Source of the DNA: Sulfurimonas crateris
GTDB taxonomy: Bacteria > Campylobacterota > Campylobacteria > Campylobacterales > Sulfurimonadaceae
Assembly (NCBI RefSeq): GCF_005217605.1
Contig: NZ_SZPX01000005.1
Coordinates: 62,001-126,000 of the forward strand
DNA: 64,000 nucleotides
Reading direction: 5' to 3'
A program made the position numbers and the translations under genes. This document shows, one piece after another, positions 1-64,000 of the stretch; positions within the stretch are counted from its first letter, which is position 1; each line of letters opens with the position of its first letter. Under the pieces are notes generated by a model. The model ran no database searches, was not told the DNA's origin, and saw only the letters and a program-made list of their open reading frames with translations.

Positions 1-1
1 T

Positions 2-1006
2 ACAGATATTAATATGCCCGGTATGGACGGTATAGAGTTTGTAAAAACGCTCGGCGGAAAGTTTGAAGTCATCATTATGACAGGCAACGCAACTCTGCAA
101 AGAGCCATCGAATCAATCCACCTTGGCGTAAAAGATTTTTTACTAAAGCCTTTTGATGTAGACACTCTGATCGAGGCGATCAAAAGAGAAGACAAGATAC
201 AAAAGGTCAAAAAAACTCTCCCAAAAACAAACAGCGACAACGCAGCAAGCAGTTTTTACGGAACATCAAAAGCTCTGGAGGCTGCTCTTAAAATTGCCGA
301 CAAAGCATCAAAGACGGATGCCAGCATTCTGCTGTTAGGTGAGAGCGGTGTTGGAAAAGAGGTCTTTGCATCTTATATCCACAACAACTCTCCCAGAGCG
401 AAAAAACCTTTTGTAGCTATCAATATGGCGGCAATTCCCGATAACCTTATTGAGAGCGAGCTGTTTGGTTTTGAAAAAGGTGCTTTTACAGATGCAAGCG
501 AAGCAAAAGCGGGACAGTTTGAACAGGCAAACGGCGGAACGCTCTTTTTGGATGAGATAGCGGAGATGCCTTACGGTGTTCAAGCCAAACTTCTACGCGC
601 GCTTCAAGAGAAAGAGATAAGAAGACTAGGCTCCTCAAAAGGGATCAAAATAGACATCAGAGTGGTATCCGCTACAAATGCGAATCTGAACGAGAAGATA
701 AAAAACGGCGAATTTAGAAGTGATTTATACTTTCGTCTAAATACTATTCCTGTGAATATTCCGCCTCTTAGAGAGAGAAAAGATGAAATATTGCAGATAG
801 CACAAAAGGTTTTAGAGCAAAATTGTATAAAATACGGTTTTGATTTAAAGACTTTTTCGGATGAAGCTTTAAAGCAGCTGCTCGATTATCACTGGCCCGG
901 AAACATAAGAGAGCTTATCTCAGTGGTTGAGAGAGCGGTTATACTAAGCGAGAGCGATGAGATAACACCACAAGAGCTTTTTTTAGAGTCACGCGTATTT
1001 AATTAA
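2..1006 (+). CDS. NtrC-family sigma-54 activator, FlgR-like, 5' partial
   Basis: The gene enters from the left edge; the reading frame is open from base 2 and starts in the middle of a receiver domain at the phosphoacceptor segment DINMPGMDG. An AAA+ sigma-54 activation domain follows, with Walker A GESGVGKE (about 344-367), the sigma-54 contact loop GAFTDA (479-496) and Walker B GTLFLDEI. The protein ends about 20 residues after the AAA+ lid, so there is no Fis-type helix-turn-helix. A missing DNA-binding domain is known for FlgR of Helicobacter pylori, which activates flagellar sigma-54 promoters from solution, and FlgR is therefore the best guess. The loop has Asp where GAFTGA has its second Gly. 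Assignment to FlgR rather than another NtrC relative is inference, since no flagellar gene is in view. Confidence 0.85.
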   Translation, partial: TDINMPGMDGIEFVKTLGGKFEVIIMTGNATLQRAIESIHLGVKDFLLKPFDVDTLIEAIKREDKIQKVKKTLPKTNSDNAASSFYGTSKALEAALKIADKASKTDASILLLGESGVGKEVFASYIHNNSPRAKKPFVAINMAAIPDNLIESELFGFEKGAFTDASEAKAGQFEQANGGTLFLDEIAEMPYGVQAKLLRALQEKEIRRLGSSKGIKIDIRVVSATNANLNEKIKNGEFRSDLYFRLNTIPVNIPPLRERKDEILQIAQKVLEQNCIKYGFDLKTFSDEALKQLLDYHWPGNIRELISVVERAVILSESDEITPQELFLESRVFN

Positions 1007-1025
1007 AACTATGAAGGAACAAATA

Positions 1026-2060
1026 ATGTCGAAAAAATATAATGTAGCGGTAGTCGGAGCAAACGGTGCTGTCGGTGAAGAGATATTGGCTATTTTGAAT
1101 GAGGTCTCTTTTCCTATCAACAAACTTGTCCCGCTGGCAAGTTCAAGAAGCTTGGGAAAAAGTGTAGAGTTCGGCAACAAAGAGATAGCCATCAAAGAGC
1201 TTACTGATACCGTATTTGAAGAAGAGGATATTGAGATCGCTCTCTTCTCTGCAGGCGGCAGCGTTAGCGCTCAGTTTGCAGCGGCTGCAGTAAAAGCGGG
1301 TGCGGTTGTAATAGACAACACTTCTCACTTTAGAATGGATGAGAACATCCCTCTCGTTGTACCTGAAGTAAACCCTGAAGATATCGCAAAATGGAAAAAA
1401 TCGGGGATCATTGCAAATCCAAACTGCTCAACTATCCAGATGGTACAAGCCCTAAAACCTCTTGATGAAGCATACGGACTAACCAGAGTCGATGTCAGTA
1501 CATATCAGGCGACTTCAGGTGCAGGAAAAAGCGCTATGGAAGAGCTTGTTAACCAGATGAAAGACTTTTTCAGTTTTAAACTTGACCAGAGCGAGCGCAA
1601 AGCGTTTAAACACCAGATCGCTCTAAACGTGATCCCTCAGATAGACACCTTTTTAGAAAACGGCTACACAAAAGAGGAGATGAAGATGGTAAATGAGACT
1701 ACCAAGATCATGCACAAAAAGATCCCTCTAAGTGCTACTTGTGTACGTGTACCTACTCTTCGCGGTCATGCAGAAGCTTTGACACTTACATTTTCTCAAG
1801 ATGTAGATGCATCCGAGGCAAGAGAGATCCTTAAAAAAGCTCCAAATATCATTGTTTTAGACAACCCAAGCGAGTCAGTTTATCCGATGCCGGCAATATC
1901 TTTAGAGAAGAACGAGACATTTGTTGGACGCATAAGAAATGATAATTTTTCAAAAAATATGCTGCATATGTTCATAGTTGCAGATAACTTAAGAGTCGGT
2001 GCTGCTACAAATGCGGTTAGAATCGCCCAAAAATGGGTAGAGATGGAAGAGGAAAAATAA
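1026..2060 (+). CDS. asd: Aspartate-semialdehyde dehydrogenase
   Basis: Reduces aspartyl phosphate to aspartate semialdehyde with NADPH, the branch point to lysine/diaminopimelate, threonine and methionine. The 344-residue cytosolic protein begins with the nucleotide-binding motif VGANGAVGEEIL. It has the catalytic cysteine in NPNCSTIQM (Cys134) and the RGHAEALTL segment near the active-site histidine. An ATG 15 bases upstream is in frame, but AAGGA at 1014-1018 fits the start at 1026 and lies over the earlier one. The upstream sigma-54 activator ends only 19 bases before, and the next gene starts two bases after the stop, so the genes are probably co-transcribed. Confidence 0.95.
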   Translation: MSKKYNVAVVGANGAVGEEILAILNEVSFPINKLVPLASSRSLGKSVEFGNKEIAIKELTDTVFEEEDIEIALFSAGGSVSAQFAAAAVKAGAVVIDNTSHFRMDENIPLVVPEVNPEDIAKWKKSGIIANPNCSTIQMVQALKPLDEAYGLTRVDVSTYQATSGAGKSAMEELVNQMKDFFSFKLDQSERKAFKHQIALNVIPQIDTFLENGYTKEEMKMVNETTKIMHKKIPLSATCVRVPTLRGHAEALTLTFSQDVDASEAREILKKAPNIIVLDNPSESVYPMPAISLEKNETFVGRIRNDNFSKNMLHMFIVADNLRVGAATNAVRIAQKWVEMEEEK

Positions 2061-2062
2061 AA

Positions 2063-2581
2063 ATGTTAGAGAGAATGTTTGAAAAAACTCTGTGGAGTTC
2101 AAGGTTTATTGTAATCCTTGCGGTAGTTTTCGGTCTTATCGGTGCAATTTCGCTATTTATCGTCGCAAGCTTTGATATTTACGACACTGCAAAATATGTC
2201 ATTATGACTTACATAAACCATGAGCACCCTGACCACTTTCACGAAAATATAGTAAGCGGGATCATTGGAGCGGTCGATCTCTATCTTATCGGCGTTGTTA
2301 TGCTTCTCTTCTCTTTTGGTCTTTATGAGCTTTTCATATCGGAGATCGACCCTGCAAAAGAGTCAGATCATGATGAGACACAACTTTTGGCTATCCACTC
2401 TCTTGATCAGCTAAAAGATAAGATATCAAAAGTAATAGTTATGGTACTTGTCGTTGGATTTTTTCAAAAAGTTGGTCATACACAATATAACGGCGCATTA
2501 GATATGCTATACTTAGCGCTATCAATTACTGCCGTAGCAGTTGGACTTTTCTTCTTAGGCAAAGTTGGAAAAAGCCATTAA
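2063..2581 (+). CDS. YqhA family (UPF0114) membrane protein
   Basis: A 172-residue inner-membrane protein with about four hydrophobic segments: near residues 12-35, a long one in the middle containing GIIGAVDLYLIGVVMLLFSF, and two near the C-terminus ending in AVAVGLFFLGKVG. The pattern and the conserved GAVDLYLIG stretch match the UPF0114/YqhA family, whose function is not known. The start was placed at 2063 because GAGGAA lies just upstream inside the end of asd and only two bases separate the asd stop from this ATG. It is probably translated from the asd message. Confidence 0.85.
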   Translation: MLERMFEKTLWSSRFIVILAVVFGLIGAISLFIVASFDIYDTAKYVIMTYINHEHPDHFHENIVSGIIGAVDLYLIGVVMLLFSFGLYELFISEIDPAKESDHDETQLLAIHSLDQLKDKISKVIVMVLVVGFFQKVGHTQYNGALDMLYLALSITAVAVGLFFLGKVGKSH

Positions 2582-2587
2582 TTACAT

Positions 2588-2630
2588 AAAGAGAGGATGG
2601 GGAACTTCTCTCTTTATCGGGCTGCCGCCC
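2588..2630 (+). terminator. Two adjacent hairpins after the YqhA-family gene
   Basis: AAAGAGAG (2588-2595) pairs with CTCTCTTT (2608-2615), and GGGC (2619-2622) with GCCC (2627-2630) around a four-base loop. They lie in the 81 bases between the YqhA-family gene and hemE. There is no run of T after either, so a classic Rho-independent terminator is not shown; they may be attenuating or processing structures. Confidence 0.35.
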
Positions 2631-2662
2631 TCACTAAAAATTCACTTATATAAAGGCAATCA

Positions 2663-3694
2663 ATGAGTAAAATATTTGTAGATGCATGTTTTGGCAAAGA
2701 GACTCCATACACTCCGGTTTGGATGATGAGACAGGCGGGTCGTTACCTTCCTGAGTATATGGAAGTCCGCGCGCAAGCCGGAGACTTTTTGAGTCTTTGT
2801 CATGACCCGAAAAAGGCTTGCGAAGTCACACTCCAACCAGTTGATATAGTTGGAGTAGATGCAGCTATACTATTTAGCGATATATTGGTTGTACCTGATG
2901 AGATGGGGATGGATCTGGAGTTTATAAAGGGTGAAGGTCCTAAATTTAATGACCCGATCAAGACAGAAGCAGACCTGAACAGACTCCTTGGAGGCGAAGA
3001 AGCTGCGTCTAGGCTTACTTATGTTTACGACACGATCAAGCTTATAAAAGAGCAGTTGGCAGACGATAAAGCACTTATCGGCTTTACCGGTGCTCCTTGG
3101 ACTCTTGCTACTTATATGATAGAGGGTGAAGGTACAAAGACTTACAACATCTGTAAAAAAATGATGTACTCAAACCCTGAACTTCTTCATAAGATACTTG
3201 TAAAAGTAACAGAGGTCGTAAAGCTCTATATGGAGAAGCAGATCGAAGCTGGTATTGACGTTGTTCAGATATTCGACTCATGGGCTGCGGCGATCGAGCC
3301 TTCAAAATATGATGAGTTCTCTTGGAAATATATGGTCGAGATAGCAGACTACTTAAAAGCGAAGTATCCTCATATCCCTATAATTATGTTCCCAAAAGGC
3401 ATTCCTGCATTTTTAGACAAAGTTTACGGAAACTTTGAAGTGTTCGGTGTTGACTGGTCAACTCCGATGGCTCTTGCCAAAGAGAAGCTGGGTGATAAGT
3501 ATGTCCTTCAAGGAAATATGGAGCCGTGCAGACTCTACTCACAAGAGGCTACTACAGAGTGTGTTGAAGCTCTGCAGGATATTATGGGTGGTAAAAGACA
3601 CATATTTAACCTCGGTCACGGCATCCTCCCGGATGTTCCGGTTGCAAACGCAAAACACTTTATAGCTGAGTGCCACAGAGTCAGTAAAAAGTAA
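2663..3694 (+). CDS. hemE: Uroporphyrinogen decarboxylase
   Basis: Removes four carboxyl groups from uroporphyrinogen III to give coproporphyrinogen III in heme synthesis. The 343-residue protein carries the signature [15 protein letters not shown] near the N-terminus, the [10 protein letters not shown] strand and FDSWAA, and it is of normal family length. AAAGG at 2652-2656 supports the start. The downstream radical SAM gene begins directly on the base after the stop, which indicates translational coupling. Heme supply matters here because the nap operon downstream encodes a diheme cytochrome. Confidence 0.97.
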
Positions 3695-4627
3695 GTGAAG
3701 ACTATCTTCGGCCCTATAAACTCAAGAAGATTCGGTTCTTCTTTAGGCATAGACCTCTCCCCTGCCCTTAAACAGTGCAATTTTGACTGCCTTTACTGCG
3801 AACTGGCTCCAAGTGCAACGACAGATAAACAGAGAGATGTCGTAGAGGTCTCTACTATTATTGCCGAATTAAAAGAGCATCTGCACGATAAGATAGATGT
3901 CATAACCATAACCGCGAACGGTGAACCTACCCTCTACCCTCACCTAGATGAACTTATAGATGAGATAAACAAGATAAAAAATGACACCCAGACGCTCATC
4001 CTCACAAACAGCGCAACGCTTGTAGATGAAAAGGTATTTAACTCTCTTTTAAAACTTGACCAGGTCAAACTCTCTCTTGATGGCGTAAGCGAGAGTGTTT
4101 TTAAGAGGATTGACAGACCGCACGCGGGCATAGAGATAAAAGATATTGTTCAAAAGGTCATAGAGTTCAGCAACACCTTTAAAGGAAAACTCTTTATTGA
4201 GATTCTTTTTGTCCACGGACTAAACGACACTCAAGATGAGATAAAAAAACTAAATGATGTTCTTCTAAACTTAAAGGTCGCAAGAGTTGATCTTGGCACT
4301 ATAGACCGCCCGCCTGCATATCCCGTTAGCGGACTTAGCTACAAAGAGCTTCATGACGCATCTCTGCTCTTTGATGCCTCTCTGCCTATCCATATAGTTT
4401 CAAGAATTCATGCTGAGCCAAACAACACTCACTATGACGATGAAGAGATTTTAAACACGCTGGACAAAAGACCGCTGACTATGGATGACATCAACCTGCT
4501 CTTTGATGAAGAGAGTAAAAAAAGGCTCCAAAGCCTTATATCTGATGCAAAAATAGTTACAAAAAAAGTCGGAAATCTGGAGTTTTTAATACTGCATGAA
4601 AACGAGAAGAGAAAACGCTCCAAGTAA
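3695..4627 (+). CDS. Radical SAM protein (COG0731-like Fe-S oxidoreductase)
   Basis: A 310-residue protein starting with GTG immediately after the hemE stop. The 4Fe-4S/SAM motif C-x3-C-x2-C is seen as Cys28, Cys32 and Cys35 (CNFDCLYC), followed by the GEPTLYPHL and LSLDG segments typical of radical SAM barrels. The opening FGPINSRRFGSSLGIDLSP resembles the family often annotated as wyosine-synthetase-like radical SAM proteins. The substrate cannot be told from the sequence. The position directly behind hemE suggests co-expression with heme synthesis but it is not HemN or HemZ, whose motifs differ. Confidence 0.85.
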   Translation: MKTIFGPINSRRFGSSLGIDLSPALKQCNFDCLYCELAPSATTDKQRDVVEVSTIIAELKEHLHDKIDVITITANGEPTLYPHLDELIDEINKIKNDTQTLILTNSATLVDEKVFNSLLKLDQVKLSLDGVSESVFKRIDRPHAGIEIKDIVQKVIEFSNTFKGKLFIEILFVHGLNDTQDEIKKLNDVLLNLKVARVDLGTIDRPPAYPVSGLSYKELHDASLLFDASLPIHIVSRIHAEPNNTHYDDEEILNTLDKRPLTMDDINLLFDEESKKRLQSLISDAKIVTKKVGNLEFLILHENEKRKRSK

Positions 4628-4639
4628 GGGGTAAAATTC

Positions 4640-4668
4640 TTGACTTTTTAAAACCCATTGAGTATAAT
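4640..4668 (+). promoter_or_regulatory. Sigma-70 promoter of tRNA-Asn
   Basis: TTGACT (4640-4645) and TATAAT (4663-4668) are separated by 17 bases, a near-consensus housekeeping promoter. The -10 box ends 17 bases before the first base of the tRNA. Confidence 0.85.
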
Positions 4669-4685
4669 TCCGACCTATCAAACAT

Positions 4686-4760
4686 TCCGAATTAGCTCAG
4701 CGGTAGAGTAGGTGACTGTTAATCACTTGGCCACTGGTTCGAATCCAGTATTCGGAGCCA
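4686..4760 (+). tRNA. tRNA-Asn (GTT anticodon)
   Basis: Acceptor arms TCCGAAT (4686-4692) and ATTCGGA (4750-4756) pair fully, followed by discriminator G and an encoded CCA (4758-4760). The anticodon stem 4711-4715/4723-4727 closes loop CTGTTAA, with GTT at 4718-4720. The T-loop GGTTCGAATCC and D-loop AGCTCAGCGGTAGAG are standard. It is a single isolated tRNA followed by a toxin-antitoxin pair. A strong promoter precedes it. Confidence 0.98.
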
Positions 4761-4927
4761 CACTTTTTATAATCCCTAAAATACGAACTTTCAGAGTTTT
4801 AAAAATCTTTGGTAGCTATATGGTAGCCATTTTGTGCCCAAAGTATGCTCAACAATACCATTTCTTTTTGAAATAGCCAAACTTATTATAGACGCAAATT
4901 AATACTATTTTACGATACAATAAGATT

Positions 4928-5221
4928 ATGAAATTTGAATGGGATTTAAAAAAAGAAAAATCTAATATCAAAAAACATAAAGTGACGTTTGAAGAAGCTG
5001 CTTATGTTTTTAGCGATAAATATTCACTAACTCTTTTTGATAATAAACATTCAGAAGACGAAGAGAGATGGATATTATTAGGGAAATCTTTAAATGCTAT
5101 GGTGCTCGTGGTAGTTCATACATTTAGAGATAAAGATGGTGTTGAAATTGTCAGAATAATATCTGCTAGAAAAGCGACAAAAAATGAGCAACAAATATAC
5201 AATGAAAGGTGTCCATTATGA
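4928..5221 (+). CDS. brnT: BrnT-family ribonuclease toxin
   Basis: A 97-residue protein with the BrnT layout: FEWDLKKEKSNIKKHKVTF at the N-terminus, EEAAYVFSD, EERWILLGKS and the closing RIISARKATKNEQQIY. BrnT toxins are RelE-fold ribonucleases that arrest translation and are neutralised by BrnA. The gene overlaps the next one by four bases (ATGA), as usual for toxin-first type II pairs. The pair lies between tRNA-Asn and the nap control genes. About 170 AT-rich bases separate it from the tRNA and hold no recognisable integrase, so any mobile origin is only inferred from the tRNA-side position. Confidence 0.85.
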   Translation: MKFEWDLKKEKSNIKKHKVTFEEAAYVFSDKYSLTLFDNKHSEDEERWILLGKSLNAMVLVVVHTFRDKDGVEIVRIISARKATKNEQQIYNERCPL

Positions 5222-5421
5222 AAAAAGAGTATGATTTTACAAATGCCCAACAAGGTAAATTCTATAGACCATTAAATGAATTAGATATTCCAATATATTT
5301 GGATGATGATGTAAAAAAATTTTTTATGGACAAAATAAAAAGTACAAAAGATTTTTCGTTAAACACTATTATCAACTCATTATTAAAACAAGACATTGAG
5401 ATTTCTAAAAAACTAGCATAA
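5218..5421 (+). CDS. brnA: BrnA-like antitoxin
   Basis: A 67-residue protein starting with KKEYDFTNAQQGKFYRP, the usual opening of BrnA antitoxins, followed by IPIYLDDDVKKFF, which fits the ribbon-helix-helix DNA-binding unit of this family. It should bind BrnT and repress the shared promoter. The ATG overlaps the toxin stop, and AAAGG at about 5201-5206 is a suitable ribosome binding site. An in-frame upstream ATG at 5209 exists but is less well placed. The C-terminus SLLKQDIEISKKLA is short but complete. Confidence 0.75.
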   Translation: MKKEYDFTNAQQGKFYRPLNELDIPIYLDDDVKKFFMDKIKSTKDFSLNTIINSLLKQDIEISKKLA

Positions 5422-5562
5422 TTTTCGGTACCGTGTGGGTGCACGACATTAATGCCAAATCAACTTTATGCAATAAATTTATATTTTGAAAACTCCTTAA
5501 AAAAAACCACTAAAAACTCAATTTACTTATCATGCCAAAATGTGTCCGCTGAATCCCCTTTT

Positions 5563-5592
5563 CATAAAAAAGAAGTTTTTTTATGCTAAAAT
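5563..5592 (+). promoter_or_regulatory. Palindrome and extended -10 promoter before the Crp-family gene
   Basis: CATAAAAAA (5563-5571) and TTTTTTATG (5577-5585) form a perfect 9-bp inverted repeat. Its right end runs into an extended -10 element, TG-c-TAAAAT (5584-5592). This would start transcription about 60 bases before the Crp-family gene. A regulator, possibly the gene's own product, could bind here, but that is inference. Confidence 0.45.
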
Positions 5593-5661
5593 GCCCGATA
5601 TATATTTTTAAGTTTAAATGGAAATCTATCAAAATCACTACTAAGAAGCAGCAAACTGTTT

Positions 5662-6321
5662 ATGGATGAGAAGCAAGACCTAATAAAAAAACTATCATTT
5701 TTTAGCTCGCTAAACGAAGAACAATTAAGCACGATAGGTAGTATTTCCAAAATAACGTCATATCCCAAAAACTCTATCCTATACTACGAAAACGACATAA
5801 ACGACAGAATCTTTTTCTTGATCTCGGGGCTTTTGAAAGTCTACAAAATAGATAAGTTTGAAAATGAGATATTTCTCTACCACATACAGAAAAACTCACT
5901 TATTTCCGAGCTTACAACACTAGATGACAACTCAATTCACTGCTTCTCAAATGCAGAGTTTTTAGATGAGAGCACCGTTTTAGAAGTTGATTTTACTGAG
6001 TTTAAAAATGAGTTTCTCTCCAAAAACATCTTAAATAACGAGTTTATAAATGAGATACTTTTAAAAACCCAACAGCTTCACTGCGTGGTAAACAGAGAGC
6101 TTGTTTTTGATGCAACGGCAAAAGTGGCATATACTCTGCAAAATGATCTTGAGATGTTCAACTCTCTAAAGAGACACGAGATCTCTTTTATGCTCCATAT
6201 TCAGCCTGAGACTCTCTCAAGGGTTTTAAAAAAACTAAAAAGAAACAATATAATAGATATTGAAAATTCCAATGTAGTAATTATAGATAGCCAAAAACTT
6301 AACAAGATAATTAAAGGGTAG
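5662..6321 (+). CDS. Crp/Fnr-family transcriptional regulator
   Basis: A 219-residue regulator with an N-terminal cyclic-nucleotide-binding-type beta barrel (about residues 15-115, including the NDRIFFLISGLLKVYKI strand), a long dimer helix, and a C-terminal winged helix with the recognition segment IQPETLSRVLKKLKRNNII. The N-terminal cysteine cluster of FNR is absent, so it is not an oxygen-sensing FNR of the usual type. Campylobacterota relatives such as NssR respond to nitrogen oxides. Its place next to the nap sensor and an FNR-like palindrome before napA suggests that it controls nap. The six bases before the next gene show coupled translation. The signal it senses is not visible. Confidence 0.85.
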   Translation: MDEKQDLIKKLSFFSSLNEEQLSTIGSISKITSYPKNSILYYENDINDRIFFLISGLLKVYKIDKFENEIFLYHIQKNSLISELTTLDDNSIHCFSNAEFLDESTVLEVDFTEFKNEFLSKNILNNEFINEILLKTQQLHCVVNRELVFDATAKVAYTLQNDLEMFNSLKRHEISFMLHIQPETLSRVLKKLKRNNIIDIENSNVVIIDSQKLNKIIKG

Positions 6322-6326
6322 CCGTT

Positions 6327-7337
6327 ATGACAATAAAATTCAATAAAATAAGCACAAAAATAAAAGTAATTGGTGCCCTGCTTATACTGTTGGTTGTGGG
6401 CGTCATAGGAACGACCATATATTTAACACAACAAAACATCAAAGATGCTTTGGTTATCAATATTGCGGGAAAACAGAGAATGTTAACTCAGGAGATATCA
6501 AAATCTATTTTCTATATACAGTACAGTGGTGTTTATGATTTTAAAGAGGCCGACAAGGCTACTACAGAATTTATATATGGACTGAGTACTCTAAAAAACG
6601 GTGATAAAGAAAAAGGCATCTCGGCAGTCTCCACAAGCGAAATATCTGCTCAGCTGCAATATGTGGAAAAACTATGGGATAGCTTCTATACCGACATTAA
6701 AGAGTATAAACAACTTGTGTACTTAGAGATCAAGCAAGAGCAACGCATCAGTGAAATAATAGAATCCATACATATAAACAATAGCATACTTTTAGAAAAT
6801 GTGGATAAGCTGGTAACAATGTATACAGACCACAGTGAAGGCAAAATAAACTTTATAAGAACATTTCAGTATCTTGCCGGCATTATGCTTTTTCTGATCT
6901 TTATATACTCGATTATACAACTCAAAACTATAGAGTCTAACGCAGACGCATTTATGCAGTACTCAAAAATGCTTGCGGATAACGAAGATATATCAAATCT
7001 TACTCCAATAGAGATACAAGCTGAGAGTGAAAGTGAGATCGTAGAGGTAAGCGATACTATAAACTGCTTTATCAATAAGATAAACTCAGCTGTAGAGTAC
7101 TCAAATGAAGCACTTCTGCAGTCTCAAAAAGCCTCATCCAAACTAGAAGAGCTAACCGATGAGTTCGACTCAATACTAGGTGAGCTAAAAGATAAGTCAC
7201 TAGCCTGCAAACACCTGGACAATAGTGAGGACATGGTTATAGCATCGACTGAAGAGTTGATGAACTCTACAAAAAAACTTGCAAATCTAAAAAAAGAGTT
7301 AGATGAACTGCTTAAGAACTGCCAAGTGCTTAAATAG
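6327..7337 (+). CDS. Kinase-less membrane sensor with NarX/PilJ-type nitrate box
   Basis: A 336-residue inner-membrane protein with transmembrane helices at about 14-34 and 182-202 enclosing a roughly 148-residue helical periplasmic domain. Right after the first helix comes DALVINIAGKQRMLTQ (residues 40-55), which matches the P-box of NarX/NarQ nitrate sensors and the PilJ N-terminal domain; Arg51 sits where those sensors bind nitrate. The cytoplasmic part shows a HAMP-like stretch (about 203-255, with ESESEIVEVSD) and a coiled coil, then ends. No histidine kinase, GGDEF or methyl-accepting signalling tip is present. The start overlaps the ribosome-binding region at the end of the Crp-family gene, so the two are coupled. 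It may pass the nitrate signal through a partner protein; that is inference. Confidence 0.75.
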   Translation: MTIKFNKISTKIKVIGALLILLVVGVIGTTIYLTQQNIKDALVINIAGKQRMLTQEISKSIFYIQYSGVYDFKEADKATTEFIYGLSTLKNGDKEKGISAVSTSEISAQLQYVEKLWDSFYTDIKEYKQLVYLEIKQEQRISEIIESIHINNSILLENVDKLVTMYTDHSEGKINFIRTFQYLAGIMLFLIFIYSIIQLKTIESNADAFMQYSKMLADNEDISNLTPIEIQAESESEIVEVSDTINCFINKINSAVEYSNEALLQSQKASSKLEELTDEFDSILGELKDKSLACKHLDNSEDMVIASTEELMNSTKKLANLKKELDELLKNCQVLK

Positions 7338-7420
7338 CTAAAGCTTATCGGTATTCTAAGCAATGCTTATATTACAAATTCTTATTAAATTAATCCTATC
7401 TTAATTCTAAAAACTACTTA

Positions 7421-7464
7421 TTTGACTTAAGTCAAAGATTTTAATTCCTCTAAAGTGATAACAT
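7421..7464 (+). promoter_or_regulatory. nap promoter with FNR-like operator
   Basis: TTTGACTTAAGTCAAA (7421-7436) is a perfect 16-bp palindrome of the FNR form TTGAC-N4-GTCAA. Its centre at 7428.5 lies about 41.5 bases before a start site predicted from the extended -10 TG-a-TAACAT (7456-7464). This is the geometry of a class II Crp/Fnr-activated promoter. GTTAA (7471-7475) and TTAAC (7484-7488) form a further small inverted repeat near the predicted start site. The leader to napA is about 80 bases and ends with AGGAG at 7539-7543. Confidence 0.75.
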
Positions 7465-7548
7465 AGCTCTGTTAATGGACACCTTAACAAAAAAATTTAG
7501 ACGTGATTTATTCTAAATTACGCTTACAAATTAAAAATAGGAGAAAAT

Positions 7549-10368
7549 ATGTCACTTTCAAGAAGAGAATTTCTTAAAAGTTCAGCGGCGGCATCTGCTG
7601 CAGCGGCTGTTGGTATGAGCGTACCGGCAGAAGTTGAAGCGGCTGCTTCCCAAGCTGAAGGCGACTGGAGATGGGACAAGGCGGCTTGTCGTTTCTGCGG
7701 TACGGGCTGTGGTATTATGATGGCAACAAAGAACGGTAAAATCGTTGCTGTAAAAGGGGATCCCGCTGCACCGGTAAATCGTGGTCTTAACTGTATTAAA
7801 GGTTACTTCAATGCAAAGATCATGTATGGTGCCGACAGGCTAACTCAACCACTTCTAAGAGTCGATGCTAACGGTAACTTCGACAAAAAAGGTAAGTTTG
7901 CTCCAATATCATGGAAAAGAGCTTTTGATGAGATGGAAACTCACATCAAAAAGGCGCTAAAAGCAAGCGGTCCTGAAGGAGTCGGTATATTTGCATCGGG
8001 ACAATATACCATTATGGAGGGTTATGCAGCCCAAAAAATGATGAAGGCAGGTTTTAGATCAAATGCGATCGATCCAAATGCTCGTCACTGTATGGCATCT
8101 GCCGTTGTCGGTTTTTACCAGACATTCGGTGTTGATGAGCCTTCAGGCTGTTATGATGATATAGAACTTACCGATACAATAGTATCTTGGGGTTCAAATA
8201 TGGCGGAGATGCACCCTATTTTATGGTCACGTGTAACTGATAGAAAACTCTCAGACCCTGATCGTGTAAAGGTTGTCTCTATTCAAACCTACACACACAG
8301 AACTTCAGATTTGGCTGACATAGAGATAATCTTCTCTCCAAATACAGATGGAGCTATCTGGAACTATATTGCCAGAGAGATCGTTATGAGAGATGAAAAA
8401 GAGGGCATTATTGACTGGGATTTCGTCAAGAAACATATGATATTTGCAGCCGGACCTGTAAACATAGGTTACGGTATGAGAAGAGAGGGTGAAAAATCAC
8501 TAAAAGAGGGCAAGTACAGCGCATTAGAGATGGAGACTATCTCTAAAGAGATGAGTACAGTGGTATCTAAAAAAGAGGGTCCTGCTCTTGAGCCTTACGG
8601 CTATAAAGCTGGTGACACTATGAAGCATACTGCCGGTACTTTAGGTCACTGGGAGATCTCTTTTGAAGAGTATAAAAAATCTCTAGAGCCTTATGATCTT
8701 CACTATACGGCGACCATTTCAAAAGGTAATCCTGATGAAAATCTTGAAGAGTTCAAAGATAAACTTCAAGCTTTAGCTAACCTCTACATTGAAAAAAACA
8801 GAAAAGTAGTATCTTTCTGGACCATGGGTATGAATCAGCACACTCGCGGTACCTGGGTAAATACACTCTCATACAATGTACACTTTATGCTAAACAAGCA
8901 AGCTGTTCCAGGTTCTGGAGCATTTTCTCTGACAGGTCAGCCTTCAGCGTGTGGAACTGCTCGTGAAGTCGGTACATTTACGCACAGACTTCCTGCCGAT
9001 ATGATGGTAGCAAACCCTGAGCACAGAAAAATCTCAGAGCACAAATGGATGGTTCCTGAGGGAACAATTAATCCTGTAGGTGTTCAGCATATCATGAAGA
9101 TACACCGTGATATTGAAGACGGTCTCATCAAATTTGCATGGGTAAACGTATGTAACCCTTATCAAGATACTGCAAGTGCTACTCACTGGATCAAAGCGGC
9201 ACGTGAAATGGATAACTTTATAGTTACATCTGATGGCTATCCTGGTATCTCGGCAAAGGTTTCTGACCTTATTTTACCTTCTGCTATGATATATGAGAAG
9301 TGGGGAGCATACGGAAACGCTGAGCGTCGTACACAGCACTGGAGACAGCAGGTCATCCCTGTTGGTGACTCTATGAGTGATACATGGCAGTGGGTCGAGC
9401 TATCAAAAAGATTCACGGTCAAAGATGTATGGGGTGAGTGGGCTCCAAGCGGTCCTAGAAAAGATAAGCTTCCAAGCGTTATAGAGCAAGCAAAAGCTAT
9501 GGGCTACAACGAAAACACGACTATGTTTGAGATACTATTTGCAAACGATATTGCAAAATCATACAAACTTGACCAAAATGATCCTATCCAAAAAGGGTAC
9601 GATAACTCTGAGGGTTACGGAGACAGCAGGAATGTTGTAGGAAGTGACGGAAAAGTCTTCAAAGGATATGGATTTTTTATTCACAAATATCTTTTTGAGG
9701 AGTATGCAGCGTTTACTCGCGGACATGGGCATGACCTTGCACCGTTTGATATGTACCATAAAGTTCGTGGTCTTAAATGGCCTGTTGTTGACGGTAAAGA
9801 GACACAGTGGAGATTTAACGCTAAGTACGATCCTTATGCTGCAAAAGCTACAAAAGAGAGCGGAAATTCACACGCATTTTACGGAACACTTGCTAAAGCG
9901 CTTCCTTCCGGAGATTTACAAGGCGTTAAAGATAAAGAGAAGAAGTCTTTAGCTAACAAAGCCAAAATATTTGCTCGTCCGTATATGGATCCACCGGAAA
10001 TGCCGGATGAAAAGTACGATACATGGCTATGTACGGGACGTGTGCTAGAACACTGGCACTCTGGAACTATGACTATGCGTGTACCTGAACTCTACCGTGC
10101 CGTACCTGAGGCTCTATGTTATATGCACCCAAAAGATGCTGAGAACAAAGATCTTAAACAGGGTGGCTTATGCTGGGTTGAATCTCGTCGTGGCAGAGTA
10201 AAAGCAAGAGTTGAGACAAGAGGAAGAAACAGACCTCCAAGAGGTTTGGTATTTGTTCCGTGGTTTGATGAGAAGGTGTTTATAAATAAAGTGTGTCTGG
10301 ATGCAACGTGTCCAATGTCAAAACAGACCGACTTTAAAAAATGCGCCGTAAAAATCTATAAAGCGTAA
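7549..10368 (+). CDS. napA: Periplasmic nitrate reductase catalytic subunit NapA
   Basis: Reduces nitrate to nitrite in the periplasm with a Mo-bis-MGD cofactor and one 4Fe-4S cluster. The 939-residue protein starts with a Tat signal (SRREFLKSS), and the cluster cysteines are Cys47, Cys50, Cys54 and Cys82. The molybdenum ligand is Cys181 in [12 protein letters not shown]. It is longer than the E. coli protein (about 830 residues), with inserted stretches in the middle, as in other Campylobacterota NapA. It is first in the napAGHBFLD operon and receives electrons from NapB. The leader carries an FNR-like site. Nitrate respiration is the expected role. Confidence 0.98.
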
Positions 10369-10373
10369 ATGAA

Positions 10374-10411
10374 AAGGAGAGGCAGTTCAATTTATAAAAC
10401 TGCCTGTAGAT
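10374..10411 (+). promoter_or_regulatory. Hairpin between the napG ribosome binding site and start codon
   Basis: AAGGAG (10374-10379) is 32 bases before the napG ATG, too far for normal initiation. AGGCAGTT (10380-10387) and AACTGCCT (10398-10405) form a perfect 8-bp stem that starts at the base following AAGGAG. Folding out the hairpin leaves six bases (10406-10411) between the binding site and the ATG, an ideal spacing. No other ATG, GTG or TTG start in frame lies between the upstream in-frame stop and 10412. Confidence 0.7.
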
Positions 10412-11203
10412 ATGAGAAGCAAAACAGAGAATGACAGAAGAAAATTTATCTTAAGAATGGCAAGAGGTGCAGGTATAACTGCACTTGGCGGGTTTATATG
10501 GAGTGCGTATGTTGATGAAGTCACGGCTTCACAACTTATTTTGCGTCCGCCTGGTGCCATAAAAGAGGACGATTTTCTTCGTACCTGTATTAAGTGCGGG
10601 CTTTGCGTAGAAGCATGTCCTTATGATACTCTGCTACTTGCAAAACCGGGAGACAACAAACCTTTGGGAACACCATATTTTATTCCCAGAGATATTCCTT
10701 GTTATATGTGTCCTGATATTCCGTGTGTACCGGTATGCCCAAGTGGAGCACTAGATGAATCAAGCGTTACTACAGATGGCAAACTTGACATAAAAATAGC
10801 CGAGATGGGGCTTGCTGTTATTGACAGAGAGACCTGTATAGCTTTTTGGGGGATTCAGTGTGATGCCTGTTATAGAGCCTGCCCTATTCTGGGTGAGGCA
10901 ATAACAGTTGAGTACAGCAAAAATGACAGAACAGGAAAGCATGCCTACCTGACACCTCTTGTTCATTCAGACGCCTGCACAGGTTGCGGGCTTTGCGAAA
11001 AGGCGTGCGTAACTGACAAAGCTTCTATATTTGTACTTCCAAAAGAGGTTGCAATGGGTAAAGCGGGAAGTTACTACATAAAAGGCTGGGACAAAAGTGA
11101 TGAGAAGCGTCTAGAAGAGGCTTCTTCCATCAAATCGACTACGGAGATAAGCAAAGAGAAGGCTATCGACTCTCTAAATAGCGATATGGAGGATTTATAC
11201 TAA
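10412..11203 (+). CDS. napG: Ferredoxin-type quinol dehydrogenase subunit NapG
   Basis: A 263-residue periplasmic iron-sulfur protein that with NapH forms the menaquinol dehydrogenase feeding NapB/NapA; this route replaces NapC in Campylobacterota. It starts with a Tat signal (NDRRKFILRMARG, Arg9 and Arg10). Four cysteine groups for 4Fe-4S clusters follow: CIKCGLCVEACP, CYMCPDIPCVPVCP, CDACYRACP and CTGCGLCEKAC. The start codon depends on a ribosome binding site 32 bases upstream, bridged by a hairpin. The stop overlaps the napH start (TAATG). Confidence 0.95.
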   Translation: MRSKTENDRRKFILRMARGAGITALGGFIWSAYVDEVTASQLILRPPGAIKEDDFLRTCIKCGLCVEACPYDTLLLAKPGDNKPLGTPYFIPRDIPCYMCPDIPCVPVCPSGALDESSVTTDGKLDIKIAEMGLAVIDRETCIAFWGIQCDACYRACPILGEAITVEYSKNDRTGKHAYLTPLVHSDACTGCGLCEKACVTDKASIFVLPKEVAMGKAGSYYIKGWDKSDEKRLEEASSIKSTTEISKEKAIDSLNSDMEDLY

Positions 11204-12030
11204 TGAGAACTCTTTGGAATAAATACCGCTATCTAATGTTTAGAAGAACAACACAGATAGGTCTGCTATTTTTGTACTTTGGAGCAAATATGTGGGGATG
11301 GGAGATACTTATGGGCAACCTAAGCTCTTCTCTCCTCTTTGGCATGATCCCTTTAAGCGACCCATACGCAGCACTGCAGATGCTAGCTGCAGGCGCTCTT
11401 TTAGCGACTGATATAATAGTCGGTGCTTTAATAATTACCGTTTTTTATATGATAATTGGCGGTCGTGCATTTTGCAGCTGGGTTTGTCCCGTAAATATAG
11501 TGACAGATGCTGCGGCACTTTTAAGAAGAAAGATAGGAGTTGACGAATTTGCCAAGAGACAACCAGCTTCGCGAAATATGCGATACTGGGTCTTGGCACT
11601 TAGTCTGATCATCTCTTTTTTGATGGGCATAACTGCTTTTGAATTTATATCGCCTATATCAATACTTCACAGAGGTATAATATTTGGCTTTGGATTTGGC
11701 TGGGCGGCAGTTCTTATTATCTTTCTTTTTGATCTTTTAGTTCTAAAAAACGGATGGTGCGGTCACATCTGCCCTCTTGGCGGGTTCTACTCGCTTGTAG
11801 GTAAGTTTAGTTTGATAAGAGTAAAACATACTCAGGAAAACTGCACCGAGTGTATGAAGTGTAAAGTTGTCTGCCCAGAACAGCAGGTTCTTTATATGAT
11901 AGGCAAGGAGAGCATTCCTGTTCTCTCTGGCGAGTGTACAAACTGTGCAAGATGCATAGAGGTTTGTGATGATAATGCTCTTGGTTTTTCAATAAGAGAG
12001 TTAGTAAAAAATAAAAAAGTGGGAGATTAA
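11203..12030 (+). CDS. napH: Quinol dehydrogenase membrane subunit NapH
   Basis: A 275-residue inner-membrane protein with about four transmembrane helices (near residues 15-32, 75-95, 125-145 and 160-182) and the CSWVCP and CGHICPLGGFY cysteine motifs facing the cytoplasm. Two ferredoxin-like 4Fe-4S motifs lie in the C-terminal part (CTECMKCKVVCP and CTNCARCIEVCD). It oxidises menaquinol and passes electrons to NapG. Its ATG shares a base with the napG stop, and napB begins one base after its stop. Confidence 0.95.
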   Translation: MRTLWNKYRYLMFRRTTQIGLLFLYFGANMWGWEILMGNLSSSLLFGMIPLSDPYAALQMLAAGALLATDIIVGALIITVFYMIIGGRAFCSWVCPVNIVTDAAALLRRKIGVDEFAKRQPASRNMRYWVLALSLIISFLMGITAFEFISPISILHRGIIFGFGFGWAAVLIIFLFDLLVLKNGWCGHICPLGGFYSLVGKFSLIRVKHTQENCTECMKCKVVCPEQQVLYMIGKESIPVLSGECTNCARCIEVCDDNALGFSIRELVKNKKVGD

Positions 12031-12031
12031 A

Positions 12032-12733
12032 ATGAAGGCAATGTATAAAATAACGTTTGGTTTGACTGCCTTACTGATGGTCGGTTTCATCGGTGACGGC
12101 GCTCAAGCTGCACAACAAAAAGGTGTGAATGCAACAATTTCTGAGGAGTCGTTGGGATTAAGAAAAACAGATATTTACAGCGAGGATGGCACGGTAGCAG
12201 ATGAGACAAAATACTCAACGGAACAGGCAACTACGAGTACAAAAATAAAAAGAGCGTTTCAGGATGCTCCGCCGATGATTCCTCATGATACTGTCGGTAT
12301 GCTTCCGATCAAGATAAACGACAATAGATGTATCAGCTGTCATATGCCTGATATCGCAGGTTCTATGGGTGCGACTCCTATTCCGGATTCACACTTTACG
12401 GATTTTAGACCTAAACATAAAGTTGAAGGCGGTGTGTTTAAGCAAGTGATTGATCCTTACAAGAACGAAGTGGCTATAAAAGAGGATAACAAGCTTCAGG
12501 GTGCTAGATTTAACTGTTCTCAGTGTCATGCTCCGCAATCAGAGGGCGAGTTAGTAGTTGAAAATACTTTTGAGCCTGTTTTTACAAGCAAAGATGGTGC
12601 AGAAAAATCAAGCTGGAGCGGTAAAAAACTTACAGAAGCTCTAAATACGCTCGGTGATGAGAGTTTTATTACGCAAGATGATATTGCAAACAAGAACTCT
12701 CCTGCAGGCAGTTTAGAGGGTGCAAAGCACTAA
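12032..12733 (+). CDS. napB: Diheme cytochrome c NapB
   Basis: The small periplasmic electron-transfer subunit of nitrate reductase. The 233-residue precursor has a signal peptide (MKAMYKITFGLTALLMVGFI, cut near AQAA). Two heme-attachment motifs are at Cys100-Cys103-His104 (CISCH) and Cys162-Cys165-His166 (CSQCH), and two further histidine-bearing segments can supply distal ligands. The C-terminal tail after the second heme is longer than in E. coli NapB. The stop overlaps the napF start (TAATG). A second ATG nine bases downstream is a possible alternative start. Confidence 0.95.
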   Translation: MKAMYKITFGLTALLMVGFIGDGAQAAQQKGVNATISEESLGLRKTDIYSEDGTVADETKYSTEQATTSTKIKRAFQDAPPMIPHDTVGMLPIKINDNRCISCHMPDIAGSMGATPIPDSHFTDFRPKHKVEGGVFKQVIDPYKNEVAIKEDNKLQGARFNCSQCHAPQSEGELVVENTFEPVFTSKDGAEKSSWSGKKLTEALNTLGDESFITQDDIANKNSPAGSLEGAKH

Positions 12734-13212
12734 TGCAAAGAAGAGAGCTCTTTAGCTCTCTTGCTTCATCAATAAACACAAAGAAGCAAGAGAAACTCTT
12801 AAGACCGCCATATTTTAGCGATGAATCTCTTTTTCATAAAGAGTGTAACAAATGCGATGCCAAGTGCGCCTCTGTTTGTGAAGAAGATATAATAAAGATC
12901 GCAGATAATAAAACTCCGCATCTGCTTTTTTCTAGTAGCGGCTGTACATATTGCGACAAATGCGCCGATGCCTGTGAATACGGAGTGTTAAACATTGAGA
13001 ATAAAAACAGAGTTGCGGCTATAATCTCAATTGACAAAAGCAGCTGTATAAGCTGGGGACATACCATGTGTTTTTCATGTAAAGATCCATGTATGTTCAG
13101 TGCGATAGATTTTAAAGCGATGTTTATGCCAAGCATAAACGAGAACTGTACTGCATGCGGACTATGTATAAGCAGATGTCCGACAGATGCAATAAAAGTA
13201 AAGGTTGTTTAA
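12733..13212 (+). CDS. napF: Ferredoxin-type protein NapF
   Basis: A 159-residue cytoplasmic protein with several 4Fe-4S cysteine groups: CNKCDAKCASVC, CTYCDKCADAC, CFSCKDPC and CTACGLCISRCP. NapF interacts with cytoplasmic NapA and is thought to help mature its iron-sulfur centre before Tat export. The opening MQRRELFSSLASS looks twin-arginine-like but lacks a hydrophobic export core, in keeping with a cytoplasmic protein. It overlaps napB at its start and napL at its stop by one base each. Confidence 0.93.
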   Translation: MQRRELFSSLASSINTKKQEKLLRPPYFSDESLFHKECNKCDAKCASVCEEDIIKIADNKTPHLLFSSSGCTYCDKCADACEYGVLNIENKNRVAAIISIDKSSCISWGHTMCFSCKDPCMFSAIDFKAMFMPSINENCTACGLCISRCPTDAIKVKVV

Positions 13213-14162
13213 TGAGAGCATTACTGTTTTTAGCTCTTCTATTTTCGCTTCTTTTTTCTTCAGAGATAAAAGAGCCGATTAGAAGTTTTACCTCAAGCGG
13301 CGGTGTCGTTGACCTGCTCTATAAAAATGGAAAACTTTACAGCGCTACAAATGCCAGCTGTGTAGATATCTTTGACTACAAAAGCGGAGAGCTTATTAAG
13401 AAGATTAAAGTTGAGAAGATAGAGGACTTTATGGGTGATCTCGTAGACTCAAAAGTCTACTCTGTAGATCTGTTTGACGAAAAGATATTGGTTCTTTCAC
13501 AGGACAGGCAGGGATTTAGAAGAGTTCATATACATCAAGATGAAAAGAGCAAGCTTCTGTTTGACTACTCCAAATCTCTTACCGTTTCAAAGGCGAGATT
13601 TTTGGATGAAAACACTATTTTGCTTGGACTGCTAAGCAATGAACTGGTCTCATATGACATCAACAAAGGCTCCATAAACTGGATGATCCAAGTCTCGGGC
13701 GCAAAATTTTCCGACTTTGTTCTAAGTGAGACAAAAGAGATAGTGGTAGTTGCCGATGAGAGCGGGGATCTGAAGATCCACAGCACAAAAGACGGAAAAC
13801 GGCTAAAACTTCTCTCAGGACAAAATCTGGACAACGTGTTTCAGGTTGATTATAAGAACAGTGTCATAGCGACTGCGGGGCAAGACAGAAGAGCCGTTAT
13901 TTACGATTTAAAGTCAGACTCATCACACTACTTTGAGTCAGGATTTTTGATCTATAGTGTCGGTCTGTCGCCAAGCGGCAGAGTAGTCGGATATGCAAGC
14001 GATGAGGAGAACAATATATCACTTGTCGATCTCTCTACAAAAGAGTTGCTCGGCATATTTGGCGGTAACAAAATGACTCTTACAAAAATAGTTTTTGTAG
14101 ATGAGAGTGAGTTTTTAGCCGCTAGTGATGACAGGGTCATTAATCTATATAGTGTAAAATAA
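13212..14162 (+). CDS. napL: NapL, periplasmic WD40-like nap accessory protein
   Basis: A 316-residue protein with a signal peptide (MRALLFLALLFSLLFSS) and repeated beta-propeller strands, such as GKLYSATNASCVDIFDYKSG and IATAGQDRRAVIYDLKSD. NapL is found in nap operons of Campylobacterota; its exact role is not settled, although in Wolinella succinogenes it was reported as dispensable. The ATG at 13212 shares a base with the napF stop, which is preferred over longer in-frame starts lying inside napF. Confidence 0.88.
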   Translation: MRALLFLALLFSLLFSSEIKEPIRSFTSSGGVVDLLYKNGKLYSATNASCVDIFDYKSGELIKKIKVEKIEDFMGDLVDSKVYSVDLFDEKILVLSQDRQGFRRVHIHQDEKSKLLFDYSKSLTVSKARFLDENTILLGLLSNELVSYDINKGSINWMIQVSGAKFSDFVLSETKEIVVVADESGDLKIHSTKDGKRLKLLSGQNLDNVFQVDYKNSVIATAGQDRRAVIYDLKSDSSHYFESGFLIYSVGLSPSGRVVGYASDEENNISLVDLSTKELLGIFGGNKMTLTKIVFVDESEFLAASDDRVINLYSVK

Positions 14163-14182
14163 AAAAGAGAAAAGGAAATATA

Positions 14183-14572
14183 ATGAATATCTCAAGTATA
14201 GTAGTTCAAACAGTGCCAAAATACCTAGAAGAAGTTGTTGAAAACCTTAAAAATTGTGATGCGTGTGACTACCATATGCATGATGAAAAAGGCAGAATAA
14301 TTATTACGATAGAGGGTGACGGAGTTGCTCAGGAGCTTGAAAAGCTAAGAGTTATAGAATCAATACCTCACGTAATTGCAGCGGATATGCAGATGTCTTA
14401 CAGTGAAGATGAACTTGATGCACATATGGAAGTGATAAACGGTGGAGATGCCGTTCCAAAGATGCTAAACGACGACTCGATTGATGCTTCTAAAATAGTA
14501 TACAACGGCGATCTAAAGAAAAAAGATGATCTGGCTACTTTTACTAAAAAATTTGATGAAACGAAGAGGTGA
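14183..14572 (+). CDS. napD: NapD, NapA signal-peptide chaperone
   Basis: A small cytoplasmic chaperone that binds the Tat signal of NapA and delays export until the cofactor is in place. Residues 1-80 show the NapD ferredoxin-like fold (ISSIVVQTVPKYLEEVVENL ... GRIIITIEGDG ... IPHVIAADMQMSY). At 129 residues it is clearly longer than E. coli NapD (87); the extra 40 or so acidic and lysine-rich residues have no recognised domain. GGAAA precedes the ATG. The next gene starts four bases after the stop. Confidence 0.9.
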   Translation: MNISSIVVQTVPKYLEEVVENLKNCDACDYHMHDEKGRIIITIEGDGVAQELEKLRVIESIPHVIAADMQMSYSEDELDAHMEVINGGDAVPKMLNDDSIDASKIVYNGDLKKKDDLATFTKKFDETKR

Positions 14573-14575
14573 ATT

Positions 14576-14875
14576 TTGTCCGTAATATTTGAGTCAACTA
14601 TAAAAATGGCTCCCAAGAGCCGTGAAGAGTGGTATATAGAGTTAAAAGATACAATAAGCGGAAAAACAGAGATATGCAAGAATCTCCAAGAGTACTCCAA
14701 AAAGGTCGAGGAGCTTGGAGCAGACTATGGCGGACATGTGGATGAAGTGAGATGGATCAAAGATGAGAGCGTTCCGCTTCACGTAATGGACGTGGTCAGG
14801 TTCGAGATGTCTAAACTGCAAAGAGAGCTAGAAGATGAGATGGGAAAACCGCTAATTAGCGAGGATGCAAGTTAG
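14576..14875 (+). CDS. Unknown small protein at the end of the nap operon
   Basis: A 99-residue soluble, helix-rich protein without recognised domain, signal peptide or cysteine motif; the middle carries MAPKSREEWYIELKDTISG. The start is probably TTG, with GAAGAGG six or seven bases before it; an ATG at 14606 is the alternative. It lies four bases after napD and directly before another unknown gene with no gap, so it appears to be part of the nap transcript. A role in NapA assembly or nitrate metabolism is suggested only by position. Confidence 0.7.
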   Translation: MSVIFESTIKMAPKSREEWYIELKDTISGKTEICKNLQEYSKKVEELGADYGGHVDEVRWIKDESVPLHVMDVVRFEMSKLQRELEDEMGKPLISEDAS

Positions 14876-15307
14876 ATGGAAGCAAAAGCTATAAGAACAA
14901 CAAGATACTTAAACAAAAGCGAAATAAAAGAGCATCTAAAAAACGTAGAGTTTATCATTATGGCAGCACCATCACCGGAACAATTCAAAGAGAGCCCGAT
15001 CCACTTTACTATATTTTTAAATACATCTGATAACCTGCCTAAAGATATCCAAGATGCTATTTTAGATAAATTTTTAGATGAAAACGGCATACAAAACCCT
15101 ATAGAGATGATGAGCCAGATCATGCCGGTGGGCTTCTCTGAGGGCTCTCATGAGACACTTATGCCTCTGCTTCTTATAAAAAAAGAGGATATGGTAAACA
15201 TCCCGAGTGTGCCGTTGTTTGTCTTTGATTTTCTGGCAGACTCGGAGAACTTCTATGAGGCAAAAGAGAAGAGCTTGACCGGCTGGAGCTACAGCTACAG
15301 CGACTAA
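14876..15307 (+). CDS. Unknown protein, last gene of the nap operon
   Basis: A 143-residue soluble protein of no family I recognise. It contains MAAPSPEQFKESPIHFTIFL, a helical stretch rich in acidic residues, and a C-terminus with several aromatic residues (GWSYSYSD). The ATG follows directly on the stop of the previous gene, and its own stop overlaps the end of the convergent pepP by four bases. Translational linkage makes it part of the nap transcription unit. No terminator is seen after it. Confidence 0.7.
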   Translation: MEAKAIRTTRYLNKSEIKEHLKNVEFIIMAAPSPEQFKESPIHFTIFLNTSDNLPKDIQDAILDKFLDENGIQNPIEMMSQIMPVGFSEGSHETLMPLLLIKKEDMVNIPSVPLFVFDFLADSENFYEAKEKSLTGWSYSYSD

Positions 15308-16587
15308 AACTTAAAAGAGAGAGACTCTATCTCATCTACTGTTTTTACAATATGATGCGATAGATTTTCACACCCGTTTTTTGTAACTAAGATATCATCC
15401 TCTATCCTGATCCCTATCCCGCGATACTTTTTCGCTACACTTTTGTCGTTTTTGTCAATATAGAGACCCGGCTCAATTGTAAGCACCATCCCTTTTTGCA
15501 GAGCTATCTCTCTCTCTTTTGCGTCTCTGTATGGTGCTGGGTCATGAACATCTATCCCCATCCAGTGACCTATGCCGTGCGGATAGTATTTTTTGTGCTT
15601 ATTCTCTTTTATGAGCTTTTTATAATCACCCTTTAAAATTCCAAGCTCCACCATCCCTTTTGTAAGAAGTTTTTCGGCACTCTCTTGAAGATGGCTTCTT
15701 TTAACAAGCGGCTTTATCATAGATATTATTCTAAGCTGTGTATTTAAAACCAGATTATAAAGCTCTTTTTGAGCCTTTGAATACTTTGCGTTTACCGGTA
15801 TCGTCCTTGTTATGTCACTTGCGTAGTAATTATGCTCGCATCCAGCATCTATGAGTATTAGCTCGCCCTCTACAAGCAGTTTGTCGTTTTTGATGTAGTG
15901 AAGCGTGTTTGCATTGTTTCCGCATGCCACTATTGAGGTGTATGCATCACTGTACGCCGCATTTACTTTAAACTCATGCTCTATCTCGGCTTGAAGCTGA
16001 TACTCGTACTTGCCTATTTTATCCATTGTCATGGCTCTGTGATGCGCTTTTGCGGTAATATTGATCGACTCTTTTATCATCTCTATCTCTGCGGCTGATT
16101 TTATAAGTCTCATCTTCTGCACAAGCGGTACTATGTCATGCTTGGCTTTAATATCTTTTGTCAATTTTGAGACTTTTTTAACGACGCTTTTTTTTGAACT
16201 TGACTCAAAGTAGATATTTTTCTTCCCTTTTATATGCCCTTTAAATCTTTTTTCAAAATCTTCTATTGCGCAGACCTCATCTACCAAAAATATCTTTTTA
16301 GCCTCTTTGACACCTAGCCTCTCGCCCGTCCAAAGCTCAATAAATTTGTCTTTTTTGTGAAGGAACAGAACTGTTTTTGTCTTGCCTTTGCTCTTTAAAA
16401 ATAGAAGTGCCGCGCTATCCTCTTTAAAACCGCAAAGGTAGTAGAAATTGCTATCTTGTCTGTATGGATGATGTGTGTCGTGAGAGCGTGTTGCGGGTTC
16501 TGCGCTAAATATAACTCCAATAGAATCATTTGAGAGTTTTTTTAACAGCCGCTCTCTTCTTTTTTTGTACTCCTGCTCTTTTATCAT
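15304..16587 (-). CDS. pepP: Aminopeptidase P family metallopeptidase
   Basis: Removes N-terminal residues preceding proline. The 427-residue cytosolic protein has an N-terminal creatinase-like domain and a C-terminal pita-bread catalytic domain with metal-binding segments DAGCEHNYYASDITRT, HGIGHWMGIDVHDP, LTIEPGLYI and GIGIRIEDDI. The start at 16587 overlaps the preceding stop (ATGA), and GGAG is seven bases before it; earlier in-frame ATGs lie too close to that site. It is the last gene of a lipid-transport operon and is probably only carried along by it. Confidence 0.92.
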   Translation of the reverse strand: MIKEQEYKKRRERLLKKLSNDSIGVIFSAEPATRSHDTHHPYRQDSNFYYLCGFKEDSAALLFLKSKGKTKTVLFLHKKDKFIELWTGERLGVKEAKKIFLVDEVCAIEDFEKRFKGHIKGKKNIYFESSSKKSVVKKVSKLTKDIKAKHDIVPLVQKMRLIKSAAEIEMIKESINITAKAHHRAMTMDKIGKYEYQLQAEIEHEFKVNAAYSDAYTSIVACGNNANTLHYIKNDKLLVEGELILIDAGCEHNYYASDITRTIPVNAKYSKAQKELYNLVLNTQLRIISMIKPLVKRSHLQESAEKLLTKGMVELGILKGDYKKLIKENKHKKYYPHGIGHWMGIDVHDPAPYRDAKEREIALQKGMVLTIEPGLYIDKNDKSVAKKYRGIGIRIEDDILVTKNGCENLSHHIVKTVDEIESLSFKF

Positions 16588-17177
16588 CTGCATACTCCGT
16601 CCAACCACTCGATATTTTGCATTATTATCTCAGACAGAGCGCTTTTAAAAGCCTCTGCCCCGCCCTGTGCATCAAGGCTCTTTGTCATGGCTTTTGAGCT
16701 AAACGTCTGGTTTTTAAAAACATTGTTTGTCTTAGAATCTATCAGCGAGAGATTTAAAACAACCTCGACATGAGACTCTTTCATATCTTCGCTAAAGAAC
16801 TGCATAAACTTCTCTATGTTCGTCTCTAGTATAAAATCACTTTTTATTCTCGACTTTGATGGGTGAACGCTCTTAAAGAGTCCTGCCTCTCTTATGCTTT
16901 TTAAAAGAATGGACTCTATCATAACACTCGGTGATTCTTGCCACTGTGACTGAGAGTAGGCAAAGACTCTCCTGTTTGACTCCATATACTCCATTCTGTG
17001 CGATGAGAGTGAGCTTGAAGAAAAAGCTTTTGAGATTTTGAGTGACTTCTCTTTGAAGCCAAGAGCGCTGCTGTTTATCTTTAGATCATCTATTGCAACA
17101 CTATACTGCGCAACCGAAGGCTTTATTGTTGTACAACCGCTTAAAAACAGTAATAAAATTATTAAAACTACTCTCAT
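16584..17177 (-). CDS. ABC-transport auxiliary lipoprotein (PqiC/DUF330-like)
   Basis: A 197-residue protein with a lipoprotein signal (LLLFLSGC, acylated Cys15), followed by a domain with the YSVAIDDLKINSSALGFKEKSLKI opening of the ABC-type transport auxiliary (PqiC-like) family. It is probably an outer-membrane lipoprotein that docks the MCE protein encoded just upstream; its gene begins on the base after the MCE gene ends. Its presence instead of MlaC and MlaA marks this as the MlaEFD-plus-lipoprotein type. Confidence 0.8.
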   Translation of the reverse strand: MRVVLIILLLFLSGCTTIKPSVAQYSVAIDDLKINSSALGFKEKSLKISKAFSSSSLSSHRMEYMESNRRVFAYSQSQWQESPSVMIESILLKSIREAGLFKSVHPSKSRIKSDFILETNIEKFMQFFSEDMKESHVEVVLNLSLIDSKTNNVFKNQTFSSKAMTKSLDAQGGAEAFKSALSEIIMQNIEWLDGVCR

Positions 17178-18143
17178 CTATTTCTCCCCCGGTCCTTTTT
17201 TGATCTCTTCTTTCATAAACATTATGTCCGCAGGACTTCTCTCATACCTGCTTATTGTCTCTTCAATTTTTAGTATGAGATTTTGCATATCCAAAAGAGT
17301 ACTGTTCATAGCAGGAGCTATTTCACCACTAATCTCTTTTATATTATTCTCGCCGCTCTCTATTGCCATGCTAAATCTGTTCATTGACTCCTCTATGCCC
17401 AAGTAGCTATTTTTTATAGAGTCAAATGCTGCGGATATATCATCTTCGAATCTACCGCTTTTGCTTACAAGCTCATCAACTCTAGGTATAAGTTTATCAA
17501 TTTTTTCAGATGAGTTTTTTAGATTTTTCATACTCTCTTTAAAATTTTGTGTCGTATTTTCATCAAGTATGCTGTTTATTTTGGAGATCAAAATAGCGCT
17601 GTTTTTCAGAAGAGTAGTTATCTCCTCCTGATTTTTATCACTTAGCAACCTGCTTGTTTTTTGAAGTGTATCTGCCAGATCTTCAGATATATCTATAAAC
17701 CTGTTCTCTAGTTTTATAAGGATAGAGGGAACGGACTTTATTACTGGATAATCTTCATTCTCTCTAAGTGCAAGCGGTTTTGCATCTACATCACCGTTTA
17801 TGGTAAGGTTTATATAGCTAAGACCGGTAATTCCCTGAGATGTAAGCTGCGCCTCCGTTGATGTCTTTATAGGAGTCTCTTTTAGTATCTCGACCAAGAC
17901 CTCAACCTGTTCTAAGTTGTGTCTGCTTATGCCAAGATCTACCACTTTTCCTACGCTCAGTCCCTTATATTTAACGGGCGCATCAAGATTAAGTCCTAAA
18001 ACGGACTCATTAAAGTATATGATATATCTCTGCATTTGAGCCTCTTTAGTCGGCTTTAAAAGCCAAAAACCAAACATAGCCATACCTGCAATCCCGATAA
18101 GTACCAAAATTCCTATAACAACATAATTTACTCTGTTATTCAT
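17178..18143 (-). CDS. MlaD-like MCE-domain lipid transport protein
   Basis: A 321-residue protein anchored by one N-terminal helix (VVIGILVLIGIAGMAMFGFW). An MCE domain follows at about 38-115 (ESVLGLNLDAPVKYKGLSVGKV ... ITGLSYINL). The long C-terminal helical region reaches into the periplasm. MCE proteins form hexameric rings that pass phospholipids between membranes. The gene overlaps the ATPase gene by eight bases. Confidence 0.88.
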   Translation of the reverse strand: MNNRVNYVVIGILVLIGIAGMAMFGFWLLKPTKEAQMQRYIIYFNESVLGLNLDAPVKYKGLSVGKVVDLGISRHNLEQVEVLVEILKETPIKTSTEAQLTSQGITGLSYINLTINGDVDAKPLALRENEDYPVIKSVPSILIKLENRFIDISEDLADTLQKTSRLLSDKNQEEITTLLKNSAILISKINSILDENTTQNFKESMKNLKNSSEKIDKLIPRVDELVSKSGRFEDDISAAFDSIKNSYLGIEESMNRFSMAIESGENNIKEISGEIAPAMNSTLLDMQNLILKIEETISRYERSPADIMFMKEEIKKGPGEK

Positions 18144-18897
18144 GAAATCCGACCTTGTTTATATCCATATTAAAAAATCTACTGATAAAATCACTATTTG
18201 AACCCGATAAATTTTCCAAACTTCCCTCGTAGACTATTTTTTTATCATCAATTATAGCAAGAGTGTCGATTGTATCATAAACGGACTGTAAGTCGTGTGA
18301 TACCATAACGACGCTAAGTTTTAGAGTGTCACGAAGCTTCACTATAAGAGCGTCAAACTCTTTTACAGAAATAGGGTCCAGACCGCTTGTCGGCTCATCC
18401 AAAAATAGAAGTTCAGGATCCATAACAAGCGCGCGGGCAAGCCCTGCTTTTTTCTTCATCCCCCCGCTGAGCTGGGATGGGTAAAGAGCTCCGTCACCCT
18501 GTTTTAATCCGACAATGCTTATCTTAAAATCGACTATCTCATCGATCATAGCATCTGAGAGATCGGTGTACTCTACAAGAGGAAGAGCTATGTTCTCTTT
18601 TAGGGTGAGTGACGAAAAAAGAGCGGCTGATTGAAACAGAACACCCCACATCTGTCTAAGCTTCTGGGCCTCTTTATATTGTATATTTTTAAGATCATAT
18701 CCCAGTACTCTGATGCTTCCGCTTTGCGGCTCTTGAAGCATTAACATCTCTCTAAGAAGTGTTGTTTTTCCGGCACCGCTAGGTCCCATTATTGCATATA
18801 TCTCACCCTTTTTTATATTTAGGCTAAGTCCGTCATGAACCACTCTCTCATCAAAAACTGTTCTTAAATCTCTAACTTCGATTATATTGCTCATCAT
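18136..18897 (-). CDS. MlaF-like ABC transporter ATPase
   Basis: A 253-residue ATPase with Walker A GPSGAGKTT, Q-loop LFQSAALF, signature LSGGMKKKAGLARAL and Walker B LLFLDEPTSGLD. The signature LSGGMKKKA is typical of the MlaF/Mkl group of lipid-transport ATPases. It powers the permease encoded just upstream, with which it overlaps by four bases. Two tandem ATGs (18897 and 18894) are possible starts. Confidence 0.93.
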   Translation of the reverse strand: MMSNIIEVRDLRTVFDERVVHDGLSLNIKKGEIYAIMGPSGAGKTTLLREMLMLQEPQSGSIRVLGYDLKNIQYKEAQKLRQMWGVLFQSAALFSSLTLKENIALPLVEYTDLSDAMIDEIVDFKISIVGLKQGDGALYPSQLSGGMKKKAGLARALVMDPELLFLDEPTSGLDPISVKEFDALIVKLRDTLKLSVVMVSHDLQSVYDTIDTLAIIDDKKIVYEGSLENLSGSNSDFISRFFNMDINKVGFHE

Positions 18898-20015
18898 ATT
18901 CCCAGCTTTGTAAGAATAATTGAGAAGATAGCGTCACATATTATTACTGCAAATATGGCTTCAACAACGCTCTTTGTCGTGTTGCTTCCAAGGCTTTGCG
19001 TACTGTCTTCTACGCTAAGCCCTCTATGAATTGCTATTGCAGCAATTAAAAAACCAAAAAACGGTCCTTTTACAATACCGACAAAAAAGTGTTTTGCCGC
19101 AATAACCTCTGCAAATCTATCTAAAAAAAGAGTTGAACTGATGCCCAGATCGATACTTGCTATGATCATACCGCCGAGTATCCCCATAATATCTGCTACA
19201 AAGATAAGGATGGGCACGACTATCATCAGTGCAAAAATTCTAGGAAGAACCAAGAATTTATATGGGTTAAACCCCATAGTCTTCATCGCATCAAGCTCTT
19301 GGGTTATCTTCATAGTACCTATTTGTGCCGTATAAGCTGAAGCGCTTCTTCCCGCTATGACTATGGCAGTTATAAGAGGGGCTAGTTCTCTTAGTATTGA
19401 TATTCCAAGCATATCAACTATAAATATATTTGCTCCATATATTTTTAGCTGATATGCCGACTGATATGCGACTACGACCCCTATCAAAAATGTTGTAATC
19501 GAGACTATGCTCAGAGCTTTTACACCACTCTCGTTGATCTCAAAAAGCATCTCTTTGTACCTGATGTTCTTTAAAGATGAGAGGTAGTGAAAAGTGTTTG
19601 CAAACAGCTCTCCCAAAAAGGCTATAAAATCTACAAAGAGAGTATATTTATAGTAGGTCAATCTGCCTAATCTCTCCAAAATCCCTCTTTTTTTAGGCTC
19701 TGCTTTTTTCTCATATCTGCTTTTTTGCCTTTTTACTAAAGCAAGCATACTTAAAATATCTTCATCATCACATACGATTTCTAACTTGATAGCATCTAAT
19801 TTTAGTTCTTCTTCAAGATTATAAAAAAATATAGCAGCGGCACTATCTAGCAGAGTTGCTTTTGTAAAATCTAAGAGTACGGTTTTGTATTTGTGTAATT
19901 GGAGAGCGTTGATCTTTTTTTGGATTTTTGAGATGTTATAAAGGGTCAACCCTCCCCCGAATGTTAGAGAGAGAAGGTTGTCGGCATAAGAGATATCTAA
20001 AGATGAATTTTGCAT
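18894..20015 (-). CDS. MlaE-like lipid transport permease with N-terminal STAS domain
   Basis: A 373-residue protein. The first 100 or so residues form a STAS-like domain (KTVLLDFTKATLLDSAAAIFF), which in the E. coli system is a separate protein, MlaB. The rest is the MlaE permease with about five helices and conserved stretches such as ELAPLITAIVIAGRSASAYTAQIGTMK and ELDAMKTMGFNP. Together with the ATPase, MCE protein and lipoprotein it makes a complete phospholipid transporter for outer-membrane upkeep. The operon follows cheW after nine bases. Confidence 0.9.
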   Translation of the reverse strand: MQNSSLDISYADNLLSLTFGGGLTLYNISKIQKKINALQLHKYKTVLLDFTKATLLDSAAAIFFYNLEEELKLDAIKLEIVCDDEDILSMLALVKRQKSRYEKKAEPKKRGILERLGRLTYYKYTLFVDFIAFLGELFANTFHYLSSLKNIRYKEMLFEINESGVKALSIVSITTFLIGVVVAYQSAYQLKIYGANIFIVDMLGISILRELAPLITAIVIAGRSASAYTAQIGTMKITQELDAMKTMGFNPYKFLVLPRIFALMIVVPILIFVADIMGILGGMIIASIDLGISSTLFLDRFAEVIAAKHFFVGIVKGPFFGFLIAAIAIHRGLSVEDSTQSLGSNTTKSVVEAIFAVIICDAIFSIILTKLGI

Positions 20016-20024
20016 AACAAAATA

Positions 20025-20519
20025 TTAAAAATCCCTCTCTAAAAGTTTATTTACTTTTAGTATCGTAATAATTCTATCCTCTTGTTTTCCGACTCCGTCA
20101 ATGAGAGTGTCATCGCCGTTTGCAGTCTCAGGCGCAGGCCCTATTCTGGATTTTTTAATTCTTATAGCCATGGTTAGTCTGTCGATAACAAAGCCAGCTA
20201 TATCATCTCCGTGTCTCATAACTATAAATCTTGTATCTTCGTTATGTTTTTTAGGGCTTAGTCCAAATTTAAGACGCAGATCGATCAAAGGTATAACAGC
20301 GCCGCGCATATTAAAAACACCTACTACATACTTTGGAACCTGAGGAACTCTTGTCCACGGAAACGGTTTGATGATCTCTTGAATAGCCAAAATAGGAACC
20401 GCATACTCTTCATCTCCGATTATAAATCCGACAAGCTGAACTATATCCTCAGAGTGGTTTATGCTCTCCTGCTCCGACTTGCTCTGTTTGCTGATTATCT
20501 CTTTTAATTTTTCGCTCAT
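20025..20519 (-). CDS. cheW: Chemotaxis coupling protein CheW
   Basis: A 164-residue adaptor that links chemoreceptors to CheA. The CheW fold is evident from QLVGFIIGDEEYAVPILAIQEII, VPKYVVGVFNMRGAVIPLIDLR and the C-terminal RIITILKVNKLL. Its start overlaps the cheA stop by one base. The order cheV-cheA-cheW is the common one in Campylobacterota. Confidence 0.96.
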   Translation of the reverse strand: MSEKLKEIISKQSKSEQESINHSEDIVQLVGFIIGDEEYAVPILAIQEIIKPFPWTRVPQVPKYVVGVFNMRGAVIPLIDLRLKFGLSPKKHNEDTRFIVMRHGDDIAGFVIDRLTMAIRIKKSRIGPAPETANGDDTLIDGVGKQEDRIITILKVNKLLERDF

Positions 20520-22903
20520 TATAAAAACTCCGATCTAAAATTAATATTTCTCTGCACTACACTTGATAGGTAGTCTGCTGAGTAAGGCTTGGTTATATAC
20601 TCGACCATTCCGGACTCTACTCCGCGCATACGGTCAGATTTGCCTGTTCGTGATGTTACCGCGATGAGAGGCAGGTTTTTATAGCGGTTATATTTCTTGA
20701 TCTCTGTTGCCAATGTATATCCGTCCATTCTAGGCATCTCAATATCGATTAGCATCGCATCAAAGCTATAATCACCCTGCTTTAGTATACTTAGAGCTTC
20801 TTGACCGTCACCTGCTTCAACAAGAGCAACTCCTAGAGGCTCCAGTGCTTTTCGCATAATGGTTCTGTCCGTCTTGGAGTCATCTACTATCATAACCGTA
20901 TAATCACTAGCTTTTGTCTTTTCGCGCGTCAACATCGCCGCATCTGAAGTAGAGTCTGCTATTGCCGATGCTTTGACATGTTTTGCCATATCCATGATCG
21001 CCACAACGTCAACGATAAGCGTAACTCCTCCATCACCGCGGATAGTTGCACCCGCAATCCCTTCAATACCCTTCAGGAACTCTCCTAGAGATTTTATAAC
21101 TATCTCTTCTTGACCGACAAGAGTATCTACAATAAGTCCTAGTTTGCTTGTACCAAGACCCAGAACTACGACATAAGCGTATTCGCTTGAATCAAGTATA
21201 CGCTCTACTTCAAAAATATCTCCGATATGCACAAGAGGGAGGACATCTTCACGAAGTCTCATTACCGAGCGCCCTTCAACCGTGTAAACCTCATCGGTAG
21301 ATATCCTAACGGTCTCTAGAACAGATGCTAGAGGAATAGCGTAATGCTCCTCTTGAACACCAACAAGAAGCGCTTGAATAATAGCAAGAGTCAACGGAAT
21401 TTTGAGCTTCATAGATGTTCCGACACCAAGTTCGCTGTCTATATCTATAATACCGTTTAGTTTTTCAATATTTGTCTTTACAACGTCCATACCGACACCG
21501 CGACCAGATACGTTGGTGACTTTTGCCGCCATTGAGAAACCTGGTCTGAAGATAAGAGTGAACGCCTCTTTATCACTCATATTTTCAGCCTCTTTTTGAG
21601 TGATAATACCCTTCTCAAGAGATTTTTTCTTAAGCAGTTCTACATCAAGACCTTTACCGTCATCATCTATCTGAATAACGATCTGATTACCCTCGTTGTA
21701 TGCCTTTAGCTTAATAGTTCCTGTCTCACTCTTGCCCTGCTCTGCACGAACAGAAGGTATCTCGATACCGTGATCGCATGAGTTTCTTATGATATGGACT
21801 AATGGGTCCCCGACCTCTTCGACTATAGATTTGTCAAGCTCTGTATCTTCACCGAATATCTCAAGCTCTATCTTTTTGTTAAGCTCACGGCTTAAGTCAC
21901 GTATCATTCTAGGGAACTTGTTAAACACTTTTCCAATTGGGAGCATTCTTGTCTTCATAACCGCTATCTGAAGGTCTGTAGTAACAAGCGAGACGATAGA
22001 TACTACCTGATTTAGCTCCTCTAAAAAGCCCTCTCCCTCATAACGCTCTTCAACATCGTCATTTATCTTGATAAGTCTGTTCTTTGCAAGAACAAGCTCT
22101 CCGATAAGGTTCATAAGATGATCAAGTCTCTTAACATCAACGCGTATGGTCTGCTCAACCGTAGAAGCTTTTTTCGCAGGTGCCGCAGCTCTTGCATCAT
22201 CTGATGTGCCTTCATCCTCACTTATTGAAGCAGGTTTTGGTGCAGGAGTCACAGGTACCGGAGTTTTAGAAGCAGGCTCTACCGGCTCATCTTTAGGCTC
22301 TTGTTCGCTCTCTTGCTCATCCGCCGATGTAGATTTTGCTTCTCTTTTTGCTTTATCTTCCGCCTGTCTCTGCTGCAGGAGTCTCTCTATCTCCGCTTCA
22401 AGCTCGTCTGGATCCATATTGTCATAGTCAGGCTCGTCCTCAGCTACAGCTTCCTCTTGTGAAGTTTTATCTTCAGCTGCCTGAGTCTCATCTACAACAG
22501 GAGATTCAACCTCTCCCGTTCCGCCTGTACACTTGTCAAGTCTGGATACACAAGCAGATACATCGATCCCGCCATCAGAACTTGTGTCACGGATAATATT
22601 TAAAAGAGCCTTCATAAGATCTATAGACTCCAAAATAACATCCATGATGTCGGCATCTATAACTAACTCGCCGTGTCTTGCCTTGTTTAAAACATCTTCC
22701 ATATGGTGAGTCAGGTGAGTCAGAACGTCAAAGTTTAAAAATGACGATGCTCCCTTGATCGTGTGCGCAACGCGAAATATTCTATTTAAAAGTTCTAAAT
22801 CTCGGGGGTTGTTCTCCAGCTCCACCAAATCCTGATCTAACTGCTCTATAAGCTCGAAAGACTCGACTAAAAAATCTTGCAGTATCTCTTGAAATTCATC
22901 CAT
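20519..22903 (-). CDS. cheA: Chemotaxis histidine kinase CheA with fused receiver (CheA-CheY)
   Basis: A 794-residue kinase. It has an N-terminal Hpt domain with the phosphorylated His47 in RVAHTIKGASSF and an acidic, proline-rich linker (about 120-245). The dimerisation helix pair and HATPase (NSCDHGIE, DDGKGLD, GRGVGMDVV) follow, then a CheW-like domain and a C-terminal receiver with phosphoacceptor in DAMLIDIEMPRMDG. The receiver fusion is the form known as CheAY in Helicobacter and Campylobacter, where it is thought to act as a phosphate sink. No P2 CheY-binding domain is obvious in the linker. Confidence 0.96.
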   Translation of the reverse strand: MDEFQEILQDFLVESFELIEQLDQDLVELENNPRDLELLNRIFRVAHTIKGASSFLNFDVLTHLTHHMEDVLNKARHGELVIDADIMDVILESIDLMKALLNIIRDTSSDGGIDVSACVSRLDKCTGGTGEVESPVVDETQAAEDKTSQEEAVAEDEPDYDNMDPDELEAEIERLLQQRQAEDKAKREAKSTSADEQESEQEPKDEPVEPASKTPVPVTPAPKPASISEDEGTSDDARAAAPAKKASTVEQTIRVDVKRLDHLMNLIGELVLAKNRLIKINDDVEERYEGEGFLEELNQVVSIVSLVTTDLQIAVMKTRMLPIGKVFNKFPRMIRDLSRELNKKIELEIFGEDTELDKSIVEEVGDPLVHIIRNSCDHGIEIPSVRAEQGKSETGTIKLKAYNEGNQIVIQIDDDGKGLDVELLKKKSLEKGIITQKEAENMSDKEAFTLIFRPGFSMAAKVTNVSGRGVGMDVVKTNIEKLNGIIDIDSELGVGTSMKLKIPLTLAIIQALLVGVQEEHYAIPLASVLETVRISTDEVYTVEGRSVMRLREDVLPLVHIGDIFEVERILDSSEYAYVVVLGLGTSKLGLIVDTLVGQEEIVIKSLGEFLKGIEGIAGATIRGDGGVTLIVDVVAIMDMAKHVKASAIADSTSDAAMLTREKTKASDYTVMIVDDSKTDRTIMRKALEPLGVALVEAGDGQEALSILKQGDYSFDAMLIDIEMPRMDGYTLATEIKKYNRYKNLPLIAVTSRTGKSDRMRGVESGMVEYITKPYSADYLSSVVQRNINFRSEFL

Positions 22904-22913
22904 ATTTTCACTC

Positions 22914-23855
22914 CTACTTCATATGAGCACGAACGATGCGTGCTACTTCATTATAAAATGCGCTTGCTTTGAACTTAACCAAATAAGCTTCACCGCCTGC
23001 TTCAACACCTCTGTCTTCACTAAAATGATCACTTATAGAGGAGTTAAAGACGATCGGTATATTGTCAAATCTGCCATCCTCTTTTACATTTGCCGCAAAA
23101 TGGAAACCATCCATTCTAGGCATCTCCACATCCGAAATGATAATTTTTAAAGTATCTGGAAGCTCTTTGCCGTAGAGCTCATAAAGTTCATCAAGCTTCT
23201 GCAGTCCCTCTTTGCCGTCCATCGCTTCAAGAACATCAAATCCCATCTTAACAAGCGCCTCTTTTACTATTTTTCTAGCAGTAGAGCTGTCATCAAGAAC
23301 AAGAGCTACTCCGCTAAATGTCTCGTTCTCTGTCGTATTGAACTGAGTGTCGGGCTCATAGAGTCCCAAGTCCTGAATAACACTCTCAAGATCAAGGATA
23401 AGAAGAACATTGTCCCCCTCTATTTTTGTAACACCCGTGATCTTACTGCCATCAACCGTTGCACCGTCACTCATAAAAGATGCCGGCTCTATGTCCGCCC
23501 AGCTTATTCTTCTTATTCTTTTTGCCTCATGGACTACAAAACCTATAAGAACGTTATTAAACTCCGTAATTATTACTCTTGCATTTTTTTGAGCATTCTC
23601 TGGCTCTTTGATATTCATCCATTTTGCTAAATTCACTACGGGAATAACAACGTTTCTTAGATCAAATATGCCCTCTATAAATTCTGGAGTACCTGGTAGT
23701 TCCGTTAATTTCGGTAGTTTTATTATCTCTCGAACTTTTGAGACATTTACACCGTAAATGCCCTCGTAGACCCTGTCATCTTCTTGTTTGAAGATGCGAA
23801 AATCCACAAGTTCCATCTCATTCGAGCCGACTTTTAGTGAATGTTCTATATTCAT
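22914..23855 (-). CDS. cheV: Chemotaxis protein CheV (CheW-receiver)
   Basis: A 313-residue protein with an N-terminal CheW domain (GIYGVNVSKVREIIKLPKLTE; FIEGIFDLRNVVIPVVNL) and a C-terminal receiver (ALVLDDSSTARKIVKEALV; IIISDVEMPRMDGF). CheV couples receptors to CheA and adjusts signalling when phosphorylated. AAAGGAA precedes the ATG. It is the first of the three chemotaxis genes and lies three bases after the LpxH-like gene. Confidence 0.95.
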   Translation of the reverse strand: MNIEHSLKVGSNEMELVDFRIFKQEDDRVYEGIYGVNVSKVREIIKLPKLTELPGTPEFIEGIFDLRNVVIPVVNLAKWMNIKEPENAQKNARVIITEFNNVLIGFVVHEAKRIRRISWADIEPASFMSDGATVDGSKITGVTKIEGDNVLLILDLESVIQDLGLYEPDTQFNTTENETFSGVALVLDDSSTARKIVKEALVKMGFDVLEAMDGKEGLQKLDELYELYGKELPDTLKIIISDVEMPRMDGFHFAANVKEDGRFDNIPIVFNSSISDHFSEDRGVEAGGEAYLVKFKASAFYNEVARIVRAHMK

Positions 23856-23858
23856 ATT

Positions 23859-24596
23859 TTAATTTCCTTTTGAGAAAATTTCTTCCTGCAAAAATTGTAT
23901 GCTGTCTTTAAATTCTACAATAAAATATCTTTGATTGCACGCAAAAGCGCCAAGGTTTATATATAAAAACTCTTTTAATTTCACACTTCTGTTCTGGTGA
24001 AAATGACCCTCGATAAAGTAGTCACAACTGTACTTGCCATCAAGCCTTTTGGCCATAAACTCCTCTAGACCCACAAACTCTTTGCAATCATTTTTTTTGC
24101 CAAGATACTCATCAAGCTTCTTTAGTATGTAGTGGTTGCTTATGGAGTCTATTGCTCGTAGCAGATACAAAACACAAGAGCTTCTAATAATAGTTGTGTA
24201 AATTTTATACCCTAGATCGCTTTCTATGTCGCCGTGAGAGAGCAGGACTTTTTTTCCATCCATCCGGCACTCTACAGGTTGTGAAGAGATTGGAAAAACT
24301 TTTGCTTTTGGAAAAACAGTTGTAAGATTAAAATCATGATTTCCCTCCAGATAGAGCACCTCTACCTCTGCAGATATCCTGTTTATTAGAGTGATAGCCT
24401 CTTGGTTTATTTTATGAGTTTGAGGTATCTCTCCAAAAAGTGCATCAAATATATCGCCCATTAAGATGAGCTGCGGGCAGGATATCTTTTTGGAGTCTAT
24501 ATCTCTTAAAAACTCCAAAAAGTGAGGACGTTTGTGCGAGTAGTGTGCGTCTGCTACGACAACAGCCCCCTTTTTGATCTCCAAATTACGGGACAT
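23859..24596 (-). CDS. UDP-2,3-diacylglucosamine diphosphatase-like metallophosphoesterase
   Basis: A 245-residue calcineurin-like phosphoesterase with metal motifs DAHYS, GDIFD, GNHD, LSHGD and GHFH in the expected order. The arrangement resembles LpxH, which hydrolyses UDP-2,3-diacylglucosamine in lipid A synthesis, but the first motif reads DAH where LpxH has DLH, so the substrate is not certain. The start overlaps the argC end by 11 bases. Confidence 0.8.
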   Translation of the reverse strand: MSRNLEIKKGAVVVADAHYSHKRPHFLEFLRDIDSKKISCPQLILMGDIFDALFGEIPQTHKINQEAITLINRISAEVEVLYLEGNHDFNLTTVFPKAKVFPISSQPVECRMDGKKVLLSHGDIESDLGYKIYTTIIRSSCVLYLLRAIDSISNHYILKKLDEYLGKKNDCKEFVGLEEFMAKRLDGKYSCDYFIEGHFHQNRSVKLKEFLYINLGAFACNQRYFIVEFKDSIQFLQEEIFSKGN

Positions 24597-25608
24597 AGGC
24601 TATGTTTGGTATCCCTAAATCTTCATCAAGCCCCATCATCAGGTTGGCATTGACGACCGCGGCTGAAGAGGCGCCTCTCATAAGGTTGTCTATCGCACTT
24701 GATATAAAGAGAATATTGCCTTTTTCTAAAGAAGCTTTGCTTTGCTTTACATAAATATCGCAAAAGTTTGTCCCCGCTACGTTTTTCATATCAACTGGAT
24801 TTTTGCTCACTCTTACGTGTTTAGCATCTTTATAGTACGCCTCAAGGAGTTCATGTGCATCAAAATCTCCCTCGACCTGAATATAGATAGAGCTTAACAT
24901 TCCACGCGTAATAGGAACTAGATGCGGAACAAAATGCACCTCTTCAAAATCAACTCCCAGTTTTTGAGCGATCTCAGGTGCGTGTCTGTGCATAAGAGGA
25001 TTATATGCAAAAAGATTCTCATTTACATTCACAAAGTGAGTTGTTTCGCTCAGTTTTTTTCCTGCCCCGCTAACACCTGTTTTTGCATCTATAATTATAG
25101 GAGTATTTTTTACTCTCTTCTCCATAAACGGTAAAACACCCAATATCGCAGAGGTTGGAAAGCATCCCGGATTTGCGACCAAAGAGGCAGACTTCAACTC
25201 TTTGCGAAAGAGTTCTGGAAGACCGTAAACCGCTTTTGCCAAATTTTGAGCATCTGTATGCGGACAGTAAAACTTCTCATAAATATCTTGCGGCAATCTA
25301 TAGTCAGCCGAGAGATCAACTACTTTTATGCCCTTTGCAATAAGCGGCTTCACATAAGCCATAGCGCTCTGATGCGGAAGTGCTAAAAAAACAAGCGCAC
25401 AAGACGTCGCACACTCCTCAACGTCAGCTTTTTTTACATCTAAGTCACAAACCTTTGCAAGTGATGGATGCAGAGATACAAGCGTTGTTCCGCCCTCCGT
25501 GTTTGCAACGTAAGATAGATTGAATTTTGGATGATGAATAAGAATTTTTAAAAGTTCAAGCCCTGTATATCCGCTTGCCCCTATGACTCCTACATTAATT
25601 ACACTCAA
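24586..25608 (-). CDS. argC: N-acetyl-gamma-glutamyl-phosphate reductase
   Basis: Third step of arginine synthesis: reduces N-acetylglutamyl phosphate to the semialdehyde with NADPH. The 340-residue protein has the nucleotide-binding motif GVIGASGYTGLELL at the N-terminus and the catalytic cysteine in VANPGCFPTSAILG. The HRHAPEI segment and VHFVPHLVPITRGM follow in the usual places. It overlaps greA by 14 bases, which suggests tight coupling. Confidence 0.96.
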   Translation of the reverse strand: MSVINVGVIGASGYTGLELLKILIHHPKFNLSYVANTEGGTTLVSLHPSLAKVCDLDVKKADVEECATSCALVFLALPHQSAMAYVKPLIAKGIKVVDLSADYRLPQDIYEKFYCPHTDAQNLAKAVYGLPELFRKELKSASLVANPGCFPTSAILGVLPFMEKRVKNTPIIIDAKTGVSGAGKKLSETTHFVNVNENLFAYNPLMHRHAPEIAQKLGVDFEEVHFVPHLVPITRGMLSSIYIQVEGDFDAHELLEAYYKDAKHVRVSKNPVDMKNVAGTNFCDIYVKQSKASLEKGNILFISSAIDNLMRGASSAAVVNANLMMGLDEDLGIPNIAYVP

Positions 25609-26092
25609 AGACTATCTCCTGATATCTAACTTCGACTATCTCAAACTCTTTTGTTCCGTTTGGAAGCTGAACCTTTACGTCATCGCCCTCTTCACGACCT
25701 AAAAGCTGTTTTGCTAGCGGCGAGTTGAAAGAGAGAAGCCCCATCTCAGGATTGCTCTCACATCCGCCGACTATAGTATAAGTAAACTCCTCATCCGTAT
25801 TTACGTCACATACAACGACCGTTGAGCCGAAGCTTACTTTTGAGTGTTCAAGATCTTTTGGATCTACTATTTTTGCACTGCTGATCAGGTCTGCAAGCTC
25901 TTGGAGACGGTTATCAATCTGTTTTTGCTGCTCTTTTGCCGCGTGATACTCGGCATTTTCTTTAAGATCTCCATGCTCAAGCGCCTCTTCTATCGCCTTG
26001 ACCACGGCAGGTCTTTTTACACTTTTTAGATCTTTTACTTCTGCTTGGAGCTTGTTATATCCAAACAGTGTCATCGGCTCAATTTTTTCCAT
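25595..26092 (-). CDS. greA: Transcription elongation factor GreA
   Basis: Rescues backtracked RNA polymerase by stimulating transcript cleavage. The 165-residue protein has the N-terminal coiled-coil hairpin with the acidic tip motif HGDLKENAEYHAAKEQQ and the C-terminal domain ending in YTIVGGCESNPEMGLLSFNSPLAKQLLGREEGD. The C-terminal tail is a few residues longer than usual. A further in-frame ATG (MTLFGYNKL) lies six codons in and could be the true start. Confidence 0.96.
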   Translation of the reverse strand: MEKIEPMTLFGYNKLQAEVKDLKSVKRPAVVKAIEEALEHGDLKENAEYHAAKEQQKQIDNRLQELADLISSAKIVDPKDLEHSKVSFGSTVVVCDVNTDEEFTYTIVGGCESNPEMGLLSFNSPLAKQLLGREEGDDVKVQLPNGTKEFEIVEVRYQEIVFECN

Positions 26093-26127
26093 AAATGCGT
26101 CACCCTAAAACAATAAATTTTTTACTC

Positions 26128-26136
26128 ATTATACCA
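26128..26136 (-). promoter_or_regulatory. Extended -10 promoter of greA-argC
   Basis: On the minus strand TG-g-TATAAT occupies 26136-26128, about 35 bases before the greA ATG. No -35 match is seen at the right distance, as is common for Campylobacterota promoters with an extended -10. Confidence 0.6.
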
Positions 26137-26143
26137 GACTTTT

Positions 26144-26395
26144 TTAGCGAGGAGCTACTTTTGAGAGGTCAAACTCTATCTTTTGCTCTTGGCACTCTAT
26201 CGTTATAATACAGCCTCTTTTGCTGATTTTTTGGGCTTTTTTTATATTTTTTAGCAGTTCTCTGTTATCTTTTGAGAGCGGATCATGAGCATATAGCGTT
26301 TCATATTTTATGAAAAAGATTCTTCCTCCGCCGCAACCATCCCCCACTATTCCTTCACACACAAGCGGCTCACTTAAATCAAAACTATCAATCAT
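26144..26395 (-). CDS. Unknown 83-residue protein
   Basis: A small soluble protein with four cysteines, three of them near the ends of glycine-rich turns (CEGIVGDGCGGGRIFF) and two late ones (GCIITIECQ). The N-terminal CEG...GDGCGGGR could hold a metal, but I know no family for it. It lies between tcdA (12 bases upstream) and greA and has no neighbours that reveal a job. It is kept because it follows the operon in frame and has normal codon use. Confidence 0.6.
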   Translation of the reverse strand: MIDSFDLSEPLVCEGIVGDGCGGGRIFFIKYETLYAHDPLSKDNRELLKNIKKAQKISKRGCIITIECQEQKIEFDLSKVAPR

Positions 26396-26407
26396 CCAAA
26401 CACTCCT

Positions 26408-27061
26408 CTATTTTGATACTATTTTTTTCACGGCTTCTGCACACATGACAAGTCCGAAAGTTCCGGTAACGGCGCTAAAACTGCCCTTCTCTTTTACTTT
26501 TGCATGTTCGGTGCTAAAGATTACTCTGTACTTTTTCTTGAAACCGCGCTTTTTAAGTTCATAACGGATTTTTGAGCCGAACCTGTCACCGTGGCTTTTC
26601 CAGATATCATCTACATGCACTTTAGTCGGATCGACCCTTTTAGCCGAGCCGAATGATGAGATAAGTTTTTTATAGCACTTCTGTGCAAGAGCGAGCTTTG
26701 CTTTTGTGTCATCTATGGCATCAAGCACCACATTATAGGGCTCAAAATCAAAATCCCAAACCCACTGCTCATCTATCTTTGCGTTTATAACCTCTATATG
26801 CGGGTAGTGTTTTTTAAGCGCCTCTACCTTGACCTCTCCCTCATGCAGTTCCGACCACATCTGGCGGTTTTGGTTGCTTTTGTCATAGGCGTCAAAATCA
26901 ACTATCGTAATATGCTCCACACCACTGCGGCTCAAGCAGTCAAGGCAGTGTCCGCCTACCCCTCCGACTCCAAGAAGCAGGACTTTTGCATTTTGAAGTT
27001 TTGAAAAATCATCTCCAAAGAGAGTTTTTATACGCTCATATCTCACTTCTACTCTATCCAC
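26408..27061 (-). CDS. tcdA: tRNA threonylcarbamoyladenosine dehydratase (TcdA-like, ThiF family)
   Basis: A 217-residue E1-like enzyme with the Rossmann motif LLGVGGVGGHCLDCLSRSG, the DFDAYDKSNQNRQ adenylation segment and DAIDDTKAK. TcdA cyclises t6A37 in tRNA to ct6A using ATP. The protein is shorter than E. coli TcdA (268) because the C-terminal membrane helix region is missing. The catalytic part is complete. The start overlaps the surE end by 13 bases. Confidence 0.82.
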   Translation of the reverse strand: MDRVEVRYERIKTLFGDDFSKLQNAKVLLLGVGGVGGHCLDCLSRSGVEHITIVDFDAYDKSNQNRQMWSELHEGEVKVEALKKHYPHIEVINAKIDEQWVWDFDFEPYNVVLDAIDDTKAKLALAQKCYKKLISSFGSAKRVDPTKVHVDDIWKSHGDRFGSKIRYELKKRGFKKKYRVIFSTEHAKVKEKGSFSAVTGTFGLVMCAEAVKKIVSK

Positions 27062-27840
27062 TCTTTAAGCAGACTTATACTTTTATAAGCGCTCATATCA
27101 AGCTGTATCGGCGTTATGGATATATTTCCGGATTTTATAGCCTCATAATCGCTCACACCCTCCTGTCCTTTACGTGCGGAAAAGTTAAGCGGATGCGTTC
27201 CAAGCCAGTAGTACTCCTCACCCCTTGGGTTTCTATGCAGATGTGAGTCGTTTGCGTAGAGCCTGTACCCTGCATAAGTGATAATCATCTTCGGCTCCTC
27301 TATATCAATATTTGGAGGGATGTTTATATTTAAAAACTCTCTCTCGGGAAGAGGAAAAGAGCCATCTTTTATCTTGAGAACAAGCTTTTTAATAGTCTCC
27401 TGAGCCAGAGTAAAATCGCCACCCGGGTCGGTAAAGTCCATCACCTGAGATATGGCGATGGATGGGATGTCATGCAAGACACCCTCCATAGCTCCCGCAG
27501 CAGTTCCTGAGTAGGTAATATCCTCACCCATATTTGAGCCGCGATTAATTCCGCTGATAAGCAAGTCCGGCTTGGAATCAACGAACATCGTACTGAGCGC
27601 GAGATATACGCAGTCACTCGGAGTTCCGTCATCAAGTTTGAAGAAGTTATCCTCAACGCCCACAAAACGAAGGGGACGAATAATGGTAAGCGAGTGCCCG
27701 CATGCAGACTTCTCACTAGCAGGTGCAACCACCGTAACCTCGACATCCTCTATCTCTCTAAGGGCTTCAACTAAGCTCAAAAGTCCTTTTGCCTCATATC
27801 CGTCATCATTTGTTACTAATATTCTGTATCTTTTTTTCAT
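27049..27840 (-). CDS. surE: 5'/3'-nucleotidase SurE
   Basis: A 263-residue metal-dependent nucleotidase with the N-terminal motif ILVTNDDGYEAKGL, GTPSDCVYLAL and SGINRGSNMGEDITYSGTAAGAMEG. It dephosphorylates nucleoside 5'- and 3'-monophosphates and is linked to stationary-phase survival. It heads the minus-strand run and is divergent from the chemoreceptor gene with 71 bases between the two start codons. Confidence 0.96.
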   Translation of the reverse strand: MKKRYRILVTNDDGYEAKGLLSLVEALREIEDVEVTVVAPASEKSACGHSLTIIRPLRFVGVEDNFFKLDDGTPSDCVYLALSTMFVDSKPDLLISGINRGSNMGEDITYSGTAAGAMEGVLHDIPSIAISQVMDFTDPGGDFTLAQETIKKLVLKIKDGSFPLPEREFLNINIPPNIDIEEPKMIITYAGYRLYANDSHLHRNPRGEEYYWLGTHPLNFSARKGQEGVSDYEAIKSGNISITPIQLDMSAYKSISLLKEWIE

Positions 27841-27911
27841 GACGTAATTCTATCATTAAAGTTTAAATTTTTTAATTATGCTTGTGGCATAAAAAATGCT
27901 ACAAACAAAGA

Positions 27912-29045
27912 ATGAAATTATTCCTATTATCAATACTTTTATCTCTGTCCATTTTTGCATCACAAACCTTTGATATTGAAAACAGTTACAATCGTCTAAA
28001 CAGTGAAATAGACAGACTCTCCGTAAATCTAACAACAGAAGAGAAGCTTCTATTGTACTATCTTGTTCTCTCGACCCACGAGAAGATAACGACCGCACTT
28101 TCTCTTGATGAGAGCAAGGCAAAAAGCCTGCAGCAGCTCCAAGAAGAGACATTAAAAACATTTGCAAAACTTCATGAGCACAACGATAGAATAAGCCCCA
28201 AAGAGGTAGAGTTGCTAAGAGAGCTCTACTCCAAGATGAGCCAAAGCGGACTCTCTCTTATAGAAGATCAAGCAAAAAAGAGCTCAGGTGAAGATGTAAA
28301 AGAGAGAGTGGTCTTTAAAGAAAAGATAGTTTACAAAGAAGCAGAGCAAAATAAAACTCCTCTGATCATTGCCGCAGTGCTATCTTTTTTAACTGCTCTT
28401 CTGCTTGGTTACTATCTTATCAGAGCATACTATATAAAAAAGAGAGAAAATGAGATCCAAAAAAATATGCTTGAAAAAGCAGAAGATGAGAGGGAGTCTC
28501 TTTTAGAGGAGCTTATGCATCTAAGAAGAGAACTGGACTCTATCAATACAAAAGAGAGAGAGACTGTTTCAGAAAAAGAGAGCATTATAAGCGAGAACCA
28601 AGCACTTTTAGAAAAAAACCGACAGCTAAGAGAGAGTCTCTTAGAGCTTGAGAATAGATACAGACTTGAGAGTGATATGCTAAATATTAAGATAAAAGAG
28701 GCAGATGAGAAACTCTTATCTTTAGTTGCTGAACATTCACAAGATAAGAGAGAACCCAAAAATGATCTAGAACTTCAAGAGAAGCTCTCATCACTGCAGC
28801 AGCAGAGTCAGGAGATATTTACTATACTAGATAAGATATCTGACATTGCAGATAAGACTAACCTGCTTGCACTCAATGCCGCCATAGAAGCCGCGCGAGC
28901 GGGAGAGCATGGGCGCGGATTTGCCGTTGTAGCGGATGAAGTTAGAAAATTAGCAGACACGACGCACGACACGCTTGGGAGTGCAAAAACAAACATTACT
29001 CTGCTGAGAGATGCTGTATCATCTCTTAAAAACAAAAGCTCTTGA
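27912..29045 (+). CDS. Short methyl-accepting chemotaxis-type protein
   Basis: A 377-residue membrane protein. It starts with a hydrophobic signal/anchor ([16 protein letters not shown]), followed by a helical periplasmic domain of about 130 residues and a transmembrane helix at about 149-172. A coiled coil (about 175-300) and the receptor hairpin tip [20 protein letters not shown] (about 307-327) complete it. The tip, which contacts CheA and CheW, is well conserved, but only about 50 residues follow it, so the return arm is much shorter than in typical receptors. No ribosome binding site is obvious. The signal is not known. Confidence 0.8.
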
Positions 29046-29054
29046 TGTTATTAC

Positions 29055-29084
29055 TTGACATTATAACTTCTATTAGTGTAAAAT
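29055..29084 (+). promoter_or_regulatory. Sigma-70 promoter of rho
   Basis: TTGACA (29055-29060) and TAAAAT (29079-29084) are 18 bases apart, with TG just before the -10. The leader to rho is about 80 bases, which leaves room for autogenous control, as known for rho in other bacteria. Confidence 0.7.
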
Positions 29085-29171
29085 TGTGGCAATAAAAATT
29101 ACTCTTTCCCTATGCAACATGCAATTTAATATCCACAGGGCAAAATCTAAAAACATTAAGGCAGCTATCCG

Positions 29172-30512
29172 ATGAGTGAGAACACTCCACAACAACCCCG
29201 CAAAAACAAAACTACTAACAACTCAAAGACAAGAACGCACAATCCGGTAAAAGGTGTAAGCGTTGAAGATCTGCGTGTAAAAGGCATAGATGAGCTTACG
29301 ACAATGGCTGTTGAACTAAACATCGACAATCCAAATGAGCTAAAGAGACAGGATCTCATCTTTGAGATACTTAAAGCTCAGACAGAACAGGGAGGATTTA
29401 TCCTCTTTATGGGTATCTTAGAGATCATGCAGGATGGCTACGGTTTTATACGCTCAATTGACAAGAGTTTTGACGAGAGTATAAACGACGCATACGTCTC
29501 CAACACTCAGATACGCCGTTTTGCCCTTCGTAACGGTGACGTCGTAACGGGTCAGGTTCGCCCTCCAAAAGACCAAGAGAGATACTACGCACTTATTAAA
29601 ATAGAGGCCGTAAACGGTCTTCCGCCTGAAGAGAGTAAAAAAAGACCTCTCTTTGAAAACCTCACTCCTCTTTATGCAACAGATCAGATAAAACTAGAAT
29701 ATTATGAAAAAGGTCTAACGGGCCGTATGATGGATCTTTTCGCTCCTATAGGCAAAGGTCAGCGTGGTCTTATCGTCGCACCTCCAAGAAGCGGTAAAAC
29801 AGAACTTTTAAAAGAGATAGCTCACGGTATCACTCACAACCATCCTGAGATCGATCTAATGGTTCTGCTTGTCGATGAGAGACCTGAAGAGGTAACGGAT
29901 ATGGAGAGAAGCGTAAAAGGCGAGGTTTACAGCTCTACATTTGATATGCCTGCCAAAAACCATGTAAAAGTAGCCGAGATGGTCATAGAGAAGGCAAAAA
30001 GACGCGTTGAACTTGGTCGCAATGTAGTTATCCTGCTAGACTCCATCACACGTCTTGCACGTGCTTACAATACTGTAACACCTTCAAGCGGAAAGGTCCT
30101 CTCAGGCGGTGTTGACGCAAATGCGCTTCACAAGCCAAAAAGATTTTTTGGAGCGGCTCGTAACATAGAAAACGGCGGAAGCTTAACCATCATCGCAACA
30201 GCTCTAGTAGATACTGGAAGCAGAATGGACGAGGTCATCTTTGAAGAGTTCAAAGGAACAGGAAACTCCGAGGTCGTACTTGATAGAAAAATCGCTGAGA
30301 GAAGAATATTCCCTGCAATTGATATTCTAAAATCTGGAACAAGAAAAGATGAGCTTCTAATAGGTCCTGAAGTTCTGCAAAAAGTGTTTATCCTTCGTCA
30401 GATGATACACAAACAGGAAAATGAGATAGAAGCGCTCAAGTTTGTCTACTCTACAATGGGCAAAAAAGCTACGAACGAAGAGTTCCTTGAAAGTATGAAT
30501 ACCAATCAGTAA
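29172..30512 (+). CDS. rho: Transcription termination factor Rho
   Basis: A hexameric RNA helicase ending transcription at C-rich untranslated RNA. The 446-residue protein has an N-terminal helical domain after a basic, asparagine-rich tail (residues 1-30), an RNA-binding cold-shock fold ([20 protein letters not shown]) and the ATPase core with Walker [16 protein letters not shown]. Walker B lies in [16 protein letters not shown], and the Q/R-loop regions follow. The length is close to the family norm with a short N-terminal extension. Confidence 0.97.
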
Positions 30513-30560
30513 TGACGAAGTCAGATTTCTCGCCTTTAGGCGTAGCTTCAGTGAGAGGAA

Positions 30561-30593
30561 TTTGTCAAGGGATTCACTTCCTTGACAAAGGAG
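30561..30593 (+). promoter_or_regulatory. Hairpin touching the murI ribosome binding site
   Basis: TTTGTCAAGG (30561-30570) and CCTTGACAAA (30580-30589) form a perfect 10-bp stem with a nine-base loop. The ribosome binding site AAGGAG (30588-30593) shares its first two bases with the stem, seven bases before the murI GTG. The stem could end rho transcripts, or limit murI translation. There is no T-run after it. Confidence 0.55.
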
Positions 30594-30600
30594 AAAAAGA

Positions 30601-31344
30601 GTGAAGGTCGGAGTATTTGACAGCGGCATCGGCGGCTTAACTGTTGTAAAATCACTGCTTGAGCATCGTCTTTTTGAAGAGATCATCTACTTTGGTGACA
30701 CTGCCAGAGTCCCTTACGGTATAAAAGATAAGACTACCATTATACGCTACGCAATAGAGGCCGTAGAGTTTTTCAAAAACTTTGAACTAGATATGATAAT
30801 CGTCGCGTGTAATACGGTGAGCGCACATGCGCTTGATGAGATGAGAGATGTGTCTTCATGCCCTGTTATAGGTGTTGTTGAAGCCGGTATCTTGGCAACG
30901 GCAAATGCGCTTAAGAGCAAAGATGCAAATATTCTAATCCTTGGAACGAAAGCTACAATAAACTCTAAGGCTTATGAGATCGGATTAAGAGCAGAGGGTT
31001 TTAACAATCTTCAGGCAAAGGCGACGGGACTTTTTGTTCCTATGGTTGAAGAGGAGATCTATGAGGGCGAAGTTTTAGAGGCTACTTTTAGACACTATTT
31101 TAAAGAGATATTATTGCCAGATGCAATAATACTGGGCTGCACTCACTTTCCTCTTATCTCAAAATCTCTGCAAGATCACTTCAGCAAAAAAAGCATACTT
31201 ATCCACTCGGGAGACGCAATAGTCGAATATCTTGAGAGAGAGTTTGATTTTAGTAAAAAATATGATGAGCCAAAGTTAGAGTTTTTTGCTTCTGAGAGCC
31301 CTGAATCGCTTAGAAATATAGCCAAAAAATGGCTTCTTATTTAG
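30601..31344 (+). CDS. murI: Glutamate racemase
   Basis: Makes D-glutamate for peptidoglycan. The 247-residue cytosolic enzyme starts with GTG. The opening VGVFDSGIGGLTVVKSL holds the catalytic Asp/Ser, the two catalytic cysteines are in IVACNTVSAHA and ILGCTHFPLI, and FGDTARVPYG is also standard. A hairpin abuts the ribosome binding site. A strong inverted repeat follows the gene. Confidence 0.96.
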   Translation: MKVGVFDSGIGGLTVVKSLLEHRLFEEIIYFGDTARVPYGIKDKTTIIRYAIEAVEFFKNFELDMIIVACNTVSAHALDEMRDVSSCPVIGVVEAGILATANALKSKDANILILGTKATINSKAYEIGLRAEGFNNLQAKATGLFVPMVEEEIYEGEVLEATFRHYFKEILLPDAIILGCTHFPLISKSLQDHFSKKSILIHSGDAIVEYLEREFDFSKKYDEPKLEFFASESPESLRNIAKKWLLI

Positions 31345-31357
31345 GGGAGGGGTAAAA

Positions 31358-31383
31358 TTTATTCCAGAGATTTCTGGAATAAA
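31358..31383. terminator. Bidirectional terminator between murI and the lysine-rich gene
   Basis: TTTATTCCAGA (31358-31368) and TCTGGAATAAA (31373-31383) form a perfect 11-bp stem with a GATT loop, in the 51 bases between two convergent stop codons. On the minus strand it is followed by an interrupted T-rich stretch; on the plus strand there is no T-run. Confidence 0.7.
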
Positions 31384-31395
31384 GTGTAGTTAAAA

Positions 31396-31587
31396 CTACT
31401 TTGCTATCTTCTTTGCTACTTTTTTTGCCAGCTTTTTAGCATCTTTCTTAGCTGTTAGACCTTTTTTAGCAACTTTTTTCGCTACTTTTTTGGTAGCTTT
31501 TTTAATATCTTTTTTAGCGATATCTGCTTTTTTGGTAGCTTTCTTTGCTACTTTTTTAATAACTTTCTTATCTAGTACTTTTGCCAT
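31396..31587 (-). CDS. Lysine-rich histone H1-like protein
   Basis: A 63-residue protein with 28 lysines, 13 of the pairs spaced mostly every four residues in an AKK/VKK/TKK pattern. There are no aromatic residues, and hydrophobic residues are limited to A, V, I and L. Such composition resembles bacterial histone H1-like proteins (Hc1-type tails) that bind and compact DNA. GGAG precedes the ATG and a strong promoter lies upstream, so abundant expression is likely. A DNA-binding role is inference from composition only; a ribosome- or polyphosphate-binding role is also possible. Confidence 0.75.
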   Translation of the reverse strand: MAKVLDKKVIKKVAKKATKKADIAKKDIKKATKKVAKKVAKKGLTAKKDAKKLAKKVAKKIAK

Positions 31588-31637
31588 TTAGGACTCCTTT
31601 AATTTTTTACTACTAAAAATAGTAATAATTTATAGGC

Positions 31638-31666
31638 ATTATATATTTTATATAGCCTATTGTCAA
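31638..31666 (-). promoter_or_regulatory. Consensus sigma-70 promoter of the lysine-rich gene
   Basis: On the minus strand TTGACA (31666-31661) and TATAAT (31643-31638) are exactly 17 bases apart, a full-consensus promoter. On the plus strand TTGTCA (31660-31665) and TATAAT (31685-31690), 19 apart, form a possible divergent promoter for the helix-turn-helix-like gene, sharing the same -35 bases. Confidence 0.8.
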
Positions 31667-31723
31667 GTTTATATAGAGATACGCTATAATTTCATATAAA
31701 TAACAAACTATTAAAGAGAGTCT

Positions 31724-32014
31724 ATGACATTTATCGATTTTAAAAAACTACTCCTTGATGCGGATATAACTCTGCCAAAATTCAGCAAACTTATAAAAGT
31801 TAGTGAAAAAAATATCCAAGCCTATAAAAAGAAAAAAGAGGTGCCCAACACTATTGCCGTTATAGCCGCATGTTTTGCATCAATGAAAAGTGCCGATCTC
31901 GATTACAAAGAGGTTGTTGAGCTGCTACAGCTGCAAGCCAAAACAAAAAAAGGGGTCGGCTTCGCCAAAAAGGTCTCTAAAGAGAAAGAGGCAGGCAAAG
32001 ATTCTTTGTTATGA
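31724..32014 (+). CDS. Small helix-turn-helix-like protein
   Basis: A 96-residue protein whose middle, LPKFSKLIKVSEKNIQAYKKKKEVPNTIAVIAACFA, fits a Cro/XRE-type helix-turn-helix. The first helices begin at FIDFKKLLLDADITLPKF. The lysine-rich tail (about 72-96) lacks a domain. It is divergent from the lysine-rich histone-like gene with a shared promoter region, so it might control that gene. AAAGAGAG precedes the ATG. Family membership is not certain. Confidence 0.65.
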   Translation: MTFIDFKKLLLDADITLPKFSKLIKVSEKNIQAYKKKKEVPNTIAVIAACFASMKSADLDYKEVVELLQLQAKTKKGVGFAKKVSKEKEAGKDSLL

Positions 32015-32056
32015 ATCTGTAACATTTCTGAAATAATCAGGCGTTAATATTGCGCT

Positions 32057-33817
32057 ATGAAACTAGAACTTCCTAAAAAATGGATACGCAACCTAAAAAC
32101 TTTAGATGTTGCCTTTCAGCCTATAGTAAATATTCATACCGGAAAGATATTTGCAGTTGAAGCACTCCTTAGAAACTACAAAGAGGTCGGCTTTAACTCT
32201 ATTTTTGAACTCTTTGATGAAGTATATGAAGACAACCTGCTCTACTCGTTCGACTTAAAGCTCAGGAAAAAAGCTCTTAAAAAGCTCACAGACGTAGTGG
32301 ACTATGAAAATATAAAACTCTTTTACAACCTAGACAATAGACTTCTTGAGATGCCCAACTTTAAACATGGAAATACAGGCAAACTCTTAAAGCAATACGG
32401 TATTTCCAAAAACAGCATCTGTTTTGAGATATCAGAGAGGCATGAGATATCTAACAGTTCAAGGATGCAAGAGGTCTTAGAGCATTATAAAAGCGAGGAT
32501 TTCTGTATAGCCATTGATGACTTTGGAGTCGGTTATTCAGGCTATAAGCTTCTTTACGAGAGCAGACCCGACATCATAAAAATAGACAGATTTTTCCTAA
32601 GCGACATACAAAAAGATGTGAAAAAAAAGCTTATGGCAAGAAGCATCACTCATTTGGCAGTTCAGCTTGGCATAAAAGTGATCGCCGAGGGAATCGAGAG
32701 CAAAGAGGAGCTTCTTACCTGCAGAGACATAGGATGCCATTTTGTTCAAGGATATTTTATTCAAAGACCTACTCTTGAGGCATCTGAAATATTAAGCGAA
32801 TATCCTCATATTTTAGATATCTTAAGCAGTGAAAAAAGAGCTACAGAGAGTAGTTGCAAAATAGAAGCATTTATAGACAAAAAGCCTCCCTTTACTATAA
32901 ACACCGAGATGAGAAGCGTTGTAGAGTATTTTCAAAAAAACCCTCAAGCGGAGACCGTTATTATAGTAAACTCACATAACGAACCGGTAGGCATTTTGCA
33001 AGAGAATAAGATCAAAGAGTTTATCTACTCCCCTTACGGAAGGTCGCTGCTCACAAATAACGGTGCTAAAAAATCAAAGCTGATAAATCTTATAGAGGCG
33101 TGCGGGATAACAGAGATAAACTGCAATATATCTACAATTATCGAGCTCTTTTCAAACAACTCAGAATCTATCGGTATCATTCTTACAAACAACTCTAAAT
33201 ATTACGGCTTTTTATCTGCAAGAGCAATAATCTCGATAATGAACGAACAGAACATCATTCACGCAAGAGAGCAGAACCCTCTGACAAAACTTCCCGGAAA
33301 CTCTATGATAGAAAAACTGATGGCAGAGATCATAGAGAGCGAAAAAACTTATATTTTGTGCTACTTTGATCTAGACAACTTTAAAGCCTTTAATGATGTA
33401 TACGGCTTTAGAAATGGAGACAGAGCCATCATCCTTTTTGCAGATATTTTAAGAAAAAATCTATCGCTAGAGTTTTTCAAAGGGCATATCGGAGGAGATG
33501 ATTTTTTTGTAGCAGTTGAAGCAGATGATGAGAATGAGGAAAAGTATATAAAAACACTCTCCAAAATAGTTAAAAAATTTGAATATGACGCAAGAGAACT
33601 ATACTCAAAAGAGGATAAAGAGAACGGGTATATAATATCAACGGACAGGGATGGAAATAAAAAAAAGTTTCCTCTACTCTGCGTAAGCGCATCACTGCTA
33701 ATAGTGAGAAACGGCACAAATAAAAGAAGCGCAGATAGTATCAATACTATTTTATCCATTCAAAAAAAAGTTGCAAAACAGGACAGTAGTCATATCTCCA
33801 TCAGTTGTCTGTTATGA
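32057..33817 (+). CDS. EAL-CBS-GGDEF cyclic-di-GMP protein
   Basis: A 586-residue cytosolic protein. Residues 1-245 form an EAL phosphodiesterase domain with the motifs EALLR, IAIDDFGVGYSGYKLL, IKIDRFFL and EGIESKEEL all in place, so c-di-GMP hydrolysis is likely. A CBS-type pair follows (about 265-395; ETVIIVNSHNEPVGILQENKIKEF). The C-terminal GGDEF domain has GGDDF in place of GGDEF and a normal-looking FDLDNFKAFND. The order EAL first and GGDEF last is the reverse of the usual. Whether it cyclises GTP is unclear. Confidence 0.88.
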   Translation: MKLELPKKWIRNLKTLDVAFQPIVNIHTGKIFAVEALLRNYKEVGFNSIFELFDEVYEDNLLYSFDLKLRKKALKKLTDVVDYENIKLFYNLDNRLLEMPNFKHGNTGKLLKQYGISKNSICFEISERHEISNSSRMQEVLEHYKSEDFCIAIDDFGVGYSGYKLLYESRPDIIKIDRFFLSDIQKDVKKKLMARSITHLAVQLGIKVIAEGIESKEELLTCRDIGCHFVQGYFIQRPTLEASEILSEYPHILDILSSEKRATESSCKIEAFIDKKPPFTINTEMRSVVEYFQKNPQAETVIIVNSHNEPVGILQENKIKEFIYSPYGRSLLTNNGAKKSKLINLIEACGITEINCNISTIIELFSNNSESIGIILTNNSKYYGFLSARAIISIMNEQNIIHAREQNPLTKLPGNSMIEKLMAEIIESEKTYILCYFDLDNFKAFNDVYGFRNGDRAIILFADILRKNLSLEFFKGHIGGDDFFVAVEADDENEEKYIKTLSKIVKKFEYDARELYSKEDKENGYIISTDRDGNKKKFPLLCVSASLLIVRNGTNKRSADSINTILSIQKKVAKQDSSHISISCLL

Positions 33818-33869
33818 TTTTTTAACCCTATAAATGTTAAAATCTCTCAACTAAAGACGGAGAGTATAT

Positions 33870-35552
33870 GTGAGAGCAAGTTCAGAAGTATTAGCAAGAA
33901 AATATAGACCAAAAAACTTTGACGAGCTAATAGGTCAAGATACCATTTCTCAAACCCTCTCGCTTGCACTAGATGCCAACAGGCTCTCTCACGCATACCT
34001 CTTTTCAGGTCTTAGAGGAAGCGGTAAAACTTCAACCGCCCGCATATTTGCAAAAGCTCTAATCTGTGAGACGGGTATAACCCATCAGCCCTGCGGAAGC
34101 TGCCAAAACTGCGTAGACTCTCTTGAGAACCGCCATATCGATATAGTCGAGATGGATGGAGCATCATCGAGAAAAATAGATGACATCAGAGATCTTATAG
34201 AACAGACAAAATATAAACCATCAAGTGCTAGATTTAAGATATTTATTATCGATGAAGTGCATATGCTTACAAAAGAGGCGTTTAATGCACTGCTAAAAAC
34301 GCTTGAAGAGCCGCCCTCTTATGTAAAGTTCATACTTGCTACCACTGATCCTCTAAAACTCCCTGCAACTATACTGAGCCGTACACAGCACTTTAGATTT
34401 AAATCAATCGCCACAAATAAAGTTGTTGACCATCTGGCTCACATACTAAATCTTGAGGGCATCAAATATGAGAGCGACGCTCTAGAGATACTAGCAAGAA
34501 GCGGAAGCGGAAGCCTAAGAGACACTCTAACACTGCTTGACCAAGCTATAATCTACTCAAAAAACCACGTAGATGTACGCACGGTTACAGATATGCTCGG
34601 ACTTGTTGATCCAGACTTCATTAGCAAGCTCTTTAGAGCCGTGTTTGCAAAAGATTATGCCGCACTTGTAGAGTTTACGAAGATATTAGAAGAGTATGAA
34701 GCTGAGATGGTCGTAGATGAGCTTATTGCCTACCTAAAAGAGAGAATGTACGCAGGCGATGCTCTCTACTCGACTCTTGTTCTTGATAGATTTTTCAGGA
34801 TACTAAGTGATTCCAAATATCTCTTTAGCATAAATGCCGACGGCTCTTTTGTTCTCTCGCTTATATTTTTCAAGATGATAGAAGCGCTTCGCATAAAAGA
34901 GGTAGACCAGATGATAGAATCTCTCCAAAAAGAGATACAAAGGCCATCAATCTCATGCGCCGCACCTGTGCTGCAAAACAGCGAGCAGACTCAAGTTGAA
35001 GAGAAAAAAGAGAGTGAGCCTGCAGGCGAACAAAAAGCAGAAGAGCCCTCAGCATCCATAAACCCTTATGCAAAAATGTTTGAAGAGCTAATAGCAAAAC
35101 TAAAAGACAGAAGTCCCGAACTTGGCGAGTGTTTTGAGAAAAGCATCTACTTTATCTCCTTTGAGAACAACACGCTTACATGGGAGAGCTGTGCGAAGGG
35201 TGATTGTAAAAAAGTTCTTACGCACGGATATTCAGTTGTAAAACAGTTTGTCAGAGAGATTTTCGGATTTGAGACAAAAATAAAACATGAGCCCTGCACA
35301 AAAACAGACGATGATAAACAAGAGGAGCAAAAAGAGAGCGCTCCAAAAGAGGCAGAAGCCAAGCAGTATGAGCAATCAACCTCGATGATAGAAGATGCTG
35401 AGATGGGCGGGAGTGCAAGCTGTGTCACAAACTGTCAAAGCAGCGACACTACCAGAGAGATAGATGCCGCAGAGATCAAAGATGAACCTATGGTCCAAAA
35501 GGCGATCGAGCTTTTTGAAGCTAAAAAGATGATTATTCAGTCAAAGATCTAG
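33870..35552 (+). CDS. dnaX: DNA polymerase III subunit gamma/tau
   Basis: The clamp-loader ATPase of the replisome. The 560-residue protein begins with GTG (GGAG upstream). It has Walker A GLRGSGKTSTARIFAKAL, a zinc module (CETGITHQPCGSCQNC), DEVHML and the SRT arginine finger in LSRTQHF. After the clamp-loader domains (about 1-345) comes an acidic, low-complexity linker and a tau-like C-terminal part. A run of six A at 35004-35009 might allow a shorter gamma form. The end overlaps the convergent kinase gene by four bases. Confidence 0.95.
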   Translation: MRASSEVLARKYRPKNFDELIGQDTISQTLSLALDANRLSHAYLFSGLRGSGKTSTARIFAKALICETGITHQPCGSCQNCVDSLENRHIDIVEMDGASSRKIDDIRDLIEQTKYKPSSARFKIFIIDEVHMLTKEAFNALLKTLEEPPSYVKFILATTDPLKLPATILSRTQHFRFKSIATNKVVDHLAHILNLEGIKYESDALEILARSGSGSLRDTLTLLDQAIIYSKNHVDVRTVTDMLGLVDPDFISKLFRAVFAKDYAALVEFTKILEEYEAEMVVDELIAYLKERMYAGDALYSTLVLDRFFRILSDSKYLFSINADGSFVLSLIFFKMIEALRIKEVDQMIESLQKEIQRPSISCAAPVLQNSEQTQVEEKKESEPAGEQKAEEPSASINPYAKMFEELIAKLKDRSPELGECFEKSIYFISFENNTLTWESCAKGDCKKVLTHGYSVVKQFVREIFGFETKIKHEPCTKTDDDKQEEQKESAPKEAEAKQYEQSTSMIEDAEMGGSASCVTNCQSSDTTREIDAAEIKDEPMVQKAIELFEAKKMIIQSKI

Positions 35553-36943
35553 CTCTTTATCATACTCTCAACGCTAAAGCTAAATGTAGAGCCTTTGCCA
35601 AACTCTGAGCTTATCTCCAAAGATGAACCCAGCAGTTTTAAAACATAACTCACCATAGCCAAGCCCAGCCCCATAGAGTTATCCCAGCTGTTTCTGTCTA
35701 CTCTGTAAAATTTGTTTGTGACTTTTTGCAGATGCTCCTCTTTTATACCCACACCGCTATCTTTAATAGATATTTTGTTCTCACTTAGAGTTATAAACAC
35801 ATCGCCGTTTGAGTATTTCAGAGCGTTATCTACCAAGTTATCAAGAACAAGCTCCATCATCGTCTTATCGCTTACTACACTCAACTCTGCGGCATCTACT
35901 CTTATCTCTCTGTCTCTATATTTTGACTTTAGGTTTAACGCGATTTCTGCGCACAACTGACCTATATCGAACTCACTTTTATTGAGTATAAGATCGCCAT
36001 TTTCAAGCTTGACCGAGAGAGCGAGCCTGTCGAGCATCTTTGATATCTTCTGAGCATTTGAGCCAATTTTGCCCAAAAACTTCTCTCTGATGTTTTGCGG
36101 CATTTCGATATCTTCTTCGATCGTTTGAGCATAGCCGATAATTGCGGCAATAGGGTTTTTGAACTCGTGAGATAGTGCAGATAAAATATCGTTTCTCTGC
36201 TTATTCATCAATCTTAGCTTTGCCATATGTTTTGATTTTTTTCTCTCGTTTTTACTAAGTTTTTTTACCAGATTTTTAAGAAGCAATGAAATCTGTAAAA
36301 ATTCATAGAAGTATTTTGTCTTGATGATGGCTTTATAGTTTTTGTTTGAGACCTCATCTAGATAGTTTGTGATCTGCTCAATATCATAAACCACTTTTTG
36401 GCTCATGGTCTTAGAGATAAAAGTAGCAAGGATTAGTATCACCATAAAAACAAAAAAGAGCTTTATCCACAGAGAGTAAAAATCATACATTATCTGCTCC
36501 AGGCTCATAGAGAGCCTCAGGTATATCTGCTCATCTTTGTAGATAACCCGTTTGGCGATATATAAAAAATCCGCCTTTACGGTATTTGAATATCTTGTTA
36601 TATATCCGTAGTCTTGAGAATTAGACTGCATTATCTCAAATCTTGAAGCGTGATTGTCCATCTCTTTTTTATCTGCGTCCGACTCAGCTAAAACCACTCC
36701 ATCCACGGCAATTATAGTTACCCTCAGAGATGTTTTTTCATTAACCTCTGCTGCAAAACTCTCAAGATCGTCTACACTTTTCAGATCCATCTCCATAAAT
36801 TCGATGGCGTGTTTTAAGTGGTTTTTATTATGCTCAATTATTATATCTTTTAGCGCGATGTAACTGATGATCGATGAGACAAGAAGAGATGTTGCAAAAA
36901 GAAGCAGGAATTTTAAAATAAATATCTGATGTATTTTTAGCAC
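35549..36943 (-). CDS. Membrane sensor histidine kinase (PhoR-like)
   Basis: A 464-residue kinase with transmembrane helices at about 9-31 and 160-182 around a periplasmic domain of about 130 residues, a short linker, and a HisKA domain with phosphorylated His in LSALSHEFKNPIAAIIGYAQ. A HATPase domain follows with DNLVDNALKYS, IKDSGVGI and MGLGLAMV. It should phosphorylate the response regulator encoded just upstream, overlapping by seven bases. The signal is unknown; phosphate is one option given similarity to PhoR, but no pho genes are nearby. Confidence 0.9.
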   Translation of the reverse strand: MLKIHQIFILKFLLLFATSLLVSSIISYIALKDIIIEHNKNHLKHAIEFMEMDLKSVDDLESFAAEVNEKTSLRVTIIAVDGVVLAESDADKKEMDNHASRFEIMQSNSQDYGYITRYSNTVKADFLYIAKRVIYKDEQIYLRLSMSLEQIMYDFYSLWIKLFFVFMVILILATFISKTMSQKVVYDIEQITNYLDEVSNKNYKAIIKTKYFYEFLQISLLLKNLVKKLSKNERKKSKHMAKLRLMNKQRNDILSALSHEFKNPIAAIIGYAQTIEEDIEMPQNIREKFLGKIGSNAQKISKMLDRLALSVKLENGDLILNKSEFDIGQLCAEIALNLKSKYRDREIRVDAAELSVVSDKTMMELVLDNLVDNALKYSNGDVFITLSENKISIKDSGVGIKEEHLQKVTNKFYRVDRNSWDNSMGLGLAMVSYVLKLLGSSLEISSEFGKGSTFSFSVESMIKS

Positions 36944-37611
36944 AGCTTGTACCCTACTCCGCGGACAGTTTCTATGTAGTTTTTCGTTTTATCTGGGTCT
37001 ATCTTCTCTTTTAGCCTGTTTATGGCTACATTGACGGTTCTGTACTGGTACTCTTCTCCGTCTCCCCAGACATTTTCCAGAAGATAGTCACGGTCAAGCA
37101 CACTGTTTTTGTTGATGATGAACTCGCTTAAGAGATTGAACTCAAGTTTTGTGACATCAGTTTTTTTGCCTTCAACTGTGAGAGTCCTTGAACTTTTATC
37201 GAGCAGCAGGTCTCTGTGCGAGAGTATCCCCTCTTCGACCTTTTTTGAGGTTCTTCTTAAAACTGCTTTTATGCGAAGAAGAAGCTCTTTCATATTGAAA
37301 GGTTTTGTTATGTAGTCGTCTCCGCCTCTTATAAAACCCTCTTCTATCTCAGAATCCGCATTTTTCGCACTTAGATATATCACAGGCGTAGCAAATCCCC
37401 TTTTTCTAAGGGTTTGCACAAATTCGCTCCCCTCTACACCGGGGAGATTTCTATCCATAATAAGAAGATCAATATCCTCTTCGACAAGCATCTGCTCGAC
37501 ACTTTTTGTGTTTAAAAAGCCGATGACCTCATAACCCTCTTTTTGCAGATTGTACTCAATGAGCTCTAGAATATCCTCTTCATCTTCCACTACGACGATT
37601 TTTGCACTCAT
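36937..37611 (-). CDS. OmpR/PhoB-family response regulator
   Basis: A 224-residue two-domain regulator. The receiver domain has the acidic pair EDEED, phosphoacceptor in DLLIMDRNLPG and the conserved lysine in YITKPFNMKEL. The C-terminal winged helix of OmpR type has LLSEFIINKNSVLDRDYLLENVW and RTVNVAINRLKEKI. It heads a two-gene operon with the kinase. Confidence 0.94.
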   Translation of the reverse strand: MSAKIVVVEDEEDILELIEYNLQKEGYEVIGFLNTKSVEQMLVEEDIDLLIMDRNLPGVEGSEFVQTLRKRGFATPVIYLSAKNADSEIEEGFIRGGDDYITKPFNMKELLLRIKAVLRRTSKKVEEGILSHRDLLLDKSSRTLTVEGKKTDVTKLEFNLLSEFIINKNSVLDRDYLLENVWGDGEEYQYRTVNVAINRLKEKIDPDKTKNYIETVRGVGYKLC

Positions 37612-37676
37612 GTTTTAAGAATTCCTAGTTAAATTTTATACTATTGTAGCAAAAAAGGGTCTCTTTTTGATTACAG

Positions 37677-38486
37677 CTACTTCTCTATCCATGCATCACT
37701 TCTCAAGACCTCGCCATCGTCAAATATCTTAAGTTTAAATGCGCTCTCACATCTGCCCTCACTAAAATCCATTATAGCTATCTGCATTATCTTTTTACAC
37801 TTTTTTGGAATATCAAAATGCCCTCTCATACCTGTAAGAAACTGCTTTAGAGGCACTTTCTCATCCATCCCGATGACATTATCCCTGCATCCGGTAAGCC
37901 CCATATCGGTCATATATGCGGTGCCATTTGCTATTTGAAAATCATCTGTAGAGACATGTGTATGTGTTCCGATTATCGCGCTCACTTTTCCTTGAAGAAG
38001 CATCATCATTGCTCTTTTTTCACTTGTTGCTTCCGCATGAAAATCTATAAAAATATTTTTCACTCCACTCTCATGCAATACTTCCACACTCTCTTTTGCA
38101 CATCTAAAAGCGTTGTCGGTATATGGCATAGCGTAGTGCCCCATAAGGTTAAGAACAGCCAGTTTCTCTGTGCCAATTTCATAAACCTTACAGCCTGTTC
38201 CGTTTACCTCATCCGGATAGTTGTGAGGTCTTAGTATCTCGTGAGTATCAAAGAGTGCTTCAACCTCTTTTTTATCCCACGTGTGATTTCCGCCGCTCAT
38301 ACAGTCCACACCGTAACCTACGATCTCGTTGGCATTTTTAAGGGTTAGTCCGAAACCGTGGGAAGCATTCTCATAGTTTGCAATGACAAAGTCTACTCCA
38401 TACTCCGCCCTAACTTTCGGCAAGTGGCTCTTTAACATATCTCTACCAGGACTTCCTACTATATCTCCAATGAATGCTATTCTCAA
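37677..38486 (-). CDS. YmdB-type metallophosphoesterase
   Basis: A 269-residue protein of the TIGR00282/YmdB family, opening with IAFIGDIVGSPGRDML and carrying NYENASHGFGLT, GGNHTWD, DFHAEATSEK and GTHTHVSTDD. Bacillus YmdB hydrolyses 2',3'-cyclic nucleotides and affects biofilm decisions. It uses a dimetal site, whose ligands are visible. It lies 47 bases after the P-loop NTPase gene. Confidence 0.88.
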   Translation of the reverse strand: MRIAFIGDIVGSPGRDMLKSHLPKVRAEYGVDFVIANYENASHGFGLTLKNANEIVGYGVDCMSGGNHTWDKKEVEALFDTHEILRPHNYPDEVNGTGCKVYEIGTEKLAVLNLMGHYAMPYTDNAFRCAKESVEVLHESGVKNIFIDFHAEATSEKRAMMMLLQGKVSAIIGTHTHVSTDDFQIANGTAYMTDMGLTGCRDNVIGMDEKVPLKQFLTGMRGHFDIPKKCKKIMQIAIMDFSEGRCESAFKLKIFDDGEVLRSDAWIEK

Positions 38487-38533
38487 ATACTATCCTTTTT
38501 TAAAATATTTTTTATTTGTTGCATTTAAATTTC

Positions 38534-40210
38534 TTATTGTTTCTCTAAAAGCATATTCATTTTTATTTTTTGTTCTTCATTACCTTCTGTACTTATCTTC
38601 GTTATGACCTTAAGAAGCTTTTCTTTGTATGGTAAAAAATCTCCTGATACAGACTTTTTTTCCCAAGAAAAAAACATTAAAGAATTTTTTACAAAATCTA
38701 TACTTTCATAAAAATACTTTTCTAAATCTTCTTCTTTTAAATGATTTAATGATATCGCCGAGCCATCCCACTCTCTTTTAATAACTTTCTTTACAAGATT
38801 TATTACTTTTTCACTAGAATCTATATCATTTATAGTTTCTGTATTTTGACTTTCATAATAATTTTTCAAATCAGAATGAAAAGAGATTATTTCTTCTATT
38901 TTTTTTTCTTTAAAAGGATCATATATCCCATCATCATTTTTTCTATGCACTTCTAAATATTTTTTTAGAACTTCAATAGCAAAAGTATTATACTGCTGGT
39001 TATTTGTATTATCATATTTTTTTAACTCTTCTATAAAATAAATAAAATTATCTGAATCTAAAATATTTATAATATTTTCTTTATTCTCTTCCAATAATTT
39101 ATATAGATTTTTTGTATACTCTTCAAATGTATAATTTAAACCATATCTTGCTTTTGCTAAATAGTCATAAATTTCATTCTTAACACTACTATATTTTTGA
39201 CTTGCAATTCTCTTATCAACACCTTTTTTTAATGGCTCTTCCTCTATCAAGGAGTTTTTTACATAAGAAACCACGTTGTGTGTAAAGTCACTCATATGAA
39301 AGTATCCACTATTACCAAAATTGATGTAATTCAACAACTTTTCAAAATCTTCATTTTTTGCTTTTTCTCTAGAAGGCTGTCCATATTCTTGGTTTTTCAA
39401 TTCTTCTAAATCATATGGATTGCTATATCTACTAAGTTCTTCAAAATCTACGGATAAGTCAATGGCATTAATGGTCGAAATTTCCAATATATTTTCAACA
39501 AGCTCTCTTTCAATATCCTTATGTTCTTTTACAAGTTCCTCTACAAAGCTATAATCATTTAAAGCATTGATTACTCTTTTTATCACACGAATATTATTGA
39601 TATTGTGTTTTTGAAAATATTCTAACGGATAATCTTGAAAAACTTTCAAACTCTCTTTAACTAGTGAATAAGATTCTTCTGGTGTTGGAGCATAATTAAA
39701 GTCATAATCAATGATTTTATCTTTATACTTTGACAAATCTTCATCTTTTAACTCACCTTTATTGAGTATCATCAGCACATGGCAGTTTTTTTGCTCTTTT
39801 AGTTCTGATATTAATCCAAGCACATCTTTTAATTTCAACTTATCCGACATACGCTCAAAATCATCGAAACAAATGATTACATTTTCAAAATCTTTTTTTT
39901 CAAACCAAGATAACGCAAGAGATATATCCATTCCATAAAGCTTAAATGAGCCTATTTTATCTTTAATGTTTTTAGTAAATCCATTTTGTGTATATACCTG
40001 CAAAAGCAAATCATTTTTAATTTGTTGAATTGTTTCTTGCCCAAATAATGATATATAAGCTATTTTTTCATCTACAAAATTGTCCTTAATAAGCTCTTGC
40101 CAAAAAAATGTTTTACCGACTCCCCAATCTCCATTTATTGCAATTCCAAAAGCTTTTTCAAACTTTAATAATTCTTTGAGTCTTGTTTTTATTATTTTAG
40201 TTGAACTCAT
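38534..40210 (-). CDS. KAP-type P-loop NTPase
   Basis: A 558-residue protein with Walker A GDWGVGKTF (about 27-35) and Walker B VIICFDDFERM (about 109-119), followed by NKGEL and a long helical C-terminal half. The arrangement matches the KAP family of P-loop NTPases. Unlike many KAP members it shows no transmembrane helices between the Walker motifs. Its base composition is markedly more AT-rich than its neighbours and the protein is rich in K, N, E and Y. KAP NTPases are often near defence genes, but its role is unknown. GGAGA precedes the start. Confidence 0.78.
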   Translation of the reverse strand: MSSTKIIKTRLKELLKFEKAFGIAINGDWGVGKTFFWQELIKDNFVDEKIAYISLFGQETIQQIKNDLLLQVYTQNGFTKNIKDKIGSFKLYGMDISLALSWFEKKDFENVIICFDDFERMSDKLKLKDVLGLISELKEQKNCHVLMILNKGELKDEDLSKYKDKIIDYDFNYAPTPEESYSLVKESLKVFQDYPLEYFQKHNINNIRVIKRVINALNDYSFVEELVKEHKDIERELVENILEISTINAIDLSVDFEELSRYSNPYDLEELKNQEYGQPSREKAKNEDFEKLLNYINFGNSGYFHMSDFTHNVVSYVKNSLIEEEPLKKGVDKRIASQKYSSVKNEIYDYLAKARYGLNYTFEEYTKNLYKLLEENKENIINILDSDNFIYFIEELKKYDNTNNQQYNTFAIEVLKKYLEVHRKNDDGIYDPFKEKKIEEIISFHSDLKNYYESQNTETINDIDSSEKVINLVKKVIKREWDGSAISLNHLKEEDLEKYFYESIDFVKNSLMFFSWEKKSVSGDFLPYKEKLLKVITKISTEGNEEQKIKMNMLLEKQ

Positions 40211-40307
40211 TTTGTGTTCTCCATGCCTATCATCTTATAATGGCATCTATGTTTATAGTATTTATTTAAAAGGTTTTATTTTACCTAAATTAAAATAGTA
40301 GATAACT

Positions 40308-41183
40308 TCATCCATTATTCAGTCTCTCTAAAATCTCCAAGGCTCCACTCTCAAACTTTGAAAAAGCAAACCACTTTTTGCCGAGGTCTTTAAGGCTTGC
40401 ACCTATGTGGTAAATCTCTGTATTATCTATTATCAAAAACCTGTCATGAGCTTTTTTGAACTCTTGAAGTTCTATGTTTTGATATTGGGAGTTGTATTTT
40501 TTAAAATCCAAATGCAACTTTTTTGAAATACTCCCGGTATAGATTTTTATCTTTATATGTTGATATTTACTAAAGAGTGTAAAAACAGTGTCGTCTATGT
40601 AGTTGTCTATAAGTAACACTTCGCTTTTTGCACTACGAAGCAAATCGTTCACAAAAACATAGGCATCGTAAATTTGACCATCAAAAAGTATCCCTTGTTT
40701 GTGTTTTATAGATTTATCTTCAAGCGCATCAAATAACTTTTCAAATTTCTCATCTATTTTTATCTCATGTGCCATTTGTCTTTTTTCTACTAGCTCAAGG
40801 CGTGTAAAAATATCTGCATTTTGAGAAAGAAAGCTTCTCATTTTGACAAAACTATTAATTATCTGGATGCTTGTTTGAATGGCTGTATCGCTTCTAAGAA
40901 CTGCTGAGAGCATAGAGACGCCTTGCTCTGTAAATGCAAATGGTAGAGATGAAGAGTGTTTAAGTGATTGAAACCGGTCGCAATTTGCGACCAGTTCATT
41001 TTTTTCTTCTATAGTCAGTTGAAACCGAAACTCTTTTGGGAACCTTTCAATATTTCTTTTGACTTGCTCTCCCAGTCTTTTTGGCTCTACACCGTAAAGT
41101 TCAGCCAAATCTCTATCAACCATCACTTGCACGCCGCGAATGGTAAAGATTTTCTTTTCTATCTCTATTACTGGCTCATTCAT
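40308..41183 (-). CDS. ORF6N-domain protein with PLD-like C-terminus
   Basis: A 291-residue protein. Its N-terminal half (about 1-115) is an ORF6N domain (FTIRGVQVMVDRDLAELYGV, FPFTEQGV-like FAFTEQGVSMLSAVL), a DNA-associated domain of phage and mobile-element proteins. A short coiled coil follows, and the C-terminal half (about 165-285) resembles a phospholipase D-type fold with VLLIDNYIDD and AHDRFLIIDN, a single HxD-like remnant of the HKD motif. It lies between mfd and the P-loop NTPase gene, all in the same direction with gaps near 95 bases. The role is unknown; defence or mobile-element regulation is possible. Confidence 0.8.
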   Translation of the reverse strand: MNEPVIEIEKKIFTIRGVQVMVDRDLAELYGVEPKRLGEQVKRNIERFPKEFRFQLTIEEKNELVANCDRFQSLKHSSSLPFAFTEQGVSMLSAVLRSDTAIQTSIQIINSFVKMRSFLSQNADIFTRLELVEKRQMAHEIKIDEKFEKLFDALEDKSIKHKQGILFDGQIYDAYVFVNDLLRSAKSEVLLIDNYIDDTVFTLFSKYQHIKIKIYTGSISKKLHLDFKKYNSQYQNIELQEFKKAHDRFLIIDNTEIYHIGASLKDLGKKWFAFSKFESGALEILERLNNG

Positions 41184-41278
41184 TACTCAAAGCTCCACAT
41201 ATTCATTTTATAAATCTTATCAAACTAATTTATTTTCATGAAAAAATATGTCATTTTGTAATACTTTTTATATTAAAT

Positions 41279-44251
41279 TTATCCTCTCAAATACTTCAGC
41301 ACTGCTTTTATGATGTCGTCATCATCTTTTGAGTCTGACTTAATGCTCTCTTTTTTCTCATCCATATAGGTAAGTGTGATATTTTGTCCATAGTTTGAAA
41401 CACTCTTTATCTTCTTATGCAAACTCAAAATTTTGATGACCATAAGTTCAAAGAACTGCTTGGTCGGTGTGTCGAGCTCGCCGAAGCGGTCTATCATCTC
41501 CTCTTGTATCTCATATATCTCCAGCGGTGTTTCGCATGATGAGAGTCGTCTGTAGATGTCAAGGCGGAGTCTGTCCTCTTTTACCACCTCATCCGATATG
41601 AAAGCTGAGATGGTAAGCTTTATATCTACTTTTAGCTTTTCGCTCTGGGCTTGATTACTCAGTAGTTTTATAGCATCTTCCAACATTCTAAGATACAAAG
41701 AGTAGCCTATATTCTTTATATGTCCGCTTTGGGCATCGCCAACCAGATTTCCGCCGCCTCTTATCTCTAAGTCGTGATATGCAAGCACCGAGCCGCTTCC
41801 CAAAAATGAGTTTGACTCCAACGCTAAGAGTCTCTTTTTGGCATCATCAGTTAGTGTCTCTTTACTCTCGACTATAAAGTATGCAAACCCTTCCAAGCTG
41901 CTGCGACCGACGCGACCGCGGAGCTGATGCAAGTCCGCCATTCCAAACCTGTCCGCACCGTCAACTATGATGGTATTAACACGCGGCATATGGATTCCTG
42001 ACTCTATGATAGAGGTTGCAAGCATAAGGTCATACTCTCCCGCTTCAAACTTTAAAAGCTCTTTTTCCGTCTCTGTTGCGGAGATCCTGGAGTGAAGCAT
42101 AACTACTCTTAGCTGGGGAAGTATCGCTTTTAGCTCCCCTAGTTTTATAGGCATATGATCTATCGAGTTATGGACGTAAAATATCTGTCCGCCACGTCTG
42201 ATCTCTCTTAAAATCACCTCTTTTATAAGCTTCTCGTCATACTCTTTTACAAATGTACGTACAGGCTCTCTCTCGCTTGGCGGGGTAAGCAGCTGCGACA
42301 TTGTTTTGATGGAGCTCAGCGCTTGATTGAGTGAGCGCGGTATCGGTGTCGCGCTCATTGAGAGAAGATGAACATTGTGATAAAGCTCTTTTATCTTCTC
42401 TTTTTGCTTAACGCCAAACTTATGCTCCTCATCTATAATGACAACTCCTAGGTTCTTAAACTCCAGATCAAAAAGCGTATGAGTTCCGACAACAACGTCC
42501 AAATCTCCGCTTGCAAGAGCTTTGGTTATATTTTTCTTATCTTTTGCGCTTACAAATCTATCGAGCTTTGAGCACTTTATCCCCAGTTCGTCAAACCTCT
42601 CATGTAACGAGCGGTAGTGCTGTGCTGAAAGCAGTGTTGTAGGAACGATAAGAGCCGACTGATAACCAGACTTATATGCTGCAAATATGGTATTCATAGC
42701 AACTTCGGTCTTTCCAAAACCGACATCACCGCTGAGTAGTCTGTCCATAATATGACCAGAGCTCATCTGAGTAATGATCTCATTTATTGATTGTGTCTGA
42801 TCGTCCGTGTACTCAAATCCGGATAGCTTTTGAAACGCTCTTAGCTCATCCTCATCTACTCTTATTTTTGGTGCCTTTATAAGCTCCCTTGCAGCGGCGG
42901 TATTTACGATCTGCCCTGCGATCTCCATAAGCCGTTTTTTGACACTCTCTTTTAGTTTGCCGAAGCTCCCTTTGCCGAGCTTGTCAAGAACGGGAACAGA
43001 ACCGCCTGAGGCGATATAGCGGTCTATGACATCAAGATTTTCAACGGGAAGCAATATCTTGTCATCGCCAACATACTTGATGACTATAAAATCTTTAATA
43101 CCGCCCAATATCTCGGTCTTCTCAATGCTCTCAAAGATGCCGACACCATAATCCTCATGAACAACATAATCACCCGCTTTTAGATCATCGAGCAAAATGG
43201 AGCTTTTTCTTCTGCGTCTGATTCTATCAGGCTTGTTAAGCGAAATTACAAGCTCATCTTTTGTAAGTATGTTTAATATATATGGAGCATAGCGGGTCTC
43301 GATACCTTTTAGATCAAACAATCCCGCCTGCTTAACGACCGCCTCGTTTGAAGCTATCACAGTTATCTTTTTATCTTTATGCACTTTTAAAAGAGCGTGG
43401 ATATCCGTTACGGATATCTCTTTAAAGTCGTCCGATTCGTCCAAAACCTCAAGGTTGAAAGACTCTCTTGATAGTGTCGGCTTATTTAGGGCATAGGCAT
43501 CTACCAAAAAAGCATCCAGATTTCTGACAAGCTTGGCATCTTTGCCCTCTAAAAAATTTGCCGCATTCTCATCAAGGTGCCAAAGTCCCAACGAAGCAAT
43601 ATCTTTTACAAGAGAGTTAAACTCGCTTTTGGAGACCTTCTCGTTTAGAGTATTGAACTCATCCTCATTTAGCGAGTAAAAAGCGGGTGTGATCTCTACA
43701 CTCTCAAGCTCATCTTTTTGAGTCCTTTGCGATTCAAGCTCAAAATATTTTATCTGCTCTATCTCATCATCAAAAAGAGAGATCCTAAGCGGCATAGCCG
43801 ATGATGGAGGAAATATATCTATGATGTCACCGCGAAAGGAGATCTCACCCTCAACTTGAACCATATCTACAAAGCTATAACCCCAAAAAAGCATCTGCTC
43901 CTGAAACTTTTTAAGCTCTACAGTAGAGCCGAACTCAAGCCTTGTTGAGGCTAAAAGATTCTCTTTTGGAAGATTAAAAAGCAGCGTCTTTAAAGGTGAG
44001 ATTATAAGCGGCTTTTTTTTAAGAGAGTGGTATTTTCTAAGAGTAGAGAAGAGTTCGTGAATCTCCTCTTTATATACTCTTAGGTCATCCCCGAAAGTCG
44101 CTCTTAGATCCGGAAATACGAGAACATCTTTTTTAAAAAACCTAGCTACGCTCTCAAGAGAGTGCGCCTCTTTTGCGTCTTGGCAGATCAAGATCTCAAG
44201 ATCTTGATCTTTAGAGGTTTTGTAGTATTGAAATAGTCTGTTTTGTGACAT
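41279..44251 (-). CDS. mfd: Transcription-repair coupling factor Mfd
   Basis: Removes RNA polymerase stalled at DNA damage and recruits UvrA. The 990-residue protein has a UvrB-homology region, a polymerase-binding domain (LKAGDYVVHEDYGVGIF) and a translocase with Walker A GDVGFGKTEVAM, DEEHKFGVKQKE and the RGRVGR motif. A TRCF C-terminal domain follows. It is shorter than E. coli Mfd (1148), as in other Campylobacterota. It follows the bactofilin gene by 16 bases. Confidence 0.95.
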   Translation of the reverse strand: MSQNRLFQYYKTSKDQDLEILICQDAKEAHSLESVARFFKKDVLVFPDLRATFGDDLRVYKEEIHELFSTLRKYHSLKKKPLIISPLKTLLFNLPKENLLASTRLEFGSTVELKKFQEQMLFWGYSFVDMVQVEGEISFRGDIIDIFPPSSAMPLRISLFDDEIEQIKYFELESQRTQKDELESVEITPAFYSLNEDEFNTLNEKVSKSEFNSLVKDIASLGLWHLDENAANFLEGKDAKLVRNLDAFLVDAYALNKPTLSRESFNLEVLDESDDFKEISVTDIHALLKVHKDKKITVIASNEAVVKQAGLFDLKGIETRYAPYILNILTKDELVISLNKPDRIRRRRKSSILLDDLKAGDYVVHEDYGVGIFESIEKTEILGGIKDFIVIKYVGDDKILLPVENLDVIDRYIASGGSVPVLDKLGKGSFGKLKESVKKRLMEIAGQIVNTAAARELIKAPKIRVDEDELRAFQKLSGFEYTDDQTQSINEIITQMSSGHIMDRLLSGDVGFGKTEVAMNTIFAAYKSGYQSALIVPTTLLSAQHYRSLHERFDELGIKCSKLDRFVSAKDKKNITKALASGDLDVVVGTHTLFDLEFKNLGVVIIDEEHKFGVKQKEKIKELYHNVHLLSMSATPIPRSLNQALSSIKTMSQLLTPPSEREPVRTFVKEYDEKLIKEVILREIRRGGQIFYVHNSIDHMPIKLGELKAILPQLRVVMLHSRISATETEKELLKFEAGEYDLMLATSIIESGIHMPRVNTIIVDGADRFGMADLHQLRGRVGRSSLEGFAYFIVESKETLTDDAKKRLLALESNSFLGSGSVLAYHDLEIRGGGNLVGDAQSGHIKNIGYSLYLRMLEDAIKLLSNQAQSEKLKVDIKLTISAFISDEVVKEDRLRLDIYRRLSSCETPLEIYEIQEEMIDRFGELDTPTKQFFELMVIKILSLHKKIKSVSNYGQNITLTYMDEKKESIKSDSKDDDDIIKAVLKYLRG

Positions 44252-44267
44252 TATATTGAGTTGAGGA

Positions 44268-44723
44268 TTATGATACTTTTACCTCATTATCATTAATAAG
44301 GCTCTTTAGCGTGTCGGCAGGAATGCTCTCATTGTGTGATGCTTTTTTTGGAGCCGCAGTGACATCTTTTACGATGCTCTCTCCTTCAAAGATGCCTTTT
44401 GCTTCTATAACAAGCTCGCCTGACTCTATGGAGCCGCTTACTCTTCCGTGCGCTTTTATCTCTACTCTTGCAGCACTTATACTGCCTTCTACATAGCCTT
44501 GGACTACAAGTCTTGTCGTAGATATATCCCCTTTGATATGTCCGCTTTTACCGATATTTACCTCTTTGCTGGAGTTTATAGTCCCCTCAAACTCTCCATC
44601 TACATAGAGATTGCACGCTAACGTCATCTCTCCTTTGATTGTAGAGCCAGCTGTGATGATGGTAGTGTTTGTGTCGGGTTTGGTACCTTTATGTGCGCTG
44701 TCGCTGTTATTAAAGATTGCCAT
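44268..44723 (-). CDS. Bactofilin (CcmA-like cell-shape protein)
   Basis: A 151-residue protein with a central beta-helix made of short repeats (TIITAGSTIKGEMTLACNLYV; GHIKGDISTTRLVVQGYVEG; GRVSGSIESGELVIEAKG), the bactofilin fold, between disordered ends. In Helicobacter pylori the bactofilin CcmA works with M23 peptidases to set helical shape. Its first 100 bases overlap the end of the M23 peptidase gene in another frame. AAGGAG lies about 11 bases before the ATG, which is a rather wide spacing. Confidence 0.9.
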   Translation of the reverse strand: MAIFNNSDSAHKGTKPDTNTTIITAGSTIKGEMTLACNLYVDGEFEGTINSSKEVNIGKSGHIKGDISTTRLVVQGYVEGSISAARVEIKAHGRVSGSIESGELVIEAKGIFEGESIVKDVTAAPKKASHNESIPADTLKSLINDNEVKVS

Positions 44724-45580
44724 GGTATCTGTTTCTCCTTTTCAAATATATCATTATAGTTTTTTACACTCCATCTTACAAATTCTATAGGGTTTACCGC
44801 CCTTTGAATGAATCTGATCTCATAGTGGAGATGCGGGCCGCTGCTCATTCCTGAGTTGCCTGTATAAGCAACGAGATCGCCCTTTTTAACAAAACTGCCC
44901 GATTTTATCACAACTTTGTTTAAATGAGCGAAATAGGATCTAAAGCCGTAGTTGTGCTGCAGGATCACAAGATTACCAAATCCGCTCTTCTCATGAAATC
45001 CAGCCCACTCTACGATACCATCAGCTGTTGCATAAACAGGCGTGTTCATTGGAGCTTTCATATCTATTCCGCGATGAAGCTCTTTTGAGCCCAGTGTAGG
45101 GTGTATTCTGTAACCAAAATTACTTGTAACTCCGTTATACTTGACAGGAGAGCCGCTTGGAATAAACTGCATAAGAGTAGCCATATGCTCAGAGTTTAGT
45201 TTTGTTACACTTACTCTCTCTTGAAGCGACATCTCTGCTACAGGAGCAAGTCCTATAAGCGTCTCTATCTCTGAGAGCGTGTCTGAGACCTCCATTAGCT
45301 CTCTTTTTTTATCAACTAGAGCCATCTGAGTCTCTTTCATACTCTCATCCAAGAGTCTATTCTTCTCTTTTTGCGCTAAATAGGCTTTTTCAACGCTCTC
45401 ATGCTTTGTCTCTATCGCATCTACTGCGTGGTTTAGATATAAGATAGTTCCTATTGCGCTGAGTGCAATGGTTGCGATAAAGAGAACGGCGTAAAAGATA
45501 GCTTTTTTTATAATTTTATGAAGATTGAACTGCTTTACGCCATTATCGTCATTTATCGTAATCGTAAAGTGATTATTCAT
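44624..45580 (-). CDS. M23 family metallopeptidase (Csd1-like)
   Basis: A 318-residue inner-membrane protein with one N-terminal helix (about 24-48), a coiled coil (about 50-110) and a LytM/M23 domain with zinc motif HRGIDMKAP and HLHYEIRF. It cuts peptidoglycan cross-links. The tandem with a bactofilin matches csd1-ccmA of Helicobacter pylori, which sets cell shape. The last 100 bases also encode the start of the bactofilin. It overlaps folC by eight bases. Confidence 0.9.
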   Translation of the reverse strand: MNNHFTITINDDNGVKQFNLHKIIKKAIFYAVLFIATIALSAIGTILYLNHAVDAIETKHESVEKAYLAQKEKNRLLDESMKETQMALVDKKRELMEVSDTLSEIETLIGLAPVAEMSLQERVSVTKLNSEHMATLMQFIPSGSPVKYNGVTSNFGYRIHPTLGSKELHRGIDMKAPMNTPVYATADGIVEWAGFHEKSGFGNLVILQHNYGFRSYFAHLNKVVIKSGSFVKKGDLVAYTGNSGMSSGPHLHYEIRFIQRAVNPIEFVRWSVKNYNDIFEKEKQIPWQSLITATAHIKVPNPTQTLPSSQLALQSKER

Positions 45581-46721
45581 AATACTCTCTTAAAAATGTC
45601 TCGACAACACTAAAAGAACCAAAAACCAGATAATTAAACTCCGATTTTATCGCTTTAAATTGTTTGTATTTTACCCCTATATTTGTTAAAACAGTTTTAA
45701 TATCCTCTATTGATGCCGCTCTTTGGTCATTTATGGCTATTATCTCGACGTGCAGAAGAATAGGCTTTAACACTTTTAGTATCTCTTGATAGTTTTTATC
45801 CCTGTAACTGTTATATACAAGTACCACTTTCTCCCCTTTAAGCGCATCTGCGATGCTTTGAGCTGCAAGAACATTGTGTCCTACATCTATCGTAATATTT
45901 TTGGCTATTTTTGTAAGTCGCCCAAAAAGCTGTTCGCAAGAGAAGTTCTCTGCACTATAGTCAAGTCCCAAAAACTTTAAAGCGGCAATGCTTAAAGAGA
46001 GGTTCTGGATGAGATAAGGAGCAAGTGAGTATCTTTTTGCGACCTCATCTCTGATTTTTCTATCACTCTCATCGAGTATCTCATCCACTCTATATATATT
46101 TAGTAATTTTTCTGCAGCTAGCCTTTCAGCCGCCCTATAGACCTCTTCATATTTCTGAACACCTAAAATAGCGCTCTTTTGCACAGCATTTAGTTTCGTA
46201 GTTGCGATCTCTTTAATGTTTGAGCCCAAAAAAGCCTCATGGTCATAGGCAATAGGAGTTACAAGAGTGAGCGTTTTTGGAAATACTGCAGTTGCATCGT
46301 GCTCCCCGCCAAGCCCTGCCTCCATAACGACATAGTCACACTTGCGAAAAACAAGCATAGCCAGAAGTGTCGTATACTCAAAATAACTAAGTGAGGTTGC
46401 ATAATCTTTTCTCAAGATTTCTTGAAGCTCTTGATGTGCCTCTTGCAGCTCACTATCACTCGCATTTTTACCATCCATGTATATTCTCTCGTTAAACTCC
46501 AGAATATGAGGGGATGTGTAGTGCCCGGTGCTGTATCCTATGGAGAAAAGCGCATCAGCTAAAAACCTGCCCGTTGTGCCTTTGCCGTTTGTTCCGATAA
46601 TATGGACTATTTTAGGAGTAGGAAGAGCGGCTTTTACCTTCTCATATACTCTTGGCATACGCTCATAGTCTATTTTTTCGTAATAGAGCGGTTTAAGATC
46701 CAGATACTCTTTGAGTCTCAC
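45573..46721 (-). CDS. folC: Folylpolyglutamate / dihydrofolate synthase
   Basis: Adds glutamate to folates. The 382-residue ligase has the ATP-binding loop IGTNGKGTTGRFLADAL, the HYTSPHILEFNERI segment and VMEAGLGGEHDATAV. It is a little shorter than E. coli FolC. The start overlaps the diguanylate cyclase stop by four bases. Confidence 0.93.
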   Translation of the reverse strand: MRLKEYLDLKPLYYEKIDYERMPRVYEKVKAALPTPKIVHIIGTNGKGTTGRFLADALFSIGYSTGHYTSPHILEFNERIYMDGKNASDSELQEAHQELQEILRKDYATSLSYFEYTTLLAMLVFRKCDYVVMEAGLGGEHDATAVFPKTLTLVTPIAYDHEAFLGSNIKEIATTKLNAVQKSAILGVQKYEEVYRAAERLAAEKLLNIYRVDEILDESDRKIRDEVAKRYSLAPYLIQNLSLSIAALKFLGLDYSAENFSCEQLFGRLTKIAKNITIDVGHNVLAAQSIADALKGEKVVLVYNSYRDKNYQEILKVLKPILLHVEIIAINDQRAASIEDIKTVLTNIGVKYKQFKAIKSEFNYLVFGSFSVVETFLREYYE

Positions 46722-48262
46722 TTATAAACAACCCTGTCTCTGCCCTTATTTTTGGCTTTGTACAGATTCTCATCGGCACTCTTTACTAGGCTCTGCAGCG
46801 AAAAGTTTGACTTTCTGTCACTTACGCCGCAGCTGACTGTGAGTTTTATCTGATTATCTTTATACATCAGAGAACTTTTCTTAAGCTTTTCTCTTACTTT
46901 CTCGGCAAATACTACACCGCCTTTGATATCGGTCTCACCTAATATTGCAATAAACTCTTCACCGCCGAACCTTCCCACAATATCAACCGCTCTTGCTTCA
47001 TTTTTAAGTATTTTTGCAAAAGCAAAAAGTACGGCATCACCTGCATCATGCCCGTATGTATCGTTAACATCTTTAAAATGGTCAAGGTCCAAAAAGACGA
47101 CGGTAAAGTTATGTCCATGTCTCTCAAACTCCGCCTCTTTTATGTTCATCAGCTCTTCTAATGCCCGTTTATTGTAGAGCTTTGTTAAAAAATCCTCTTT
47201 CGATTCCTCTCTTGCTCGCTGAAGCTCCTGTTCGAGATGCTCTATTTTTTTGCTGAGCAGATTTACTTCGTTACTGTGTTTTTTCAGATCACTTGTCAAT
47301 GCTTGTGTGTTCTTCTCAAGAGCCACGGCAATAGCGTATATTTTTTTATGGGCAACGCTAAAGTTCGTGATAGTCTTTTCATTATAGCTCTCAAGCTCTT
47401 TTTTAATCTTCTGTATCTCTATGGTCGAGCTGTCTGAACTCTCTATCATCTCTATAAGTCTTAGCGAGAGTTTATCAAGGACACCGTCAATTGACTCTAT
47501 CATCTCTTTGACGCTCTGCTTGTCAAGCGCTATTCTTAGAGCTATGGCAGATTTTATCTCAGCCTCCACAGAGGCACTCTGTAGAAGCTGTGGATTACTC
47601 CTTATTCTCTGGCTTATATCTGCTATCTTATCGTTAATGCTCGGTGCTATTGATGGAGTCAAAGATGAGACAAGCAGTGAAGCTATTGTTGAGAGCTCTA
47701 TTGTGCCTAAAGGCTTATCGCAGAGATTTGTAAGATTTAAATCTTCTATGGTTTTTTTAAGATTTGTTTTATCAACCTCACCGAGCGCTTTTAGTTTCTG
47801 TAAAAAGGTATCGTCATATGTTGTTATAAAGTTTATCCAATGCTGTCTAAACTGGTCTATCTCTGTAACTGAAGGCTCTCTGTTTAAAAGTTCAAGACTT
47901 CTCTTTGCAAGTTCAGTAGCCTCTTTGTTATGCAGTACCTCTACAACCTGAAGCACTCTTCTTATAAAGAGACTCTGAGATTCAAGCAGATTAGCGCAGT
48001 GGGATGGGTTTGTTCTGTTTAGTTTTGATATGAGAAAGCGGGAGAGCTCGGAGATATTTTTAATATGGTATTTTTTAAGTTCATCTTGAAAATCTTTGTT
48101 CAGAGATGCGGTAAATTTTTCAAGCTTTGAGCAATCCTCTGTCGCAAAGCCCGCTTTTGTGGCCTCTTTGCAAAAAGCTTCGGCATAAAAATCAGGCGTT
48201 AAAAGCTTCCCCTCTAACTCTAATCTTTTTACAGCTTTTTTTATGATAGTCTGAATATTCAT
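46718..48262 (-). CDS. Diguanylate cyclase (GGDEF domain)
   Basis: A 514-residue soluble protein. The first 330 or so residues are helical and of no family I can name, ending in a coiled coil. The C-terminal GGDEF domain (about 345-512) has FLDLDHFKDVNDTYGH and the intact active-site loop GGEEF, so it should make c-di-GMP. Its sister in the opposite role, an EAL protein, is encoded at 32-34 kb. It sits within the leuS-folC-mfd run. Confidence 0.9.
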   Translation of the reverse strand: MNIQTIIKKAVKRLELEGKLLTPDFYAEAFCKEATKAGFATEDCSKLEKFTASLNKDFQDELKKYHIKNISELSRFLISKLNRTNPSHCANLLESQSLFIRRVLQVVEVLHNKEATELAKRSLELLNREPSVTEIDQFRQHWINFITTYDDTFLQKLKALGEVDKTNLKKTIEDLNLTNLCDKPLGTIELSTIASLLVSSLTPSIAPSINDKIADISQRIRSNPQLLQSASVEAEIKSAIALRIALDKQSVKEMIESIDGVLDKLSLRLIEMIESSDSSTIEIQKIKKELESYNEKTITNFSVAHKKIYAIAVALEKNTQALTSDLKKHSNEVNLLSKKIEHLEQELQRAREESKEDFLTKLYNKRALEELMNIKEAEFERHGHNFTVVFLDLDHFKDVNDTYGHDAGDAVLFAFAKILKNEARAVDIVGRFGGEEFIAILGETDIKGGVVFAEKVREKLKKSSLMYKDNQIKLTVSCGVSDRKSNFSLQSLVKSADENLYKAKNKGRDRVVYK

Positions 48263-48271
48263 AACTGCTCC

Positions 48272-48802
48272 TTATTTTTTTGCCCTGGCACCCTCGGCGG
48301 AGACCTGCGCAACAAATGACTTAATAGCTCTTTGTGCAGCAAAGCCGATAGCTTCAAATCTATCTTGATCCGTAACGATGGCGTTTGGTGCAACTGAGAA
48401 ATCATGAAATCCTCTTGTATTATAGCTTTTTGATTCGCCGGCAGTATGTTTTATAATATTTAGCGCAACACTCATTCTATAACCTGTAACATAACCATTC
48501 TCATCATAGACTATTGGCGAGTAAGCTGGAGTTCCCATCTTTAGCACCAAGTGTGTTTTAGACTCATCTTTACTTACAAGAGATGCCTGAAACACCTCAA
48601 TTATCGCTCTATCGACCGCATCTTTGATGATAACTGTATTTTGAGGATCCACTGCTGAGATGATAACACTTGTGCTTATCTTATCTCCCATGACCTCACG
48701 CGAAAACTTGGCACTGGATTTGTACCCGCATCCGCTTAGTGCGACCAACAAGAGAGATAGAAGCAGTGAGGTTTTAATATTTGAAAAAAAGTTCAACATC
48801 AA
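48272..48802 (-). CDS. lptE: LPS-assembly lipoprotein LptE
   Basis: A 176-residue outer-membrane lipoprotein (signal ending LLVALSGC, acylated Cys25) that plugs LptD for lipopolysaccharide insertion. The sequence is divergent; the call rests on the lipobox, length, beta-rich pattern and its place directly after leuS, as for lptE in many Proteobacteria. It overlaps the leuS end by four bases. Confidence 0.72.
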
Positions 48803-51249
48803 TCCTTGACAACTAAATTTACTAACTTCTTTGGAACCAAGATCTCTTTTATTAGAGTCTTGCCCTCAAGCCATTTATGCGCCTCTTTTTTTGCGATCTC
48901 AAGTATCTCATCCTGCGGCGCATCAAGTGACACCTCGATCTCACATCTTCTTTTTCCGTTGATAGAGACACCCAGAGTAATAGAGTCCTCTACAAAAACC
49001 TCTTCTATCACTTTTTGCAAAGTAAGGTTCTTAAGAGAGAAACATCTGCTGGAAATCTCCCAGCAGACGTGCGGTATTACAGGCTCCATAATAGACGCAA
49101 GTATCCAGTAACCCTCGCTCCAGACATCCTCGTTGCTCTGAAGGTTAAGAGCGTTCATCGCCTCCATAACACCCGCGATCATTGTGTTAAAAGTGTACCT
49201 TTGTGTGTAAACATCCTCAGCACGCGCAAGCGCCTCATACACTTTCTTTCTTGCAAACTTCTCCTCTTTCAAAAGAGAGCTGTGCTCAATCTTTACAAGA
49301 GTCTCCATCTTGCGCACATTTGCACTTCTGTCGTAAAATCTTTTTATAAATTTGTACGCACCCTCAACGGCACTGTCGTTCCACTCAAGCTCCTGCGTCG
49401 GAGGTGCTGCAAAGAGTATAAAAAGTCTTGCCGTATCGGCACCGTATTTCTCTATGATCGCATCAGGATCAACCGTATTGCCTTTTGACTTGCTCATCTT
49501 AGCGCCATCTTTTAAGACCATTCCCTGAGTCAGAAGTCTATCAAAAGGCTCGTCAAACTCCAAGTAGCCCAGGTCGCGGAAAACTTTTGTAAAGAACCTT
49601 GCATAAAGAAGGTGCAGTATCGCATGCTCGATCCCGCCGATATAGTGGTCAACGCCCATCCAGTACTTGATCTGCTCTTTTGAAAAAGCCTCATCCTGCC
49701 AGTTCTTAGGCGATGCGCAAAAACGCAAGAAGTACCATGAGGACTCTACAAAAGTATCCATCGTATCAGTCTCGCGGATAGCATTTTTGCCGCACTTAGG
49801 ACATTTGCAATGCTTCCAAGTCGGATGCTTCTCAAGAGGATTTCCCTCTCCGGTGATCTCGATGTCTTCAGGAAGAGCGATCGGGAGATTCTCTTTTTTC
49901 TCCATAACAATACCGCAGCTCTCACAGTGAACAAAAGGGATAGGCGCGCCCCAATATCTCTGGCGCGAGACTCCCCAGTCTTTGAGTTTGTAATTAGTCG
50001 TTTTTTTGCCTATCTTTTTCTCTTCAAAGTGCTCTATTATCTTTGACTGCGCCTCTTTAGAGTTCATACCGTTAAAGATCTCCGAGTTGAAAAGCTCTCC
50101 CGCTTCCGTATATGCTTTGTCTGACTCTAATTCGCCATCAAAAGGCTTTATAACTGCGTTTACAGGCAGATCATATTTTTTGGCAAAGTCAAAATCTCTC
50201 TCATCATGAGCAGGAACAGCCATTACAGCACCGCTTCCGTAGTCCATAAGAACGAAGTTTGCAATCCATACAGGCACTTTTTTATTTGTTAGCGGATGAG
50301 TGACACTCAAGTTTAAAGCGATACCGCTCTTCTCTTTTTGTCTATCGATCGATGAAGCATTCTTCATCTCTTTGATCCGAGCGACACTCTCATCATCAAG
50401 AAGCGAGTTTTCGATCATATAGCTCACTATCTCATGCTCAGGTGCCAAAGCCGTATAGCTAACACCGTAGATAGTATCGGGGCGTGTTGTAAATACATCA
50501 AAGCCCTCAAAGTTTTTTCCCAGTTTTGAAAATGACTCATCGTCAAAACGAAGCTTAAACTCAAGACCGTTCGATCTGCCTATCCAGTTCTCCTGCATGG
50601 TTAAAACCTGTTTAGGCCAGCCATCTTCAAGTTTATGCAGATCATCTAAAAGCTCATCTGCATACTTTGTGATCTTGAAGTAGTACTGATTCATATCTTT
50701 TTTGACTACCTGATTGTCACATCTCCAGCAGCAACCTTCTATCACCTGCTCGTTTGCCAAGACTGTATGACAGCTCTCACACCAGTTTAAAAATCCCTTT
50801 TTACGATAAAGGAGATCTTTTTCATACATATCGATAATAAAGCCCTGCTCAAACTTTGTATATAGCTCATCGCTTGTGGCAAGCTCGCGCTCTTTTGAAA
50901 AGGAGAATCCAAGCGATTTGAACTCGCCCTTCATATAGTCAATATTATCATATGTCCATTTTTTTGGATGAGAACCGTTCTTGATAGCCGCATTTTCAGC
51001 GGGCATACCGAAACTGTCAAAGCCTATGGGATGAAGAACGTTAAAACCCTGCTGACGGTAATATCTTGCAAAAGTATCGCTTAGAGTGTAGTTTCTAACA
51101 TGCCCCATATGAAGTCTTCCACTTGGAAAAGGGAACATGCTCAGTATATATTTTTTCTCTTTGCTGAAATCTTCACTCGGCTCAAAACTTCTATTTTGTG
51201 CCCAATACTCTTGCCAACTCTTCTCTATGGTCTTTACGTTATATTCCAA
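48799..51249 (-). CDS. leuS: Leucyl-tRNA synthetase
   Basis: An 816-residue class I synthetase. It has the HIGH-type motif in [17 protein letters not shown], the zinc-like [22 protein letters not shown] region, an editing domain ([26 protein letters not shown]), and [13 protein letters not shown] as the KMSKS loop. The anticodon-binding domain is complete. The 108 bases upstream contain several inverted repeats and no other gene. Confidence 0.97.
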
Positions 51250-51275
51250 ATTAAAACTTCCTGTAAAATTATTCT

Positions 51276-51346
51276 GACTCCTAAAGAGTCTAGCTTTAGT
51301 GACCCAAGCGGTCTTAGCGTAGCTAAATGGGCTCTGCTCATTTAGC
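51276..51346 (-). repeat. Cluster of inverted repeats upstream of leuS
   Basis: Three perfect inverted repeats lie in this 71-base stretch. They are GACTC/GAGTC (51276-51280/51286-51290), GACC/GGTC (51301-51304/51310-51313), and GCTAAATG/CATTTAGC (51322-51329/51339-51346). TTAGCGTA occurs twice (51314-51321, 51342-51349). The stretch lies between the DUF6394 gene end and leuS start, so a termination or leader role is possible. Confidence 0.5.
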
Positions 51347-51357
51347 GTACAAATAAA

Positions 51358-51696
51358 TTAGTACTCTTCACGGTTTTTAGAACTCTCTATATAGACAAGT
51401 CCTACGGAGAAGAGGTTTGCTATCAAAGCACCTATTGCCAGAGCGATCGCCCACTCCAGGTTTCCGACTACTTCTAGATAGATAAATGCAGGAATAAGAT
51501 GCAGATCCGCAACCAGTGATGATGCCAACAGTTCGGCAGAGAGGAGGTTTCTGACACCAATTTTCAAAAATGTAGAGACCAGATTTAAGCTGCCCGCCAC
51601 AAAAAGCGCGACAGCACTATGCTCATATAAAAAACCCGCAATTGATGTTAAACTCATCAATGAAAAAAACACGTATATTACCTTGCCCCAATCCAT
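51358..51696 (-). CDS. DUF6394-like small membrane protein
   Basis: A 112-residue inner-membrane protein with about three or four hydrophobic stretches (VIYVFFSLMSLTSIAGFL; AVALFVAGSLNLVSTF; EWAIALAIGALIANLFSVGLVYI). It corresponds to a small membrane protein family found next to leuS in Campylobacterota, function unknown. The start at 51696 (MDWGKV) is supported by AAAGGTG just before it; a start ten codons earlier is possible. Confidence 0.65.
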   Translation of the reverse strand: MDWGKVIYVFFSLMSLTSIAGFLYEHSAVALFVAGSLNLVSTFLKIGVRNLLSAELLASSLVADLHLIPAFIYLEVVGNLEWAIALAIGALIANLFSVGLVYIESSKNREEY

Positions 51697-51775
51697 GCAA
51701 ACACCTTTGTTTAAATTAATTGGCAAGATTATACAAAAAGTATCTTAAGTAGCGACTTATACTCTATTGCTTAAG

Positions 51776-51961
51776 CTATTTAAGAAGGAGATTTTTTTTC
51801 ATAAAGAAGTAAAAAATTGCCAAAGGGGGAACAAAAACAATACCTATCAGCCAAAATGTTTTTTGCTTCTCCTCTTTAAACTCAGCTTTATATACAGAGA
51901 CTATTGAGTAGATCCAAAAAGCTACAAACAGAAAAAAGACTAAAAATGAAACATTACTCAT
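51776..51961 (-). CDS. Small membrane protein (PLDc_N-like)
   Basis: A 61-residue protein with two helices (SFLVFFLFVAFWIYSIVSVY and FWLIGIVFVPPLAIFYFFM) joined by a short charged loop (KAEFKEEKQK). The pattern, with VPPLAIFYF in the second helix, resembles the PLDc_N family of small membrane proteins. AAGGAG lies seven bases before the ATG. Function is unknown. Confidence 0.65.
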   Translation of the reverse strand: MSNVSFLVFFLFVAFWIYSIVSVYKAEFKEEKQKTFWLIGIVFVPPLAIFYFFMKKNLLLK

Positions 51962-52022
51962 GACTAACTCCTTGTTGTGATAGACAATTGTAACTTGATT
52001 AGGTAACCAATGGGTAATGCGC

Positions 52023-52994
52023 TTACATTACCCCTGATTCGAATTGAGACCTCATTCTCTCTTTTTCAGCCTCTCTTTTTGCTTTTTCGGCAAGTTTTAC
52101 ATGATAATTTTTTACATCAAAGCCAAAAAGGAGCAGTGTCGGAGATGCGACAAAGATAGATGAGTATGTTCCTACCACGATTCCTACCAAAAGAGTAAAT
52201 GCAAAGGCGTGAATAATCTCTCCGCCGAACATAAAGAGCGTAAACACAACAAAGAATGTAGTGAGTGAAGTAAGTGTAGTTCTAGCCAACGTTTTTGTTA
52301 TTGAGTTATCAATTGTCTCTGAAAGTTCAACATCTCTACCCTTTACAACACCCTCACGTATCCTGTCAAATACGATAATTGTATCGTTGAGCGAGTAACC
52401 AAGGATGGTCAAAAGCGCTGCGAGAACATCAAGATTTACCTCAAGCCCTACAAGAGCGATGGCTCCAAGAGCGATCGAGACGTCATGGACAAGCGCCATA
52501 ATAGAGGCTACGGCAAATCTCCACTCAAATCTGAATGCTACATATATCAAGATGCCGATTACCGCTAAGATAAGAGACATGATCCCTTTCTCTTTTAGCT
52601 CGCTTCCAACCTTTGGACCGACTATATCAACACGGCGGATCTCAAACTCTCCTGTACCCACAAGAGTCTCACGAGCGAGATCTCCCACATCGACTACTAC
52701 ATCTCCGGTCGTTGTTCTCATACGAATAACAACCTCATCTTCTGAGCCGAACTCCGTTATAGAAGCTCCCTCAAAAATAGCGTTGCTCTTTAGCTTCTCT
52801 CTCATCTCATCAATCGGAGCGGCAGTGTCATACTTTACCTGAACAATTGTTCCGCCTGCAAAATCGACACCGTAATTAAGACCTTTTGTAGCCAAAATAA
52901 GAAATGAGCCAAGAACTAAAACTATTGACATAATCATTGCCAACTTTGACTTGCCCATAAAATTAAAGGTTTTTGTATACTTGAAAAACTCCAT
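52023..52994 (-). CDS. secF: Protein translocase subunit SecF
   Basis: A 323-residue RND-type protein of the Sec translocon that with SecD uses the proton gradient to complete export. It has six transmembrane helices, a periplasmic loop after the first (GLNYGVDFAGGTIVQV), and the conserved VHDVSIALGAIAL and GYSLNDTIIVFDRIRE segments. It begins two bases after the secD stop. Confidence 0.96.
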   Translation of the reverse strand: MEFFKYTKTFNFMGKSKLAMIMSIVLVLGSFLILATKGLNYGVDFAGGTIVQVKYDTAAPIDEMREKLKSNAIFEGASITEFGSEDEVVIRMRTTTGDVVVDVGDLARETLVGTGEFEIRRVDIVGPKVGSELKEKGIMSLILAVIGILIYVAFRFEWRFAVASIMALVHDVSIALGAIALVGLEVNLDVLAALLTILGYSLNDTIIVFDRIREGVVKGRDVELSETIDNSITKTLARTTLTSLTTFFVVFTLFMFGGEIIHAFAFTLLVGIVVGTYSSIFVASPTLLLFGFDVKNYHVKLAEKAKREAEKERMRSQFESGVM

Positions 52995-52996
52995 AA

Positions 52997-54562
52997 TTAC
53001 CCCTTAATCCCGAACCAAAAAAGGTTGTTTTTGCTTTTTTGTATTCTCTTTTCAAGCATCTCATATACGCCGTGCGTTCCAAGAATTGCAGTAAGCATTG
53101 AAGCTAGTATTCCTATGCTGATGGTAATTGCAAAACCTTTGATAGCACCCGTTCCGTAAGCGTAAAGAACGACAGCGGCTATAAGGGTTGTTATGTTTGC
53201 ATCCAAAATAGCACTCATTGCATTTGCGTAGCCCTCTTCTATAGCTTTATGAATAGATTTCCCCTCATGTATAAGCTCACGGATACGCTCTGAGATAATA
53301 ACGTTCGCATCAACTGCCATACCGACGGTCAAAACGATACCTGCCATTCCAGGAAGCGTAAGAGTTGCTCCAAAAAGACTCATAACCGCCAAGATGATAA
53401 ATAAGTTTGCTATCAAAGCGATATTTGCAATTATTCCCGCCATTCTGTAATAAACAACCATAAATATGATTACAAGTACAAAACCGCCTACAAGCGCAAT
53501 AAGGCTTGCTCTGATGCTATCAGCTCCCAAGCTAGGACCGACAGAACGCTTCTCCATAAGGTAGATCGGAGCTAAAAGAGAGCCTGAACGAAGTGCGATA
53601 GCCAGATCTTTTGCTTCCATTACCGTATAATTACCGGAGATCTGCCCGCTTCCGCCACCGATACGCTCATTTATAACAGGAGCTGAGTAGACCTTGCCAT
53701 CAAGAACAACCGCTAAACGTTTTCCCACGCTTCTGCCTGTAAAGTCACCAAATATCTCGGCTCCTTCGGCATTTAGTGAAAAGCTGATAAGCGGGCGATT
53801 GTTTTCGTCAAATCCAACATTTGCATCTGTGAGCATAGAACCGTCTAATATAGGGATCTCTCTTACAAGATGTTTTACGTTCGGATTAGCGGCATCTTCT
53901 AAGATAACATCTCCGTATGATGCTGCCTCGCTTTCACTCATGCTGTAAACTCTTGCCGTTCTGTCTTCATCGACCGCCATAAGCTCAAGTTTAGCGGCAC
54001 GCGATATTAACTCACGAGCACGCTGCTCCTCCTCTATGGTCTTAATGCCTGCAAGTTGAACAAGGATCTTCTCTTCGCCTTGACGAGCTACAACAGGTTC
54101 AGTCAGACCAAACTGATCAAGCCTGTTTCTAATCGTCTCAATAGCCTGAGAGATCGCCTGCTGTTCGGTTCTTAGAATCTCCTCATCGCTAAGACTCAGA
54201 GATATTCTCTCATCGACCACAACAACGATCGCCCCTTCTATCTCGTGAAAAAAAGATTGAATGGTTTTGACATCATCTTTGTCTAAGAGCGTAAGAGTGA
54301 TACCCTCTTCATCAAACTGAAGCGTATCGATCAGAATGTCTTTTCTCTCGCTGAAGTGCTTTACACTTGCTGCAATGGATTTAATACGTGACTTTACAGC
54401 CTCTTCGGTCTTAACACCAAGAAGCATATGAAGTCCGCCTTGAAGATCAAGACCAAGGGTCACCTTCTTGCCGTCTTGCATCTGAAAAAGAGATGGAGCG
54501 GAGAAAAAAACACCAAAAAGTATGGCAAGAGCAAAGATTACTATGCGGTAATTAAGCTTCAT
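52997..54562 (-). CDS. secD: Protein translocase subunit SecD
   Basis: A 521-residue partner of SecF with six helices and a large periplasmic domain between helices 1 and 2. It carries GLDLQGGLHMLLGV, the QIDQFGLTEP-like RNRLDQFGLTEPVVARQGE and GMAVDANVIISERIRE. Three in-frame ATGs lie close together; 54562 was chosen because the hydrophobic helix follows directly (MKLNYRIVIFALAIL). The start overlaps the yajC end. Confidence 0.94.
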   Translation of the reverse strand: MKLNYRIVIFALAILFGVFFSAPSLFQMQDGKKVTLGLDLQGGLHMLLGVKTEEAVKSRIKSIAASVKHFSERKDILIDTLQFDEEGITLTLLDKDDVKTIQSFFHEIEGAIVVVVDERISLSLSDEEILRTEQQAISQAIETIRNRLDQFGLTEPVVARQGEEKILVQLAGIKTIEEEQRARELISRAAKLELMAVDEDRTARVYSMSESEAASYGDVILEDAANPNVKHLVREIPILDGSMLTDANVGFDENNRPLISFSLNAEGAEIFGDFTGRSVGKRLAVVLDGKVYSAPVINERIGGGSGQISGNYTVMEAKDLAIALRSGSLLAPIYLMEKRSVGPSLGADSIRASLIALVGGFVLVIIFMVVYYRMAGIIANIALIANLFIILAVMSLFGATLTLPGMAGIVLTVGMAVDANVIISERIRELIHEGKSIHKAIEEGYANAMSAILDANITTLIAAVVLYAYGTGAIKGFAITISIGILASMLTAILGTHGVYEMLEKRIQKSKNNLFWFGIKG

Positions 54563-54818
54563 CCTCATACTTTCTTGCAACGGCGTCTTTTGTTATCTTT
54601 ACGATTACGTCGTCATTTATCTTTACAGTAAAGAACTGCTCTTCAACTTTATAAACAGTCGATATGATTCCGCCGATAGTGACGATCTTGTCGCCTTTTT
54701 TCAGAGAGGCCACCATCTCCTGATGAGTTTTTGCCGCTTTTTGCTGCGGGCGGATGATTATGAAGTACATAATCGCGATGAGTATTATAAACGGGAGTAG
54801 TTGACTTATTATTTCCAT
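54552..54818 (-). CDS. yajC: Preprotein translocase subunit YajC
   Basis: An 88-residue single-helix protein (LLPFIILIAIMYFIIIRPQQK) with the characteristic RPQQK after the helix and KKGDKIVTIGGIISTVYKV. It joins SecDF in the holotranslocon. It heads the yajC-secD-secF operon and is divergent from lnt. Confidence 0.95.
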   Translation of the reverse strand: MEIISQLLPFIILIAIMYFIIIRPQQKAAKTHQEMVASLKKGDKIVTIGGIISTVYKVEEQFFTVKINDDVIVKITKDAVARKYEDEA

Positions 54819-54850
54819 GAGTCTGGGTTTCCTTTGAATAAATTGCGGCG

Positions 54851-54895
54851 ATTATACAAGAACTATATTAATAAAAGACTGAATGGTGCTATAAT
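54851..54895. promoter_or_regulatory. Divergent promoters for yajC and lnt
   Basis: On the plus strand an extended -10, TG-c-TATAAT (54887-54895), precedes lnt. On the minus strand TATAAT (54856-54851, with TG before it) precedes yajC. Both lie in the 105 bases between the two starts. Confidence 0.6.
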
Positions 54896-54923
54896 TCAAA
54901 GCAAAAAAACAGAGTGCTAAAAG

Positions 54924-56162
54924 ATGACAAAAAAGATCCAAAATATTAGAGATAACTATAATCCGCTCCTTTTTGATATAGTATGCGGAGTCGTGACCGC
55001 ACTCTTTTTCAGTGCTTTTTTATATCTTGAGCACTTCGGTATAACTCTAAAATTTATAAATACGCTCTTTGGAGTTTTTGCCTTTGCTCTTCTTCTCTAC
55101 ATACCAAAAAGAGCCGCTTTAATAGCCGGTTTCTTTATAGGTCTTTTGTGGTTTTACTGGATAGGATACAGCTTTAAATACAACGGCGTAGGCTATATGG
55201 AGTCTATTATCACTCTGCTTTTTGCACTTGTTTATATGCTCTTTTTCGGCGTCTTGGCACTTACCAACAGTGCTCTTATAAGAGCTTTGATGCTCTTTGC
55301 TCTAAGCTTTATAGAGCCATTTGATTTTAACTGGCTGCAGATGGAGCTTCTCTTTATAGATAGCTATTTTGGGGTGCAGAAGTATCAATTTGCTCTACTT
55401 CTTGCCGCTCTTGCTCTGCCCTCTTATATTAAAAAGCCATACACACTTCTCCCGCTTCTGCTGCTTATCTTTAGCATAAATTTTGCTCCCGAAGCTCAAA
55501 AAGATGCCCCGCTAAAGATAAAACTTGTTGCAACAGATATATCGCAAGACAAAAAGTGGCAAAGAGAGAGTTTATCTCCGACAATAGAGCTTATATTTAG
55601 CGAGATAAGAGAGGCTAAAGAGAGCGGCTACGACGTTGTTATCTTTCCTGAGTCGGTTTTCCCGTTTTTTATGAACAAAGCTCCCGCTATCGTAGATGAA
55701 TTAAAAAAGTCATCTTATGATATAGCAATAGTTGCAGGTTCTCTTCTTAGTGAGGATGGCATGCACTACAATGTGACCTATATATTTGAAGACGGCAAGT
55801 TTGAAGTTGCTAAAAAATTGGTTCTAGTACCGTTTGGAGAGTATATTCCGCTTCCAAAGTTCGCTCAGGATTTTATAAATAATCTCTTTTTTGGCGGAGC
55901 ATCCGACTTTAAAACGGCAACAGAGCCTACTGACTTTACCATCAAAGGAGTAAAGTTTAGAAATGCCATCTGTTACGAGGCAACGTGCCAGGAGATATAT
56001 GAGGGTGAGGTGGATTTTGTTATAGCCATAAGCAACAACGCATGGTTTGCTCCATCAATTGAGCCGACGCTTCAGAAGCTGCTGATGAGATACTATGCTA
56101 GAAAAAACGGTGCCACTATATACCACAGCGCAAACTATAGAGGTACCGGAATCGTACAGTAA
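54924..56162 (+). CDS. lnt: Apolipoprotein N-acyltransferase Lnt
   Basis: Adds the third acyl chain to lipoproteins at the inner membrane. The 412-residue protein has about six N-terminal helices (1-190) and a periplasmic nitrilase-like domain. Its catalytic triad segments are FPESVFPFF (Glu), VPFGEYIPL (region of Lys) and ICYEATCQ (Cys). It is shorter than E. coli Lnt (512) but has all catalytic parts. It serves the lipoproteins encoded in this window, such as LptE. Confidence 0.92.
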   Translation: MTKKIQNIRDNYNPLLFDIVCGVVTALFFSAFLYLEHFGITLKFINTLFGVFAFALLLYIPKRAALIAGFFIGLLWFYWIGYSFKYNGVGYMESIITLLFALVYMLFFGVLALTNSALIRALMLFALSFIEPFDFNWLQMELLFIDSYFGVQKYQFALLLAALALPSYIKKPYTLLPLLLLIFSINFAPEAQKDAPLKIKLVATDISQDKKWQRESLSPTIELIFSEIREAKESGYDVVIFPESVFPFFMNKAPAIVDELKKSSYDIAIVAGSLLSEDGMHYNVTYIFEDGKFEVAKKLVLVPFGEYIPLPKFAQDFINNLFFGGASDFKTATEPTDFTIKGVKFRNAICYEATCQEIYEGEVDFVIAISNNAWFAPSIEPTLQKLLMRYYARKNGATIYHSANYRGTGIVQ

Positions 56163-56170
56163 CCTTTATT

Positions 56171-56179
56171 TGGTATAAT
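56171..56179 (+). promoter_or_regulatory. Extended -10 promoter of ppk1
   Basis: TG-g-TATAAT occupies 56171-56179, right after the lnt stop and about 30 bases before the ppk1 ATG. No good -35 is seen. Confidence 0.55.
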
Positions 56180-56210
56180 TGCACCTTATTTTATTTTACA
56201 GGGATTTATA

Positions 56211-58310
56211 ATGATAAATCTAAAAAACCCGAGCCTATACAACAATCGTGAGATCTCATGGCTTCAATTTAATACAAGAGTTTTAAAACAGGCACAAGAT
56301 GAGTCTCTGCCGCTGTTGGAGCGTTTGAAGTTTCTGGCGATCTATGGAACAAACCTAGATGAATTTTATATGATCAGGGTTGCCGGACTTAAAAAACTAT
56401 TCGCTGCGGGCATCATTGTCTCAAGTGCGGACAAGCTCACACCGCTTGAACAGCTTCGCGAGATAAGAAAGTATCTCCATCAAGAGCAGCAGGTCGTAGA
56501 ACACTGCTTAAGCGGTATTTTAAAAAAGCTAGAGCCTGAGGGCATTAGAGTCAAATATTATCAAGACCTCAACCAACACGAAAAGAACAGGCTAAATAAA
56601 TATTTTAACGAAAATATATACCCTGTAATAATACCTATCGCCGTTGACGCAACACACCCTTTTCCACATCTTAACAACCTAAGCTTCGGGCTAATCGTAA
56701 AACTACGTGACAGTGACAACACAACAATTGAGAGATTTGGCATAGTTCGTGTCCCAAGAGTTTTAGAGAGATTTATTGAGATCGACAACGGAACATATGT
56801 CCCCATAGGAAGTGTTGTTGCACAACATATCGAAGACCTTTTTCCAGGCTACTCTCTTATAAAATATGCAGCCTTTAGAGTAACAAGAAATGCAGACATT
56901 GAGATCGAAGAGGAGGAGGCAGACGACTTTTTGGAGATTTTAGAAGAGGGACTGAAACTTCGCCGCAAAGGTGCAATGGTAAGACTTGAAGTCGGAATTA
57001 ACGGCGATGATGAGATCGTTAACTTCTTTAACCGCCACACAAACGTTTACCAAGACGACATATATAGATTTCATACTTTCTTAAACCTCTCCAGTCTTTG
57101 GCAGATCGTATCAAATAAAAATTTCGCTCATCTTTTATCGGCTCCTTACAAACCAAAAACTCTTCCTCCTTTGGATAACAACGAAAATATTTTTTCAACT
57201 TTGGAAAAAGAGGATGTTCTGCTCTACCACCCTTATGAGAGCTTTGACCCTGTTGTAAAACTAATTCAAGAAGCTGCAAAAGACCCTGACGTAGTATCAA
57301 TAAAGATGACTCTCTACCGCTCAGGAACCGATTCCCCGATTGTTAAATCTCTTATGAGTGCAAGCGAATCTGGCAAGCAGGTAACCGTTATGGTTGAGCT
57401 AAAAGCGAGGTTTGACGAAGAGAACAACCTTATTTGGGCAAAAGCTCTTGAAAAAGCTGGCGCACACGTTATATATGGCATTAAAGGTTTTAAAGTCCAT
57501 GCCAAAGCGACACTTATTACAAGAAGAAAGAACGGTAAACTGAAGCAGTATGCGCATCTAGGAACAGGGAACTACAACCCTTCCACATCAAAAGTATATA
57601 CAGATATGAGTTACCTTACCTCAAAAGATGAGATAACAAACGATATGACACGCTTTTTTCACTTTTTGACCGGATTTAGCAAAAAAGGCAAACTTAACGA
57701 ACTATATATGTCGCCGTCTCAAATAAAACCTAAGGTTTTATCACTTATACAAAATGAGACGAGAAAAAAGAGCGAAGGACGTATAATCGCAAAACTGAAC
57801 TCACTTGTTGACGATGATGTCATAAAAGCGCTCTACAAAGCGAGTCAGGCAGGAGTTAAGATCGACCTGATAGTGCGCGGTATCTGCTGTCTGAAACCGG
57901 GCATCGAGGGTGTGAGCGAAAATATAAGAGTCATCTCCATCCTTGGAAAATATCTTGAACACGCAAGAACCTTTTACTTTAAGAACGACGAAGCAGGAGT
58001 ATATATCTCAAGTGCGGATTGGATGCCGAGAAACCTAATGAGACGTATAGAGCTTTTAACTGCTATAAAAGATAAAACCGCAAAAGAGAAAATAATTCAG
58101 ATACTAGAACTTCAATGTGCAGATAACACTCTCGCACACGAACTTCAAAGTGACGGTTCATACAAAAAAATAAAATCCGATGATGCAAAAGTCATAGACA
58201 ACCATAAGTATCTGGAAGATTATGCGAACAAGATAGCAAAAGCATCGACAAAAGAGAGTGCTCAATTAGTTAAAGAGCTCTCAAGCAATATATTTAAACA
58301 GGAGCTTTGA
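56211..58310 (+). CDS. ppk1: Polyphosphate kinase 1
   Basis: Polymerises the terminal phosphate of ATP into polyphosphate. The 699-residue protein has the four PPK1 domains. Features are [14 protein letters not shown], the [11 protein letters not shown] loop, the autophosphorylated histidine in [24 protein letters not shown] and the second histidine region [14 protein letters not shown] precedes the ATG. It overlaps nothing; the carbonic anhydrase start lies two bases past its stop. Confidence 0.96.
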
Positions 58311-58312
58311 TT

Positions 58313-58840
58313 ATGCTGTATGATTTTAAAGATATGAGTCCAAAGATCGGAAAGAACACATGGATAGCACCTTCTGCCGATGTCATAGGAGATGTCGAGT
58401 GCGGAGAGGATTGCTCTATCTGGTTTGGAACCGTTGTAAGGGGCGATGTCCACCACATAAAGATAGGCGACAGAGTAAGCATACAGGATTTGAGCATGGT
58501 GCATGTAACCCACCATAAAAAAGCAGACAGAAGTGATGGTAATCCGACAATTATCGGCAATGACGTGACAATCGGGCACAGAGTAATGCTTCACGGATGC
58601 ACTATAGAAGATGCTTGTCTTATCGGGATGAGCGCGACGATCCTTGACGGTGCCCTCATAGGAAAAGAGTCTATTGTAGGTGCGGGCGCACTTGTGACAA
58701 AAAACAAAGTTTTTCCGCCACGCTCACTTATCATGGGAAGTCCGGCAAAGGCTATAAGAGAGTTAAGCGATGAAGAGGTAAAAGAGCTCTACGCTTCTGC
58801 TTCACGCTATGTAGAGTTTAAATCTCACTACCAAAAATAG
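58313..58840 (+). CDS. Gamma-class carbonic anhydrase family protein
   Basis: A 175-residue left-handed beta-helix protein of the YrdA/gamma carbonic anhydrase family. Zinc-binding histidines are in SMVHVTHH and TIGHRVMLHGC; MGSPAKAIREL is the usual C-terminal signature. AGGAG lies eight bases before the ATG at 58313; an earlier TTG would be only two bases away from it. Whether it has anhydrase activity is not certain for this family. Confidence 0.88.
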   Translation: MLYDFKDMSPKIGKNTWIAPSADVIGDVECGEDCSIWFGTVVRGDVHHIKIGDRVSIQDLSMVHVTHHKKADRSDGNPTIIGNDVTIGHRVMLHGCTIEDACLIGMSATILDGALIGKESIVGAGALVTKNKVFPPRSLIMGSPAKAIRELSDEEVKELYASASRYVEFKSHYQK

Positions 58841-59452
58841 ATGCCTGAATATTTTATTTTTGCGGACATTTTAGGTATTACTGCTTTTGCAATAAGCGGT
58901 TTTTTGATTGCCATAAAAAACAACCTAGACATTTTGGGCATTTTAATAGCCTCAGCGCTTACCGCTCTAGGTGGGGGTATTATCAGAGATGCCATACTAA
59001 GTTCCCCTCCTTTTGCTTTTACATCCTTTTATCCGGCGATAACGCTAATTGTGACTATATTTGTTGCATATATATTTAAACTCTACAAAGAGAGCTCGAT
59101 CGAGAGAAAGTGGATGTTTGTCGTGAGTGATACTATAGGGCTCGTAGCTTTTAGCATAACCGGCGCTCTTTTGGCAATAAATGCGGATTACAACTTTTTT
59201 GGCATAGTGATACTCAGCTTTATCACGGCTGTTGGCGGAGGGGTTACAAGAGATATTATGATAAATCAGGTTCCTACAGTTCTTATCAGCGACTTTTACG
59301 GCTCCATAGCAGTTATTGTCGCGCTTCTTCTAGGTACTCTACACTTTTTTGATGCTATTAACGAGTTTAGCATCATAGCTACTGCACTCTTTAGCATAGC
59401 GCTAAGATTGATAGCCTACAAAAAAGGGTGGCATCTGCCAAGGATTGTATGA
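58841..59452 (+). CDS. UPF0126/TRIC-type membrane channel protein
   Basis: A 203-residue protein with seven hydrophobic helices in two related halves, each with a GGGxxRD motif (ALGGGIIRDAIL and AVGGGVTRDIMI). This is the UPF0126/YadS family, bacterial relatives of TRIC cation channels. It begins on the base after the carbonic anhydrase stop. The true substrate is not settled. Confidence 0.88.
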   Translation: MPEYFIFADILGITAFAISGFLIAIKNNLDILGILIASALTALGGGIIRDAILSSPPFAFTSFYPAITLIVTIFVAYIFKLYKESSIERKWMFVVSDTIGLVAFSITGALLAINADYNFFGIVILSFITAVGGGVTRDIMINQVPTVLISDFYGSIAVIVALLLGTLHFFDAINEFSIIATALFSIALRLIAYKKGWHLPRIV

Positions 59453-59514
59453 AATATATATAATATATTTTGACATTATTTTCATAACGGTTTTTTATAA
59501 GTAACGCTTGAATA

Positions 59515-59543
59515 TTTACAAAAGTTAATTTTGATACTATAAT
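59515..59543 (+). promoter_or_regulatory. Sigma-70 promoter of modE
   Basis: TTTACA (59515-59520) and TATAAT (59538-59543) lie 17 bases apart. The transcript would have a leader of about 45 bases before modE. Two half-site-like ATAACG and GTAACG stretches lie just upstream, between about 59484 and 59507. Confidence 0.65.
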
Positions 59544-59592
59544 GACCGCACTTTAAAATATACTAACTATTTTTTTATAAAAGGTATTTGAC

Positions 59593-60369
59593 ATGAAGAT
59601 AGACGGTCGTTTTTGGCTGACAAAAGACAATGAGAGCTTTTTAGGTTCAGGCAGGGTCGAACTATTAAGAACTATAGAAAAGAGAGGCTCTATAAATGCT
59701 GCGGCAAAAGAGATGAAAATGAGTTATAAAGCAGCTTGGGAGCGTATAAATTCAATGAATAACCTTGCAGACGAGCCGCTTATTACAAGAACAACGGGAG
59801 GAAAAGGCGGAGGCGGAACGACACTTACTCCTTACGCACATAAACTTATCGAAACATATAACCGTCTAAATGAGCTACATAGAGAGTTCATCAACCGTTT
59901 TGCCGAAGCAGGTAATGATCCTGAACATTTAGCCAAAATACTAGCAAGAACCTTCTTAACCACTAGTGCCAGAAATCAACTTCCTTCTACGATAAAAGAG
60001 ATAAAATTCAACGGTTTAAACGCATATATCGAACTCTCTTTTTTTGGGGGATACTCTTTAACCTCAAGTATAACAACTAAATCTATAAAAAACATGGGCT
60101 TACATGTAGGAAGTAAAGTCTACGCCATCATCAAATCTAGCGACATAAATATCGTAAATGAAACACCTGCTTCTAATAAGAACATAAACATTTTAAAAGG
60201 CGACATAGAACTAATAGAAATATCTCAGGACTCTTTGGAAGTATCTTTTAAAATCAACGAACACATAACGCTTACCGCCCTTTTAGATAAGGAGGATACC
60301 TCTTCTTTAAAAATAGGCTCCAAAGCTTACGCACTGATAAATACCGACAATATAATAATAGGTTTATAG
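59593..60369 (+). CDS. modE: ModE molybdate-responsive regulator
   Basis: A 258-residue regulator with an N-terminal LysR-like winged helix (KRGSINAAAKEMKMSYKAAW, TGGKGGGGTTLTPYA) and two C-terminal Mop domains, the first with the molybdate-binding signature TSARNQLPSTIKEI (compare SARNQL). This di-Mop form is the full E. coli-like ModE, 262 residues there. It binds molybdate or tungstate and represses uptake genes. A ModE-like palindrome lies right behind the gene and before the uptake operon. Confidence 0.92.
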   Translation: MKIDGRFWLTKDNESFLGSGRVELLRTIEKRGSINAAAKEMKMSYKAAWERINSMNNLADEPLITRTTGGKGGGGTTLTPYAHKLIETYNRLNELHREFINRFAEAGNDPEHLAKILARTFLTTSARNQLPSTIKEIKFNGLNAYIELSFFGGYSLTSSITTKSIKNMGLHVGSKVYAIIKSSDINIVNETPASNKNINILKGDIELIEISQDSLEVSFKINEHITLTALLDKEDTSSLKIGSKAYALINTDNIIIGL

Positions 60370-60793
60370 TTTAAGGTTAAATAAAACTTTAAGAAATAAT
60401 TGATTATCATTCGTTATGTCTTAGGAGATACAACGATATTTTTTTGTATTTAGACTATATTCCATATGATGAGACAAAATGTCGGATAAAGTATTTATCG
60501 TTATATCAAAAAAGATATATAATTACATTGGTTTAAAAAATAAAAACTTATCCAAGTATGAAACAACTCTTCAGAAAATAATACATAAAATCAAAAACTT
60601 CGTATTATCTTCTGAGGCGTTTACGCCTCGAATATCTAGTGAACTATTTTTTTATGTGCTATTTTACAAAATGAAGCTACCTTCTTCTTTTTCTCAAAAT
60701 TCTCTTGTTAAATGTCCAAAACAAAAGCAAAAAGTTGTTTCACTAGATTTATATATGCTCCAAATAAACAAACATCATAATTAAGGTATCAGC
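60370..60793 (+). promoter_or_regulatory. Region between modE and the molybdate operon, with ModE-like operators
   Basis: TCGTTATGTCT (60411-60421) and AGATACAACGA (60426-60436) match as an imperfect palindrome in 9 of 11 positions, with a four-base centre; the CGTTAT...CAACG ends resemble ModE operators. A second weaker candidate starts at 60498 with TCGTTATATC, then six A, then GATATATAA. GAGGCGTTTACGCCTC (60614-60629) is a further hairpin. An open frame of 101 codons (60479-60784) covers this region, but it has no clear ribosome binding site, no recognisable domain and overlaps the second operator, so I do not call a gene. Confidence 0.65.
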
Positions 60794-61786
60794 ATGTTAA
60801 AAAAAACACTCACTCTACTTTTATTAGTCTTAAGTTTTACGTTACACTCAAAAGTCATAAATGAAAATCCCAAAAAAGTATTTGGCTCTTCTCCTCCGAT
60901 GAACTATCTCATTTACGCTATAAACCCGAGCAAGATGGTCGGTTTGAACTTTTATGCGAACAATATCAACAATAACGCCGATGTGAAGTTTTTAAAACAG
61001 AGTTTTTTAGAACTTCCCGTCATAGGGTCGTTTCCCGGCTCAGGACAAGGGATAAATTTAGAGACTATCATAAAACACAATCCTGATCTTATTTTAATCT
61101 GGGAAGATGTTTATTTTTACAAACGCGTTGAAGAGCAGATAAGAAAAGCTCAAATACCCAGTATAACAATCCCTTTTAGAAAGATAGAGTCTATGCCCTC
61201 TTCTATATTGACAGCCGCCAAAGCCATGAATGAACATAAACGCGGCAAGATACTCTCTGATTATACAAAAGAGCGTATCGAATATATCAAAAATATGTTG
61301 CAAGAGCTTGAGCCTGTAAAATATTATTATGCCGAAGGAGCCGACGGTTTAGCTACGGAGTGCAGCGACTCTATGCATGTTGAAGCATTAAACTTTGCAG
61401 GAGGAGAAAATGTACATAAATGCACTCAAAGTAACCTCAAAGGTCTTGAACGCATCAGCTTTGAGACGCTTGTGGGTTATGATCCGCAAGTCATCATCGC
61501 ACAAAACAGACTTGTTTACAACACCATACTCTCCAATCCTCTTTGGAAACATCTGCAAGCAGTGAAGAACAAAAGAGTCTATGTAGTACCCAGCACGCCT
61601 TTTAACTGGATAGACAGACCGCCTTCTTTTATGAGAATTATAGGAATAGAGTGGTTGGCTCACAACTTCCATCCAACACACTACAAAAACGACATCTATA
61701 CGCAGATAGCAAAATTTTATAAACTGTTTTTAGATGTAGAACTCACACAAGAGCAGATATACCAAATAATAGGAGAAAAAGAGTGA
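60794..61786 (+). CDS. Periplasmic metal-oxyanion binding protein (MolA/BtuF type)
   Basis: A 330-residue protein with a signal peptide (MLKKTLTLLLLVLSFTLHS) and the FecB/BtuF binding-protein fold, seen as PKKVFGSSPPMNYLIYAINP, GSFPGSGQGINLETIIKHNPDLI, and ALNFAGGENVHKC. In Haemophilus influenzae the MolA protein of the same class binds molybdate and tungstate. modE before and modD after the operon make molybdate or tungstate the likely ligand rather than cobalamin or siderophores. AAGG lies about 8 bases before the ATG. Confidence 0.82.
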   Translation: MLKKTLTLLLLVLSFTLHSKVINENPKKVFGSSPPMNYLIYAINPSKMVGLNFYANNINNNADVKFLKQSFLELPVIGSFPGSGQGINLETIIKHNPDLILIWEDVYFYKRVEEQIRKAQIPSITIPFRKIESMPSSILTAAKAMNEHKRGKILSDYTKERIEYIKNMLQELEPVKYYYAEGADGLATECSDSMHVEALNFAGGENVHKCTQSNLKGLERISFETLVGYDPQVIIAQNRLVYNTILSNPLWKHLQAVKNKRVYVVPSTPFNWIDRPPSFMRIIGIEWLAHNFHPTHYKNDIYTQIAKFYKLFLDVELTQEQIYQIIGEKE

Positions 61787-61893
61787 AAACAAAATCTTTA
61801 TTTATCTCAATGATGGCTTCAAGCCTCCTTTTGGCTACTCCTATCAGTATAAAAAAAATCGTTATAGACGATACGGCGGCCATTAAACTATGA
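61783..61893 (+). CDS. 36-residue secreted ORF inside the molybdate operon
   Basis: A GTG-started frame overlapping the binding-protein stop by three bases and the permease ATG by four. AGGAG (61771-61775) lies seven bases before the GTG. The product has a typical signal peptide (MKTKSLFISMMASSLLLATP) and about 16 further residues (ending DDTAAIKL). It may be a leader peptide, a tiny periplasmic protein, or the remnant of an outer-membrane receptor gene shortened by deletion. The sequence alone does not decide. Confidence 0.55.
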   Translation: MKTKSLFISMMASSLLLATPISIKKIVIDDTAAIKL

Positions 61894-62915
61894 GCTTTTC
61901 AAAAGAGACACGCTATCTCATCGCAGGGGGAGTGCTTTTGGTTTTTTTAGCACTTTTTTCTTTGCTTTGGGGTCAGTATCCTATAAGTCTAGAAGTATTT
62001 TCCGCCTATGTAAAAAATATCCTTTTCTCAACTCCTGTAGATGAATCTTATAATATTGCACTTATTCACAATATTATCACCGAGATTCGCCTTCCTCGTG
62101 TTTTGCTTGCTATTCTTATCGGTGCGGCACTTTCAACTTCGGGAGCGGTTTTTCAAGCGATGTTTGTAAATCCTCTTGTATCCCCCGGGATTTTAGGAGT
62201 ACTTGCAGGAGCATCATTCGGTGCGGCTTTGGGGATGCTTCTAAGCGAACACTGGTACTTGGTACAGATATTTGCTTTTTCTTTCGGATTTATAGCGGTC
62301 GGTTTTGCCGTGTTCATAGGTTCAATGGTGACAAACTCCCGCTCAACCGTCATGCTGGTTCTAGGCGGAGTTATCAGCGGTTCGCTTTTTACTTCTCTGC
62401 TCTCTATCATAAAGTATGTCGCAGACCCTTACAGTACACTGCCTGCTATTGTTTACTGGCTTATGGGTTCGCTATCTATGGCACAATTAAACGAAGTTTT
62501 TCTTGTAGCCATTCCTATTTCAATCAGCATTACGGGCATGATATTTATGAGCAAATATTTTGACCTTATGAGTTTAGGAGATGAGGAGGCAAAAGCACTT
62601 GGCGTAAATGTCAAGCTTATACGCATCATAGCTATCGTTCTTGCTACGCTGGCAAGTTCATTGTCTGTCGTTATGGCGGGCATTATCGGCTGGGTAGGGC
62701 TTATCATACCGCATATTATCCGTATGGCGGTTGGTCCCTCACACCGCCTGCTTATTCCTCTTTCGGCTATTGTGGGAGGAGCATTTTTGCTTCTTGCCGA
62801 CGGGGTATCAAGACTTGCTCTTAGCGTTGAGATACCTATAGGGATTTTGACTTCGCTTATAGGGATTCCTATCTTTATAATTGTATTAAAAAATGCGAGG
62901 GCGGCATGGAACTAA
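61890..62915 (+). CDS. FecCD-type permease (MolB-like)
   Basis: A 341-residue membrane protein with about ten helices and the BtuC/FecCD landmarks: IRLPRVLLAILIGAALSTSGAVFQ, NPLVSPGILGVLAGASFGA, GDEEAKALGVNV and GWVGLIIPHIIRM. It forms the channel of a type II ABC importer with the binding protein and ATPase. The start overlaps the 36-residue ORF by four bases and the end overlaps the ATPase gene by ten. Confidence 0.93.
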   Translation: MSFSKETRYLIAGGVLLVFLALFSLLWGQYPISLEVFSAYVKNILFSTPVDESYNIALIHNIITEIRLPRVLLAILIGAALSTSGAVFQAMFVNPLVSPGILGVLAGASFGAALGMLLSEHWYLVQIFAFSFGFIAVGFAVFIGSMVTNSRSTVMLVLGGVISGSLFTSLLSIIKYVADPYSTLPAIVYWLMGSLSMAQLNEVFLVAIPISISITGMIFMSKYFDLMSLGDEEAKALGVNVKLIRIIAIVLATLASSLSVVMAGIIGWVGLIIPHIIRMAVGPSHRLLIPLSAIVGGAFLLLADGVSRLALSVEIPIGILTSLIGIPIFIIVLKNARAAWN

Positions 62916-63700
62916 AACCTATTATAGAGGTAAAAAATCTTCATTTTTCATATAAGAAACATCGAGTTTTAGCAGGTGTTGACTTAGAGCTTTACAGAGG
63001 CGAAGTCGTCTCTTTGCTAGGACCTAACGGGTGCGGAAAAAGTACGCTTATCAAGCTCATTTTAAAACTTCTTCATGGAGAGGGAGAGATAAAAATAGCC
63101 TCCAAAGAGATTGGAAAATATTCGCATAAAGATATAGCTTCACATGTAGCTTATATTCCACAGTACAACAATACGCCCTTTAACTATACCGTTCTTGAAA
63201 TGGTCGTCATGGGAAGAGTATCAAAACTAGATTTTTTTGCTCTTCCATCAGCAAATGATTATGAGGTGGCAAACAAAGCACTTGAAAAAATAAATATTGA
63301 GCATCTGCACGACAAAGCGTTCGGACAACTAAGCGGCGGACAAAAACAGATGGTGCTTTTGGCGCGTGCCATCGCTCAGGAAGTAAATGTATTTATCATG
63401 GACGAGCCTGTTGCAGGGCTTGATTACGGCAATCAGATAAGGCTATTGGAACTCATAAACGAACTAAGTGCGCAAGGGTACACATTTTTAAAAACCACGC
63501 ATTATCCAGACCATGCACTTTTAGTATCAAGCCGTGTAGTGGTTATGAACGGTGGGAAAATCATAGCAGATGGAACTCCATCTGAAGTTATTACAAGCAA
63601 GATGATAGAGAGTGTATATGATATCAAAGCTGACATCATCACGCACGACTCACACAAAAGGTGTGTTCCGATATTTGAACAAAAAAGAGAGGTTATATAA
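62906..63700 (+). CDS. ABC transporter ATPase (MolC-like)
   Basis: A 264-residue ATPase with Walker A LLGPNGCGKSTLIK, signature LSGGQKQMVLLARAI and Walker B VFIMDEPVAGLD. It energises the FecCD-type permease. The class matches HI1470-type MolC of Haemophilus and BtuD/FecE. The final stop lies one base before modD. Confidence 0.94.
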   Translation: MELKPIIEVKNLHFSYKKHRVLAGVDLELYRGEVVSLLGPNGCGKSTLIKLILKLLHGEGEIKIASKEIGKYSHKDIASHVAYIPQYNNTPFNYTVLEMVVMGRVSKLDFFALPSANDYEVANKALEKINIEHLHDKAFGQLSGGQKQMVLLARAIAQEVNVFIMDEPVAGLDYGNQIRLLELINELSAQGYTFLKTTHYPDHALLVSSRVVVMNGGKIIADGTPSEVITSKMIESVYDIKADIITHDSHKRCVPIFEQKREVI

Positions 63701-63701
63701 G

Positions 63702-64000
63702 ATGGATTTACTGTTTGAAGATACGGGTTATTTTGACTTAACCACATATGGACTAAGGATTGGTGATAAAAAAGGTGTTATGAGTTTTTCGCCTAAAGCC
63801 GAGATAGTGCTTTGCGGAGCGGATGAAGTTGAAAAGATTTTAAAAAAGCTTAATATAAAACACACTTTTTTTAAAAACAACGGCGATAGAGTTATGGCAA
63901 AGGAGACCATCTTGGAGTGCAAAGGAGATGCAGCTTCGCTTCATAAAGCATGGAAAATCTCTCAAAATATCTTTGAGTATATGAGCGGTATCGCAACATA
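63702..64000 (+). CDS. modD: ModD, molybdenum transport-associated protein, 3' partial
   Basis: The first 99 residues are in the window. They show DTGYFDLTTYGLRI and the later WKISQNIFEYMSGIAT, the pattern of nicotinate-nucleotide pyrophosphorylase-like ModD proteins. ModD accompanies molybdate transport genes; its reaction is not established. It begins one base after the ATPase stop and runs off the right edge. Confidence 0.88.
   Translation, partial: MDLLFEDTGYFDLTTYGLRIGDKKGVMSFSPKAEIVLCGADEVEKILKKLNIKHTFFKNNGDRVMAKETILECKGDAASLHKAWKISQNIFEYMSGIAT

Follow-up and report, generated by a model that had tools for sequence, protein, structure and literature searches.

An enzyme-less membrane protein with a nitrate-type PilJ domain is encoded with a Crp/Fnr-family regulator upstream of the nap operon in Sulfurimonas crateris and may signal to it directly

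The window analyzed here, a stretch of 64,000 nucleotides from Sulfurimonas crateris, carries a gene for a Crp/Fnr-family regulator of 219 amino acids (positions 5662–6321, forward strand) followed on the same strand by a gene for a membrane protein of 336 amino acids (6327–7337). The gap from the Crp stop codon to the ATG of the sensor gene is 5 nt, which makes coupling likely here; in relatives the spacing is mostly −8 to +9 nt, and the commonest value is −4, a 4-nt overlap. The napA gene, the likely start of the target operon in the ORF list (7549–10368, forward strand), begins 212 bp downstream of the sensor gene. It is followed by ORFs that are syntenic in relatives (10412–14572, forward strand), which we take to be napG, napH, napB, napF, napL and napD from the epsilonproteobacterial nap order. 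A perfect palindrome, TTGACTTAAGTCAA (7422–7435, forward strand), lies between the sensor gene and napA, 113 bp before the latter, and is a candidate Crp site. The initial annotation had described a sensor translationally coupled to the upstream Crp gene and preceding the nap promoter, and the arrangement found here agrees with both points. It is noted that a BrnT-type ribonuclease toxin is encoded upstream of the Crp gene (4928–5221; PF04365, E = 8e-28), and that a short ORF downstream of the toxin gene may be its antitoxin.

The sensor consists of a transmembrane helix, a PilJ-type four-helix periplasmic domain, a second transmembrane helix, a HAMP-like segment, a coiled coil and a conserved C-terminal helix. 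The PilJ domain was identified in Pfam as PF13675 with E = 4e-16 and a score of 59.4 bits, compared to the curated cut-off of 26.6; it spans approximately residues 34–174 (6426–6848, forward strand). The 336 residues were searched against Pfam without any match to a kinase, cyclase, MCP or other output domain; neither a DHp nor a catalytic kinase domain is present, and PF00015, the MCP signalling domain, gave no match. The Pfam HAMP model did not match the sensor either, and the HAMP-like segment, approximately residues 198–256 (6918–7094, forward strand), is assigned from structure comparison only. These searches, alignment A1 and the AF2 model bear out the earlier description of a P-box sensor with two membrane helices, a HAMP-like segment and a coiled coil but no output enzyme. 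Pfam and PDB gave some coiled-coil matches for the C-terminal half, but these were weak and were treated as noise.

The AF2 model of the sensor, built with 37 homologues, is confident for the periplasmic four-helix bundle (pLDDT mostly 86–97), and the cytoplasmic half, including the HAMP-like segment, has low pLDDT. Superposition on the ligand-binding domain of McpN gives a Z score of 17.8 and 2.0 Å over 124 residues, and residues 3–256 align to the sensor-TM-HAMP structure of NarQ (PDB 5iji) with a Z score of 14.4 over 220 residues. In sequence, the sensor is closest, among proteins of solved structure, to PilJ and to McpN, the nitrate receptor. It should be mentioned that moderate Z scores are common among four-helix bundles, so that the case for the fold rests on the fold, the N-box and the sequence match taken together. 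The C-terminal helix carries the motif SEDxVIxSTEELxxSTKKLxxLKxEL (residues 300–325; 7224–7301, forward strand), a candidate contact for the Crp protein. Its residues E301, I305 and E309 are retained across the nap, tandem and nos sensor types, and C-terminal invariants also appear in alignment A4. Two cytoplasmic cysteines, C247 and C332, are kept in 72 and 79 of 91 single-domain nap-type sensors, respectively, and are absent from nos-type and tandem sensors.

Within the periplasmic domain, residues 44–55 (6456–6491, forward strand) form the sequence INIAGKQRMLTQ, which includes Gly48 and Arg51. It fits exactly the N-box [IVL][ND]xAGxQRML[ST]Q proposed by the McpN authors as the mark of nitrate-binding PilJ domains; in McpN, Arg61 supplies hydrogen bonds to nitrate (PMC6381276). 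Gly48, Arg51, Met52 and Gln55 are invariant in all 107 nap-type relatives scored, in keeping with the nitrate box that the initial annotation had placed at Arg51. With a PilJ domain above the cut-off and an N-box bearing the nitrate arginine, the sensor has the features used to recognize PilJ nitrate sensors and is predicted to bind nitrate.

The Crp partner contains both PF00027 and HTH_Crp_2 (PF13545), and its AF2 model matches Crp/Fnr structures in fold, with the cNMP-binding fold and the HTH_Crp domain both present. Alignment to E. coli CRP shows that the Arg-Ser of the cAMP-phosphate site is missing, a loss that would suit a regulator signalled by a partner protein. Among the paired Crps of the nap type, C94 is found in 103 of 107 and C141 in 101 of 107, and both are absent from nos-type and unpaired Crps. 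The two cysteines adjoin, in the alignment, the cAMP-phosphate and Ser128 positions of E. coli CRP and might form a redox or metal gate.

Profile matches to the sensor came from 114 of the 298 Campylobacteria genomes searched and represent 41 of the 58 genera, counts that include some other PilJ proteins. Conservation across genera rules out the reading of the sensor as a truncated chemoreceptor or a pseudogene of this strain only, which had been named with the initial annotation as a possible explanation. Records with genus names that carry the family belong to Sulfurimonas, Arcobacter, Aliarcobacter, Malaciobacter and Sulfurospirillum; many sensors outside the single-domain group have two tandem PilJ domains. 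A Crp gene lies directly upstream on the same strand for 141 of the 142 distinct sensor ORFs with enough readable upstream DNA, the sole exception being a PilJ-GGDEF protein. Across the 100 congeneric genomes searched, nap-type and nos-type Crps occurred together with their sensors, one-sided cases being few and located at contig ends. The pair also stays together away from nap (L072, L163, L222, L225), by norCB-nirS (L208) and by nosZ. The paired Crps form one clade in the Crp tree (SH-aLRT 100), outside which all unpaired Crps fall. Conservation of the pair throughout the class shows that the pairing of the two genes is not a matter of chance, and the near-constant position of the sensor behind its own Crp gene, frequently next to genes for nitrate or nitrous-oxide reductases, suggests a signalling pair.

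In the search of the genus, 32 of the 79 napA-bearing genomes showed no nap-type pair; of these, at least G034 and G042 have a more distant pair near napA. The pair is thus not required for nap everywhere. Crp and sensor distances correlate with r = 0.94 for the nap type (highest permutation 0.89) and r = 0.47 for the nos type (highest permutation 0.52); common descent alone would give such a correlation, and it is not counted as evidence for partnership. Some individual loci may be mentioned. At L222 and L225 the neighborhood of the pair contains none of the nap, nos or nor genes. At L208 (5020–11206), in an Aliarcobacter-like genome, it directly precedes genes that, in our own reading of the sequence, resemble norC, norB and nirS. 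At L069 (9410–10382) and L176 (6001–6993) the sensor ORF is split over two frames and the Crp gene is intact, which may reflect sequencing error or recent decay.

The palindrome before napA conforms to TTGACN4GTCAA, for which it is the one match in the 64 kb window compared to 0.07 expected. The same motif was found before 25 of 25 nosZ genes and 15 of 25 napA genes tested in relatives, with about 0 expected. Of the four copies in the genome of the window, one precedes napA and one nosZ, and the other two lie within unrelated genes. The paired Crp is the putative ligand of this palindrome, which might also serve other Crp/Fnr proteins such as NssB; a related site, TTGA-N6-TCAA, has been used for the Crp/Fnr regulators of Nitrosophilus labii (PMC11539149).

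A second Crp (48% identical) and a second sensor (31%) are encoded elsewhere in the same genome in the same arrangement, downstream of ftsA-ftsZ; a clade II nosZBDGC1C2HFL cluster follows directly. The order ftsA-ftsZ, pair, nos is repeated in the nos-type loci of other genomes. Of the 100 congeneric genomes, 54 carry nosZ, and 52 of these also have a nos-type sensor; none of the other 46 does. In both the sensor tree and the Crp tree, a single well-supported branch separates the nap copies from the nos copies, as would be expected if both genes were duplicated together. The nos-type sensors have lost Gly48, and 32 of the 34 rows scored as nos-type show lysine at position 51, the 34 including one misfiled R-type (nap-type) sensor, L218 (GSERM), placed there by the P-box regular expression. 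Replacement of the nitrate arginine by lysine in NarX abolishes ligand sensitivity, and the R50K variant of NarQ was used for the nitrate-free structure (PMC7247690). Given these effects, together with the loss of Gly48, the nosZ-side sensor is unlikely to bind nitrate. An altered input site combined with retained C-terminal residues fits a conserved way of addressing the Crp protein. Two further Campylobacterota genomes (L165/L206 and L176) have, upstream of nosZ, pairs that are of the nap type as judged by their identity to that of the window; a nitrate-type pair can thus also be placed at nos.

To relate the pair to the Nss regulators of Wolinella, we used a genome, G262, that we take to be W. 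succinogenes DSM 1740; its nosZ is broken by an insertion element, as in that strain. This genome encodes exactly three Crp relatives. Two Crps of another genome, G150, share 45.2/28.6/25.5% and 33.2/48.8/28.2% identity with the three. These values resemble the published identities of the N. labii Crps to NssA/NssB/NssC, 44.8/29.2/26.1% and 33.3/50.0/28.2% (PMC11539149), and on this resemblance NssA, NssB and NssC were provisionally assigned among the G262 proteins. The window Crp is 46% identical to the putative NssA and 32% and 25% identical to the other two, and it groups with NssA rather than NssB or NssC both by identity and in the tree of paired Crps. The putative NssA gene is itself coupled to a sensor gene, whose product has tandem PilJ domains; the two genes lie upstream of napA, from which one convergent gene separates them. 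The putative NssB gene lies by an NnrS-like gene and that of NssC directly before nosZ, neither with a sensor, and in the Crp tree both proteins are among those outside the paired clade. NssC at nosZ without a sensor indicates that the wider family can work without a partner. In G262, TTGACN4GTCAA occurs twice ahead of napA and once ahead of nrfHA; a further match adjoins the gene of a NIT-domain chemoreceptor (L274, 4521–6524) and raises a possible link between regulon and chemotaxis.

According to the available parts of two reviews, published genetics makes NssA of Wolinella responsive to nitrate for nap, nrf and nos; in these parts NssA is described alone, its sensing mechanism is called open, and a membrane partner is not mentioned (PMC6682613, PMC8139620). 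The window Crp is most likely the NssA orthologue, nap activation by nitrate being published for Wolinella only. Our literature search for a PilJ protein together with Nss/Crp and nap returned nothing on the pair, the work of Kern and Simon (2016) being reached via reviews only.

Read at the level of sequence, the locus offers a nitrate-type domain, no output enzyme, obligate pairing, joint duplication and a conserved promoter palindrome. The direct link from an enzyme-less sensor to the Crp protein beside nap, suggested in the initial annotation, gains strong support from the pairing, the joint presence and absence, the duplication at nosZ, the palindrome at nap and nos, and the putative NssA identity of the Wolinella partner. 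We propose, with a probability of roughly 0.7, that the membrane sensor controls its dedicated Crp by contact, without phosphorylation, as a two-protein unit activating nap. Nitrate would be bound at the dimer axis of the periplasmic PilJ domain through Gly48 and Arg51, and the signal would pass along the transmembrane helices and the HAMP-like segment into the coiled coil ending in the conserved helix. The cytoplasmic part would then bind its own Crp partner and thereby set the ability of the Crp dimer to bind TTGACN4GTCAA sites and activate nap; both this physical contact and its sign, release of the Crp or its activation, are conjectural, and the cysteines of nap-type Crps might add a redox gate. 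The pair would have been duplicated in the Sulfurimonas lineage, the nosZ copy keeping the Crp partnership and the DNA site, losing the nitrate site and answering another cue. We also lean, somewhat less firmly, towards the wider scheme in which this direct-contact arrangement of an enzyme-less receptor and a dedicated Crp/Fnr regulator has spread through Campylobacteria and, by duplication, has diversified from nitrate at nap to a second cue, other than nitrate, at the operon of nitrous oxide reductase.

Other explanations of the locus were weighed. The Crp protein could sense alone, responding to NO or to the redox state of the cytoplasm; the pair of conserved cysteines near the old cAMP pocket might, for instance, serve this purpose, and the membrane protein would only modulate or localize the Crp. 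The confinement of C94 and C141 to nap-type Crps, their position beside the cAMP contacts of E. coli CRP, and the functioning of unpaired NssB and NssC without a sensor speak for this. However, no nap-type Crp was found without its sensor in the 100 congeneric genomes, contig ends aside, and the invariance of the N-box implies that nitrate binding matters; we consider sensing by the Crp alone rather unlikely.

It is also conceivable that the gene order reflects ordinary operon conservation and that the sensor serves another, unlinked effector, since the tree agreement within each type can be explained by common descent. Against this, neither gene was found alone in the congeneric genomes, contig ends again aside, and the pair is intact at the loci away from nap, by norCB-nirS or by nosZ, which leaves the explanation quite improbable. 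Very improbable, too, is docking of the sensor on a chemoreceptor array or on a separate histidine kinase, with the Crp gene a mere neighbor. The PilJ domain is indeed of the type found in McpN chemoreceptors and NarX/NarQ kinases, but the sensor has neither a receptor tip nor kinase domains, the Crp gene is its only constant neighbor, and the pair was duplicated and lost as a unit, so that docking, which the initial annotation had offered as an alternative, finds no support.

Set against known systems, the proposed contact-based pair shares with NarX and NarQ of E. coli the TM-PilJ-TM-HAMP-like layout, the P-box, the arginine and the glycine; unlike them, the sensor has no S-helix/GAF, DHp or CA domain and no response regulator, its partner being a Crp protein. 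McpN of P. aeruginosa (PDB 6gcv) matches the ligand domain best, in sequence as well as in structure, and has the same N-box, but it carries an MCP signalling domain, which the window sensor lacks. Compared to the NssA locus of W. succinogenes, the partner Crp is nearest in sequence and the coupling to a PilJ sensor upstream of nap is shared, whereas the Wolinella sensor has two PilJ domains and that of the window has one. NosR/NirI-type membrane activators of denitrification are flavin/Fe-S proteins without a DNA-binding domain that are needed for nos or nir transcription; the window sensor is likewise a membrane protein without such a domain, but its fold and sensing domain are unrelated.

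How the Nss regulators of Campylobacterota distinguish nitrate, NO and N2O is called open in a review (PMC8139620), and a nitrate receptor coupled to the putative NssA bears on this question. If the link is direct, it would add a route by which a transmembrane sensor controls transcription without a kinase, protease or second messenger. The copy that faces nosZ is of interest for how N2O reduction, which acts as a sink for a greenhouse gas, is controlled in bacteria that are widespread in marine and subsurface habitats. It is noted that in nearly all nos-type loci a gene for a small, conserved, exported-looking protein lies between ftsZ and the nos-type Crp gene, as at L059 (8377–8850).
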